Positions 1-64,000 of a stretch of DNA of 64,000 nt are shown piece by piece. The notes under the pieces were generated by a model. It searched no databases. It was not told where the DNA came from and saw nothing but the letters and a program-made list of their open reading frames with translations. Position numbers and translations under genes: made by a program. Source of the stretch: Prosopocoilus inquinatus (Eukaryota; Arthropoda; Insecta; Coleoptera; Lucanidae); contig CM069870.1 in assembly GCA_036172665.1 (NCBI GenBank), positions 56,234,212 through 56,298,211 on the forward strand, given 5' to 3'. Position 1 is the first letter of the stretch. Every line of letters begins with the position of its first letter.

Positions 1-164
1 TAATTAATGGAATGTGTTCATTTCTGACTGACTTCTTCAGTATTGCTTCGAGTTAGCAGTTCAGCTGCAGCAAAAGAATATTGCACGTGGGATTTAATAC
101 GTAGGTTTGGGAAACCAGCCAGGGCATGAAGGAATTAAGGTCCATAAATTCGTGTACGAAGTTA

Positions 165-846
165 TAGTATACCAATCAGCATTCACGGTTTTTCGATCCT
201 CTGAAGCTACGGTTGCTGCATGTCCAGTTAAACCAAAGAAACAAGCAATCATTTGCTTCGCAGCACTGCGTGAACGGACAACTTTTATTGGCTTTGGTTC
301 ATTTTGAAATATCCAAACGGTAGATTGTTGTTTACTTTCTGGCTCGTACGAATAGATCCACGTTTCGTCACCAGTAACGATGTTATAAAATAAATTTGAA
401 CTACCTCCATTGAATTTCTGGAGCATTTCTTCGCACCATTTGACACGACCCTGCTTTTGCGCTTCTGTTAAATTGTGTGGGATCCAACGACTGCAAAGCT
501 TTCGTACGTTCAAATGATCATGCAAAATCTAGTGTATTGCTTTCATGTCAATGCGGAAGGATGCTTGAATCTCACGATATGTCATATGTCGATCTCGCTC
601 AAGCATTTCACGCACAGGATCTACATTAGTGGCAACAACAGATGTTGAAGGACGACCTTCACGAAATTCGTCACTGAGAGAGGTATGTCCACGCTGGAAT
701 TCGGCAAACCAATTGTAAACACTGCTCTTTGATGGTGCTTCATCTCCAAAGGACAAATGAAGCCGATCGAGGCATTGTTTCGGCGTTAGACCACATTTGA
801 AATCATAAAAAATCATGGCACGAAAATTTTCACGCAAGATTTCCAT
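165..846 (-). pseudogene. mariner transposase, 5' part, one nonsense codon
   Basis: Cut-and-paste DDE/D transposase. ATG at 844-846 opens MEILRENFRAMIFYDF, the typical mariner N-terminus, followed by the helix-turn-helix DNA-binding region (KSSVYNWFAEFQRG, DEFREGRPSTS). A TAG at 529-531 replaces the Gln seen in copy 2 (MKAIHQ), so the frame breaks after about 105 residues, but it continues in frame through WIPHNLTEAQ and TGDETWIYSYEPESKQQSTV, which holds the first catalytic Asp. Homology ends at NADWYT; the second and third catalytic Asp are missing. Full-length relatives are about 345 residues. Clearly dead. Confidence 0.9.
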
Positions 847-1019
847 GTTTACACAAAATTACTTTTTCTCAAATGCTGTACAAACAAAACTAGTTCACTT
901 TGATAGGAACTGGCAATAGAATTATAGGCGAGAAACGTCAATTTTTTCAAATATGACGGTTGATAAACGCTAACAATTCTAGATCTACTAGATTCCAGAA
1001 AACTTCCCAGCTACCCACG
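165..1019 (-). mobile_element. mariner transposon, 5' half (copy 1)
   Basis: Right end carries the mariner terminal sequence (reads CGTGGGTAGCTGGGAAG inward on the minus strand) next to a TA at 1020-1021, the usual target dinucleotide. From there a leader of about 170 bp and the start of the transposase match the second mariner at 24137-25421 almost base for base. The match stops near position 165, in the middle of the transposase, and unrelated sequence follows to the window edge, so the 3' half and the other terminal repeat are lost. It cannot move by itself. Confidence 0.9.
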
Positions 1020-1021
1020 TA

Positions 1022-4000
1022 TATTGAGGAAGTTAGTTACATTCAGGAGTTGGAAAATTTGGAAGACGATATGGTGGAGGCGCCGTAGAATTGCAGTTGT
1101 TTATATCATTTGATGACCTTTTACATACAGAAAGTGTAAAGCCGGCAATACATGTTCCAATCATTTCACGTAAAAATTCATGTAAACATGTGTGTATATA
1201 TTCATGAATTGTAATTTGCAATACACGTTTCAATTATATTAATAAAAAGATGTTCTGTGAAATAGTAATTTAGAATGTTAATGTTGGTGAAAATGGTAAC
1301 TCATGAATGCTTCTAACTTCAAGATATTTTCTTTGGGCAGCTGAGAATGTTGGATTATGTTATCAAGGGTATCATCCAAACGGAGAGCACATGACCATCA
1401 CTGGTTAAACTGTCTTGAAGCTAAAATTATTTATAAACATATGCCCACATAAATTAGTTGAAGTCGTTCTTCATTCATCTGAGTCAACAGCCAACAGCAA
1501 CAATCAAAGTCACTAGAATTTACTAAAATTTCACGTCAAAAACCTTGAGAAATAGAACTTGCTCTTTGTTTTTAATTTTACGTGTATAAATTCGTGTGAT
1601 TCTTTTTGCTCGCTATACACGGTGAAAAAAAGGTTTTGCCATAAATTACATGTAAATTTCATACAATTTACGATCGTCTATTGCGGACTTTAAGGGTAGT
1701 TTTTTAATTGTACTTTTGATATTTTCTTATCCAAATGTATGTTACTACGAACCTAGTGCTAACACATGTAGAACGTAGTGAATACACGGGGAATATAAGA
1801 GAGAACCGAGTACCATGTACATGATGTATCTTAAAAATGTATCAAAGTGTTTTTGTATGTAAATGTAAGGAGCTCGAAAATAAGATTTGGTATACGTGTA
1901 AGTCGAATGCGTGGGGGTGTGTGTGCATAAAAGATGATTTTATTATTAGCGCTACAATGGAAGACAGTCACATCCTTCAAAGCTGAAATGCGGAGACCGG
2001 TCACACATTTTTATTAAAAGTATAAATCACGTGCACAAAGGCTGTGCGGTGCGATAAGTCACCTTAGCCCGCCCCTGCAGAGAGACCGCGGCTCCCGGCA
2101 ATGAAGCCTGTCACGGCAATGATGGACGTCCGCACATAAAACTGACGAGTGAGTCATGGCGCCTTCACAAATGGCTCTGCGGAGCCTCGTATATCACTTT
2201 TATTACACCCATCTTCATTTTCATATTTCATATTTGCATTTTCTGTGCCGTTATAAATCAGAGAGTTTATGGCTAATTAGGCCTTTGTGTGCGGGGCCGG
2301 GCGACGGAATAACGGCTTATCGGACGCTGCTGGGGTGGTTATGACGCGGCCAACGCCGATACTGAGAGGTTAAGAGCGAGCGCTGCGAACTCAAATTAAC
2401 GAGTTTAAGAATATTTCGTAAACGCGATTTTCACCATCCCTTATACATACATTTTCTTTGCAGAGTTTAATTCTACGGAATACATATTTTCAAACGGAAT
2501 GTACAACATTAATCAAATCTTAAAGCAGAATAATATCATTAGTGTTATCAAACGATCGAAATTATCATCGTAGTAATCGAAAGAAAACAACCCCTTCGCT
2601 TTATTAAAATCAATGAAACTTTTCGTTGATTCAGGTTTATGTGCCTACGTGTTTTTAGTTTGTTTTGTTGTATTGTTTATGTTCCCATATTACAACAACG
2701 ACCGGTATATATTTTCATTGAGAAAAAAGGAAATAACTTTATAATACCCGTTTTAATCTTGAACAAACTGAAAAACAATTTGCATGAAATAAATTACTCT
2801 ATTCCAACAATACATTTTTATGAAAGAAAATAAAAGCATCATAACATTTTCCTGATTTCTGGCTTAAAAATCTATCCGAATTTATTCTATTCAAATTATT
2901 TTACTTTTTAATTTAACTGGAAACTTAATCATTCGTTATGAAAATATAATTACCTAAGCTTTATAAACCCTTCGATGAGAAACAACAAAGTTCCTTTGAA
3001 ATATTGAAATTTAATTTGAAATTGTAGGAGAAAAAAGAAAACGCGATCCTGAATTTTTAATTGAACTCATCAAAAATTAAAAGCGGTAAATGTGTGCCTG
3101 CGAGATGAGATTGAAGAAGCGAGGAAGTGATTGCGCAAGTAAAAATGTATTAAATTTAAACTTTCATACATAAACCACATTAAAATCGTAAAGAAGTAGA
3201 AAACAAAAGCTCTCTCTTCGGGCTATAAAAGCAATAAAGGAAGGGGTGCGTTCGTTACGGTGGGGGTGCGTTCGCCGGCAGGATTTATAGACAAACACGG
3301 GCCGCTGAGGAGAGCAAATCTGCGTTCGAGGCTCACATTAAAACTATGATATACGTGCAGATTTAAGATACGGAGCAATTCCAGTCACGGTCCCTAAATT
3401 TATATCAATGTCAGTTTACCAATTATAAAATGAACGGCTCTGAATAAAGTAATCGTAAATTTGAACTTTGTGTTTGCGAATATAATAGAATTTAGGGAAG
3501 AAGTATGAATGAATTATTGCCTTTATAGCTATAATATATACCGCCATTAATCCCTAAATTTCGGAACATTTTGTCGTAACTTTTTGATAGGATCAAATTA
3601 CTGCCTACTTTTCCGAAAATATATTCTCCATAAAAACCATATCACCTTATCAACTCGACAGGTAATTTCCTTCTAATTTCATAAAATAACCAAACCAAAT
3701 TTTGAACAGTATGCACGTTAACGGTTCCTTATTGTTTTCTTATGTGTGTGCAACAATTAATAATTTATTTATTTATTTGTTCTTCATAGTAAGAATAATT
3801 ACATAAACGCAATTTCATTAGTGAATCGATATGTTGTACTTCTGTTAAACCCACATTACATTTCAGTAATTAGCGACATGTACTTACCTAAGTTTCAAGT
3901 GTAAAATATGCACTTCGGTTAGACCTATTTTTTTCTATATAATTATTCATTCTTGTTTTACATTTTATAAATGTTTAAGAGGAGTGCGTTTGAAATTGTT

Positions 4001-7000
4001 TTATTTGAAATGCTTAAGACTGAAAAGCTGAAACATTAAATGAACTGCTGAAGATGTGCATGCATATAAACATGAGTAGTTCACGTGCAAGTTATTATGT
4101 AAAAGAAGTTTAGTGAATATTTCATAAGCAGTGAGAAAGTAAGCCATAAGCAAAATATAACAGTATACAAGCATATGTGTTAGTCTTCAACACACTATAA
4201 CAGAAAAGTTCTATGTATTCATGTATTTGTGTTTTAAGTATTTATTGTATAAATTTATTAAATAAAAAAAATTATACACCTCCATGTTCCGTTTGAATAC
4301 ATACAATTTTCTTTAGATGTTTAATAAAACATTGGGACTATTATCACAAGCAGCCAGTGGCGTAGCTAGAAATGATGCAGCGGGTTGCAAAATTTTACCA
4401 GCGTCTTTTAACACTATAGGTAAATTAATGTCAAAAAAAAACAAAACTAAAAAAGAATCGTGTGATAGAAGTGATACGATGTGTCGAAAGCGTCCAATAA
4501 CAAACACTAGGCGGAATACTTTTAAACTGCTTTCACATGACAGCTGTCAGTGTCAGTCTGTCAACAACCGAAAGTTATTCCAGTCCTATCATTTAAAAAT
4601 AAAGTTCGGTATTGCCAACTCAAAGAGTCATGCTTGATCATTTCGATATGTTTTCATTGTGCCAAAAATTAGTGAATTTCCAATACATCCAATTTTCTTT
4701 TATATCTCACTAATTGCACATTGGCAATTTGAACTGATGCATCTTCATAATTATTTACCAAGAAGATCACTATTAGATATTTAAATATAAAATAAATAAA
4801 CATAAATTGTAAAACCAAAAATATTTGTTAAGAAGATATTTCAATTTTTAACTTAACTTTTAACCAAACCAAAAGACTACAAAACATGAAGTGCGGTACA
4901 TCATCCTAAGCAGAATAAAAATGTGTGTGCTACATTTGATCAATCAAAACTGAAGATGGTTATGAAGAAAGAAAACGTTTTTCAATTTTCTTGGACTTAC
5001 TTGACGCAGACATGGAAAGAAAAGAGTCACAATTTCAGTGTTATTAAGAGAAATTAATAGAAATGATTCGACTTTTTAACTTCTCGCCCATATCTCAAGG
5101 AAAAACAGAACCTTTGTTTTTGGATGTTTTTATTGTATTTAACTAAATCTGTAGCTCTTGGTGCGTTCAGCACACTCAAGTTGAAATAGCCGGTATAATA
5201 AAATAGGGATGGGTACTAACAGGGATGTATACCCTCGCCATGAGCGACGTTGAGTTAGAAAAGTAGTTATGAGCCGAGTGCGTGTCTGTGTGAATTAGGT
5301 ATGGACTCTCCCAGACAGTTGAAAGTGAGGATTGCGCATAAAAATGTAGAATAATTTATAAATCTTTGTAAAGTAAAAAAATAATGTTTATTTTAAAATA
5401 CATTTTCTTTGATTTTGCAGACTAAATTGACTTTGATTTTATCAAAACAATTTGATTATATGTTTTATAAAACCAATGATAGCTTTGTTTGCAATATCGA
5501 CAATAGTTTAAAATTCAATTAACCTTTTACGTAACAAAATTAATAAAAAGACCCAACGCACACACAATCGGTACAGACCAATAGATAAATTAATTTATAA
5601 AACCTCATTGGATTTTCATTTGGTATACGTAATATTATATAATTTATAGGTCACGCTGATTCGTGTCACGGACCGTAACATATTTTCAAATTAAAAGCAT
5701 TCAATACGAGTTAGCAAATATCAGCAGAGAATAATAGAAATATATAGTTTTTGTTAATGAAGAATGCAGCAGTCGCGTGTAATGCGTTTATTATTTATTA
5801 GGGTGGTAATGAATGGCATAACTCACTGCGTAATTAGACTCATAATTCTGGATAATGCGCTAATGCGGGACACGACGCCAAAAATGATTGAGTCCGAATT
5901 ACATCGAACTCATTACCGGAATGATTTAGCCGTGGCGAACGGAACTCTAAATTACCGTCGAGGCGCGCTTTTTTCCTTCCTCCCGCCACACGAATACAGT
6001 TCGAAATATCACTCTCGTTTCAATCGGATTAAGGTCGCCACTTCGACTAACATAAACTAATAAATTCCGCTTTGTTCTAACTTATTTGTTAGCTGCGATC
6101 AAAAATCCCGAATTAATAAATGTAACTTATTTAGAGAGAATGCCGTTCAACTGACGTATACAGGATGTTGCGCCAGATTATTGTTTCCGAAAGAAATTGT
6201 GAAATTCTATCGAACATTCTACTCTAATAAATTCTGTTTTAACAACGAGCGGAACTTGTAAATTTTTCTGACGAGAATACGACGGATTACTATAAAGTTT
6301 TGTATTCTATTCGGTTTAATTTAAATTAGAAAAAATAAATTCCAGGCTAACGGATTAAGAACTACTCCAAATTCAATTGAAATGTAAAATCTTGTTTCAT
6401 ATCAATAAAGGGATCAGTTACTTACGGACAGAAAATCAATTCGACACTTATTTGCTTAGTGCCTTCCAGCATGAGTTATAGAATGAAGTGGTCGTTTTGG
6501 GATTTAGTATGTAACACAACAATTAAATTTTGAATTGATTGCGTTAACTAACGCATAGGTACAGTCGCGATCAACCTAATCGAGACCGCGTACTTATTGG
6601 CACTGGTAGTAAAGGTTACAGAACTGTCACTCGATCTCGATTCATTTGATCGCGAGTGTACATGTGTCCGCAAATACCTTTCAAGTATTTAATTTCATTT
6701 AAAAATATTTCAATTTTTGATAGTCACAAGATAATCGCGATTATACAGGTTTACAATTAACCAAAGGGCCACTATGGGGAACTCGTAAACTATAAGAAAT
6801 ACAAACACAAAGATTAAATTACAAAAACGTATTAAATTACAAAAACGATTAAATTACAAAAACAGAATCATAAAATTAGGTATTTTCTATTAAATTCGAT
6901 GTAAAGCATGTACATTAAAATAAAAAACCTGCAGTAATCCATGGAAAATTGATTTAGGTCTTAACTTGTTTGTCTATTTTCTCACTGACATTTGTTAAAC

Positions 7001-7640
7001 GTAACTAACGTAAGTATCAAATTATTCATCTTCAGTTTTCACGTTAAAATTTCTATTCGGCAATCTGTTCTTTACAGAATTATATTAATATTAATAATGG
7101 TAAAAGATATATGGCATTCCATTAAAGAAAATTAGTTAGCATAGTTTGAACATTCTCAAATTTATTAAATTTTTTGAAAGAACTTATGCTGCTGGGACTT
7201 TTTCCTATAGCTGGAAACTTTTGAAAAAAAAAACACAAGTCACTAACGTCATTTTTTCAGAAGATATTTGCATTTGCTTGAGATACTGCAAGAGCGATAT
7301 TTTTTATAAAAAGTTGAATAACGCGAAAACAGTTTAGATTAGATCCTAGATATGTTACACAAAATTACATTAAATTTCCACCCAAAACCCGAAAATGTAA
7401 AAATATGTAGCGTAACCTATTTAAAATAAAGAAGTGTCTTAACGCCCAAGCTAAACGGAACACTCTGTATACGTCAAACTAATTTTAGAATATGCTCCAT
7501 ACGATACAGTGAAACTTTCTTTTGAAATATTTTTTCGTAAAATTAATAGTTAGAGTTAAGTATGAAAGAATCCGCTTTAAGTGGAACATTCTGTATACAA
7601 AAATTTCAGAATGAAATTGCAAATAGAAAATTAATTATCA
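1022..7640. other. unassigned AT-rich DNA
   Basis: No recognisable gene, RNA or complete transposon. Short open frames here (for example 4317-4637 and 5764-6060) have low-complexity or unfamiliar translations. A GC-richer island lies at about 2040-2400. A lone transposon-end-like string (TACAGGATGTTGCGCC) sits near 6160 without a partner that I can find. The string CAGTGGCGTAGCTAG near 4355 resembles common transposon ends but is not delimited. Confidence 0.6.
6812..6864. repeat. short tandem repeat, about 3 copies of a 17-19 bp unit
   Basis: The unit GATTAAATTACAAAAAC occurs three times in a row with small length changes. Looks like slippage in AT-rich DNA; no function visible. Confidence 0.8.
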
Positions 7641-7643
7641 TTA

Positions 7644-7765
7644 AACTTATGTTCTTTTTTTTGTTAAAAATTTGGACAGCACCACAGATTAACATTACAA
7701 ACCACACAGATTAAATTTATATTCTTTTACTCGTTAAAAATTTAAACACCACCATAAAACAGAAA
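7644..7765 (+). repeat. imperfect direct duplication, spacing about 70 bp
   Basis: Two blocks that read roughly TTATRTTCTTTT, then GTTAAAAATTT, then ACASCACCA lie about 70 bp apart (7644-7690 and 7714-7760). They directly precede the decayed hammerhead-like motif at 7790, so they may belong to the same degraded element. Confidence 0.5.
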
Positions 7766-7789
7766 AGGAAAAGAAAACAACAGTTGCAG

Positions 7790-7837
7790 CAGCCCAGACG
7801 AAATTATTTTGTAAAAAAGGACGAGACGTCGTCGGCA
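7790..7837 (+). ncRNA. decayed hammerhead-like motif, family 3
   Basis: Aligns with the intact motif at 46951-46998: GCAGCC, then CAGACGA where CTGACGA is expected, a degraded stem II region, then GAGACGTC where GAAACGTC is expected, then GTCGGC. At least two invariant core bases are changed (U4 to A, A13 to G), so it should not cleave. The upstream CAACAG/GCAGC-rich leader and the downstream AAGAAGAAT also resemble the copy at 46951, which supports common descent of a longer element. Confidence 0.55.
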
Positions 7838-7849
7838 AAAAAGAAGAAT

Positions 7850-10800
7850 TGTGACGCAAAGTGTACTTATGTTTTATGGCACACAACATTTTAAAATTAA
7901 TACCATGGAATTTTTATTACACGGATTTTTGGTTTTCCGGGTAGTGGGGTTATCCGGATCGAACATTTTCAGATTCTAAACAGACAATTTTGCACAGACA
8001 ATACAAGTACAACATATACAATGTTCATCATCATCAGCCCGTGATTACGATAATCCGCAGAGACTTCCTAAAGCTAAAAATGTAAAGTGCAAAGTGAAAA
8101 AAGTGAAATGTTACAAAAACTTAAACAGTGGTAGGTGGTACAGTGCTAGATGTGTTACATGTGGCGGAAATATCTACAATTTCTGGCAAAAAGAAAAATA
8201 GAAATAAAACCTTTAGATGATCGTAAACCACTGTTAAATTATTTTATTGTTCTCTTTTGAGTTATGTACACTTCTTTTTCGGGCCTGGTTAGAGAAGTAT
8301 TTTATGGAAGGAAAATATGTGGCTTGTAGCACAAACAAACAGGCTTGTACTAATCTCTTCCTTATTGTTAGCTGAAGAAGCTTATCAGTTGTGTATAAAG
8401 CGCTTTGGAGACAACAAATTCAAGCTGGGTTAATTTGTTTAAAAAACGGAACGGTACAGATGTTCAAGGTTAGAAATGTTTAAAAAATCTCTCAGATCTC
8501 TCAAGATTAGTGGAGAAAAGCTTCATAGTGATCACCAGGCATTTATTAATGATCTGGCAAATAAAGTAAAACAACTTGGTCTTTTGACTTTACTCGTATA
8601 TTAGAACATTCTGAGGAAAATATAGTCCCGATAGAAAAGCAAGGAAGAAAAGGATAAAACTTTTTCTTGCTTTCACGAACGCTAATAGAAGTGACGAAAT
8701 TGGATATTTTAACTGTGGAAAAATCTCTTAGGCCATTCAAAAATGCCTATTTGTTGGTAGACTATGACGAATTTCGTAAATCTAACATGACGTGAGTATA
8801 GGGTAAACATAGCATAAATTATGGATAGAAGCCCCATTTAAGTTAACTGATAAGATAAGTTTCACATTGCAGTTTTTTAGTTAATGAGAAATCTTTCAGA
8901 TTTTTAACTAAAACAAAGAAGCCAAGATTTTTTTTTAGTTTTAAGCATTAGATGGTTAAGGCCCTACTACGAAACCTGGTTAAGTTCCCTTCTCCTCATT
9001 TGAAATGGGACTGTGAATTCTTTGCTGTTGTTTCTATTTCAATATTGGCTTGATAATAATAGATAATTGGCCCTAAGAGCAGAAATTACGACATAAATTA
9101 AAACCGACATTCTTCTACTTTACGTATTGTGATTGAGACGCCTATTCATTGGAGCAACTATCCACAGTTCACCTTAGTTCCATGAACTATCTTCATCGTC
9201 ATCCGTCACTTATTTAACTAGTTTTCCCCGGGAAAACAATATACCAATAAAAAAACTGTTACAGTAGTATTTTTGTTTTGATCGATCCGGTCGATTAGAC
9301 TATTCTTCTTACATGCACGTCGAATGCATTGCGGCAGATCTACTACGCCCTCCCCCCCCCCACTAGGCATTTGATTGTTTTCCAGCCGCGTTGACACCTT
9401 CTGGTTTTTGAACAGTGAGCAAATAAGTTGTTGTCACGTCTCCGACTGCGCTGCATGCTTGGTGCATTTTTGAATGTTCTGTTGATGAAGAATTAAATCA
9501 GCCGTTGTGAACGGATTATAACCACGTCGCTGTTGCAGTCCCCGTAGTGTAGGGACTACAACAGGGTAGGGTTCTGTGAGTTATGCCACGCTAGTTTTCG
9601 GCTTGCTGTTTACCGCAAGATAAGTGCCATGTTGATTGTCCAGTTTGTTGCTTATATGATTTCCACGTGCACTTACCGTTTGCGTTTGTATATTTCCACA
9701 TTTTCTCCCTTCTAGCAAGTAATCCCGGGCAGATTTTAAATTAAAGTCGATTTTGTTTTCTAACAAATTGTTTACCGCCTCGCTTATTACCGAAAGCGTT
9801 GTTCCGATCGCCACTGGCGTCACGAAGGTCTCGTGCGAAGAGTCGAGGAAAATCGTTTTCGTTCAATGGAAGCTGTTGTCATCCCGACAATTCCCGGACT
9901 CTTCCTTCGACGCCGAACTCCGAGGAGAAAGGTTAAGATTTTTCTATCTCTTTTCCTTCCTTGGCAACGTGTTGCATGACGTCATATCACGGAGAGTAAT
10001 GTCTTTGCGGGTTTGTCGTGGAGAGAGCTGGTAACGTGAGTGCAAAATTAGTATGTGAGAGGTTATTTCATCCGCTTAAATTTACATGCATAAAGCCGAA
10101 CGCCTGGTCACGGCGGAAGGGGGGGGGTCCGTGCGGTCTCTGGTGACGACAGACCATACTATAGCGATTTTAACTGGACATGATCCACGGCGCGTGCACA
10201 GTCGGTGCCGTTACCATAACAACGCACTGTTATGATGATTTTAAATGGAACTTCAGCTTAGACGAGCGACGTATACCTGAGACCCATGCGGCAAATGTCG
10301 AATCCGTCAGATGTTTTATGAGACATCTTCTCATATACTAACTTTGACGTAGCGTGTTTCGAGCCGTTGGCGGTGTCACTGTTAGCCTGAATTCTCTCGG
10401 CGAGAGAGACACTTTTCTTCTAATCGTCACTTTAATTGGCTCAAGTCAGTAAGCGAATTGCCGTAATTTTGTTTTCTGTATTTTGTCTCGTATTTTCTTT
10501 TGGCATTTCATGAACGTTTTGTTTGCCATATTTTTTTATTTTGCTTAGATGATAAGAGACTCTAAGCAACGCGACAGTTCCCACACCGGTACGCCAATAC
10601 CCCAACTAATTTGAAGTAATAAACGGACTGTTTTTGCCGAACATCTTTTGTTGCAGTATTTACGCTAGCAAGGATCATTTCTGTTTTTATCTCCATCTGG
10701 TGGTATACTATTAGGGAAGCGGGTTCCGGGGAGTTACAGCTTCCGGGGGCATACAGGGATATACTTTCCAGGCCGTGTGTCATCCTCTACTCGGGAGTTG

Positions 10801-11267
10801 CGTAAAATCTGCCGGGTTGCGCCCATAATCGTAACATCTTTTGAGTTCCCCACGTCGTCTCCACTGAGTCGGCTCAGTTACGCTGCTCTTCCTCACATCG
10901 TAGTCATCGAGGGAACGACCGACCTTGCTTTTAGAAGCAGGGTAAGTGACGATTTGCGCAGTTCCACAAACCGTGGGTCAAAACGCGCGAAGCGCTCCTT
11001 TTGTTACCACATAACAAAACTTATTTTTTTAATTTTATCATCACACCCAAATAAAGAACTAAGAAGTGGTGATTGCAAAATTATTACCAGTTTTTCACTA
11101 GCGAATTACACTCCCGGCTTCTGGTCTCTAAGTAGAACTACAGACCCTCTAGTTAGACTAAGACTTTACTTGTTTGGAGCAAAACAACGCTTGTGTCAAT
11201 GCAATAGTGCCCTGAAAATTTAAATTTTCATATTCTCGAAATGTATTTACGCTTATATATATATATA
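7850..11267. other. unassigned DNA with GC-richer stretch at 9.35-11.0 kb
   Basis: No identified gene or element. From about 9350 to 11000 the base composition is visibly GC-richer than the surroundings, with CpG dinucleotides and longer chance or real open frames on both strands (9581-9823 minus, 9753-10034 plus, 10777-11223 plus). None has a translation that I recognise. A C-run lies at 9353-9361 and a G-run at 10121-10127. It could be a promoter or CpG-rich regulatory area or a weakly visible exon. Confidence 0.45.
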
Positions 11268-11269
11268 TA

Positions 11270-12310
11270 CCGGGTGTCCCGCGCCATGTGCTCATCTTTC
11301 CAGAATCTTTATTTATTAATAGATTAACCTGAATTTTGGAGACGATAAACTAAATAAAAAACGGAATTTTCCGACATACAGATAGTCGTCATAGGACTTC
11401 CGGTTTCGCCGGAAGTGATATCAACTTTCTTATTTTAAATGGAATACCCTATATATTTTTAAATATTTAAAATCTACGGATCATTACGAGTCCGAATACG
11501 TATCAATTGTTAATTTTGGTTTCCATGACAACGAAAAAAAAAAACTTTAATTTTTCAATCTAGAAAGCTATGAATCGCATTTTTTCGATCTCATGCGATC
11601 AAGTGTTTCGAAAAAATTTTTACAGTATTTGAAATTTTCATTAGCTCTTAACTCATTTTTTTCGATAGAACCTCATATGTTTCTTAGCTTAGTTCAACTG
11701 AACATTTTTTTCTGAATACGCTGATACCAAATACGTCATATTTTCTTTGAAAATAATTTAAAATAGACCATGTCTTATTGAAATTTTACACTCCCTCTAT
11801 TTAAGAAAATATGACGTACTTGGTATCAGTGTAATCAGAAAAAAATGTTCTGTTGAACTAAGCTAAGAAACACATGAGGTTCTATCGAGAAAATGAGTTA
11901 AGAGCTAATGAAAATTTCAAATACTGTAAAAATAATAAAAATCAAAATATCATCAAAGGAGTAATTTTTCCGAAACACTTGATCGCATTAGATCGAAAAA
12001 ATGCGATTCATAGCTTTCTATATTGAAAAATAAAAAAGTTTCCTTTTCGTTGTGATGGAAACCGAAATTAACAATTGATACGTATTCGGACTCGTAATGC
12101 TCCGTAGATTTTAAATATGTAAAAATATATAGGGTGTTCCATTTAAAATAAAAAAGTTAATATCACTTCCGGCGAAACCGGAAGTCCTATGACGACTGTC
12201 AGTATGTCAAAAATTCCATTTTTTGTTTAGTTTATCGTCTCCAAAATTCAGGTTAATCGACTAATAAATAAATATTCTAGAAAGGTGAGCACATGGCGCG
12301 GGACACCCGC
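11270..12310. mobile_element. fold-back element with about 480-bp inverted arms
   Basis: The left arm starts CGGGTGTCCCGCGCCATGTG and the right arm ends with its complement. The arms match through the whole length (for instance the CTTCCGGTTTCGCCGGAAG block at about 11398 and 12165, and the GATACC/GGTATC block near 11727 and 11823) with scattered differences, leaving an unpaired centre near 11750-11808. The outer flanks are TA at 11268-11269 and 12311-12312. No protein coding is visible. Inner parts resemble the dispersed element at about 20862-21530. It could be a MITE or two inverted copies of one element. Confidence 0.85.
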
Positions 12311-12312
12311 TA

Positions 12313-14774
12313 TATATTTATAAATAACGATAAACAAAGAACAAAAAAAAATAAATAAATTACTCAGTTTAATGTGACATCTACGCATCTCGATAACATT
12401 ATTGGTTTTTAATAAAGCCAGCGCGGCTGCAACAAAATCGTCCCGCCATATATAACTCCATTTATGCAGCGCCGTATTAATAGAAAATGACTGAAGTTTT
12501 AAATTCACTAGCGGTAATTTAGAAGTGTACGTATTGTCATATTGTTTCCTGTGTGTTCGTAAAATCCACGCCTGTCCGCCATGTTATTATTTATGGCTCT
12601 CATAATGGTTCATTGATTCTGGGGACTGACTATTGAAATGCAGAAACAAAAACTCCGATAACTTATAGTCAAATGGAAATGCGATACCGATCATCAGGCT
12701 TTTGCGTTCTGCTATCTCTATGAATGTCATAAATTACGAACTTTTTAACAATAATTCTTTCGTGTTCAAAGGGGAATCTTTTACGATTGATTTCTAGCAA
12801 CTTCATTTGAATTCTGTAAAATAAATTATTACAGTGCTGTCTCGTTATTATTTATGTATATGACACGAGTACTTGTAAATCAATTCTATTGTCTACGAAT
12901 CGTATGTAACTAGAGCAATTATATTTGCAAATGATGTTATAACAAACGGTTGACAATTTATTATTATAGCAAAATTAATTCAGCCATAAATAGTGTAAAT
13001 ATTAATGGATTGGAGGTGTGATGATTTTTTCCGTACCTAAAGGTATTAAGACAAAACATATTTCACTTGTTCAATTTTTTCAGAAAAGTCTTTTTTTTAA
13101 TAAAAATATATGTAATTTGAAGAAATCTTATGGATGTTATGCATAGTAAATCCTCATTTTCTCGTTGATAGTTTCTGTGATGGTGGATTTAATAGCAGAA
13201 GCTATCCTCGTGAAAATGAGGTCTGTAGGTTACAGAAGAGTGGTAATTTTTCAATTGGAACATATTCTATTATTTCTGTCAAAATGATAAACCCATACAT
13301 AACGTTAGAAACAAAATTAAATTCTTTCGTCCCACCAGAGCAATATTATGTCTTCCAGCGTAGAATTTCCCAAAATATAAATTAAATTTATCAGTGCTAG
13401 CATGAGTAAGGCGTAAGCCGACAACAAAACACGTGCCAAATTTATGAACATATTCTCCTCATATTCACGCGCAATAATTTACAAGTAAGCCCATTAAAAT
13501 ATGCAATCTAAATAACAAAGACATTGCTTCCGAGTGACACTCGTAAAAAACATCAATAAATTTTGGGCGAGTTACGCAGTGGCGGCAGGATAACCCGTCA
13601 CCGTGATCTCGCCGACATATTTACTGCTCCTTCTTCCTTCCGGTTAGCATTTCACGGACAAGCATGGTAGTGGTTTGCTCTGTTTTAGGACTCTCACCGG
13701 CAGTCAAGGGATTGTGACGTATACGTATTTGCACCACAAACATATTACTTTTTAAACTTCTTTTATCTACTCATTTCGAAACATAACTCGTTACAAATGC
13801 TCATTAAAAACATCACAGTTATAAAGTTATATTTCAAGAATTTATCGAATTCAAAAGAACAAACAGCACACCAGAAGAAAAGGAAAAAATAAATTTGAGA
13901 AATTTTTAATTTTTATTTTTGAAAATAAATAATATTTGTTGGTAAGTTTGCAAAATGTTCCACATGTGTCCTTAAGAAATTCTGTCTTATTTCTGAACTT
14001 CCTGTACGTAATTTCAAAAGACACAAGACAAGGATATTTACTCTCTAGAGTGCGCATGCATCCATCATCTGGATCTTCACAACCGACCACCAAAGCAACA
14101 ACTTACGAAACAAAATATGAAATGGAAAAAGTGATTTTACAAGAAAAAGATATAGGGTTTGTGATAAGTTATTGAGAGATAAACGTTTAATAAAGAAAAA
14201 AGATGGTTTTAGACCCTTCGATTACAAGTTTTTCTTAATTCTTCCAACTCATCATGATATCATTTCTTTTATTTCACATTTTCACATTAATATGGTTATT
14301 GCACCCGGTGTAAGAAAGCAAACGTCTCTCTTCTGATCATATGAAATGCTTGTTGCTTGTTCAACCGTATTAACAACGACGAGATTGGTAGAGTAAATTG
14401 TCTTCTTTCCTTATTGTTCTTTCGTATATTCCATAACCAGAGTTAACTGACACAACCTGTTTTATTCTTATTTCCATTAAACCAAAACAAACACTCAGAT
14501 TACCATTAATGGTAGAACAGTCCACTTTGATTATCTATAACCAGAGAAAGGCAAATTAGCAAGCCTGAACTTCAAGTGAAGACAAAGTGAAACTTATTTT
14601 TACAGCTTTTTTACAGCTTCTTGATCTTAAAAATGATCAATAAAAGAATGGGTAACACTGGTGTCTACTTCTTAACCTTCAATGGTCGGAATTTTCAGTT
14701 CGAGGAAAGAAAATTTTAACACTTTGTGTTTTGGATTACTTGACAGCTCTTGGTAATAATAAAATATTTGAGCT
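12313..14774. other. unassigned AT-rich DNA
   Basis: No gene or element recognised. A slightly GC-richer patch lies at 13560-13700. The open frames at 13134-13385, 13851-14093 and 13936-14175 lack any family signature. Confidence 0.6.
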
Positions 14775-14985
14775 AGTCGTGTACCGACGAATATGCGACA
14801 CTTTTTCGCAGCCTGTGGTCCCTGGAGCCCTAGTCAGCATGGTTTTCTTAAAGGACGATGTGTAGAAGTGGCTATATTTGAGTTGACAACAACAATTTTG
14901 AGGTACTGGAAAGATCATCAACTTGCCCGTGGAATATTCCCAGAACTTGCTGAGCCGTTCGATACTCTTGACGAAACGTGGGCAA
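14775..14985 (+). pseudogene. non-LTR retrotransposon (LINE) reverse transcriptase fragment
   Basis: Translation in the plus frame gives SPSQHGFLKGRCVEVAIFEL followed by TTILRYW, a hydrophobic stretch and EPFDTLDE. This matches the conserved jockey-like LINE pattern QHGF.kGRS..tal...l.tf.i and the motif A region LDLSKAFDtldH, with the key DxxxAFD altered to ELAEPFD. Only this short segment survives; no endonuclease, motif B or motif C follows in frame. The frame runs open to 15146, but the sequence beyond about 14985 no longer resembles reverse transcriptase. A dead fragment. Confidence 0.75.
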
Positions 14986-15151
14986 ATAAATCCGAAAAGA
15001 GGGAGCTGGTAGCATTTTTACTATTCAACGGAATGAATCCATTAACAAACAAGTTTGATCTCATAAAAGTTACAAAAAAGTTAAGGGTAAAGTTTACTGC
15101 CATGCCCAAGCCTGCTAATGATCATAAGAGGCGTGACTGGTTATAAGCTTA

Positions 15152-15434
15152 AGCCGGCTACTCATTACGCGGTACTTGGCAAGTGAGTTAAGTGACAAGT
15201 ATCTAACGAGTACCTGTACAAGTAAAAGTCAAACCGTACACATTACTCAGCCACTTCCGTGTAGACAATTCGTTTAACACTTGCCCTTTTGACTTTGGAT
15301 ACCGACAACGAACGGGAAGTACAAGTAACATGGCATGTAGTGCCGAGTTACACGCCGCGTTTTAATACACACCACTCGGCACTTGGTAAGTACTGACAAG
15401 TACTTCCCAAATGCCGCGTAATGAGTAACCGGCT
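15152..15434. mobile_element. MITE, 283 bp, TTA target duplication (PIF/Harbinger-like)
   Basis: Terminal inverted repeats AGCCGGCTACTCATTACGCGG (left; first 20 bases shown with one more) and its complement with one C/T change (right). TTA flanks both ends (15149-15151 and 15435-15437), the target duplication typical of PIF/Harbinger elements. The interior is rich in imperfect ACTTG/CAAGT blocks and has no coding capacity. Confidence 0.8.
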
Positions 15435-15437
15435 TTA

Positions 15438-16618
15438 TCTTTGGAACATATATCAAAAAGTCGTTCTCGAGAACGAAAATGAGATAAAAGGAGCTTATAT
15501 AACTTAAGTCACTGTCGCAATTCTGCAAGGAAGTAGTAGCCCCTTGTTGTTCATTTCATTTGATTTTTTATTGATGACATGCTAATTTACAAAAATCAAA
15601 TGTAACATGTCAATATTAATAGGTTGTCTAAAGAATATATTAATTACAAACTAGGGAGCAGCCTAACGTTGTAAAAAAAAAGTAAAAACAAGAGTATCAC
15701 ATTAAAATGCCGATAGAAAAACAAGTCCATGACACATTAAAAAATTTACAATAGATAAAAAATCTATTTGTAATACAAAACATTAATATTGCATAGAATA
15801 GAAAACCTTACTATACACAGTTGCGGCTCTTGAAAACTCGTACACCGAGAATTGACATTAGTGTCGAAAGTTCGAAATTGTATTATGCGTAAATTAAACT
15901 TTCATCTATCATTTTGTTGACAGCGTCAAATATGAAATCTAAAACAGGAATTAAAACACTTTGAGTGACGAATCTTCAGGTTTAGGATCAGTATACTCTG
16001 CCAAAACATTGTATTTGTCAAAGTGTACCAGTTTTCAAAGCCCGCAACTGTACCAACGGGGGCAAAGAAAAGTGACTTTGATTTACCAATGCTTCGTAAC
16101 ACACTGTTACTTGATTGTCACAAATTTTTGTTAAAAAATGTATTAAAACTTGTTTCATAAAACTAAAATAATAGAAAAATTCCCTTAGGAGTTGTTTACT
16201 TACTACTACTATCATTAGTAGTAGGCTGCTTAAAAATATATTTTGTATATATATATTTTCATCAACTTACATGACTGGAAGGACAAGGACGACTGTAATA
16301 TTTTAAATTTTTAAACAAAATTAGGCAAAAATTTTTACCGTTTGAAAATAAATTTAATAAATAAAATAAACTAACATAAATATCAAACAAGAAGTGTTGA
16401 TACCTATGTCTATTGATCATGTAGATTAAATAGACTGGAAAGCGGTGCATTAAGTTTATGTATAAAATTGTTTAATAAGTTACCCAATAATGTAAAAAAT
16501 TCACTCAATGCGAACAAATTTAAAGTTATGTTAAACTACTCGTCGAAATTGAACCTTATAATATACCTAAATACTTTATGTCATAAGATTTTATTCATGT
16601 ATGTATTGCTAACATTCA
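15438..16618. other. unassigned AT-rich DNA
   Basis: Nothing identified; open frames at 16018-16215 and 16262-16450 (minus) have no recognisable features. Confidence 0.6.
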
Positions 16619-16861
16619 GGGCTATTCTGTAACACTGATATGCACATCGATATGGTCTTCAATAATTGAAGAGAACTTAATACGACCGATTGCTGACCGC
16701 CAATTGAAGAGATGCATATTAACTTGATATCACACTCGATATGGATCGCAAATTGAAACTGTTTACACAATACCGATTTTGCAAGGTCAGTTGAAACATA
16801 TCAATAATTGTTACATATCAAGTCCATATCAGTGTTACAGAATTAATAGAAGAATAGACCC
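16619..16861 (+). mobile_element. MITE family M1, copy 1
   Basis: Starts GGGCTATTCTGTAACACTGA and ends with a near-complement (CATATCAGTGTTACAGAAT, then a short insertion before CCC). The same unit in the same orientation is found at 21159-21391; shared inner words include GGTCTTCAAT, GAAGAGA, AGATGCATA and TTTTGCAAGGTCA. No coding capacity. Confidence 0.8.
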
Positions 16862-16972
16862 CATTATTTGTTAAATTGTTTGAACAATTGCTCAAGTTCA
16901 TTTTTTTGGCGCTTTTCAAACCTGTGTTCTTCTCATAGAAACAGTTACTTTGAAATAAACGCTATTATTATT

Positions 16973-17060
16973 AAAAAAAAATTGTTGCAATGTCAGGTCA
17001 AAAAGCGATCGTAGGATCTTACGATCGCTTTTTGACCTGACATTGCAACAATTTTTTTTT
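16973..17060. repeat. near-perfect palindrome of retrozyme sequence, 41-bp arms
   Basis: Arms at 16973-17013 and 17020-17060 are exact complements and enclose the 6-base centre GGATCT. Each arm carries ATTGTTGCAATGTCAGGTCA followed by AAAAGCGATCGTA, a piece of the 311-bp hammerhead repeat. It therefore joins two retrozyme fragments head to head. It abuts the inverted duplication that starts at 17061. Confidence 0.95.
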
Positions 17061-17109
17061 GTTCTTAGAAAACACGAAAAAAGGGATTTCCTCATTTATG
17101 TGGCAGCAA

Positions 17110-17207
17110 TCACTTCGCTAGTCGGATTAAAGAGATATTGTTCGGATTATGGCTTCGAGTCTCCGCTGTTCGAATTAGGGCATGTTTGGATTAAAGAGGT
17201 TATACTG
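17110..17207 (-). mobile_element. pogo/Tigger-like terminal repeat fragment
   Basis: Read on the minus strand from 17207 it begins CAGTATAACCTCTTTAATCC next to TA (17208-17209) and contains repeated TAATCCGAAC-like words, as in pogo/Tigger terminal repeats. No second end is present within the duplication. The same fragment lies in the partner block at about 30360-30457. Confidence 0.6.
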
Positions 17208-17224
17208 TATAGGGAAGATTTTGG

Positions 17225-17460
17225 AATCATTCATGAAACGTTAGATTTGAAGAGCTTCAGTTTGGTAATTTTCAGCAGGATGGGGCCACAACTGTGCTTT
17301 TGACTTGTTTGCAACTGTTTTGTGGTGAGTTTGGCACTTAAATCTACTTTCCCTCTGATCTTACATCGTTAGGTTTTTCAACTATTTGGCTATTACAGAA
17401 CGAGGTATTTAAAACAAGTTAATAAAAGAACTCCAAAATCAAATTACGCAGCTTCTTTTT
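17225..17460 (+). pseudogene. Tc1/mariner-superfamily transposase relic (C-terminal part)
   Basis: One frame reads NFQQDGATTVLL and, after a stop, YFPSDLTSLGF.TIWLLQNEVF. These align with the second and third catalytic-Asp regions of insect DDE transposases (FQQDGATxHTA and WPPRSPDLTPLDFFLWGYLKNKVY). Stops and lost residues show decay. Present in identical form, inverted, at about 30107-30342. Confidence 0.6.
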
Positions 17461-17499
17461 TAATTTTGATGATCGTCACTAAAAAACCTTATAATTTAT

Positions 17500-17871
17500 A
17501 GAAAAATTTTGTGCAAATCGTTTTTGATTGCAGTGAAAACCTCGAGCAGCCTCTGGACAGCTGTTTGAGCCCTGCTTGGGGCTTCTTCAGCAGAGACGTA
17601 GCTCGACATTTCCACTGCAAACAAAAACGACTTGTCCAATTCATTCGCAATTGCGATGTAAGAGTGATGAACAGATAAAATAGCGACATCTTACTATCGC
17701 TTTTTGACCTGACATTGCAGTAGGATAACAAATTGAAGCGGGTTTGCTACATAATAAGCTACCCCATGCAAGGTGGCCATGCTTGCTGTCAAAGCATAAT
17801 GAAAGTTTAAAAAAAAAATTGTTGCAAATCGTTTTTGATTGCAGTGAAAACCTCGAGCAGCTTCTGTACAG
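17500..17871 (-). repeat. retrozyme (hammerhead repeat), array A, about 1.2 units of 311 bp
   Basis: On the minus strand this is one full unit plus the beginning of a second. The word GCAAATCG recurs at 17513 and 17824, giving a 311-bp period. The unit carries no coding frame. The sequence CTTATAATTTAT at 17488-17499 is the complement of the target duplication of the locus at 29302, so this copy seems to have come here by duplication of that locus and not by its own insertion; no second target copy is visible at 17872. The right end stops inside the hammerhead, next to the cleavage-site region. Confidence 0.88.
17551..17595 (-). ncRNA. hammerhead ribozyme motif, family 2, core mutated (array A)
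   Basis: Minus-strand reading: helix I strand CTCTG, core CTGAAGA, stem II AGCCC...GGGCT, then CAAAC where GAAAC is required, palindromic helix III ACAGCTGT, cleavage base C, helix I strand CAGAG. The G12 to C change should abolish cleavage. The same change is in the copy at 29972, consistent with duplication. Confidence 0.8.
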
Positions 17872-18055
17872 TGAACTAATTTTTTGTAAATAATTTCTGT
17901 TTTCCCGAAAGCTAAACTCCAAACGGTTATCGTAATCTTGTTCTTGTAAGATTTGGAGATAATTTGGATGATCTCTGTTTTTATTATAACGCACTATCGA
18001 CTTACAATGAAAATTACCTGTACGTGTTATCGTTATTGCCGAAGAAGTTTATATA

Positions 18056-18746
18056 CAGTGTGTGCCCCGATTTACTTGTTTTTTTTTGTATAATAAAGAA
18101 ACCAATTTTGTAAAAAGTTCCGTTTCAAAACTGCTATATCGGAAGAAGACAAAGAATAAACTGTAAGCAATCCAAACAACAATTTTTAATTTCAATTACG
18201 GAGGGATTTTTAAAATGAAATACTCTTTCTACCAAAGTTTCTTGAACTATAACTTAATCAAGCAAGTAAAAGTTATAATTCGTTCTTGATGGAAAGAGAT
18301 TACTATCGTCGTCGTCTGAATTTTTATGTACAACTTTTGGGTCATTTAGAAGACGATAAACACTTTTTAGAGAAAATTTGTTTTTCTGATGAGGCAGTCT
18401 TTACTACTAATGGAGTAGTTCGTACACAAAATTCGCAATATTAGGGCATAGAGAATTCACATTGGTTGACAGAATGCCATACTCAAGCTAGTATTCCGAA
18501 AAAGTCAGAAGCTTCGATGTGGGATAAAGAGCGAGGTAAACTAAGTGGACCACTCTTTTTGGAAAAAAAGAAAATAACCGGCAGAACTTTCCAAATTTTA
18601 TGGAAACAGAAATTTTTCTCGACCTGTTAAAAATGGCCCAATCATGAAGCAAGCAAAACTTTTCTATAAAGTTTAGTTTTTTTAGAAAAAAAAAAAATAT
18701 AAAATAAAAAAAGTTCCGTATGTAGAATAAATCTGGGCACTCACTG
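18056..18746 (+). mobile_element. internally deleted Tc1/mariner element with TA target
   Basis: Inverted ends CAGTGTGTGCCCCGATTTA (left) and TAAATCTGGGCACTCACTG (right) sit between TA at 18054-18055 and 18747-18748. The subterminal block AAAAAGTTCCGT occurs in inverted positions at both ends. At 691 bp it is about half the usual length and contains only part of a transposase. Confidence 0.85.
18291..18640 (+). pseudogene. DDE transposase relic inside the 18056-18746 element
   Basis: Plus-frame translation contains RDYYRRRLNFYVQLL, then KICFSDEAVFTTNGVV, then a stop, GIENSHW, TQASIPKKSEASMWD and SGPLFLEKKKITGRTFQ. The order FSDEA.F..NGvV, eNPHW, vWcGi and GP.F is typical of insect Tc1/mariner-superfamily transposases around the first catalytic Asp. 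A stop at about 18441 and lost flanks make it dead. Confidence 0.75.
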
Positions 18747-18749
18747 TAC

Positions 18750-20860
18750 TATGATTTAGTTACAAATAAATTTTTTTAAATTCTGTTTCCTTAAAATCCA
18801 GAAAGCTCTGGCCACTTATTTTATTTTATTCAAAAAAGAATGATCCAATTAGTCTACCTCTCTTTATACGCATACGCCCGCACCAAACGCTGACTTTCGG
18901 ATTCTTTGTGCTCTAATACCGTGAACTTTGTGAACTGACTACAGTATTGGTGGTAAAGAACGTTGCAGTAGATGGAAATTCTCGCATTCGTAGATTCTCT
19001 TCTACGTGGATTAATACTGCAAACTTTAGTGAAGGGAATTCGGGTGTTACGGTGCGAAAACCACTTTTAGGGAACGATCTGTATATTCAGTTCGGTGTAT
19101 ATTGTATCTTAGGAAACCGCGTGGGTAGTAAGCACTTCAGACCGCTTCCGTTCTCGTCGGTTTTATTGCAGCAAACGTCGTTTTTATTATCATCTTCATC
19201 GTCGTTGGAATGATTAATTTTGCAAACTTCAAATAATGTCACGCTTTTGCGTTTTATTTTGGCTGCTTGTTTGGGAATTCTTTTTAAAACATTCCGGCCA
19301 TTATGCAAATTATCGATGCGTTGACATTTTTTTTTTTCTTTTATAAACGAGTGCAAGCGTATTTCATCTGTTTCGTGAGAATCGTTCCAAATTATTATTT
19401 CACGCCGTTGGAGAATTATACAATTTCCGCTCCCGTCTGTATTTTATCGAATTGGTTTATGTAAACTGCAGGTTTTTGTGAGCTAAATTTCGACAGATAG
19501 TTTCAATTGGCCTCACCCTTGACCTTTGACGCCGTTGGAATTTCTTTACGTCAGATTATACTCGTTGGTCTTTGTGATGTCACGATGGTTTTGTTTCCGG
19601 CAAATCCTTCTTTTAGAACATTTGAAGGCATGGTTGGTTTCGGTTTATTGTATTATTTATCATATATTTTATTCATGTATCAAGAAATGTTGAATACGAA
19701 AATTTTAGGAATTTATCTGGACTGCCAAAACTTACTAAACAATAAAATAATTGACAAACAAAATAATATTAAAAAAAAACATCCGATATTTTGCTTTAAT
19801 CCTCTCCACTTTGACTTTTCTCGAATGAATTCTAAAATAGTTATAAACACTTTTCTTTTTTGATGTATTAAAAAATATCACCAGCACTACAACTACAGAA
19901 AAGTACTTATTTTTACTTGAATTACTTTCTAACTGCACAAGTTTTTTTTTTATAGTTATAATATCTCTCGGGTGAGTCCAGCATTGTATATCGTCACTGA
20001 ATTCGAGTATACAAACTGGCCTTCGTCCGACCGACTCATCGTCTTTTGTAATTGCTTTATTGCCCGTGAAGAAGCAGGACTTGTAAATCTTAATTATTAT
20101 TCTCTAGTTTTAGCGTTTTCCATTCCCTATCGCTTTTCCGAACAGTTTGACGACACAACCGCGTACAGAGGGCGCCCCGTTCCCGTAAGGCCTCTCACTA
20201 TTAGTGACTGTTTCAACGAATTAATTCAAATCGCACCAGTTTATTGCTGACTATAGAAATTAATTTCTACGACATTGCCCAATAACTGTTTCCATCACTT
20301 TATTCGAAGTTTATGCCGTGTGTACCCGCTCGCCTACCAGTAAACTTCGGTCGCAAATCTCGGAGTGCGCGGGCGTTATGTTTTCATTATGTCGTTTCTT
20401 GTTCAGCCGCTTAAAACGGATAACGTAATTAGATGGCAGAAATTTTAATCAAACGAAGAGATACAATCTAACAATAAGGATTTACATACCTATTCATTAT
20501 TTTGTTTCATATTTTCAATTGGCGAATCTGTGATTCAATTACACGGAGTAATTTACAACGCACATTTCCGTTTTGATTGCGGAAAATAACTATAACTTTT
20601 AGAGGGGATTACTTTACATGATAGAATTTCTGTAATTCGAATTACATACGTATCAGACCAACGTAAATAAAACCAAATAATTAATTTCAGTATCTATCTT
20701 TTCCCATCATAATTACGCAGTCACATTAATTCCTCCAGCCAGTTCCAGTACATAGGCATGCTCGTAGACTTACAATATATTATTAATATCTTTGTTGTAT
20801 TTTAAAAAGACCCAAGACTTTTTGTAAAACTCATTGATTTGTGTAACCAAAAATATATAT
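18750..20860. other. unassigned DNA
   Basis: No gene or element recognised. The region 19970-20400 is somewhat GC-richer with a 92-codon plus frame (19972-20250) of unknown meaning. The remaining open frames are AT-rich and featureless. Confidence 0.55.
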
Positions 20861-20861
20861 A

Positions 20862-21530
20862 CAGGGTATCACAAGTTGGGTGGCCTATTAAAAGTTTTCA
20901 GGAAAGGAACGCACAAACATTCTAAAAATTGATACACTGTCCTAGGAGGAAGTAATCTTTTAGTATTTTCACTTTTATATCACTTTCGGTTATGCCGGAA
21001 GTCGCCACTAACTCTCTTTTTTTAAATGGAATACTATATTTTTTATTGCAAATTCCGATTTCTAAGTAAAAATTGTTACACTTAAATGTGACGCTTTTTG
21101 AAATATCTTCAAATTTCTTTAAAAAACTATTTCGGTAACCTTTGATTTAAGAGAATCAGGGCTATTCTGTAACATTGATATGGTCTTCAATATTTGAAGA
21201 GAATTCGTTACGATTTCTTAACATTTCACGTCGATTATTGACAACAAATTGAAAAGAGATGCATACTAACTCGAGATCACACTTGAAACGGATTGCGAGC
21301 TGTTACGAAACTATTTACAGAATACCAATTTTGCAAGGTCACTTGATACACAGCAATATCAAGTCCATATCAATGTTACAGAATAGAGCCCAATTTACGA
21401 CCCTATCAAATTTCTAATCATATCCTAGTTACCACTAAAAAATCATAGAATGACCAAAATATGGTGTCGAACTTTGTTATATTTAACTGCCCAAAACTCA
21501 GTTTTCGTAAATGGAATAGCCTGTATATCT
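20862..21530. mobile_element. dispersed DNA element interrupted by MITE M1
   Basis: Left end TATACAGGGTATCACAAG and right end AATGGAATAGCCTGTATAT are imperfect complements. The inner block with TCACTTTCGG, GCCGGAAGT and AAATGGAATACTATAT resembles the arms of the fold-back at 11270-12310. A MITE at 21159-21391 is inserted inside. Non-coding. Confidence 0.55.
21159..21391 (+). mobile_element. MITE family M1, copy 2
   Basis: Begins GGGCTATTCTGTAACATTGA and ends with the complement TCAATGTTACAGAATAGAGCCC (20 of these bases are shared exactly with the left end). Homologous to 16619-16861 over its whole length. Nested in the element at 20862-21530. Confidence 0.85.
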
Positions 21531-21534
21531 TTGC

Positions 21535-22674
21535 TTCATGAGATACAGAATCAAATTCTACATCGATTAATAGTAGCAGTAGAGTTTACCTATATTTCCG
21601 GTCATCTACCTACATGAAAACTTGCATAGCACATAATCGAACTATAAATATATAATCTTCCTTTCAATAGTAGAGCAAAACTTTGAAAATAAATATCCAT
21701 TAGAATCTATTAATGATGATATTAATTTCCTGGCGATCGAGCGGCGCAAAGGCAAACAACTTAAGCAAAGTCGAGGAAACAGAGAAAAACGCAGCGATTT
21801 ATGATACGCACGTTTCTGTAATAAAATAAGATATTATAAATCAGCGTCCCACGCTCGCTTATAATGATTGCCAACTTCTAACAAGGCAAGTTACTTCAAA
21901 TATCTAATTAAACCGCGGTTAACACTCACGGCACAAAGTGTGTTCTAAGTTTAAATTTACGACGGCTGTCGTTTCGCTCTCGATTATTTTGCTTCTCGTA
22001 TGGTTTGCTTACACTTTCGTATGACAAACAGCTTAATCACTCACGGCTACCTAAAATATATGGCGGCGAATCTTGTTTTTTTTTTTAATTATAATGTTGC
22101 TGCACCTGTGTGACCCAAATAAGACTCGAGTTTAAATACGTAAATATTTTACGTGTTGAAAATAGTACAGACATACGATTATTATGTTTTGTTTAAATGC
22201 CCTAATAGAATTATAACAGCCGTTTTGATTTTTGTCAAGAAAAAATATCGAAGAAAATGAATCAAAGAGATCTCAAGAATATTGAGTTCAATTTTGAATT
22301 GAATTTGAATAACGGAATTCTTGTAGCACTTGAAAATATATAAATTTAATTTATTATTATTTTTTGTTAAGTTGCTCCATGAGTGATATTAGTAACCAAA
22401 TTTAATGCTGATGATTTAAGATGTGTCTTTGGGTTACTTACTACGAAGAAGCGAGAAGTTTCGTTAAATGTTTAATGCCGACGTGTCTCTGACTCAGGAA
22501 AAACCATCTTCTGGACGACTACAATAAATTATGTAACAAAATTAGTTTTTTTTTTTAAGTGAAGCATGAAAATTTAAATATACCTACATATGTATTTAAG
22601 TGTTGCGTATCACAAATTTTTTTACAGTAGTAAATTATTGCACCGTTGCAAGTAAGGTACGAACAAATCAAAAA
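21535..22674. other. unassigned AT-rich DNA
   Basis: Nothing identified. Confidence 0.6.
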
Positions 22675-22676
22675 TA

Positions 22677-23198
22677 CGGGAGATTCCCAATTATCCAACT
22701 CTCGACTATACGCTCATCGCTTTAACTGACCCTACGAACCCCATTCGTTTCGTCTTAACCGACCCTTTAAAAACGCCCCGTTATCCAAACAGAAGTAAAA
22801 ATCTGTTTTTGTTTATCTCATTCTTTTTAATAAAAATCTCATCTTATGATTTAAGTCGTCTTTAACTTAATTTTTGATTAAAATAAACAAAAGACGACAT
22901 AGCTTTATGTTAGTTTAACGTGTTAGAGAGTGACACATGTATTTCTCATGGCAACTTTATTTCCTCACTGTCTTGCACATGAAATTGGCATAAAGCTGTA
23001 ATATTTCTTGTTTATGTTTATTTTAATTTCAACTTTAGTTAGAGAGGACTTCAATCATGAGATGAGAATATGGGCCAATGTACTATATACTTGGCTTATT
23101 TACAGTTAATTACTTTAAAAAAAAACTTCCTATTATCCTATTTTGATCATCCGACGTAGATCCGGTCCGCATTAAGTCGGATAATCGAAAATCTACTG
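22677..23198. mobile_element. pogo/Tigger-like MITE, 522 bp
   Basis: Right end read inward is CAGTAGATTTTCGATTATCC followed by GACTTA, the classic pogo/Tigger terminal sequence; the left end CGGGAGATTCCCAATTATCC is a diverged partner. TA lies on both sides (22675-22676, 23199-23200). No transposase remains. Confidence 0.8.
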
Positions 23199-23200
23199 TA

Positions 23201-24134
23201 CTGTACAAATTAAAAACACAATTGTAAACTTAGAACATACTCCAGCACTTGACGAATTTAATTTTACTTATAAAATGTAAGTAAGTACATAAATGACAGG
23301 TACTACCCACTGATAACTGATGAGAAAAAGCCGGAAATCTGAAGTGGTGATAATCAAAGTTAAATACACAATAAAACCCTAGAGGTTCTGCCAGTTTATG
23401 TTCCTGAAGAATTCATTCTGAAGTCCCATCAATTTGATCGTTCAGAAGTTACTGTTATTTTTGTGTAAGAAAATTTCAACACTTTTCGCGATATTGAGTA
23501 AACTGACTTTTTTGTATTTATCTATTGTTAGATGGATCAGTCATGTGAAGATTGGATTAAGTGATTAGAGCAAAGCTGGAATCAGATTTTTGTTTTTTAA
23601 AGAAACTATGTTTTGACAGACGCGTTCTTATATTACGACTTATTTGTCTGATGTAAATGAAGTTACAAACGTTACAGGAGATATGTGCAAGAAAATCAAT
23701 TTTGTCTAATTTTTCAGTTAAAGACAGTCAGTGACTAGGGAAAGAGAAAGCACGTTATTAAAAAAAAAAAAACTAATTTGTTACAGAGTTTATTGTAGTC
23801 GTCCCGAAGGGTAAAAAAATGTATTATAAGGATGTTATGTACCTAAACCTAATGGTTTTGAGACATTTAAATGTAAAAAATAGATTAGATGTTTTTAGAT
23901 GATTTTCCTTTTCATCTCGAACATATTCCTATTATTAGCACAGGTTGATTTATAACTCCGATGTTTATTTATTCGGTTAGTTTAAACGGAAGACCCTATA
24001 TTTTATTATTGAATTTAACAGGTCTTTGATTCAGCTTTACAGTAATATAGCATTCAGTATGTGTTACACAACAAACCTACACACAGTAAGACATCAAATT
24101 CGTAAATTCATAAAACAGCATTTATTACACCTTC
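23201..24134. other. unassigned AT-rich DNA
   Basis: Nothing identified between the pogo-like MITE and the mariner. Confidence 0.6.
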
Positions 24135-24136
24135 TA

Positions 24137-25421
24137 CGTGGGCTGCTAGAAAATTTTCTGGAATCTAGTAGGTCTAAAATTGTTAGCGTTTATCAACTGT
24201 CATATTTAAATAATTTGACGTTTTTCGCATATAATTCTATTGACAATTCCTATCCAAGTGAACTAGTTTTGTTTCTTTGAGAAAAAGTAATTTTGTGTAA
24301 ACGTGGAAATCTCGCGTGAAAATTTTCGTGCCATGATTTTTTACGATTTCAAATGTGGTCTAACGCCGAAACAATGCCTCGATCGGCTTCATTTGGCTTT
24401 TGGAGATGAAGCATCATCAAAGAGCAGTGTTTATAATTGGTTTGCCGAATTCTAGCGTGGATGTACCTCTCTCAGTGACGAATTTCGTGAAGGTTGTCCA
24501 TCAACATCTGTTGTTGCCACTAATGTAGATGCTGTGCGTGAAATGCTTGAGCGAGATCGACATGTGACATACCGTGAGATTAAAGCATCCTTACGCATTG
24601 ATATGAAAGCAATACACCAGATTTTTCATGATCATTTGAATGTACGAAAGCTTTGCAGTGGCTGGATCCCACACAATTTAACAGAAGCGCAAAAGAAGGG
24701 TCGTGTCAAATGGTGTGAAGAAATGCTCAACAAATTCAATGGAGGTCGTTCAAATTTAGTTTTTTAACATCGTTATTGGTGACGAAACGTGGATCTATTC
24801 GCACGAGCCAGAAAGTAAACAACAATCTACCGTTTGGGTATTTCAAAATGAACCAAAAACAACAAAAGTTGTCCGTTCACGCAGTGCTGCGAAGCAAATG
24901 ATTGCTTGTTTGTTTGGTTTAACTGGACGTGTAGCAACCGTGGCTTTAGAGGATCGAAAAACCGTGAATGCTGATTGGTATACTACAATTTGTTTGCCGG
25001 AAGTAATCGATCAAATAAGAAGAAACAATCGAAATCGACGAATTATTCTCCATCATGATAACGCCAGCTCTCACTCAGACCGTCAAACATTGATTTTTTG
25101 GCCAACAAAAATTTTGAATTAATGACTCATTGTCCATATTCACCTGATTTATCACCTAATAATTTCATTTTGTTCCCAAATATCAAAAATAAAATGCGTG
25201 GTGAGCGATTTTCGTCGGCTGAAGCAGCGGTTGAAACATTCCGGACACTGGTTTCTGAGGTACCATCTTTAGAGTGGAAAACGTGCTTTAGAAATTGGTT
25301 CGAGCGTATGCAAAAGTGTATTGACGTCAAAGGCAAATACTTCGAGAATCAATGATACCGTTTACCAAATTTCATATGCGCTGTTTCATACCGTTTTCAG
25401 AAACTTTTCCAGCAGCCCACG
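24137..25421 (+). mobile_element. mariner transposon, full length (copy 2), 1285 bp
   Basis: Inverted terminal repeats CGTGGGCTGCTAGAAAATTT (left) and, read inward from the right, CGTGGGCTGCTGGAAAAGTT, between TA at 24135-24136 and 25422-25423. The length is the normal mariner size. It belongs to the same subfamily as the copy at 165-1019. The transposase is broken, so the copy is non-autonomous. Confidence 0.96.
24303..25354 (+). pseudogene. mariner transposase, several disabling mutations
   Basis: Cut-and-paste D,D34D transposase. Codon one is GTG where copy 1 has ATG. Order of features: N-terminal helix-turn-helix region (ENFRAMIFYDF, KSSVYNWFAEF), linker WIPHNLTEAQKKG, first catalytic Asp in IGDETW, second in HHDNASSH, third in YSPDLSPNNF, C-terminus ERMQKCIDVKGKYFENQ. 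Breaks: a TAG after AEF, a frameshift at about 24755 (after SNLVF) and another near 25090 (after NASSHSDRQT). All three catalytic Asp are still readable across the frames. With no intact frame it is dead. Confidence 0.95.
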
Positions 25422-25642
25422 TAATGGAATATTTTGCCTATGATTTGATTGATTTTAATCAAAAAATCTGTATTGAGACTGTTTGCACTCTTTAATTTCT
25501 ATTCTAGAGAGATTTTGTAACGTTACTGTAAAATTTGAATGCCGAATTTTAATAAACATCTAATCTGTAAAATATCAAATACCATTTTTTACATTTAAAT
25601 GTCAATATCTCAAAAACCATTAGGCATAACATTCTTATAATA

Positions 25643-25673
25643 AACCAACGAACCAACGAACCAACGAACCAAC
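25643..25673. repeat. microsatellite (AACCAACG)n
   Basis: About four head-to-tail copies of the 8-bp unit AACCAACG. Confidence 0.9.
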
Positions 25674-25679
25674 ACGCTA

Positions 25680-27555
25680 CGCTACTGAGTAAGACACTTT
25701 AGCAATCATTAAAAGAATTCATTCCATACTTATTAGTAAAATTCTTCTAAAATCTGATTCGTATTTTCTGTTTTTGTAGGCCAATGAATATTTTCCATAT
25801 TTTCCGTACAGAAATATCTGAATACGTATATTTTAAATATTCAAACAGTAATTCAATATGTTTGGTATTTTCAAAAACTGTTCTTATTCCTCACCTTCTA
25901 TTAACGCACACCTGTAATAATGTTTAAAATGAAAGGTTATTACTCATGGTGAACTTGCATTACAAAGAAACCCTTTTTCCAAAATAAATATCTTTCCAAG
26001 TTTGCTCTGCAGTAACATATTTTGGACCAGTAAGAATAAACAATTAGCATACATATTATCTGATAAATAAATATGTATCGCTGAGGATGAATGAAATTTG
26101 AAAATAACTGTAAACTTGTAGATTTAGGTAGGTATGCGATTTTTGGTCCGGATAAATTTTGTAGTATTCTTGAAATTATATAAAATCTTGCTTTATCACT
26201 TTGCGGTGATATTTACCGCATGTTTCTGTTTAGTTTCTAAACCAGTATGTTCTCCTGATACAAGCAACAGACGCAGACCGACCACGCTGTCGCTAATACA
26301 AACCGCGCGAGCAATACAAGCGCGGAATACATCCGACGCCATCTACAGATTCAACACCACACTACTCCAGCATAACTAATAAATTCCATACAAAACTTGT
26401 TATTCCACGAGTTATCTTTCGCACAGAGCCTCGGCGGCACTTATTTCCACGAGCCTTGCTGAAATTTTAATCGCCGACGGAATAAATTTAAGCAGGCTCT
26501 CGCGTATAAAATTCGCATTTTATTCGTTCGCAACTTGCAATGACTATAATTTATGTGATTTGGCCGAGGCAATGGACGCGAGATGAAATAAGTCAGTTTA
26601 AATTGATACGGATGGGATTATTTACGTATCGTTCCGCGTGAATATACGTAATGCGGATTCTTTCGGATTTCGTCGCGTAGCTGCTCATTAAAGGCACTCA
26701 TAAATTTTTGAAGCTGCGCTCCATACATCTACCAGTTCAAGGCTTTTATTTACAGTAGCTGATTTGATCAAGTACACCTATAAATTTAACAGAAAATATG
26801 GGAAAATTCCCTTAACATACGTATGACCCTCCACGTTCTCATTAGAAACGACAATTAAAGATTGTATTTTCGCCATTTCGCCAAACTGTTCGAAACCTTT
26901 AAGTAGCTACGCTTCTTTTTTTAGCTAAATTAGAAATTTCACAGCGATGTCTCTTTTGTTAATCTAAATTCAATTTTAAGATTCGCAAATCCCCAAGGAA
27001 TTATTTTCACAAATACATTAGAATTTTATATTTCTTCCCTATTCCAATGTTAGATCCACTGATTGATTCAACCAATTTGTTTCTCAGATATCAATTAGCA
27101 ACTCTTGCTTCGTCTATTCGTAAGTTTTTCACTACTTGCCCTTCTTGGAGCAAATGTTTTATATGATGCAGTGAGTCTTGCCCGTTTTCCTACCGAACAA
27201 TTACACTGGTCAACGTTCATTTTGTGACTGAGGAAAAAATACCCCGAACAAGAAGTTCAATTATCTGTGCTAAACTTTAAAATATGAAGAAAATTCTATG
27301 GCATGTCAGATTTCCAAGTTTTTCAGTAAAACTATGTAACACACGTGTAAGTTAAATAAATGAGTGCATAATAGTGAAGATTTCAAATATGTTGCTTTTT
27401 CAAATGAAATAGCTAAGTAAGCTCTGGCTTTGACATTTCACCTTAAAAATAAAATATCTGTCACCTATTTTCTTTCTTATTAGAAGTCAGTTTATGAGTT
27501 TGTAAAATATGTCTTCGAAAGTACAAAAACATGGTTGTCTAAATTCAGTAAATTC
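25680..27555. other. unassigned DNA with GC-richer patch at 26230-26720
   Basis: No element recognised. The GC-richer patch has an 81-codon plus frame (26134-26379) with a hydrophobic start (FLVRINFVVFLKLYKILLYH) and an Arg/Thr-rich end; no family match known to me, and it may be chance. Confidence 0.5.
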
Positions 27556-27559
27556 ATTT

Positions 27560-28675
27560 TGTTATGTTTATCCCTCAACAACAAAAAAGCTCGTAAATTC
27601 AGCGACGAAATTCGTTTAGCAAAAATATTTTGGTTGGTCTATTGGAAATCAAGATCAAGATTGGGTTCTTCATATTTGTTGCCAAAGTTGTGTAGCCAAT
27701 TTAAGTAACTGGCTAAATGGAAAACGATTTTTAATGCCTTTTGCAAGAACCATGATTTGGTGTGAACCCACCAATTATTTAACTGATTGTTACTTTTATT
27801 TGACGAAAGTTCATGAATTTTCGACGAAAAATAAGCACAAGATTGAATATCCAGAAGTTCCTTCGGCTAGAAAGCCTACTTATAATCATGATTTACCGAT
27901 TCCAGTTCCCCCGATGAATTGGCAAGATGATTTGGAAATGGTTAGTGAATTAGAAGAGAATGCAATCCCATAAGCTCCTCCCTGTTGCCCCATTCCAAAG
28001 GCAATGCGCAACTTTTACTTAAGCAAGAAAAATTAAACGATTTAGTGCAAGATGTTAATTTATCTAAACAATATGCTGAACCCTTAGGTTCGAGACTGTA
28101 ACAGTGAAATCTATTAGACAAAGAAACAAAAGTCACCGCATTCAGAAACCGTAATCAGGAATTTTTTTCATTGTTTACTTTCCCAGATAAAACTTTTATT
28201 TGTAGAAGCCCAAACAGAGTTATTGAAAAGGTAGGCTTTCACCACAATACCTTCCATTTCATTGAACCATGCAGTTGATAGAAACACACTAAAGCATGCG
28301 TTTAATTTTAAAGGCAATTAATTATGACGCTTATAAGTAGCAAGTATGTGGTGACTTAAAAGTAATTTACTGTTCAGTCCTCGGGGTGAGTTTACGAAAT
28401 TTTGCCGATTCCTTTGACTTTGGGATGGGAGAGCTACACAAAGTCACCACACTGTAAAAGATTGGACGCAAAGAGAAGAATTTGTTCCAGGACAGACCAA
28501 TATAAAGAACTCACCTTTAGTTGATCCTAAAAAGATTTTACTGCCGCCATTGCACATTAAGCTGGGATTAATAAAAAAAAACCTTTTATTAAGGCTTTGG
28601 ATAAACAAAGCGGTTTTTTTTTTTCAATACCTTGGACAAATTTTCCAAAGCTAAGTAACGCCAAGCTCAACAATT
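27560..28675 (+). pseudogene. decayed copy of a highly repeated arthropod protein of unknown function
   Basis: The readable order is LVG..., DQDWVLHICCQSCVANL, W.NGKR...MPFARTMIWCEPTNY, TDCYFYL, YPEVPSARKP, PIPVPPM, then in other frames EKLNDLVQDVNLSKQYAEPL, GSRL, NLLDKETKVTAFRNRNQEFF, and much later LVDPKKILLPPLHIKLGL, KPFIKALDKQSGFFFF. This is the pattern of a widespread arthropod repeat protein (usual form: mvWrEPtnH.tDCYFC..., YPnlPSAirPv.H...lPvP.PP, ELLgSRL.e.nLL...t....fRnR..eF, LVDPkkvllPPLHIKLGLmKqFVKALdk). Its function is unknown; the copy number in arthropods suggests a mobile or amplified gene. Many stops and frameshifts make this copy dead. Confidence 0.8.
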
Positions 28676-28975
28676 AACATTGTGTGATTTAAACAAGGCT
28701 TTAGAAACCGTGACACATCGATACCTACTGCAAAAGTTAGAGAATTGTGGTATGCGGGGTTGCTGAAAAATTAACTTCAATCTACCTAGAGGAGCGTGTG
28801 CAGATAGTTTTCTGGAAAAATGAATGGTCACGTAAAAATTCAATCAGTTACGGGGTACTTCATGGATCAGTTTTAGGTCCTATCCTGTTTGTTATCTACA
28901 TCAATGACTTACCAGGATATATAAAAAATTGTTCGATGTTTCTCTTTGCGGACGACACATCTTTCTTGGTATGAG
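28676..28975 (+). pseudogene. LINE reverse transcriptase fragment (motifs A to C)
   Basis: DLNKALETVTHRYLLQKLEN (motif A region, as DLSKAFDtv.H..LL.KLe in jockey/CR1-like elements), CGMRG, then ISYGVLHGSVLGPILFVIYI (motif B, usually GVPQGSVLGPiLFliYI), NDLPGYI, and FADDTSFLV (motif C, FADD). A frameshift separates the parts at about 28760. It begins directly where the arthropod repeat pseudogene ends, so it was probably inserted into it. Truncated on both sides; dead. Confidence 0.85.
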
Positions 28976-29483
28976 ACAAAAGCTTAGAAGTAGAATTCTA
29001 GAATTCTATATACACTGTGATTCAGATCTCCCGATATTTTCAGGGTGAACAGAACATCAAAAAATATTTATTATTTATTTGCCGCGTGCTTATCTGTGAA
29101 TGAATACTCGTTTGCTCGAAAAAATTCAGAGCTCTTTCGAAGCGCCCGAGAGTTTCGCTGAACCAAACAAATACTAACAATAACTTGACACTTCTGAAAT
29201 TACATGAAGTGTTTTCATAAATCCTAAAAGATATTCCGACCTTTTCCAACTTAGAATTATAATTAACTTTTTTGTAGTACTTTCTTGACATAAATTATAA
29301 GAACAGATAAAATAGCTATCGCTTTTTGACCTGACACTGCAGTAGGATAGACAAATTGAAGCGGGATTTGCTCCTAATAAGTCCCCCATGCAAGGCGGCC
29401 ATGCTTGCTGTCAAAGCATAATGAAAATTTTTAGAAAAATTTTGTGCAAATCGTTTTTGATTGCAGTGAAAACCTCGAGCAGC

Positions 29484-29528
29484 CTCTGGACAGCTGTTTC
29501 AGCCCTGCTTGGGGCTTCTTCAGCAGAG
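29484..29528 (-). ncRNA. hammerhead ribozyme, family 2, intact core (array B)
   Basis: Minus-strand reading: helix I GTCTCTG paired with CAGAGGC (7 bp with one G-U), core CTGAAGA, stem II AGCCC-CAAGCA-GGGCT, core GAAAC, helix III ACAGCTGT, cleavage base C17 (GUC). All invariant core positions of a type I hammerhead are present. Helix III is self-complementary: alone it gives 2 bp with a 4-base loop, while a dimer would give 8 bp. Predicted cleavage falls between 29488 and 29489. Confidence 0.85.
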
Positions 29529-29701
29529 ACGTAGCTCGACATTTCCACTGCAAACAAAAACGACTTGTCCAATTTATTCGCAATTGCGATGTAAGAGTGA
29601 TGAACAGATAAAATAGCGACACCTTACTATCGCTTTTTGACCTGACATTGCAATAGGATAGACAAATTGAAGGGGGATTAGCTCCTAATAAGTCCCCCAT
29701 G

Positions 29702-30506
29702 AAAGGCTGCTCGAGGTTTTCACTGCAATCAAAAACGATTTGCACAAAATTTTTCTAAAAATTTTCATTATGCTTTGACAACAAGCATGGCCGCCTTGCA
29801 TGGGGGACTTATTAGGAGCAAATCCCGCTTCAATTTGTCGATCCTACTGCAATGTCAGGTCAAAAAGCGATAGTAAGATGTCGCTATTTTATCTGTTCAT
29901 CACTCTTACATCGCAATTGCGAATGAATTGGACAAGTCGTTTTTGTTTGCAGTGGAAATGTCGAGCTACGTCTCTGCTGAAGAAGCCCCAAGCAGGGCTC
30001 AAACAGCTGTCCAGAGGCTGCTCGAGGTTTTCACTGCAATCAAAAACGATTTGCACAAAATTTTTCTATAAATTATAAGGTTTTTTTGTGACGATCATCA
30101 AAATTAAAAAAGAAGCTGCGTAATTTGATTTTGGAGTTCTTTTATTAACTTGTTTTAAATACCTCGTTCTGTAATAGCCAAATAGTTGAAAAACCTAACG
30201 ATGTAAGATCAGAGGGAAAGTAGATTTAAGTGCCAAACTCACCACAAAACAGTTGCAAACAAGTCAAAAGCACAGTTGTGGCCCCATCCTGCTGAAAATT
30301 ACCAAACTGAAGCTCTTCAAATCTAACGTTTCATGAATGATTCCAAAATCTTCCCTATACAGTATAACCTCTTTAATCCAAACATGCCCTAATTCGAACA
30401 GCGGAGACTCGAAGCCATAATCCGAACAATATCTCTTTAATCCGACTAGCGAAGTGATTGCTGCCACATAAATGAGGAAATCCCTTTTTTCGTGTTTTCT
30501 AAGAAC
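29702..30506. repeat. inverted duplication, partner of 17061-17865
   Basis: Complement of 17061-17865; see that entry. This locus keeps both copies of the 12-bp retrozyme target duplication, while the partner keeps one, which suggests that this is the source and 17 kb the derived copy. Contains in inverted order the transposase relic (about 30107-30342) and the pogo-like end (about 30360-30457). Confidence 0.92.
29972..30016 (+). ncRNA. hammerhead ribozyme motif, family 2, core mutated (array C)
   Basis: CTCTG, CTGAAGA, AGCCC...GGGCT, CAAAC, AGCTGTC, CAGAG. Identical in plan to the array B motif, but G12 is C (CAAAC), so it is probably inactive. Array C is therefore not a recent exact copy of array B. 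Confidence 0.8.
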
Positions 30507-30507
30507 T

Positions 30508-31080
30508 ACTCTTTTAGAGCTGCTTTTCCTGCTTTACAGATTTGGAGAATTGGGGATTAAAGTGGGAGTATCAAGTATACATGTTTGGTGTAAACAGCAG
30601 ATTGAGGTCCGATTTCATAACCGAATTAAAAACCGAAACTTTAAAATTAAAGTGACACTCATATATACAAAACAATGCGAGAATGTAGACAAATCAGAAT
30701 CCTCTCATTCGATGATGAAATCGGGCCTGAGCTAATGAGAAAAGCACATGCGTCTTAAAATTGCTAAAAAATTGGCAACATTTGAACATAATTTTTGACA
30801 ATTTTGCAAATACCTCCCACGCCAGTTACTAGAATTTTCAAACAGCACAGGCCAGTAGATTCTCCTTAGAAAAACTGCTATACAAAGCCCAACCTTCTGT
30901 CGATGCAAAATAATCTCAATAAAAGCACGTCAAATCCTAAAAAATTGTGAATTCAATATTCCGTCGTAAATCCAAAAGTGAAAACTCATTATCCGTTGTG
31001 ATTTTCAATGGATGCGGTTGTAACTTCTTTTTAATCAATTTGTAACAAGTGCAGCTTAAAGCGTGTCATGGCACGGCCAT
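30508..31080. other. unassigned DNA
   Basis: Nothing identified between the duplication and the diverged retrozyme. Confidence 0.6.
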
Positions 31081-31081
31081 A

Positions 31082-31225
31082 GTTTGACGTTATTTCAGCC
31101 GAGTCGTTCGGATTGCGATGGAGTTTCTCGAGCTACTCTTCTGTTGATGAGACATTAATTAGGGCCGAACTAGTTATCCAGAGAATGCTTGAGATCCCCA
31201 CTGTAATTTAGTCGACTTGCAGCAA
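31082..31225 (+). repeat. strongly diverged retrozyme fragment (copy G)
   Basis: Follows the unit in order: GAGTCGTTCGGATTGCGATG for CAAGTCGTTTTTGTTTGCAG, then CTCGAGCTAC, the hammerhead region, CCAGAGAATGCTTGAG for CCAGAGGCTGCTCGAG, CACTGTAAT for CACTGCAAT, GACTTGC for GATTTGC. Many substitutions show that it is old. Confidence 0.65.
31139..31183 (+). ncRNA. decayed hammerhead motif, family 2 (copy G)
   Basis: TTCTG, then TTGATGA for CTGANGA (C3 lost), GGGCC near the second stem II strand, GAACTAGTTATC for GAAACAGCTGTC, then CAGAG. Order and spacing are kept but C3, A15.1 and the helix III symmetry are damaged; expected to be inactive. Confidence 0.55.
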
Positions 31226-31229
31226 GCTT

Positions 31230-33140
31230 TAAAATGGGTAACAAAAGCTTGTCTTTTTACAGAGTTAATTTTGAAAATGATGTATGGGGTTTCTTTTACA
31301 CCGTGTTGTCAAATTAACATCATTCCAGTTGTTATATCCATAATTACCGGTCTTTAAAAATCGATTAGTAACATCCCAAATATGAAATTACCTAAAGTAC
31401 AACTTTGAAGAAGAAAACTGTTTCATTCTTTCAATTCAATTCGTCCAACAATAAAAAGCGCAAATAAATTCATTAAAACAATATGATGGAAATTCAAGTA
31501 CATAATTATTATCATAATTATAATGAAAATTGTGCGAAATCAGGATCTCGTCTACTCGAGATACTCGTCTGCCGCATTGCATAAAAAATGCAACAATAAG
31601 TGTGTCATTTTTGCACGTTCCAATTAAGAATAGGGTAATTAGAATGTTTTGCATAAAAGGCGTTTGGCAAGGCCTTAATTGATGCTGACCGTCTTGAAAC
31701 CTTGAGCTTTGGACTGGACTCTCCTGCCACCAGAGCATAAACCGATTGTGATGCAAAATCTCGGAATGTATAAATAAATAGAAGTGAATCAATAAGTCAG
31801 TGTTAATCAGAAGTAAAGATAAATGATAATTAGTGAATCAGTAATTATAGGTAGGCAGTTGCGTCGCAGGCTGGCCTAAGGGTCATGCCATTCGCAGTTT
31901 AAGTGTTACTTAATATCGTAATTGAAGGTTAAAGTGAGTGAGGGATCTTTATTAATTAATTAAAAATGTTAGAATACAAGTAAAATTCAAGGTTGTGTGA
32001 AAAAAAGTAGATTAAATAAAATATCTTTTTTATGGCAAGACTATCTTATTATTATGGGCGACTAATTATCAAAGTTAAAAGATAATCAAATCAATTTAAA
32101 TTAATTCTATATTCCTCAACGCGACAGTTCTTCAGCTAGATTAAGAGAGAAGCAAAATATACCCGTTTGAAAAGGTATTTTGAAATGACTGACATACAGT
32201 AATCAAAATTAATGCAAAACGTTTGTATGCAGTCAATTAAAAGCTAATTAAAGAAATGTAATTGTTAAACTTATAGACAATGAAACATGTAGATGAGCGA
32301 TTCTTGTGAATAATTTGGAGCGGACATAACACAAGTAGAGTTGATTAAATTAAATATGGCATGGCTTAGGGCCGCATGCAAACTGGAAACTACAGGAACA
32401 TGACGTGACACAAGATCTAATTAGAAAATAATTGACGTCCATTGTCTGGAGAGCTGTGACCGTACCGGCCATCCCACTATCCATACACTTCAGATGTACG
32501 TACGATGGCGCATAATGAACCCGAACATACCGTTCGCCAGGTAATGTTACGTCGCCGTTCGCATGCCAACAACTAAATTAATGTATCAAACGCATAGTTC
32601 GTTTCCGTGGAAATAGATAATTAATTAATTAATTAATTGCGGAACAATTCGGAACTGCCTCTCGTTGAATTTAATTATTTACTTATCACAAAATCCTGGA
32701 ATGGAATCATTCTCGTGTTAACCTTAATGAAAATACATCGCAGTAATTATTACTTACTACTAAATTATTTTATGGCGTTTCCTAAATTAAACACACTAAA
32801 ATTTATGGTATGTAATTTGTTCAGTTTAATTTCACGAAAACTTAACCTTGACGAAATAAATCAGTATATACCTACAGGTATCTGACTACAAAAGAAAATA
32901 ATCATCTTTATCGTTCATTCCGTGTAATTCTCTAAAATGTATTTCAAATTCCAAAGCCTCTTTTTCTTTAAGGAACAATTCTTTGAGAAATTTCATTTTT
33001 TGCTGATTCCTATTTGTCAGTTGTCTGTGTCCATTTTAGCAAGACGTTGTTTCGCAATTAAATTGCAGTATGAAAAGATATAACGGTGTCTTGCGAATGA
33101 ATCGTAAATAGTTCATAAAAAAAAAACATCTCTCTTTAAA
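31230..33140. other. unassigned DNA; (TTAA)n near 32619-32638
   Basis: No gene or element recognised. GC-richer short islands at about 31850-31900 and 32400-32560. A TTAA/AATT microsatellite of about 20 bp at 32619-32638. Confidence 0.6.
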
Positions 33141-33401
33141 TACACTGCTCCAATAAATTAATGCACCACGCAATAAAATAAAAAATGTCGATTTTTTCTT
33201 CAAAATTTATAAACAGATAAAATAGCGACATCCTACGATCGCTTTTTGACCTGACATTACAGTAGGATAGACAAATTGAAGCAGATTTGCTCCTAATAAG
33301 TCCCCCATGCAAGGCGGCCATGCTTGCTGTCAAAGCATAACGAAAGTTTTAAAAAAAATTTGTGCAAATCGTTTTTAATTGCAGTGAAAACCTCGAGCAG
33401 C

Positions 33402-33406
33402 CTCTG
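33402..33406 (-). ncRNA. hammerhead of retrozyme D, 3' helix I strand (split)
   Basis: CTCTG in the plus text is the CAGAG strand of helix I. The rest of the ribozyme continues at 34969-35008 beyond the inserted TIR element. Confidence 0.75.
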
Positions 33407-34195
33407 TACAGGGTGGATTAATTTCGATGTCTCTTATGGGCACCTCTGTAACTATAAGAGATAGAAAAAGCTAGTGGCCAAGTCTCGATCTCCTTTTTGG
33501 AGATTAAGTCAATACTGTAAACAAATCTTCTTTTGTTTTCAAGTTATAGGCAAATATTGCCATTTTCGACTTTTCGTTTTTCGGTCATATCTCGTTTATT
33601 TCTAGAAATATTGAAAAACTGCTTGAACATTATTAGGACACTTTTTGGAATACAATTCAGTGGTGTAGTTGATTTTTTAATATTTCCTTAAATTTTCGAG
33701 ATATAACATAAAGTTATGTTTTTTTTAATGGAAATTATAGTAGACAATGACCTCATTAAATAGAGATTTTTTTTCTGTTTTCAAAAATATATACTTTGTT
33801 GGATTTATTTTTTTATAACTAACAGGAAAAACTGTCATTTTTGTTATTATCGTTGCGTTAATATCCCAGTCTCAATAGGCTGAATTCAAAACGGTGCGAA
33901 TTTTTTGTTTTACAAAAAATTTTAACGAGCTTTGAAATATTTTTACAGTTTTGACTGCGTAAATAATTGCCTAATCGCATTAATTTGCAAAATTCCGTTT
34001 TATCGTTTTGAGCGATCGTTCTGATAAGAGCTCCTGTCTGACTTTCTATTGAAAATGACTTTATCATTCATCACGTTTAACAGAACATTTTAACAAGAAT
34101 GTTTCAAACTATGTATTATTAAAACGTGTTATGACCGAAAATTTATAGAAAAATTGTTTTTTTTAATCTTTGGATGGTCAACATTGCACGAACAT

Positions 34196-34233
34196 CATCA
34201 ACGTGTCACTATCGGTTGATAGCCTTCGTTAGG
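34196..34233 (-). ncRNA. degenerate family 1 hammerhead-like motif
   Basis: Minus-strand reading: CTAACGA (G5 lost), stem II GCTATC...GATAG, TGACACGTTGATG for CGAAACGTTGAGTG. Spacing fits the PLE-type motif at 34424, but two core positions are changed. It lies 191 bp from the end of that better copy, so the two could be remnants of one PLE 3' region. Confidence 0.45.
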
Positions 34234-34423
34234 AAGAAGCGTTGAACGTTGGTGCAATTTTCAGCGTCCGTTTAAAGGTTGAAAACAATTTTTATACAAT
34301 TTCCATCGGACAAGAAACTATTTTAATAAAAAGATTTATAATTGAAGTCGACTCTTATCCGATGAAATATGTGAGAGAAAATAGTTTTTAACCTTTAAAA
34401 GGGACACTATGAAATCGCAAGAA

Positions 34424-34465
34424 CACTCTACGTTTCGCTATCGCTTTATAGTTTCGTCAGGAGTG
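34424..34465 (-). ncRNA. hammerhead ribozyme, family 1 (PLE type), intact core
   Basis: Minus-strand reading: helix I CACTC paired with GAGTG, core CTGACGA, an unpaired A, stem II region ACTAT...ATAGC, core GAAA, helix III ACGT, cleavage base A (GUA). Helix III is the self-complementary ACGU with no room for a loop, so a monomer could hardly form it; dimer action is implied. Sequence around it differs from the PLE at 49 kb, so it belongs to another PLE subfamily or an old copy. Confidence 0.78.
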
Positions 34466-34968
34466 AAAAAATGTAAAATAAACAACATAACGGTAATAAT
34501 AACTAAATTAGAACTGTATTAAGATTTCTTTTTTTTTGTTTCTCTTGAGTTATATTTTATTAAAAACACTAAAAACAAAAACAAACACAAATAGTAAAAT
34601 ATAAACAAAATCGGACATGTATCAAACTAGATTTGCCTGCATTCGTATTTAATAAAAACAATAAAGCTTTTGCCAGATCGATCGCGATGGGTGCTACATT
34701 TCTCAAACGGAATTTTGTAAAATAAAGTGAATATGAAATTTTTTTTTTTTTATTTTTTTTGCCCGTAAAATATAATTTTACGGGCAAAACTGTCTAAAGG
34801 TTTGAAAGTTTGTTAATATTTAATAAAAACAAAAGAAATGTCGGCCAATTTTTGTTTACACTATTGACTTAATCTCCAAAAAAGAGATCGAGACTTGGCC
34901 ACTTGTTTTCTTCTATCTCTTATAGTTACGGAGATGCCCATAAGAGACATCGAAATTAATCCACCCTG

Positions 34969-35008
34969 TACAGCTCTTTTAGCCCTGCTTGGGGCTTCGT
35001 CAGCAGAG
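34969..35008 (-). ncRNA. hammerhead of retrozyme D, main part (split, decayed)
   Basis: Minus-strand reading: CTCTG, CTGACGA (a valid CUGANGA core), AGCCC...GGGCT, then AAAAG where GAAAC is expected, then AGCTGTA. The 12-15 core is damaged, and the motif is also interrupted by the TIR element between T and A of the cleavage triplet. Confidence 0.75.
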
Positions 35009-35489
35009 ACGTAGCTCGACAGTCCCACTGCAAACAAAAACGACTTGTCCAATTTATTCGCAATTGCGATGTAAGAGTGATGAACAGATAAAATAGCGAC
35101 ATCTTACGATCGCTTTTTGACCTGACATTGCAGTAGGATAGACAAATTGAAGCAGATTTGCTCCTAAAAAGTCCCCCATGCAAGGCGGCCATGCTTGCTG
35201 TCAAAGCATCATGAAAGTTTTTAAAAAATTTATAGTAACTGGCATTGCTGTGAAATAGCTAAGCATACGAGGTTCATTTATTGACATTTCATTAACACTT
35301 CGGGGTGATTCCATACAATTAATCACTTAAGCTCATTAACCAAAAAATCAATTTCTATTTTAATGTTTAAATTTCGGTTTTATTTTCAAAGGGACTTTAT
35401 TGTTTTTTGTTTTTTGTGTTTGTACGTCATTATGCCACACGAATTTTGAAATTCGACAGAGAAGAATGCACTCAAGTAGTGGTATAGTT

Positions 35490-36370
35490 AGAATATAACT
35501 GAAAGTATTGTCGACCGAAGACTCGGTGTATCCCAAATCTCGATGTGCCGAATGGTACAGAGAGATTGGTAATTATTAAGACAGACATAGTGCAACAACC
35601 CGTGTTCAGACCATTTTCTGACACTTTTTGCTTTAGAACAGAGGTTCGTTACATACCATAATTTCCAATTTGAACTAAGGGAAGTACATGGGGTTCCAAT
35701 TAGCATCAAAACTGTTTGCTAACGTCTTGAGGAAGCTAATTTGACATGTCATATGTCTGTCCAAGGTCTAGCCTCATCTACAGAACATCGCACACTTGAC
35801 ATTTCTTAGATATCATGTGATTTGGTTACAGGATGATTGGAATCGAGTTCTCTTTAGGGACGAATCTAGATTTTGAATTTTACAAGTGTGATAGATGTGT
35901 TCGTGTATACCAACGACCAAATGAGCGGTAGACTCACTGCAACATTTGCATACCACATTATTTAGCGCAAGCTTTTTTATGGCGTGAGAAGGAATTTCTT
36001 TGACACCGCGCACGGACGTAGTGCTGTTAAATAAGGGAAAACTTATTGACTTTCGGTACACAATATCCTACAAGACCATGTCGTGCCGTTTGTGGCCTAC
36101 ATCGGACGCATTTTTTGATTAAAGCAAGATAATATTCGACCCCAACATGTTCGGAAAGTTCAAAATTGCTTAGAGGAGATTTAAATCATGGTTTATCCAG
36201 AAAGAAGTTCAGATCTCAGTCCCATTGAGCATATTTGGAACACAGTTGGTAAGCGTCTGAAAGCACTCAGAGATTATCCGAACCAAGTTAGCAACTTGGA
36301 AGAGATGAAAGAATTGGAACAAAAGCACATAATTTTGCTTATTTTATGTGTGGATCGTCTATAACAATAT
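35490..36370 (+). pseudogene. Tc1-like transposase, heavily decayed
   Basis: Plus frames read, in order, VDRRLGVSQISM, VTYHNFQFELREVHGVPISI, RLEEANLTCHMSV, SSTEHRTLDIS, DDWNRVLFRDESRF (first catalytic Asp region), VFVYTNDQ, then QDNIRPQHVRKVQNCLEE (second region, usually QDNaRpH.A) and RSSDLSPIEHIWNTVGKRLK (third region, usually RSPDLNPIEHvWd.lgr). This is the canonical Tc1/DD34E plan. Many stops and frameshifts; dead. It is the coding core of the 33143-36621 element. Confidence 0.85.
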
Positions 36371-36624
36371 GTTATTCCAAATAGAGGTGAAAATACCCGA
36401 CAATGGTGTCAGTTATTAAAAAAAATTTGTTTCTCAAATTTTTCCACTTTTGATTTTATTGGTTTTAATTGTTTATTTTTTTCTTGTACATGATCATTTT
36501 ATAACATATTAAACAGTTGTTATTAAATTGTTTCAAATCAATGTCAACCGTTTCAAATTATAAATAAAGAAAAGGAAAAATCTTATTTGACTGAGTGGTG
36601 CGATAATTTCTTGGAGCAGTGTAT

Positions 36625-37545
36625 ATACAATTAATTTATATTCCAGTGTTTGCAATAGAATGAGACTGAAACAGGAGATCATTTAATATAATTAGCCAAT
36701 CACGTTACAAAATCTAGAAAATATAATCAATGGCACCTACTTATCATCTTTTTCTATCTCTTCTTTTCTTTAACTGGGATTTTATGATACGAGCATATTC
36801 ATAAGGACGTGGTAAGATTTTGTCGGTTACCACTTTCCTTTGTGAAATGCGACATTGTAAAACAGCGTCTTGCTAAAGTGCATAAAAGTATACAAATTCT
36901 TTTAATATGTAATTTTAATTTAAGTCGCTTGCTTGAACTGTGTTTATTATAAATTCCTTTTAAATTAGATCAAGCGCTTCAAATTCTTGCCGATCGGGCT
37001 CAATTTCCAGGTAATCTTAATCACCTACGGCGAAGTCATCGTTTACGTAATTAATTACAATTTTTGACAGATGTGTGTTCGTTCCTAAAATGTCTAAACC
37101 CTCTGTTGACTAACACACATCACAGAAAGTGTACTCACTTCGAAGAGATATATTCTTTTAATTCTAAAATTCTATAAATGTAAAAACGCAATTTATTTTC
37201 CTTGGCGTAATATTCAGACAGGTGTGGTGTGAACGACTAACGGAGTGGTTTTTCACCTGCATTTATTACATATTTATTACCATCTTAGTCGCAGCATAAT
37301 TGTATTTTTATAACGAAAATTGTCCATGTCTGCGATATAATTTTATGGTGCAAGTCGCAAACTGATTTTTTTTATTTGTCCCAGAACACTCCGGCAAGAA
37401 ATCCTTTTACGATTTCGTTGTTTCGGCTTTGTAGTTGCCTTATATTAAAGTTTTATCGGCCCGGAGTCCGTATTTTTTGCATTGATTTCACAATTATTTA
37501 AAATTGTTCGCAGCTGTATTTCATCATATTTCGTGAGAATTAAAT
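36625..37545. other. unassigned AT-rich DNA
   Basis: Nothing identified. Confidence 0.6.
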
Positions 37546-37552
37546 TTAACGA

Positions 37553-37773
37553 TTATTCTAAACGTCGAAACAGGTGTAGAATGTTTCGTGTGGGAGCTGC
37601 GGGCCTATGGCTGTCTATATTCCGTGGAGAACAATGAATGCTTGTTTTGGTACTGGCAGGACCTCGAGAAAGTTTCCTGCAATTGTACGACTTCGGTCGA
37701 AGATAATTTGAAACCCTGGTGTATAAAAACCTCGTTAGAGTTTGCCCCAGCCTGTCCCCTTTATTTCGGATAG
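37553..37773 (+). other. possible Cys/Trp-rich exon, unrecognised
   Basis: A plus frame open across this interval ends in a TAG at 37771-37773. Its translation includes GVECFVWELRAYGCLYSVEN, then NECLFWYWQDLEKVSCNCTT and LKPWCIKTS, with nine cysteines and four tryptophans in about 70 residues, and codon use less AT-biased than the surroundings. ATTCTAAACGTCGAAACAG before it could be a splice acceptor. I know no family that it fits, and the opposite strand is also open here (37553-37804), so it may be a chance frame. Confidence 0.25.
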
Positions 37774-37884
37774 GCTTTGAGTACAAGTTTTGGCTATGAT
37801 ACAAGTTTTAAAGTTTTAAGTTCTGAGTACTAGTTTCTGTATCTTTTGAGACAAACTTGGGTGACGATCCATTTTGGGGGAGAA

Positions 37885-38005
37885 GACATTTAATAATAAT
37901 AATAAACGTCTTTATTTCCCAAGAAGTTTTAGGTAATTGAACATACACGAACAAAAAATACAAAATGTAAACAGGGAAATCCTAAGGCGGGATTCACTAG
38001 TGTGG
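37885..38005 (-). mobile_element. probable LINE 3' end
   Basis: An (ATA/AAT)n run at about 37890-37903 followed by AACGTCTTTATTTCCCAAG reads on the minus strand as a 3' tail ending in AATAAAGACGTT plus a simple repeat, a common layout of LINE 3' ends. No coding remains. Confidence 0.4.
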
Positions 38006-41000
38006 TCTTCCACCCAAACTTTAAATAAAAAAGAGATTTACATGTTAAATTCTTCACGCATTTTTTGAATACTTACAAGATAATAGAAACAAGCAAATAC
38101 ACTCAAATTTTCCACAGAAGTTTACTTAAGTGTGCCTATGCGGGAACAATAGCTTTCAGTGTAAAAAAAACGCTTCTCAATCAAATCTATTTTTCAAATT
38201 GACTAGTGCAACATACTTTAAATATATGTATGTATAAGCAAGTGTTTGTATGCCTTACATGTTTCTAGCAACCAACGCCAACAATAAACAAATAAAATAA
38301 TATATGAACAGAAAAGCGTACAGTGTGTGTACCGACGACTCTTGCATGAATTCGAACATATCTCTCTGTTGGTCCTTTAGTTCTGTTACTTCACAATTTA
38401 TTATGAACATTTTTTAGCTAATATTGTAATTTTTTAAATGAGTTAGATAAAATATGTTTCAACTACATTTATTCTTTTCTTTTCTGGCCACACTGTTCTT
38501 AAAAATTGATCAAACATGTTTAATACACCAATATCCCTTACTTATTTTTGAGTAGTTTAGTATATAAACATGTATTGTAACAAGACGCGGTTTTTAGTGC
38601 AATTGAGATAAGAAAATGCGACCAGGTAAAATGCATTTACTCTACTTGTTTTTTTTTTAGTTTTTTATTTTATTTTTTACTTCATTGGTTTTACTATTTT
38701 CCATGACGTAAGCACATGTACTTACTGAAGTTATTAAACTTCAGATTCATACAGCGAAAATTATTAGGACAGAAGAGCATAGATATATGTATACATATAC
38801 ATTACACATATAATATAAGGATAAAATACTTGGCACGGAAATATTTATTATAGTGGACACAACATACCGGCCTTTTACCTGGGGGCAACACGTAAGCCCA
38901 GACTATGTGTACTTAGCACTGATCTACACTTCCCTTAGGAACATGGAATTATGGCATATATGAACATGTAATAACATTTTAGCCATTATTCAAAATTGTG
39001 GGGTAAGTTGGAAACTAAAGTTAATAAATTGTGGTTTATATCCTAGATAATTACGATTACTTATCACGCGAGATATATGTCGCCTATTAAATTTCCCTTA
39101 TTATTAATATCTCTTACGTTCCCTTCATAACAATTATCCAGTTTTCGGCATCCTCGACCTCGCCTTCTATTTGCAAGGCCCCCAAACTGGAAAATACTTT
39201 TTCATTCCCGAGAAACGAGATTTTCCTTTTAATCGCCTTGCATAATTCACACGCGTGCATGAAACTAAGATAAACACAATTTACTAGATAAGTTGGTTTT
39301 ATGTTAATGATTATATGCAAGCTTTTAAAAGTTGGAATCCGAGAGATGGGAAAATTGGATTCGCTATGTGCAAGAGTAATTATTACTAGTGGCCTCTTGC
39401 GGCACATTCTTGTGCTACACTAACAAGGATTGCATTTGGGATCCATGACATTTCGACGAAGGGTAAATGACATCTTTTTTCCTTTTCTTCCAACAATGAA
39501 ACTCACGGAGCAACAAAATTAACAATGATGATTAATTTAATAAAAGCGGAAAATTTTCCAAGTTTCATTTCAGAGAGCAAAGGGGAAAATATTTTTAAAT
39601 AAAGAAAAAGAAAAGAAAAATTAAACATGTACATCTTAAGCTTAAAATTTCATTAGAAAATTACAGCGTCTTATACACGAGGAAGAATACATAACAGTAC
39701 ATCCAGCGCCTTTACGAGGTAATATTGTACGTTTGTATTACATTAGTTGATAAAATTATAGGAGTTGAACATAAAACATTTAAATTAGATGTAACGGTTA
39801 TGAGCGACGTAATGAGTTTAGACTTAAGTGAACTATTATGCACAGTAGTTAAGTTAATATAAGAAAAGCCGTTCGCTTATTTCTGGGTCGTTCGCATCAA
39901 CAATTTGCATCATAACGTAGTAAATGTAATTGTTTGTATACGGCGAGGGAGCTCTTGACACTTGTAACTGCTAATAACGTTCCGGAGTTTGTTTGACTGA
40001 GATAATTCAGTTTTATTTTGCCGCGCACCTCAATCATCATAAAATTTTGTGTACTCTGCTGCCCGAATAATATTCGTAATTGCGCTTTAAGTGTACGTAG
40101 CTACTAATTTTTACGTTAATGTGAGAATTTCACAGATAAAATGTGGAGGTGAATTAATAAAGCCTTTAATTTCATTTTAAAATTCAGTATGTTCATAATG
40201 CTGAAAAGAACAAACAACAGAATCTCCATTTCAAATCTTCAAATTCTACCCATTTCAAAACAAAAAAAAATGCTTTATTTAATCTGTCGTATCAACAACT
40301 AATACCTGTAATGTTGTTTCTAGTTTCTTCTTCACAACGTCTTTACTTTTATTAATTTTCTTTGAGAGAAAGCAACAGATAAAAGAAGCAGTAGAAACGA
40401 GGGTATTTTAGAGTGGATCAAAGCAAAATTGTTTAGTCTAATGGATCCTGATTCATCATTGTATTTTAATTAAATGGTTTTGAGTGTTCTCATGACCATG
40501 GCTGGACTCAGATGAGATACAAGAGTATACAGTATAATCTGTTAGGTTTGCTGCAGAGTTCCTATGACACCGCCTTGAGACACTCCCGATTTTATTGAAA
40601 AGTTGTTGGACACAACTCCTTAACGTTCAGGGCACCTAAACCAAAAGAGAAGCGGATCTGTCACATATTCAAAATCAACACCTGTATTGAAAAAAATATA
40701 GAGCTAATTTAATTATGCATTTATACTTTTCTAAAGCGAAATATATTACCTGCATTTGCATTTATCATTTTTGTAGTTAGTTTGCCAACATGAGGGAAGT
40801 ACAAAAAATTAAATATTATTACTGCTGCTTAAAAAGCAAACCGAAGTCTTTGTAAATTTTCTTAGTCTTTCGTTTGGAAAACTTACTAATTTTCTAAGAT
40901 TGAATATCATTTCTAATACTTCTACAACTCGTTTCCTTACTAGTTTCTGTACTTTATTTGTTTCTAGTCTGCCTGAGTGTGCCTACCATAAAGCCTTTCT

Positions 41001-43320
41001 TCAGACGTTGCATCAAATATTTTTCTTACTTCATTAGATTTATTTACTCTTAGCACTTGCTCAACACATGTCAGTTTTAAGATATTTCGTAACTCGCTTT
41101 AAACGATAGTCCCATGGCAATTTTGCTTTTCTTTTTTAGCAAGGTTTACAGTACTTTTTGCACTTTTTCTTCCATTCCTGTACTTATTTTCTTTTTTTAC
41201 CCTTCATCAACTCGTCAAATTTTCTCTTTGACTTGATCCTATCATCATTAACTTCACTTCCTCACTTTTCTGTGCATTATTGTAAGAATCCAGATTCTTA
41301 GGATAATTATGATATAATTCAGTGCGCTTATTTAATTCGGATATATTATTAAGTTAGAATTCGTATTATGACTCATGAAGAATACAAAACACGTGCAGCG
41401 TTATGCAACGAAAGCTTTCGTCAAGCTTGCGATGTATGTACCGAGAAATTAGATCAAGGGCATTAATATCGCTGGAGCATCAGCGATAAAAGAAATAATT
41501 ATGTAAGGAGGATGAATCATGCAGAAGAGCCTTGATCGAATCTTGATGCTAGCAAAAATAGAATTAGCCATCAAGGTTTTTCTCATTACCAAAGCTGACA
41601 TAGACCAAAAGGAGGTCATCTGATCCTAATAAATAGGTAGCTTTTCAAATCACAAGGGAGATCGACAAGACAGTTGCCCAAGAAGGTTTGTCACGACAGT
41701 TACCCAAGGCACGAAAACCTGTCATCTAGAAAAGTGCTTCTTCGATTCCGAATGTAATTTAGTTTGTGCGTCACGAGTCATAAAGTTTTCAACATTTTAA
41801 ATTCTTTTTTTTATCAGTCAATTTTCCAAATTTATTTCAATTTAAAAGTGTACCTAAGAAGCATCAACGATCGGCAAGGGTGAGTTTACATAACAAAGAT
41901 CTAAGAAAGGTTCTTAGATATAAACTGATTCTTGTTAATCTTTCCCTTCTCTCTTTCATATTCTAGTTTTAGTTTTTGTCAATTATTAAATTTTAATTAG
42001 TTAATTAACTTAATTAAATTCACATTTTATTTCGTTTGTAGTTTTTTCGTTATTGTCCTAAAATTTCTTTTTTTTTGTTTGGATATATTTTGTAATTTAA
42101 AGTTGGGATTTTTTATTTAAACGACAATAAGAAAGGACTTTTAAGAAAACATAGGAAGAGATAAAGAGTGAAAAGTTTTCGACAATTCCAAAAACAAATA
42201 TTAGTAGACACTGTTCGAGCTATTCGGGAAAAACGATTTGGAAATCGATTTCTGACTTTCCATGCTAAAACCTGGACGCTACTAACAAAGAAATCGAAAT
42301 TCAATATCGTACGGATTGCTAAAAGAATTTGGGACAAAAGGGGATGAAAAGCGAGTTTCCAACCTCCGTCCGATGTGCGTTCTACATTATAGCAAACTGA
42401 CCAAAAAGAGCTCGCTTCATTTTGGTGTTTGATCCTTGAAATTAGATTTAATTTTAACAAATGAAAATAGTATAAAACCTTGGAATAGTTAGAAAACTAT
42501 GATCTTCACCATCATACGTATCTTATTTTGTCTGCTCTAAATAATGTGAACAAAAAAAAATGGCAATTACTAATTCTTTTTATTGTTGCTGGTTTGCGAG
42601 GTTTAATATCTATTACCTGATACAGTTACTTTTGCAACCTCATTAATTTCACCTATGATAGATCACGTATTCTATTTCGGGAAGCCAACAGCATCTAATA
42701 CTTCTCTACTCTTGAGATCGTACGTTCTTAATTTGCAAACATGCGTATGCTGGTCCAGCAGTAGTTTTCTCCGATTGACTGATTCCGTACGTGGTACTCT
42801 CATTTTTGCGGCTACTTCGACTTCCTGGCATTGCTTAGAAGTACAGTCGAAGAGTGCGTTTGTGTTTTCGTTTTGATAGTTTAAGTTTGGAGAGTTTTAG
42901 TCCGTGAGGCATAACTCAAATACTACTTTGGAAACCAAACCTATGACGTTAGCGCATTTTGTGCACTTTTAAGAAGTACGTGGATATTATGTACACAGGT
43001 AAGCCTGCATCTGTGCAGTGTTGATTCCGTCATCGCTAATATCGTAGTTCTTTTACTCTCTCAGGCTTTTATCGTCGTCTCTTCTTTTGCCGACGACTGT
43101 GTTTAACGCCGGTTCTTCTACTGGCGACTGTTAGAAACCAAGCTTTACGTAATATCAGATCTAACTTCGATCGAGTATTATCGAGCAATATTTGGACCTC
43201 GAGCAAAAGGTTATTGTTTCGAGCGTCTCAACAGCGGACAGCGAGCAAGGAGCAATGTAAATGCTTTGTAACTTATTTCCTGGTGACTTCTTACAGAATG
43301 ACGTCATAGTTCTAACAATA
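38006..43320. other. unassigned AT-rich DNA
   Basis: No gene, RNA or delimited element recognised over more than 5 kb. Open frames at 39114-39407, 42113-42460 and 42655-42876 have no family signature. Confidence 0.6.
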
Positions 43321-43324
43321 CACA

Positions 43325-43355
43325 GCGTGTCCCGGGAAGTCCGTCCCCGATTATT
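43325..43355 (+). mobile_element. isolated transposon-end-like sequence
   Basis: GCGTGTCCCGGGAAGTCCGT continues with CCCCG and resembles the GTGTCCCG-type termini common in insect DNA elements (compare CGGGTGTCCCGCGCC at 11271). No partner end found. Confidence 0.35.
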
Positions 43356-43997
43356 TGCTAACTAATGAGTTTGAATTTAATTTCAAGAGTATTAGTTATT
43401 AACATTAATTCACTGTTAGGTTAATCGAGACCCTGGAATAACTATTTAAGTCTTGTCATTTTATCGACAATTTAACTAAATATTTTACATGTTTTCATAG
43501 CAATAAATGGCAAATATTCTAGTTTCTTTGTTGAATTTATGCAACCCACCAACTTTTTGCGTATTAATAGAAACCACACGTTAGCTAGAATATCTGTTAG
43601 TAGAGATAAACGTTTTGGTTTGACAAGGATTCCCATTGGTCAATTAAAAGAGAAAGCATTTTAAAGGTGACTGTAATGACTCTGACTCTAATTGCACCGA
43701 GGAAATAATCATTTCTTTCCTGAAGAAGTCTGGACTAGAAGAATCGCAAGGATTTTTTAAGAATAAAATTGTAATAAATCTGGGTATCACTTGAGAATTC
43801 GATTATTTTGAGAAATTAGTAGTGCTTGAAAATCATTATTTGGCATAAAACTGTACTATTTTAAAGAAGAATGAGTGCAAATAGAAGGGCAAGTACTGCA
43901 AGAAATGCTAAGTGGAGAATAAAGCGGTATTAAATTTACTGCCTGCAAAATCCAAAATTGGAGTCTTAAGTGTAATTGTCAGTTCGTACTCCCACCG

Positions 43998-44092
43998 GAG
44001 TTCCCAAAGGAGTACATCATCACTTTTTATTCCCAAAGGAGTACGTCATCACTTTTATTCCTGAAGGAGCGTGTCCTCACTTTTACTCCCTA
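43998..44092. repeat. tandem repeat, about 3 copies of a 31-bp unit
   Basis: The unit TTCCCAAAGGAGTACRTCAT followed by CACTTTTTA is repeated about three times with increasing divergence (the last has CTGAAGGAGCGTGTCCTCAC). No function visible. Confidence 0.85.
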
Positions 44093-44094
44093 TG

Positions 44095-46500
44095 GAAAAA
44101 TATATTATTTCTATCATGAAAAACTGTTTTCTCCTCCTGATCATGAATAAAAATACATATATCGTGAATAAAAATATTCTATGTAGGCATAGTTTCCACA
44201 CAATTTCGATTCCTGTGAATTAAATTGTATATTAATTTGTCCAAAGAAAAAACTTAACTTTTATGAATCTTAATTGAAATTTGTTTTATGAAAAGATGAA
44301 GTCCTTTGAATACTGGGGAGTTTTATCTGTGAGTAACAGAGATACACGTAGGAGTTGAACAAAATTAAAAAGTTTGAGTTATGTGTACACAAGAAGAAAG
44401 AGTTGGAAAGTTCTTAATTCGAACCGATTATTCTGATTATTACTATCCTATCTTAGCCGCACAGCGCGATTTTAGCATGAAGTAAATTCACAACCGGACG
44501 CTCGACGGCGGCGCTCCTGCCAACAAAAATACCGCAACTTGTGTGCAGTTTATGCAAATAATCTAGATGAGATTTTTCCCTTCTCTTTGGGCAATAAAAT
44601 GCGGTGTTATCCTTTCCTACTGTAAGTTCAGTTAGCAACATTTCCTTATTAAATACCGCCAACTAATAAGATCTGCGGCCGTATTTTACCTTATAATGGG
44701 AGACTCTGAGATGAGGTATGATGCGGCAACCACCTCGCGGGGTGAGGGTGTCAGCGATATGAACGGCGTCACGAAATAGCCTCATTACACAAGGTGATCC
44801 CGCACAGCATTTAGTTCTGACGTTCTCAGTATTTATACGCATAATAATACTTTACCCAGTCGTTAAGAATTATGCCCGTCTGCCGAGAAATAAATTAGTT
44901 ATAAAGATTTATGTAATGGAAAACATATATCATTACAAAATTACGGCAATTTTGGAAGAAACATTCGCTCAGACAGTGACAAATGCCAGACAGGGGTTAA
45001 ATGCGCTACCATTTGATCTAAAAAGAGCGATCAATGAAACAATTAGAGGTAGCTCTGGGCCCTGTTCCCTTTTAACATCTCCTTGTCGCCTAACCAACCC
45101 TCATTTTTAACACTTATATTCATGACAAATGATTGTGGATTCACTTGAGCTATCCGTGTGATCATCATTTATTCATTTGCTTCTCAACAATCATTTATAT
45201 TACAATGTTAGTAGCTACTTCACTGTCAAGTTTTCTAATCACCCACTTAATCATGTTCATAAAGAACCACAAAAAAAACTTTTATATTCACCACGCCTAA
45301 CATAAATACTAGGAAGACGCTAGGTACTCTATGAGATTATTTTCAAAATCAATCATTCCAGTTTATTATTTTCCGATGATAAAATAAATAATCCCTCAAA
45401 CGCCATTGTTACAAGCTGTATGACGCGACGGAAATAAAATTAGGAAATAACAGCGTTTGTGAGGGTTTCTCGTGGCACTTCCTGACAATATCTGCCCTTA
45501 ATACACCGGCAGTTAAATGGGACTGTTTATGGTCACGTGAAGGCGCACGGTCACTAAACAGAAGCTATTCCTTATTGGACGTTAAAACCGTGTCCTGGAG
45601 GACTCGTAATGTCTTAGGCCGGCGTCCTATAACGTCCTAGACTACTGCCCAACCTGAGTGTAAATACCTGTCCGGTGTCCGGTCTCCGAACACTAAGCTG
45701 CGCTGTATTGGAACGTCCCGCTTAATTTATTGTATTTATTGCCGAAGCAAGTCACTCGCTAATACGGAGCTGGTTTTTGTCAACGAGTTCCTGTTTCGAT
45801 TAAAAGAAAAAAAAACGAACAAGGAAAAGAACTCATTTTAACTTAACTTCAAATATTTAAAATGCTTTAGCTGTGGCCATTGCAGGATTAGTGCAAGCTG
45901 TTCATTTAAATTAAAATAACAAAATATGTACGCCATTTAAATTTATAATACACTTGGAATTTGGATAATCAAAATTTGGAAGATCAGTTTTAATTTTCAG
46001 CTCTAATGGAGACGACAGAGTACCTCCCAAAATAAATACTTATTTACACTTAAAAAGTAAGTCTAAGAAGGGAGGAGTTTTGAATTTTCTTAAATTAAAA
46101 ACTACAGGATCCAATTTCCAAATAAACAAATAATAAAGGGGATTCGCAGAAAAAAAATTGTTGCCGGTAGTGTAGATAATCAAATAAAAGATGGCGTTAA
46201 GCCTAAATGACAAATTCGCGTGATGCTTCTGATTTCGTTGATGGGTTGGACTATTTTCTGTAATACCAAGAGCGACGAGATTGGAACAGTTTGTGAAGGA
46301 AATTAATTTGGAAAAGAAATTTACAGTTTGATTTTAGATGGTCTTATATTAAACAAGGACATTTTGACATATACAAATTTATAAATCCTTATGAATTTAT
46401 AAACCTGGGGAATTATAACAATTATCAGTGCTAAGTTATTGCAAATTGAAAATCCCATTTCTGAACATCACTCATCCAAAAAAGTTAAAATAAGAGAACG
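44095..46500. other. unassigned DNA with GC-richer islands
   Basis: No gene or element recognised. GC-richer islands at about 44450-44830 and 45420-45780 contain palindromic CACGTG-like and other short words; these could be regulatory or simply less mutated DNA. Confidence 0.5.
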
Positions 46501-46504
46501 GAAA

Positions 46505-46535
46505 TACAGGGTGCTTCAGAATAAGTGTCCGACAC
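46505..46535 (+). mobile_element. isolated transposon-end-like sequence
   Basis: ACAGGGTGCTTCAGAATAAG then TGTCC looks like the CAGGGTG-type termini of insect DNA elements. No matching second end located. Confidence 0.3.
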
Positions 46536-46950
46536 GTTAACAACAGATGGTCCTTGAAAAAACAAAGCAAATAACTGTACACATGGGGAATTTGAACTTA
46601 ACGATTACTTAAACATTTCAGGACCATGCTTTTTTACGAACTTTTTTTATTTTAATGAGAGCAACGGTTGTATATTATAGCCATCTCACCTTGTCAAGGC
46701 AACCTACGGAACATATTTTGATTGTCTGTTGTGAGTTTACTGAACTCGCGTTCTGGACAGCCTGCACGTGAAAACAGTTTTTTCAATTCTTATTGTACAT
46801 CCTGATTAAAATAACTGTTTGTTTATTTCATTCTTAGTAGCTTCGAATGCAAAAATTAATTATTTTTTTGGTTCTTCCTAAAGTCTCATCGACTTACAAG
46901 AAGCATCAGTAAGACCACCAGCAACAACAACAGCAGCACCACCAGCAACA

Positions 46951-46998
46951 GCAGCCCTGACGAAGTTCTTCTGCAGTGAAGAACGAAACGTCGGCAGT
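46951..46998 (+). ncRNA. hammerhead ribozyme, family 3, intact core
   Basis: Core CTGACGA at 46957-46963, one unpaired A, stem II GTTCTTC (46965-46971) paired with GAAGAAC (46978-46984) over the loop TGCAGT, core GAAA, helix III ACGT (46988-46991), cleavage base C at 46992 (GUC), helix I GCAGCC paired with GGCAGT (3 bp at the core, an A-A mismatch, then 2 more pairs). All invariant bases of a type I hammerhead are present; the 7-bp stem II is the strongest part. The flanking CAACAG-rich leader and GTAGAAGAAATTCGAG tail also appear at 7790 and 58946, so it belongs to a dispersed repeat. Confidence 0.78.
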
Positions 46999-47047
46999 AG
47001 AAGAAATTCGAGACACGCTATTCCAACCCGAAGCCAAGAATTCAACC
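46993..47047 (+). repeat. family 3 repeat, region downstream of the ribozyme
   Basis: GGCAGTAGAAGAAATTCGAG to AAGAATTCAACC resembles 58946-59002. Extent of the whole repeat is unknown. Confidence 0.6.
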
Positions 47048-47049
47048 AA

Positions 47050-49010
47050 ATTAAGTTATTGCAAATATCCAGTATTTTTTTCAACCGCTACACACTTACT
47101 TTAGAAGTGAGACAAATAAAAGATTTGCAATCAATACTACGGTGATTTCATTATTAAGTCTTCCTTTTGAAAGTAACTTAAAAAGCTTATAATTTATTAA
47201 CTAAATTTATTTAAAATATAAAAATTCTTAATTTCTGATTTTCTTTCATGAAATGAGGATCAATAAGGCAGAGGCAGTAAGTAATCCCGTGATCCGCAGA
47301 TGTCCGATAGACTCGGCATTAATTAATTTCCTTTCATCACTCAGACAATCCCTTTGTAGGTCTTATTTTCCTTTGACTGACAAGGCCATAAGAAGTGCGA
47401 TATCCCGGCCTTTCTTATCCTAATTAGCTCTTAGTCAGAGCGGACACGAGGCCAAGAACACTGAATAGCTGGCAGGCACAGATACGACGAGCTTTTGACG
47501 AGCCGCCTGCGAGGAAATTTGCTTGCTGTCAACTGCACTGGACGAACGTAGAGAGCGGTGCGTGAACTTAGGAAATCTCACCTAATTATCACTCGACGGG
47601 CATGCGAAAATTAGGCCATTAAACGCAAAACGAATAAATAAATTGTCTGCGGCGAGCAGAAGAAATTTCATTAAAAAAATAAAAGACCGCCTTTATTTCC
47701 ACAAAAGCCGAAAAATGTTTTTCATGATTTGGGGAATCCCAGAAAAAGAATCTTTATAGAATTCAATTATAAAATGTTATTAGGTAGTAGTAAAGAAGAA
47801 ATATCTAGAATCTAGATGCTTGATTACAATGAAGTGTTTTTAGGTAATTAAACGGATCTAACTTAGGGATGAGATGTCTTGAATTTAGTTTAATCCGCTT
47901 TGAATGAAAACGCTGGACAAAGCTGGCCGCATCTCTACCAGATAGGGCCGTCAACAATCGTCATGTCCAAATGTCACTGAGTACCACAGGCGATCCCCGA
48001 ACGTCTAGGATCCAGCGTGTTTCTAGCATGTTGTCCTAGCATCACAAAGGCCGTAAGGATGCCTTTGTATGTCCTGTTAAAAGACGAGAGTACCATTGTC
48101 CTAAGGACATCACTGAGGCGGTATTGTGTATTTGCTATGTAATTAATTATTACCTTGTTTATTTAAAATTTAACCTAAACAAGATTTCCAGTTTTGCTCA
48201 AATAAAAAAAATCTAGAATGTCAAATTGTTTTAAGAAACACATTTAGTAACTAATCTAATTAAATCTTTTCCAGTAAAAAATCAGCAAGATTATGAAGGT
48301 ATAATGACCGGGGGGTTGGTAAAAGGGATACAAAATATATTTTCACTCTAAGCTAAAAAAAGGGAAAAAAGAAACATTTTACTCTGGTCAAAAACAACCA
48401 AAACCATTAAAAACTCACAACTCTCCTATTTTTTTTTTTCAGTCAAATCTTGTTAATAGCTTGATTTGACGTATAGCCGAAAATGCGTTTCTCAGAAATT
48501 TTCTATTCGATGCTAGAATAGTGTCTCACGTATCTTTAGGATTGTCCAAAATTTTCTTTCTTTTCTTTCACTGATAAAATATTTTTCGTCTGACTAATAA
48601 TTTTCTTACTCAGAAGATTTAAATAAAAGGATAAATAAATAAAAGGAAAACGGTAACTTTAAAAGAAAAACATATTAAGAAAAAAATTATTTGAATAACA
48701 ACAAGGCAATTTTAAGAAGACATAATTCAACAACAAAATTGAGGAGTAGAAGTAACAAATGGGTTAAGCGCCAACTTTTCAAGAAATGAGATTTGGACAA
48801 AAGAAAGTTTTACGTGTCATGACCTGCGTCCTGTGAAACGGACGAATTGCTCCGATACAAATTTCCAGGAAAAAAGTGAACAGAAACTTTTTGACAAAAG
48901 AATATTTGTTAATAATAGTTTATCTTTTTTAATGATGGCGTATTTGTCAATTGAGTTTAGAGTTTTGGCACTTAGCCCCTTTATTACTTCTACTCTTCAA
49001 TTAAGGACTA
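47050..49010. other. unassigned DNA with GC-richer islands
   Basis: No gene recognised. Islands at about 47280-47600 and 47900-48130 are GC-richer and carry homeodomain-like TTAATTAATT and CTAATTAGCT words; possibly regulatory, not shown. Confidence 0.5.
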
Positions 49011-49071
49011 AAAAAATAATAAGTACAAAGTTTTTTTAATCTCAAACCGGACAGAAAAATGAAGGGAAACA

Positions 49072-49113
49072 CACTCAACGTTTCGCTATAGATTTATAGC
49101 TTCGTCAGGAGTG
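49072..49113 (-). ncRNA. hammerhead ribozyme, family 1, left PLE arm
   Basis: Minus-strand reading: helix I CACTC with GAGTG, core CTGACGA, an extra A, stem II GCTATA-AATC-TATAGC, core GAAA, self-complementary helix III ACGT, cleavage base U (GUU). Identical over 42 nt to the right-arm copy. It lies downstream of the minus-strand PLE frame in the same orientation, as is known for HHR in PLE terminal regions. Confidence 0.88.
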
Positions 49114-49238
49114 AAAGAAAGTAAATAAAGAAGTTGTCAAGAGAAACAAGTCGTCAAGAGAAACGAAAAGGTAACATGATTTTTAAACTAAACTACGAGT
49201 TGTTTGGAATAAAAGTAACGAGAACTAAAAAAGCTACT

Positions 49239-49260
49239 TTTTTTTTTTTTTTTTTTTTTT
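49239..49260. repeat. T-run in left PLE arm
   Basis: Homopolymer T of about 22 bases, the counterpart of the A-run at 52024-52047. It lies between the frame and the hammerhead, so it is internal to the element and is not a poly(A) tail at the insertion edge. Confidence 0.95.
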
Positions 49261-49290
49261 TAAATATATATAATTAATTAATTGACAGAT

Positions 49291-50670
49291 CTATATCTTT
49301 TTTAAAGAGTCCAAAAAACTACAAAATATGTCATTTAAATTTTCAAAGTCCGTACGTTTATTAATAGAATTTCGAGACATTTTAATTTTACACATTTCTA
49401 TGAAACGTCTTTTAAAAATATTAGATTCACTGTACAAAATGTCAGTATTATCAAAATCAAAATTATGATTATTTACTAATGAATGCTCTACAAGCATTGA
49501 ATGATTTTGATTATTTTTTTGAATATGATATTTATGTTGGTCTAAACGTTTTTTTAAATTTTGGCTCGTTTCACCTATATAAACAGAATTACAATTTGAA
49601 CATTTGATTTCATAAACCACGTTAGGTTGTTTTAATTTCGGTATTTTGGTTTTTAAATTTGAAAAAATTAAATTTAAATTATTCACAGATTTACTGGCTA
49701 AAATTAAATTATGTTTTTTGAAAATGTGTTTAAATGTATTGTGTAATGGTTCAATATAAGGCAAAGATATGTATTTATGATTCGAAGTTTGTCTAATGTT
49801 TTTAGAGACATTTGAATTTTGTAAGTATTTAATACGATTTTTAATTACTGATTCAATAAGATTTATTGGATAAGAATTTTGAATAAGAGTTTTCTTTATT
49901 AAATTTAAGTTATCATAAATGAAAACTTTATCAGAAAGTAAAATAGCTCGATCAGTTAATGAAATAATAGTTGCAATTTTATAATTTTTAGGTGTGTACG
50001 AGTGAAAATTTATGTACCTACCTGACCAGGTAGGTTTATGAAACCAATTAGTAATTAATTTATCATTCTGTCTGATAATATTTACATCAAGAAAACTCAA
50101 TGAATTATTATTTTCTTTTTCTACTGTAAATTGTAATCTATTATGAAAAGAATTAAATTTATTTAAAACAAAATCTACCTTATCAGAAGGCAAAATCAAT
50201 AAAATGTCATCTACATAACGAAAATATAACGTTAAATCGAATGATAAAGAGTTAATAACAGATTTTTCTAGTTCTTGCATAACAATTTCAGCTAAAGCCG
50301 GAGATAAAGGAGAACCCATTGCTGTACCAAAAATCTGTTTATAAAATTTATCATTGAAAGCAAAATAAGATGTTTCAAAACATAAATCAACTATTTCTAA
50401 AAAGTTACCTTTGGAAATATCAGTAAAATCTTTAATCTCTAACCACCTATCATTTATACTTTTTAAAGCTAAATCTTTAGGAATGTTAGTAAATAAAGAA
50501 ATAACATCTAAAGAAATTATAATGCAATTATTTGGTACAGTTATTTGTTTTAATTTTTCTACGAGTTCAAAAGAATTTTTTATAAAATATTCTGATTTAC
50601 TAGTAACCTGAGTAATGATTTTTGAAATAAATTTAGATAAGAAATTTTCTAAATTTATTTCAAAAATCAT
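49291..50670 (-). CDS. PLE reverse transcriptase + GIY-YIG endonuclease, 5'-truncated (minus copy)
   Basis: 459-codon frame, intact to its stop. PLE proteins copy RNA at a nicked target and cut DNA with a GIY-YIG nuclease. Visible: motif A SLDVISLFTNIP (about 53-64), motif B GTAMGSPLSPALAE (115-128), motif C YVDD (152-155), SLSFLDVNI (190-198), the PLE signature KPTWSGRYINFHS (212-224), CSNC zinc-ligand pair (357-360), GIY-YIG as VVY...YIGETS (351-369), R375, H379 and E425. Full-length PLE proteins are roughly 800 or more residues; the N-terminal fingers before motif A are missing. Residues 1-11 and the ATG at 50668-50670 come from the opposite arm and the centre, so this start is an accident of the palindrome. 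Probably not functional as is. Confidence 0.92.
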   Translation of the reverse strand: MIFEINLENFLSKFISKIITQVTSKSEYFIKNSFELVEKLKQITVPNNCIIISLDVISLFTNIPKDLALKSINDRWLEIKDFTDISKGNFLEIVDLCFETSYFAFNDKFYKQIFGTAMGSPLSPALAEIVMQELEKSVINSLSFDLTLYFRYVDDILLILPSDKVDFVLNKFNSFHNRLQFTVEKENNNSLSFLDVNIIRQNDKLITNWFHKPTWSGRYINFHSYTPKNYKIATIISLTDRAILLSDKVFIYDNLNLIKKTLIQNSYPINLIESVIKNRIKYLQNSNVSKNIRQTSNHKYISLPYIEPLHNTFKHIFKKHNLILASKSVNNLNLIFSNLKTKIPKLKQPNVVYEIKCSNCNSVYIGETSQNLKKRLDQHKYHIQKNNQNHSMLVEHSLVNNHNFDFDNTDILYSESNIFKRRFIEMCKIKMSRNSINKRTDFENLNDIFCSFLDSLKKI

Positions 50671-51994
50671 TACTCAGGTTACTAGTAAATCAGAATATTT
50701 TATAAAAAATTCTTTTGAACTCGTAGAAAAATTAAAACAAATAACTGTACCAAATAATTGCATTATAATTTCTTTAGATGTTATTTCTTTATTTACTAAC
50801 ATTCCTAAAGATTTAGCTTTAAAAAGTATAAATGATAGGTGGTTAGAGATTAAAGATTTTACTGATATTTCCAAAGGTAACTTTTTAGAAATAGTTGATT
50901 TATGTTTTGAAACATCTTATTTTGCTTTCAATGATAAATTTTATAAACAGATTTTTGGTACAGCAATGGGTTCTCCTTTATCTCCGGCTTTAGCTGAAAT
51001 TGTTATGCAAGAACTAGAAAAATCTGTTATTAACTCTTTATCATTCGATTTAACGTTATATTTTCGTTATGTAGATGACATTTTATTGATTTTGCCTTCT
51101 GATAAGGTAGATTTTGTTTTAAATAAATTTAATTCTTTTCATAATAGATTACAATTTACAGTAGAAAAAGAAAATAATAATTCATTGAGTTTTCTTGATG
51201 TAAATATTATCAGACAGAATGATAAATTAATTACTAATTGGTTTCATAAACCTACCTGGTCAGGTAGGTACATAAATTTTCACTCGTACACACCTAAAAA
51301 TTATAAAATTGCAACTATTATTTCATTAACTGATCGAGCTATTTTACTTTCTGATAAAGTTTTCATTTATGATAACTTAAATTTAATAAAGAAAACTCTT
51401 ATTCAAAATTCTTATCCAATAAATCTTATTGAATCAGTAATTAAAAATCGTATTAAATACTTACAAAATTCAAATGTCTCTAAAAACATTAGACAAACTT
51501 CGAATCATAAATACATATCTTTGCCTTATATTGAACCATTACACAATACATTTAAACACATTTTCAAAAAACATAATTTAATTTTAGCCAGTAAATCTGT
51601 GAATAATTTAAATTTAATTTTTTCAAATTTAAAAACCAAAATACCGAAATTAAAACAACCTAACGTGGTTTATGAAATCAAATGTTCAAATTGTAATTCT
51701 GTTTATATAGGTGAAACGAGCCAAAATTTAAAAAAACGTTTAGACCAACATAAATATCATATTCAAAAAAATAATCAAAATCATTCAATGCTTGTAGAGC
51801 ATTCATTAGTAAATAATCATAATTTTGATTTTGATAATACTGACATTTTGTACAGTGAATCTAATATTTTTAAAAGACGTTTCATAGAAATGTGTAAAAT
51901 TAAAATGTCTCGAAATTCTATTAATAAACGTACGGACTTTGAAAATTTAAATGACATATTTTGTAGTTTTTTGGACTCTTTAAAAAAGATATAG
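50615..51994 (+). CDS. PLE reverse transcriptase + GIY-YIG endonuclease, 5'-truncated (plus copy)
   Basis: Mirror of the minus copy; the two translations differ only at residues 8-11, where the asymmetric 10-base centre is read (ENFL in the minus copy, DKKF here). Catalytic Asp of motif A is D55, motif C is YVDD at 152-155, the GIY-YIG domain covers about 351-430. The frame is open throughout, which suggests a young insertion or an error-free recent copy. As for its twin, the ATG at 50615 lies in the other arm, the finger domain is absent and no promoter can be seen. The two frames overlap by 56 bp at their starts. Confidence 0.92.
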   Translation: MIFEINLDKKFSKFISKIITQVTSKSEYFIKNSFELVEKLKQITVPNNCIIISLDVISLFTNIPKDLALKSINDRWLEIKDFTDISKGNFLEIVDLCFETSYFAFNDKFYKQIFGTAMGSPLSPALAEIVMQELEKSVINSLSFDLTLYFRYVDDILLILPSDKVDFVLNKFNSFHNRLQFTVEKENNNSLSFLDVNIIRQNDKLITNWFHKPTWSGRYINFHSYTPKNYKIATIISLTDRAILLSDKVFIYDNLNLIKKTLIQNSYPINLIESVIKNRIKYLQNSNVSKNIRQTSNHKYISLPYIEPLHNTFKHIFKKHNLILASKSVNNLNLIFSNLKTKIPKLKQPNVVYEIKCSNCNSVYIGETSQNLKKRLDQHKYHIQKNNQNHSMLVEHSLVNNHNFDFDNTDILYSESNIFKRRFIEMCKIKMSRNSINKRTDFENLNDIFCSFLDSLKKI

Positions 51995-52023
51995 ATCTGT
52001 CAATTAATTAATTATATATATTT

Positions 52024-52047
52024 AAAAAAAAAAAAAAAAAAAAAAAA
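52024..52047. repeat. A-run in right PLE arm
   Basis: About 23-24 A residues, counterpart of the T-run at 49239. Confidence 0.95.
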
Positions 52048-52172
52048 GTAGCTTTTTTAGTTCTCGTTACTTTTATTCCGAACAACTCGTAGTTTAGTTT
52101 AAAAATCATGTTACCTTTTCGTTTCTCTTGACGACTTGTTTCTCTTGACAACTTGTTTATTTACTTTTTTTT

Positions 52173-52214
52173 CACTCCTGACGAAGCTATAAATCTATAG
52201 CGAAACGTTGAGTG
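52173..52214 (+). ncRNA. hammerhead ribozyme, family 1, right PLE arm
   Basis: CACTC / CTGACGA / A / GCTATA-AATC-TATAGC / GAAA / ACGT with U17 / GAGTG. Predicted cleavage between 52209 and 52210. It lies about 180 bp downstream of the plus PLE stop codon and is oriented with it. Known HHR in PLE have the same minimal helix III. Confidence 0.88.
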
Positions 52215-52309
52215 TGTTTCCCTTCATTTTTCTGTCCGGTTTGAGATTAAAAAAACTTTGTACTTACTATTTTCATCGGTCAAGAACAAACTTCAATTAA
52301 AATAATAAT

Positions 52310-52835
52310 AAACTTACAATAATCATTTGAATGCAGTACACGATAATTAATACACGTTAAGGGGGAGGAAAGTAAAGAATCTTTCTGCACTTCAGCGCCG
52401 TCGTTATTCTCGAAAGCTTTCCAAAAATGTTTGGAACTTAGTCTCTTTGCGTATTCAAATATTTCAAAACACAATAATTTTAGAAAAGAAAAATGAAAAA
52501 AATATATATATATATTTCGAATCTGTTGCAGAGTTGAATTATCATGCGCACTTCAGAGAAAGCAACTTTTTTCTTTCGCGAAAATCAAACTTGAAAATAA
52601 TTGATTAAATAAATCAAACAAAAAAATAATTCCAGGAAAAATCGACGACGGGAAAATGAGCACGTGAGCAAAAGCCCTAGAATCAACTGGTTATTTTTCT
52701 GTGGTCAGCCTTTTCTAAACCTTATTCCACCTGACAACCCACTCTTAAAATCCTCAACCGGAGTTAAGTTCGATGTGAAGCAGACACATCGTTTCAAAAC
52801 GCTTTTCTCCGTTGGATATCGTTGCCATTTAGATC
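52310..52835. other. unassigned DNA; (AT)n at 52502-52515
   Basis: No gene recognised; short AT microsatellite at 52502-52515. Confidence 0.6.
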
Positions 52836-52837
52836 TA

Positions 52838-53358
52838 CAAGGGTGAATCAAGTATAAACCGGAATTTTTATTTTATGGGCAGTCAGGTGAACGGAGATTT
52901 GTTGTCTGCTGACGGTTGTAGGTGCACGTGTGTGGAAAGGATTCTACATCGCAATTCGTTTTTTGTAATCAGCATCACAATGTCAGAACAAGAGGTGCCT
53001 ATTTCTGGATTATTATCAAATTTCTTATGACAGAGGGCGTAAAACCGTGCAAAATTTTAAGAAGATTTCAGGTACAGTTTGAGAACAACACCCTCAAAAA
53101 GAGTGTACACGTGGCACAAACGATTTTTGGAGTTGAAGCGTTCGTGTGCATTTGGCTGGTGTCACAATCTCCTTCATTTTATGATAACGGAATTAAAAAA
53201 TTTCCAATCCGCTGAGAAAAGTGTATTTCCAAGTCAGGAGACTATGTAGAAAAATAAGTTTTGTTTTGTAAAAATGAATATGTGAGAAAAATGTATACTT
53301 TTATGGTGATTTAATAAATAAAAAATAATTATTCCGGTTTAAATTTTATTCACTCTCG
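52838..53358 (+). mobile_element. internally deleted mariner-type element, 521 bp
   Basis: TA at 52836-52837 and 53359-53360 flank the ends CAAGGGTGAATCAAGTATAA (left) and, inward from the right, CGAGAGTGAATAAAATTTAA; both continue with ACCGGAAT. Contains a transposase N-terminal relic. Confidence 0.85.
52980..53215 (+). pseudogene. mariner/SETMAR-type transposase N-terminal relic
   Basis: Translation reads MSEQEVPISGLLSNFL in one frame and IIKFLMTEGVKPCKILRRFQ then VQFENNTLKKSVH in the next. This matches the first helix-turn-helix of mariner transposases (EQRavIkFL...G.t..Ei...L...yGd..ls...Vy.W). The catalytic domain is deleted. Confidence 0.65.
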
Positions 53359-53360
53359 TA

Positions 53361-54232
53361 TATTACTTTTCTCAGAAGCTGCCTCGCTGTTTCAACGTAA
53401 AACAAAACAAACAAACAAAATATTACGTTATAAACAAAACATTGTAAAGCAATAAAGCGTCATCGAAATGGACTGGGTCAATAAAATCATTGCTCAGCAA
53501 TTCTATAACAAAAGAAAATAAATATCCATCGCCTAACTTACCAAATGAATTAAGTTAAATTTACTTTTTTTAAGTTATTCATGCAGTTTTTTTTATCTTC
53601 TGCTCACAAAAATGTAAAGTAAGTAAAAGTTAAAAAATAAAAACATTTAAAGTAACATTCTAAAAATTATTGGAAACAACGTCGGTATTGATCATCCCTT
53701 CATTTATGGTTTGATTATTTTGTCTTGCTTACACTGCACAAATAAATGACATCGAAGAGTACCTGACAAAGAACCTATCTTTTACTTAAATTATTGTCGA
53801 ATATTTCTTCATTTTATATATTTATTTATTTAGTCTTGACGTTATTGAAGACTCTTTAGTCAATAATGTTTATGTGGTTCATACTAAGATGTAATTATGT
53901 TAATTTAATTCTGTAATAATTGAGAGTAGACTTAAATTGGCCTTCTTTAATCAAATTGCTCGCGCGGACAACGACCGAGGCACTATGAATTTGATATTGT
54001 GTTCACATAAAACTTCACAGTTTTTAAAAATGCGATGGAGCACTTGACTTAGAATTTTGCTGGAGTTTTATTTTATGATGTTTTTACGCACGATCGACCA
54101 GAAGTTCTCAAACAAAAGTACCAACACTCCTTTAGTAAGTCATTTTTTTTTTGAGTTACACTTTTGATAATTGTAACATTAATTCTCTTCTAAGATGAGG
54201 AACTTGCAGTATTAATATGTGAAACTAATTTG
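53361..54232. other. unassigned AT-rich DNA
   Basis: Nothing identified. Confidence 0.6.
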
Positions 54233-54261
54233 ATTACACCCTATATACTAAAATAGTAAAG

Positions 54262-54488
54262 AACAGATAAAATAGCGACATCTTAGGATCGCTTTTTGAT
54301 CTGACTATTTTATATGTTCATCACTCTTACATCGCAATTGCGAATAAATTGGACAAGTCGTTTTTGTTTGCAGTGGGAATGTCGAGCTACGTCTCTGCTG
54401 AAGAAGCCCCAAGCAGGGCTGAAACAGCTGGACAGAGGCTGCTCGAGGTTTTCACTGCAATCAAAAACGATTTGCACGAAATTTTTAT
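54262..54488 (+). mobile_element. retrozyme E with perfect 12-bp target duplication
   Basis: Flanked by AAAATAGTAAAG at 54250-54261 and 54489-54500. The first 43 bp are retrozyme sequence in minus orientation (starting AACAGATAAAATAG); it then switches to plus orientation at CTATTTTATATGTT and runs through the hammerhead to GATTTGCACGAAATTTTTAT. So it is a short head-to-head form of the same structure seen at 29302-30067. Non-coding. Confidence 0.9.
54393..54437 (+). ncRNA. hammerhead ribozyme motif, family 2 (retrozyme E)
   Basis: GTCTCTG / CTGAAGA / AGCCC-CAAGCA-GGGCT / GAAAC / AGCTGGA / CAGAGGC. The catalytic core strings are intact, but the U before the cleavage base is G (GGA instead of GUH), which breaks the A15.1-U16.1 pair; activity would be reduced or lost. 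Confidence 0.8.
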
Positions 54489-54515
54489 AAAATAGTAAAG
54501 GAGACTGTGGTTTAA

Positions 54516-54590
54516 AAATTAACCTCCGCCCACAATAATTTTTATATCCGTATTACGGAAATAAAAATTATTGTGGGCGGAGGTTAATTT
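54516..54590. repeat. perfect 30-bp inverted repeat (hairpin)
   Basis: 54516-54545 and 54561-54590 are exact complements (AACCTCCGCCCACAATAATT within each arm) around a 15-base loop that itself contains TCCG-TATTA-CGGA. It lies just outside retrozyme E. A related 22-bp direct repeat, TAATTT(G or CA)ATTACACCCTATAT, brackets the retrozyme-plus-hairpin block (about 54227-54246 and 54585-54606). Confidence 0.95.
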
Positions 54591-54606
54591 CAATTACACC
54601 CTATAT

Positions 54607-57600
54607 GGCAGTTTATCAGGAGGTGAAAAAATTGGGGCTTATTAAACTAAGGCTCTACCGTGACTAAAATATAATCATTGACTAACGACTGATCAACGAA
54701 ATCTTTAAAGAAGTCTATGAGTTCTATGAAGGCTATTCACAACAACTAAACTAGTCACAAGTTAGTAACGTTTCAGTAGTGACAGAAACTTATATTTTTT
54801 AAAAGTACTACACTGACAGATAAAAAAAATCGACCACTTGACGTTCTTGACGACTAGACGTTGAACGAGTTGCAACCGAATACCTTACTTGCGTCTTTGT
54901 TTTATAGCCTTGCCAGAGAAAATTCAAAACCTGTAATTTGCTTTTCAAGAACTTGAAGCAAGTTTTTGAACACATCTGTACCAACCGAAACTTGTTTCTG
55001 TTTCTTAAAAATGTTGAGATGGAGAAGGTGATCTTATACTTTATTTATTTTCAGAATAATTGTGAATATTTCTTTTATTTCCGAAAAGATAAAAAGACTA
55101 AAAACTTCTCCAACCCTTCCCTGGCTGTGGTAATGGTGAAGATACCAGTTTGTGGTTTTTGACATCTATCTTCGTAATCTTCAAACTCCAAACGTTTCTT
55201 ATAAAAACAGCCCATGAGAAAAAAAACTTTTCCGTTGGGAAACCGAAAAAAAAACTACGAGAAAAATAAATAGGAGTACATTTTACAGAAAAGTTAAATT
55301 TAGATGTATATTTAAACTTCTTAAAAAGGACAAACATGAGGTAGTATTATTTTTGAGTTTACAGTAGCAAGAACCTCTGTCGCTGACACGAGCTATTTTT
55401 GTCGAAAACATTCTGGAAAAAGCTGTTTTGCGCAACCGGTGAATATTGAAGCTTCTTTAATTTGGAAAGTAGGTTTTCTTTGCGGAATATTTTAATATGT
55501 CTGGATGTAATAAGATTGGTACCACCTCGTGGATGTTTTTCTCAACTTTGTCAAATTGTTGACAAAGGTTGTTTTTGTAAAAAAGAAAACGCTTCAATTA
55601 CTTTCACATAATCAGTATATCTAGTTCAAAATGTGTAGACCTCGCACGTTATCTGTTATCTTAATAATGACTGTTTCTGCTTATATTAAAAGGTAAATGC
55701 GAAGTATAAGTTATAGAATTGATTCTTTAAAAGGTAAAGGTGGTTTTGATTCTAAGAAAAAAAAATTAAAAATTCGATGAGTCAATTAGCTTTTAATTTG
55801 TTTTCCTAGATGAACTTATTTCATAATCTTTTCAGACGTCCGTAAAATTTTAATTCAATATCAAAGATAAAAATGATTTTTAATGCATGTGCTAATATTA
55901 TATTTCATGAATGTGTCTTAAGAAAGGTTTAAGAGAAACGTTACTGTTTTAATTCTAGATGTTGTTGAAGTTTGAAGGTGACCCCTTTCTTGAATCATTC
56001 GACACAAACATCAAATACTTGGTAATCCCATCACGTTCATCCTACACTTGCTAACTAGATTAAGCCATGTAATTAGCTTTAACCAGTAAGCATTCGATGA
56101 TTGCAGCAACGTCTACAATCAAAATACAAATACCCAGTGCCTGCTGCACTGTAGAGAATAATAAAAGCTAAAGGAAAGAACGAACGCTGTAGTAAGAGGC
56201 ACGTCTCAAAATTATCATAGATTTTAAATTAGAAATGATTACGTGCAGTAAATCAAACTTAATGGAACTTATTTTGGATTAAGCCGGTGGATATAATTCA
56301 CTCCGAATTAAACCGAAATTACCGAGCATATGCAAGGCCGTATTAGAGTTTGCGATAATTAAATCGCGTCGCGTTTGAATCTGAGACATTTGGTGGGCAT
56401 TAGCAAGTCCGAACGCCACACACCGCGCAGTAAAAGTGATTTGTGATGGTCGCAATCCTCTGCATTGCAAATCCTCCATTCTTCACGGCTGAGGACCGTT
56501 TGCGAGGGATTAAGCGATCTGACCAATTCCAATTATTATTCCGTATACTGATATTAAAACAACGGGGTCACCTAAGGTGGATCGTTCTAAAAAGCTTCGC
56601 AGCCGCCGGTGATTTAAGCTCAGGACGTTCAAACAATGCACGCAAAAACCATCCTCAACGAAAGGTTAACGGTACGGCTGCTTGAAACGTGAACTACCGG
56701 CTTTGTCTCAAAATTATTACCTACCCATTTCATTAATTTTATGTTTCGTAGATATTATTTTATTAAATCCCATCGAATTTTGAATTAAAAAAGATTAACG
56801 TGGAAAAATTAAATTACAATAAAGGCAGCCGTCCGCAAGCTCTTCTGCTTTTCACGCTATAAATTGTAAACTTTTTAAAGTTGTTGTCTTGTTCGCGTGT
56901 TTCAAGTCAGTGAAGTAAACCAAGCTCGCGCTTCGCTGCAAACCTGCGACTTCATCACACGCTTGTGGATGACGTGACTTCCTGAGGATGACTTCTTCTT
57001 CCTACACGCCTCTTGAGCTTTCATAGTTGTTCTAATTGTAATTTAACAAGCTTTACTTGGTCTTATCTTACAAGGAGATGGAAGTGCATGCAATTTCAGT
57101 GACTGTAGAAAGCAAAACTGGACAATATTTAAATAGTTGGTGAGTGGTACGTCACCAAAGAGCTCAAATAATACTTACATACAACGTGTCCAAGAAAACA
57201 TGCAATAAATGCAAAACTTTTTTATTTTATTCTTTATAAGTTTGTATTTTATCCAAAACTCATAAAAATATGTAAAATCTCAAAAAAAATGTACATATTT
57301 AAGTGTATACGAGATTTTGAATGCAGCGAGTAAAGCGATGTCAATTTTACTACCTTCAAAATCAAGAAAAGTGTACGATAAAACCTAAGTGCCAACATAA
57401 TGAAAACTCCTTTAAACAGTATGCCATTTTTTACTCCCTAGGGAGAAACACAAACTTACTACCAGGCATGAATTAAAAAGAATAATATTAAAATAGAAAT
57501 CTTCTTCTATTGAGTTGCTTGAATCATAATAACTTTCAAAATTCAGTCACTCTAATATGTAAAACAGTAGAAGATCTGCAAATTTCTGAAAAGATCAAAT

Positions 57601-58940
57601 GCAAACGAAATGATAACAACAATAATATAAACGCGATATTATTTACAGGGTAACAGTATCGTAAACATTTAGATAAAATTGGTTCCGTTTTATACGTGAT
57701 ATTCTTGGCTGTTACTTAAATCTGAATTGTAGACTGCAATAATATAGCAGTGAGTTCGTGTGATCCAGACATTGTATAATATTTGTGTTGTATATTACAA
57801 ACTTGTCTCCATTTCATTGCGGCGTGTACTCGCATGTTAATGCTATATTCCGCCATTCGAACACATACTAAACTGCTAATATATCGCGCCCTGTATTATT
57901 TCAGTGAGCGTTCTGGCTTTCTGTTGGTTGCATTGCTACGAACAAAGGAAATGGTTTGGTTTTTATGTTCGTTACGGTTTGATTTTGTTGAACTATTTAA
58001 AAAAAGATTTCCACTAAAATAATAAGAGAAATTTTCGGAAAAATAACGTCACGTGCGACCTAATTTCTTTTAATTTGTACTAATACAAATAAAAACTTGA
58101 ATTACAATAACAAGGTAGATTCGTCTGTTTTACTTCTATTCACAATTCTGCTTTTTACAACTTTAAAGATCGATATTTTAAACTTATTTCTAAAGCCCTG
58201 TACTGTTTATTCTGCATCACAGAAAAATAAATTTAATTATTATTTCATTCCACTTCGATGACTAAGCTATGTTTCTGAAGTAATTCGAAAAGTGAAAAAA
58301 ATAATTGTAATGTAATAATAATTTTGTATCACAGGAGATGATACAACGGGTCATTTAATAACATTTGATGAAAAATGTTAACTAAATATAAACCAATAAT
58401 GTACTACTAGCGTTTAAATGAGGAAGTTGTGTCTTCTGAAAATAAGGATAAAAATTGATTTGTCAACCGAGTCACTCGTAATACAAAACCAAGACATTTT
58501 CTTCTTAAAGCCTATTTTACATTATCATATAAAATGATACCTGAAAAAGGTATATCAAGTTTTAGGATAGTGTAAAATAGTGAAACCAATTATGGTACTA
58601 TAAAATCGCACAGAAACAGATGTGTTTGTGTCCTTTTCATAACATTTCTTTGCTAATATTTTTTGATACTATTTTCTCGTAACATAAATTAGTATAACGT
58701 AAAACAGCCTTAAATGCAGGTACAACCGCTTAAAATAGTTTTTAACTGTAAAATTCAGAATATGAAATGTCACGTCAGTTTGACATCAGTCAATCTGAAG
58801 CGTCTGAAGTCGTCTGTGGTCACATGATAGTGTCTCACTAGATCCTGACAATGCATTGTAATAACAGCTCTTGACCCCTGCAATCTGCAATACATAACCG
58901 TTTTCAAAAAGTGTACACACACATCGTCGCGGCAGTAGAC
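54607..58940. other. unassigned DNA; GC-richer patch at 56280-57000
   Basis: No gene or element recognised over more than 4 kb. The patch at about 56280-57000 is GC-richer with short frames on both strands (56279-56479 minus, 56443-56685 plus) lacking family features. Confidence 0.55.
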
Positions 58941-58945
58941 ATCAT

Positions 58946-59002
58946 GGCAGTAGAAGAAATCGGAGGAAAGACGCGGTTGCAACCGGAAGCCAGAAATTCA
59001 AC
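58946..59002 (+). repeat. family 3 repeat fragment without ribozyme core
   Basis: GGCAGTAGAAGAAATCGGAG to CCAGAAATTCAAC aligns with 46993-47047. The similarity begins at the base that follows the predicted cleavage site of the family 3 hammerhead; no CTGACGA/GAAA core is present upstream. Confidence 0.55.
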
Positions 59003-59575
59003 GATGGACGACGGCTGCGGAAGCCTTCAAGTTAAACCACACACATCGTATTGACATTTAAAGACGATTTCATCATATTTATATGGTCTCAAACTTTTAG
59101 AGGTTATAATAATAAGGCCGAAACAATTTTCTTATCCGCGAGTGTACATTTTTTTTTTTTTTTAATATTAAATTTTATTAAATTTCATTGAGACAGAACG
59201 CTTCTCCTGCGTTCCTCCAAATCAATTTGAGAAACGTCAAGTGAAAGTTATCTTTTACTGTGTGGAGCGTGATCACTGAAGAAGGAAGACGGCTTAAAGG
59301 TAAATTCATTTTTGAGAGAACATGCGGTAATTTTCTAATTGACCACAATTTTAATTTTAAACAATATTTTCCTATATGACCTTTTCTTATGTTTTAAAAT
59401 AAGGACACTTTATTCTTAAGCTGCCTTCATTTTTCTGTGTCCGCGCTGTGTACCGTGAAAGGTAAATAAAATTTAGCCTAATTTCAAATAATACATCAAT
59501 AAAATCTGGTGTAAAATGCTAATAAAGAAAAATCCATTTGTTCCACATTTTCTTGAAAGGCGCTACATAGGGTGT
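59003..59575. other. unassigned DNA; T-run at 59150-59163
   Basis: Nothing identified apart from a homopolymer T-run. Confidence 0.6.
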
Positions 59576-59579
59576 TCTT

Positions 59580-60892
59580 TTACTGTGTGCAAATAAAAAA
59601 AACCTCAGTATAAGTACGTGAAATGCTACCTTCTGCGCATATTTTCGGGTGGCTACCGAATTATAGTCAAAAAAATTCGGAGGTTCCACTTGTTTGAAAC
59701 TGCTGAAATGTGCGAGAGTGAAACATTCAGCAAGGTCATTGACGCCTTCCTCTGTAGTCAATGGGTGTGCTTACACACAGCATACAGTCCCGTATTTAAA
59801 CTCATTCTCCAGCATTTCGTAACAAAAATCACTGATATCGTTTATTACAATGTCCGGGCCCTATGTGCGTTTTCGAGGACTTTCCAGTACAAGAGTAACA
59901 TATCTGTTTTTTCGTTATTTACTATTTATTTATTTACGATCTTAATATGCGTTTTTACGAATGAAAAATCTTCGTTTGTCATATTTATCGTAACTGTAGA
60001 ACGCTAATGTAATACTGCCCCACCTTGAACGCGTTACAGCGGCCGCCGTTGTAAAAACACAAAAAATTGGCGTAATAAAAAGCATCAAAAGAAATGCGAA
60101 CCTGCGACTTTACCGAACGCATGCGAGATTATTTTATGATACTAATCAATTTGTAAATATTGGAATTTGCAATGCAAGCGCTTTAAAAATGCTTTACTTA
60201 GCCGATTTTCTTAACTGAATTAATAGAAATTGTAACTTTAATGTCAGTCATACTGGTAGTGAGCACATATGAATTTTAACAGCTATTTAATTCTCCCTAG
60301 TGTGATTACGTAAGGCGGCCGATTTTAAACTTTTTGTACAGTTTAAAATCGTAGATAAATTACAACATTATTTCAAAGTTTTTTTATTAAACTAAAGAAG
60401 TCTTAATCTATTTAATTAGAAATTGAAGGTTTGTGAGGGTAAAATATCCGAAAATAAACGATGAATGACAGTGATGTTATTATTTAACTCATCCGCATTT
60501 TTTGTGCAGTAATTATAATCGTCGGCTTATAATTTCAAAATACCTAAAATTGTAATTACTTGGAGCGAAGTAGCACTTGTTTTAATTAATATAGGCGCTT
60601 TGTGAGCCCGTATAAAATGTTTCGAAAGTTACGATCTATTAATAGGCCTCATATGGATCAAACAGATGTTCGTTTGCGACATCATAAAACACTGACCTAT
60701 ATTCAGGTCGTCATTCTCATAAGCAAGGCGGCGTACCATCCAGTCATTAGCTATGCCAGATTTTCTCAAAATCTTCCAATGCATTTTTCTCGAAAACTAT
60801 TAAGTTAGTGTTAAGGGCATATAAGTTTAATCGTTGCCATTTATGGTGATGTATTACAGGTTTAAATATTTGTACGCAGTAAAAGAACACCC
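59580..60892. mobile_element. possible TIR-bounded element, about 1.3 kb
   Basis: GGGTGTTCTTTTACTGTGTG at 59580 and its near-complement CGCAGTAAAAGAACACCC ending at 60892 face each other; the match is about 25 bases with two mismatches. The interior contains a 129-codon plus frame (59618-60007) with a hydrophobic C-terminal half that I do not recognise. No clear target duplication, so the two ends may be independent fragments. Confidence 0.45.
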
Positions 60893-60894
60893 TT

Positions 60895-61289
60895 TAAACA
60901 GAATGTTTCAGTCAAGGCGGATTCCTTCATAACTCTCTAATTACTCATTTTACAAAAAAAAATGTTTCAATTGAAATTTATTTCCTTTCATGTGAAGTAT
61001 ATTTTAAAATGTTTCTAATAAATTACTTGATAACATGTGGAGCATACTTTAAAGTATTACATTTTCGGATTCCGGACTGAATTTTAATGGGACTTTGTGT
61101 ACCACACATACGGTCTAATCTAAACCTTTTTGGGTTATTCAATTTTTTTTTTTAAATAAGGCCATTGCAGTACTACTACAGTCGTTCTCGAACGAATCGT
61201 TCATTTTATTAGTATGAAAGACTCAAGAGATTCGTTCTTTAAAAAACACTCCAACGACAACACATTGCATTAGGATTCAGAAATTGAAG
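60895..61289. other. unassigned AT-rich DNA
   Basis: Nothing identified. Confidence 0.6.
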
Positions 61290-61290
61290 A

Positions 61291-61335
61291 TTCTGCTGAC
61301 GAGGCCTTAAATAGGGCTGAAACAGCTGTACAGAG
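61291..61335 (+). ncRNA. hammerhead ribozyme, family 2, intact core (copy F)
   Basis: Helix I TTCTG with CAGAG (one G-U), core CTGACGA, stem II GGCC...GGGCT, core GAAAC, palindromic helix III ACAGCTGT, cleavage base A (GUA). N7 is C here and A in the other copies, stem II and its loop differ, yet every invariant base is kept. Confidence 0.82.
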
Positions 61336-61384
61336 GATGTTTGAGGGATCCATTGCAATGAAAAACAACAAAATTTCTTATTTT
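61291..61384 (+). repeat. diverged retrozyme fragment F
   Basis: Hammerhead followed by GAGGATGTTTGAGGGATCCA for GAGGCTGCTCGAGGTTTTCA, then TTGCAATGAAAAACAACAAAATTTCTT for the unit's end. It abuts a transposase relic whose C-terminal part it replaces, so it probably inserted there. Confidence 0.75.
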
Positions 61385-61750
61385 TAACGTAACTCCAGAC
61401 AAAAAATTCCAATGGGGTCAAATCCGGAAATCTAAGTGGCCATAAAATAGATCTGCGGTTTTCAATCCACAAATTAGGGAATCTATTATTAAGATAATTC
61501 GCGGATTATGTTCGAATTGTCAGCAAAATTGGACTCTTCTTTCTTGATCTCCATCTGTAAGTACTTGTAAAATAATATATTTATATGGATGGTACTTGTG
61601 ACGTTTTTATTTATATGAATGATACCTTTGTGCTGTCTTTGTCGAAATGTTAATGGTAAGTTCTATTTCTTTAACCGACGTTTGAGGATGTTCTTGAACA
61701 CATTGTCTCACGTTTAACTCGACATTCTCATTTTTTGATTTGGGATTCCT
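61385..61750 (-). pseudogene. Tc1/mariner-superfamily transposase relic
   Basis: Minus frames read NVELNVRQCVQEHPQTSVKE then LTINISTKTAQR (helix-turn-helix region, usually vRq.v..hP..svrela..l.iS..tv.r) and, closer to 61385, SILWPLRFPDLTPLEFFVWS then YVKNK (third catalytic-Asp region, WPPRSPDLTPLDFFLWGYVKNKVY). The middle is missing or scrambled. Ends at the retrozyme fragment F. Confidence 0.7.
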
Positions 61751-61754
61751 AATT

Positions 61755-62558
61755 GGTACATTCGCTGAGCTTCTATAAAATGTTTATGACAGAGACTGGA
61801 ACAACTTAACATATCACATTTTCCAATATTATTAAAGGAATACATAAATAATATGTCAAGTAAATACCTGCTGCAGCAATATTACTTTCGTAAACAATAA
61901 TTTTGTTTTACAGTGGATTTTTTTTCTCATAGCGGACTACTCAACTTATAAATAGTTAAATTTACACTCTAAACTTTAAGCCTCATTTGTGTCACCCCAG
62001 ATTTACTTTAATCGGCGAATGTTTCCCATGGAATCAATTATTATAATAATCGTTTCTATAGAGTTAACTGGAGCTTAAATTTTAATTGAAAATGATGCAA
62101 AACACCTTAAATTATTTTAACATATGCTATTTGTACTTTACGTCATAAATTATTTTAGTCAAGGTTAGTCATGGATTTTACAATTATTTAGATTGTTTTA
62201 GATTCGTGTAATCATTTTTTGTTTGTCAAAATTGATTAAGCAGTTCAGAAAAAGTGTACTGGCCGTTATTTCTTTAGTTTCTTGGTTTTACTTGCAGTTA
62301 ATAGCTTCTTGAGTTTATTTCATGAAAACGTTCTTGACCTAAATAATTTTTTCTGTCTCGGTATAAAGGATAATTTACAGAAAAAAAGGGACTTTGAAAT
62401 TAAAGTCTGATCTGATTACAAAAATGATCATATGAATATTAATTTTTCTGAAAAGTCTATTCCTGTAGTTCACTACGATTATGTTTTGAAAAATATGCTT
62501 TTTAAAGAGCAGGAAAAAAATATATTAAAAAACGTCAAATCTTACTTGTTGTTCCATA
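61755..62558. other. unassigned AT-rich DNA
   Basis: Nothing identified. Confidence 0.6.
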
Positions 62559-62570
62559 AGTAAAATTAAA

Positions 62571-62690
62571 TTGAAGTTGGTTCTTGTACGATGAAAATTG
62601 TAAGTACAAAGTTTCTTTAATCTCGAACCGGACAGAAGTATGAAGGGAAAACACTCAACGTTTCGCTATAAATCTATAGCTTTTGTACTT
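62571..62690 (-). mobile_element. solo PLE 3' end with perfect 12-bp target duplication
   Basis: 120 bp homologous to the outer end of the 49-52 kb PLE (GTAAGTACAAAG, ACCGGACAGAAGTATGAAGG, ACACTCAACGTTTCGCTATA). AGTAAAATTAAA is found at 62559-62570 and 62691-62702. The element's own 5' end lies inside the hammerhead, just after stem II, followed by TTTTGTACTT. It defines the true PLE 3' end, about 30 bp beyond the left palindrome arm. Confidence 0.9.
62652..62680 (-). ncRNA. truncated family 1 hammerhead
   Basis: Minus-strand reading: stem II GCTATAGATTTATAGC, GAAA, ACGT, U, GAGTG. The CTGACGA half is missing because the element is truncated there, so it cannot cleave by itself. Confidence 0.8.
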
Positions 62691-62704
62691 AGTAAAATTA
62701 AACT

Positions 62705-63105
62705 TAGAAGTTAAAAAAGCGTAAAGGTAAAAATGAAATTGAAGAGAAAATTTAAACTCTACTTCAAAAAGTGTCGCAAGAAAGTGCTAACAGAAGTAAA
62801 GTATTTGTTACCAGTTATTAATTATTAGTAGAGGAAAGAAAATGGAAATTTTTAGTTCTTTAGTTCTAATGTTATCTGGAACACGCTGTATGTTCGTTAA
62901 ATGTTAATTAAAATTCGCATTTTCTTATTCTATTTAAAAATATTCATATGCGCAGTCGTTTGCCATTCTGTTGTTATATAAAGTCGCTTGTAAATTCTTT
63001 ATTTGGTAGAATAAGAAATAAAAATATATATAAGAAATAAATAATAAAAATATAAATAATAAATACGTGACATTAATATATAAACTGTAGAAGCACTGTT
63101 TGTAT
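62705..63105. other. unassigned AT-rich DNA upstream of the tRNA
   Basis: Nothing identified. Confidence 0.6.
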
Positions 63106-63107
63106 GG

Positions 63108-63180
63108 GACCGTGTGGCCTAATGGATAAGGCGTCGGACTTCGGATCCGAAGATTGCAGGTTCGAGTCCTGTCACGGTCG
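63108..63180 (+). tRNA. tRNA-Arg (anticodon TCG)
   Basis: A 73-nt cloverleaf. The acceptor stem GACCGTG pairs with CACGGTC, and the discriminator base is G. The D arm is GGCC-TAATGGATAA-GGC. The anticodon stem TCGGA/TCCGA encloses the loop CTTCGGA, giving anticodon TCG, which reads CGA (and CGG) arginine codons. The T arm is CAGG-TTCGAGT-CCTG. Internal A box TGGCCTAATGG and B box GGTTCGAGTCC are intact, no CCA is encoded and there is no intron. A run of T at about 63190 fits an RNA polymerase III terminator. It is the only host gene in the window I am sure of. Confidence 0.97.
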
Positions 63181-63186
63181 ACACAA

Positions 63187-63196
63187 ACGATTTTTT
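63187..63196 (+). terminator. RNA polymerase III terminator of tRNA-Arg
   Basis: Run of six T a few bases after the mature tRNA 3' end, the usual pol III stop signal. Confidence 0.7.
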
Positions 63197-63199
63197 GCA

Positions 63200-63955
63200 T
63201 TTTCCAACTGAATTAATTATTTCTTTTTTATTTTCAAGCCAGTAAACAAAATAAACGGTAACTTTAGTGAAGATGAAGTTTTATTACTTCGTTAAGGCAT
63301 GTAATTCTAGAAACAATCATAAATCATAGGAGTACATTTTTCCGTTCCTGCATAAAATATGTGTGTTAATTGCAGCTTCGAAGCCGTAACATTTTTTGAA
63401 AATAATTTTATTCAAAGCTACACCAATTTTTATTCAAACTTAATTTTGTATTATTGATTTTTTATTAAATTACAGACATAGTGAAATTTATTATTTTTTT
63501 CTTTCCTGCCACATTAATGTTCTTAAAATTGTGTTTTAATTGGTGTAAAAACAAATGCAGAGAAGCAATGATAGTAAATGATTAAAATAGTAACGAGAAG
63601 GAAAATAAATCTGTGGCTTGATTCTTCAAGGATCAAAGCCAATACATCAACATATGAACCTACATATGTAGCCTAAAACAGGAGGTGATATTTGAAATAC
63701 CGACATTTCAATATTAAAAAAAATCAATTAATTAATAATAAATAAATCATGTCACTTTGTAATATTTTTAAGTTATTTATACTCTTTACAACAAATAGAG
63801 AGTATGATTATTTTAGATAATTACCAGTTATCATAGGAAAGAAACTTTTTCTATTTTAGTAATCTATTTTATTCTTTATTATTACATTATTATTTAAAGA
63901 AATTATTAATTATTTAATATGTAATTATAATAGGAGTACTAGATACAAATTTTAA
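63200..63955. other. unassigned AT-rich DNA
   Basis: Nothing identified between the tRNA and the Tc1-like end. Confidence 0.6.
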
Positions 63956-63957
63956 TA

Positions 63958-64000
63958 CACTCTGTTCAAAAAATTCCGGACATTCAGTTTTTTCCACGAC
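63958..64000 (+). mobile_element. left end of a Tc1-like element, continues past the window
   Basis: CACTCTGTTCAAAAAATTCC then GGACAT, preceded by TA at 63956-63957, is a typical Tc1-like terminal repeat. The body lies outside the window. Confidence 0.65.

Follow-up and report, generated by a model that had tools for sequence, protein, structure and literature searches.

The window analyzed here is a 64-kb stretch of DNA with a GC content of 33.4%, taken from the 650-Mb assembly of an insect-like host. At positions 29302-30067 it contains a retrozyme insertion of 766 bp, which is composed of two arms of a 311-nt unit joined 5'-to-5'. The antisense arm (29302-29710, minus strand) comprises ~1.3 units and runs from unit position 192 down to 84. 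The sense arm (29704-30067, plus strand) comprises ~1.2 units and runs from unit position 309 onward to ~50. Unit positions refer to a reference unit at window positions 29707-30017, numbered from base 29707 on the hammerhead-bearing strand. Both outer ends of the insertion, ~191 on the left and ~50 on the right, are 3' ends in terms of the sense RNA. The insertion is bordered by a 12-bp target-site duplication, ATAAATTATAAG, with the left copy at 29290-29301 and the right copy at 30068-30079 (both on the plus strand). The coordinates 29302-30067, which an initial annotation of the window had given for this part of the repeat, are therefore exactly those of the inserted DNA. The two arrays that it described there are instead the antisense and sense arms of a single inverted composite.

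BLAST inside the window recovered each of the seven places at which the repeat had been reported. Of these, six can be placed along the reference unit with an identity of 79%-100%, and the seventh (31082-31225) reaches only ~66% in the same search and is a decayed copy, a relative of the ribozyme region spanning 31102-31230 (plus strand). The copy at 17493-17871 (minus strand) is a single arm of 1.2 units with a CAAAC core and has its flank in common with 30075-30530, as judged by eye. The sequences at 17056-17490 and 30075-30530 are the same in opposite orientation (by eye), and each adjoins a retrozyme copy; probably, one insertion was copied along with its flank in a segmental duplication. 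The place at 16973-17060, previously listed as a unit, is instead a small palindrome (16986-17047) in which unit positions 142-173 are present twice.

The copy reported at 33212-35224 is present, but it is a single one-arm copy (33209-35231), interrupted inside its ribozyme by a ~1.56-kb transposon. Its left part (33209-33411, minus strand) runs from unit position 194 down to 301, and its right part (34966-35231, minus strand), beyond this TIR transposon, runs from 308 down to 41. The transposon (33412-34965) has inverted repeats of ~120 bp and is flanked on both sides by CTGTACAG, a duplication read by eye. A hammerhead of the type found in Penelope-like elements (PLEs) lies within it at 34429-34460 (minus strand). 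A short head-to-head composite with one end of each type is located at 54262-54488, and its duplication AAAATAGTAAAG, read by eye, at 54250-54261 and 54489-54500. This composite adjoins a near-perfect, MITE-like hairpin (54498-54604), and the two together are flanked on each side by ATTACACCCTATAT. The copy at 61262-61366 belongs to an older subfamily; its main arm is 79% identical to the unit, and it contains an intact core with a GTA triplet (61296-61330, plus strand). Transposase fragments, which we take to be mariner-like, were observed at 94-528 (minus strand) and 24760-25122 (plus strand).

The period of 311 bp given by the initial annotation was right, as the 17493-17871 copy is longer than one unit and the gaps between same-strand neighbors agree with this period. 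Among the 100 hammerhead matches listed first on contig 1, the 8 same-strand gaps of <1.5 kb were 311, 312 (four times), 624, 1,024, and 1,077. The unit is non-coding, with a longest open stretch of 96 codons around the circle. The family has multi-lap tandem arms and no LTRs; the laps inside an arm are direct repeats, and the whole insertion is usually inverted. A tRNA/5S-type SINE, one of the assignments by which the retrozyme reading could have failed, was not borne out for the unit, because the only tRNA/5S match of the window lies outside it. This match is a tRNA-Arg (TCG) at 63108-63180 (plus strand), the sole Rfam match at cut-off within the window. Nor does the unit look like part of a coding element, since 38 of the 106 elements described below are flanked as composites by a duplication of their own.

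The 311-bp unit carries a predicted type I hammerhead with three helices and an open helix I, a prediction that the sequence supports. A strict scan of the whole window for the invariant core and stems found a minus-strand copy at 29523-29489, a plus-strand copy at 61296-61330, and no others. These are exactly the two copies, in 29484-29528 and 61291-61335, for which a complete core had been claimed. The core at 29484-29528 (minus strand) has all invariant bases (CTGAAGA, stem II, GAAAC, AGCT, and GTC). The sense arm and the 17493-17871 copy carry a broken core, with CAAAC in place of GAAAC. In the sense arm (29964-30030, plus strand), the hammerhead is predicted to be inactive owing to this replacement of G12 with C. 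Cleavage is predicted after unit position 305. The predicted circle of the unit (-111.9 kcal/mol) contains a long rod, the tip of which is formed by the ribozyme.

Genome-wide, a 33-base hammerhead piece (from the end of stem II through the core and helix III to the beginning of helix I) had 22,444 matches with up to 2 mismatches and 13,975 exact matches, and the reversed-pattern control gave 0 both times. The CAAAC variant of this pattern was rare, with 18 exact matches vs the 13,975 for GAAAC. The counts given below come from 106 elements, which are the best-scoring matches of three DNA queries with 40 candidates each and are not a random sample. By common flanks, they form 92 groups; one group is made up of L086, L096, L097, L099, and L106, another of L091-L093, and L064 and L066 are one insertion. 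The sample comprises 72 young and 34 old-subfamily elements, with 2 of the 34 (in L100 and L101) being young copies nearby. The figures for core bases, pairing, variant sharing, and ribozyme-to-end distances count duplicated loci as separate elements.

G12 was retained in 69 of 71 young elements and in 31 of 34 elements from old-subfamily loci. At position N7, 65 of 71 young elements had A, and 32 of 33 old ones had C or T. We recovered 92 ribozymes, 61 of them distinct, and aligned 56; those of odd length (L023, L042, L064, L068, and L072) were left out. In the aligned copies, pair 10.1/11.1 was A-U in 48 and G-U in 7, and the base preceding the cut was C in 27, A in 25, T in 4, and G in 0. 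Standard pairs filled 95.4% of 952 cells, compared with 20%-43% for slid partners and already 94.9% for within-column shuffles. Changes on both sides were observed at 3 of 17 pairs, a number reached by 121 of 500 shuffles. The number of double-change cells (5) was reached by 10 of 500 shuffles, and the covariation score by 9 of 500. The clearest double change, AGCT to TGCA in helix III, was found in L096 and L097, two members of a single group of duplicated loci. Since the ribozyme core is kept while free positions vary, cutting seems to be selected at some step.

The initial annotation had held that a covariance model without a hammerhead hit would speak against its reading, and this, taken literally, is what was found at the curated cut-off. 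At the gathering cut-off, Rfam gave no hammerhead in the window or in the 20 loci scanned out of 128 (53,730 bases), and none over the whole window at E <= 10. The best score was that of Hammerhead_HH9, with 16.6 bits against a cut-off of 52 and an E of 0.39 that refers to 661 bases only. We take this miss as a limit of models built from other families and not as a refutation, while counting it as a failed test. Rfam was set aside as arbiter of the retrozyme ribozyme, as it stayed below cut-off in the window and in the 20 loci. The weak matches to microRNA families in the window were rejected as noise, since they lie mostly on palindromes and several are equal on both strands.

The repeat is a non-coding mobile element that fits the known class of animal non-LTR retrozymes. 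Its earlier description as a hammerhead-bearing family of retrozyme type agrees with the core being kept over two subfamilies ~20% apart, with the duplications, and with the very high copy number; its spread through circular RNA, the other part of that description, we only infer. The metazoan non-LTR retrozymes described by Cervera and de la Pena (2020, PMC7229834) are alike in their non-coding unit of ~170-400 nt, type I hammerhead, and short helix III. They are also alike in low GC content, thousands of copies, multi-lap arms, and duplications of >4 bp when present. However, they are described as direct tandem repeats, whereas the present family is usually head-to-head with two fixed ends; the word "inverted" is absent from the main text of that paper. 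Plant LTR retrozymes (PMC4918200; PMC11722881, PMC7761336) are alike in being non-autonomous and hammerhead-bearing, but differ in their type III hammerheads, LTRs, primer-binding site, and 4-bp duplications. In the open-access literature, we found no earlier description of the 311-bp family or of head-to-head retrozymes and no paper combining twin priming with a hammerhead. Among the open-access matches listed, none had retrozymes and the head-to-head form in one paper. As far as found in this literature, the two-ended head-to-head retrozyme form and its match to a resident PLE are novel.

The main feature of the family, overlooked by the initial annotation, is that most of the examined copies are head-to-head composites with two fixed ends. 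Two opposed arms were present in 81 of 106 elements: both end types (~50 and ~191) occur together in 69, both ends are of one type in 3, and at least one end lies elsewhere in 9. The remaining elements are single-stranded in orientation (24 of 106) or of odd order (1 of 106). With one element per flank group (92), there were 71 two-armed elements (59 mixed, 3 same-type, and 9 other) and 21 single or odd ones. The old subfamily has the same head-to-head architecture. Among the 100 exact matches listed first on contig 1, neighbors closer than 1.5 kb were in the order -+ in 18 cases, -- in 6, ++ in 2, and +- in 0. For neighbors of the same 100 matches that were >1.5 kb apart, the order was +- in 25 cases, ++ in 22, -- in 20, and -+ in 6.

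A duplication score of at least 11 was obtained for 38 of 106 elements (37 of 92 groups), and none of 318 mismatched flank pairs reached it. Where the score was at least 10 (44 elements), the first and last bases of the inserted DNA peak at 191 and 50, and the duplication is 12 or 13 bp long in 30 of them. GT follows the duplication at 21 of 58 retrozyme strand ends, compared with a nearby flank rate of 0.045. The cut site therefore looks symmetric, as GT follows on both strands. The inner joints were scattered (Rayleigh p ~0.05), with 7 of 62 lying within 8 nt of the ribozyme cut where 3.4 were expected. This test was restricted to loci from a query other than the window composite; the junction 84|309 is over-represented because one of the queries was that composite itself. 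The scatter lends no support to an RNA 5' end that is fixed where the ribozyme cuts. The inner junctions lean slightly towards the ribozyme, and some templates may therefore be linear. Target-RNA overlaps at the two starts averaged 1.40 vs 0.76 and 1.87 vs 1.02 in a rough simulation. As the cause of the exact start, such overlap exceeds this simulation only modestly, and it was kept as a weak effect.

The two arms of an element resemble each other more than they resemble other elements. Divergence was 4.0% between opposite strands of an element, 3.4% between rows of one strand, and 5.5% between elements. Agreement at 11 polymorphic sites was 0.93 for opposite arms, 0.91 for same-strand rows, and 0.64 between elements. 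A rare variant common to both arms was present in 15 of 61 elements vs 51 of 1,960 control pairs. Variant by variant, sharing amounted to 76 of 724 for opposite arms, 36 of 6,429 between elements, and 110 of 557 within the same arm, a count in which the long arrays L012, L037, and L043 weigh heavily. In the long arms of L012 and L037, near-identical laps occur beside laps that differ, a pattern suggesting a mixed template or exchange inside the array at a later time. The cleavage site was crossed without a break by 152 of 193 arms. The template was therefore closed or uncut.

The same window contains a head-to-head PLE at 49023-52298 (boundaries by eye), with a minus arm on the left that lacks a tail and a plus arm on the right that has one. 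Both arms have a minimal type I hammerhead motif, at 49077-49108 in the minus arm (minus strand) and at 52178-52209 in the plus arm (plus strand). A near-palindrome is located centrally in this pair (by eye), and variants common to both arms were seen by eye only. We initially considered ACTTCAATTAA as the duplication of this PLE, but it is partly PLE tail; the likely duplication, read by eye, is AAAATAATAA. Another PLE-type hammerhead core with a different stem II (CTGACGA ... GAAACGTC) lies outside this PLE, at 46957-46992 (plus strand). The relatives of the PLE protein carry reverse-transcriptase and GIY-YIG Pfam domains. In the best 120 of 507, they are at most 45% identical, and those with names are mostly from ants and bees, and also from a ladybird, a seed beetle, flies, and a parasitoid wasp. 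PLE hammerheads reportedly act as dimers, as Lunse et al. are said to have described in 2017. Such dimer-acting hammerheads have a short self-complementary helix III, as does the retrozyme hammerhead, which differs from them in its longer helix I with an internal loop.

Head-to-head order is also common among the other PLE copies of the genome. For 92 scored of 7,459 candidates, neighbors closer than 12 kb were in the order -+ in 17 cases, ++ in 7, -- in 6, and +- in 0. In a PLE array at C3:41.90-41.94 Mb, the minus copies lie on the left and the plus copies on the right, mostly ~2.8 kb apart. All nine fetched PLE pairs have one outer end without a tail, and the other extends through a tail of ~31 nt. 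The tailless end stops at CTTT(C/G)TAC, sometimes up to about three bases further. PLE duplications are ~12 bp long (11-15 bp by script; those of L118 and L119 were read by eye, because the script met a gap and a chance 10-letter match). GT was found at 6 of 18 PLE strand ends, a count that has no background rate of its own. In L110 and L111, a PLE array with the duplication ATAAAAAATAGC lies within a retrozyme copy. In L116, L117, and L129, a retrozyme starts exactly at the edge of a PLE duplication, which may represent one event or two.

The distance from the predicted ribozyme cut to the first end is similar in the two elements. In the PLE it is 54-57 nt, and the second, tailed end lies 88 nt from the cut (7 of 9 pairs measured). 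In the retrozyme, these distances were measurable in 36 (first end) and 17 (second end) of 44 elements. The first was 52-63 nt in 33 of 36, most commonly 55-57; the others were 47, 357, and 364, the latter two being about one unit longer. The second was 187-200 nt (~196) in 15 of 17, and 207 and 275 in the others. The match of the first distance between retrozyme and PLE could, by our estimate, arise by chance at a few per cent. A likeness of the start-site sequences (TTTCTA..ATTTTCAT) was striking by eye but no better than shuffles: the best alignment was reached by 262 of 500 shuffles, and focused alignments by 106 and 247 of 1,000.

The retrozyme has a composite architecture with fixed ends, duplications, a target motif, and variants shared by its arms, and the PLE has the same features (the arm variants by eye only). 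This common footprint points to the PLE as the copying machine. We consider that the retrozyme is quite probably a non-autonomous parasite of a PLE in the same genome and is copied by double-ended priming, the PLE being the only resident retroelement compared. Several observations speak against this reading. The start regions of the two elements are no more alike in sequence than expected by chance, the distance from ribozyme to second start is ~196 nt for the retrozyme and 88 nt for the PLE, and 24 of 106 retrozyme elements have one arm only. The slight lean of the inner junctions, the Rfam miss, and the in vitro results for a lizard PLE given below also count against it. With regard to the copying enzyme of retrozymes, the PLE is a strong candidate in PMC7229834, and LINEs or PLEs are named in a 2024 review (PMC11722881). 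The grounds for the PLE in PMC7229834 are shared hammerheads, the tandem form, and co-existence; to these, the present family adds the common insertion footprint.

What is published on PLEs of the Penelope/Poseidon type (PMC11167929, PMC3846280) shows the same head-to-head copies, tailed and untailed ends, and AT-rich targets, and their head-to-head form was already known (PMC3846280). According to Frangieh et al. (2024, PMC11167929), the purified protein of a lizard PLE, for which a dimer is predicted, cuts and extends both strands and starts reverse transcription at two sites inside the RNA, between which the genomic tail lies. This lizard PLE resembles the retrozyme in having a hammerhead in its repeat and two internal starts. 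Its start at 111-118 and its ribozyme cut at position 26 of the reading frame are 85-92 nt apart, which is near the 88 nt of the present PLE. The retrozyme differs from PLEs of this type in lacking a protein gene and in its second start, which lies ~141 nt beyond the first and not ~31. In vitro, the lizard protein used the same start sites on both strands, its preferred cut motif was ATT and not GT, and insertion was unchanged in hammerhead mutants (PMC11167929). Therefore, neither a circular template nor a rule of one site per strand follows from that work.

The catalysis and circularity of the retrozyme, and the PLE as its enzyme, are what we infer from this footprint in the following model. 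From the array transcripts, the hammerhead would release units that close into circles of 311 nt, unless the transcripts are used as uncut multimers; the steps of self-cleavage and ligation are borrowed from published animal retrozymes (PMC7229834). At an AT-rich site, the PLE protein would make one cut in each strand, with ~12 bp between the cuts and often with GT directly after each. Both 3' ends released in this way would then act as primers on one retrozyme RNA, with starts near position 50, ~56 nt beyond the predicted ribozyme cut, and near 191. Extension of each cDNA would proceed towards the RNA 5' side, possibly for several rounds of the unit. The cDNAs would then be joined 5'-to-5' with respect to the RNA, and the 12-13-bp duplication would arise when the staggered cut is repaired. 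Each finished insertion would have used both starts, one per target strand, which is the pattern seen in the genomic copies of both retrozyme and PLE. We regard as evenly balanced the proposition that a single PLE complex reads one RNA, circular or multimeric, from both fixed internal starts simultaneously, each start serving one cut target strand. All complete insertions, of the PLE and of its retrozyme parasite alike, would then originate as head-to-head pairs with one end of each kind.

The template may also have been an uncut tandem transcript and not a circle, with no need of the hammerhead for insertion; we hold this to be a serious, if lesser, possibility. The lizard PLE mutants, which still insert (PMC11167929), argue for it. 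The 152 of 193 arms that cross the cleavage site need an uncut or closed template, and the variants shared by the arms fit either one. Against an uncut template stand the abundant circles that published animal retrozymes yield (PMC7229834). The conservation of the core while free positions vary argues in the same direction.

It is unlikely that a LINE mobilizes the retrozyme and that the head-to-head form results from ordinary twin priming, as in L1 inversions. Twin priming joins arms head-to-head and leaves one duplication outside the complete insert; in L1, its inner site is variable. The target-RNA overlaps at the starts, somewhat above the rough simulation, are also in line with it. However, both retrozyme starts are fixed, and the first end is not poly-A. 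Furthermore, the resident PLE, the only retroelement compared, has the same architecture, duplication length, GT, and ribozyme-to-end distance.

Self-priming, either by snap-back of the cDNA or on an antisense template, as proposed for the rotifer Penelope (PMC3846280), appears about as improbable. The central near-palindrome in the PLE pair of the window resembles that of the rotifer elements described in the same work (PMC3846280), and the close joints of 27 with 40, 10 with 26, and 45 with 41 could be snap-back products. Against this, many joints connect unlike unit positions, such as 84 with 309 or 213 with 291. Such joints are therefore not snap-back palindromes, and snap-back was rejected for the retrozyme. 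Self-priming would also not place a second fixed end at the other flank. We give very little credence to a chance hammerhead in a foldback/MITE-like DNA transposon or in a satellite that recombination has shaped: foldback elements have inverted arms and a duplication around the whole insert, which the retrozyme resembles, but its ends at ~50 and ~191 are not inverted repeats of each other, some arms are several laps long, the inner joints are scattered, and the core is conserved over subfamilies.

For PLE integration, the copies in this genome add evidence of two starts, one per target strand, with head-to-head joining on one template. This offers an alternative to the account of PLE inversions by self-priming on antisense RNA (PMC3846280). 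The family is large enough for such features to be counted, and the question of the enzyme that copies animal retrozymes becomes a simple in vitro test. If a single PLE complex does use two starts at once, the conserved distance from the ribozyme to the first start would represent mimicry of the PLE RNA by the retrozyme.
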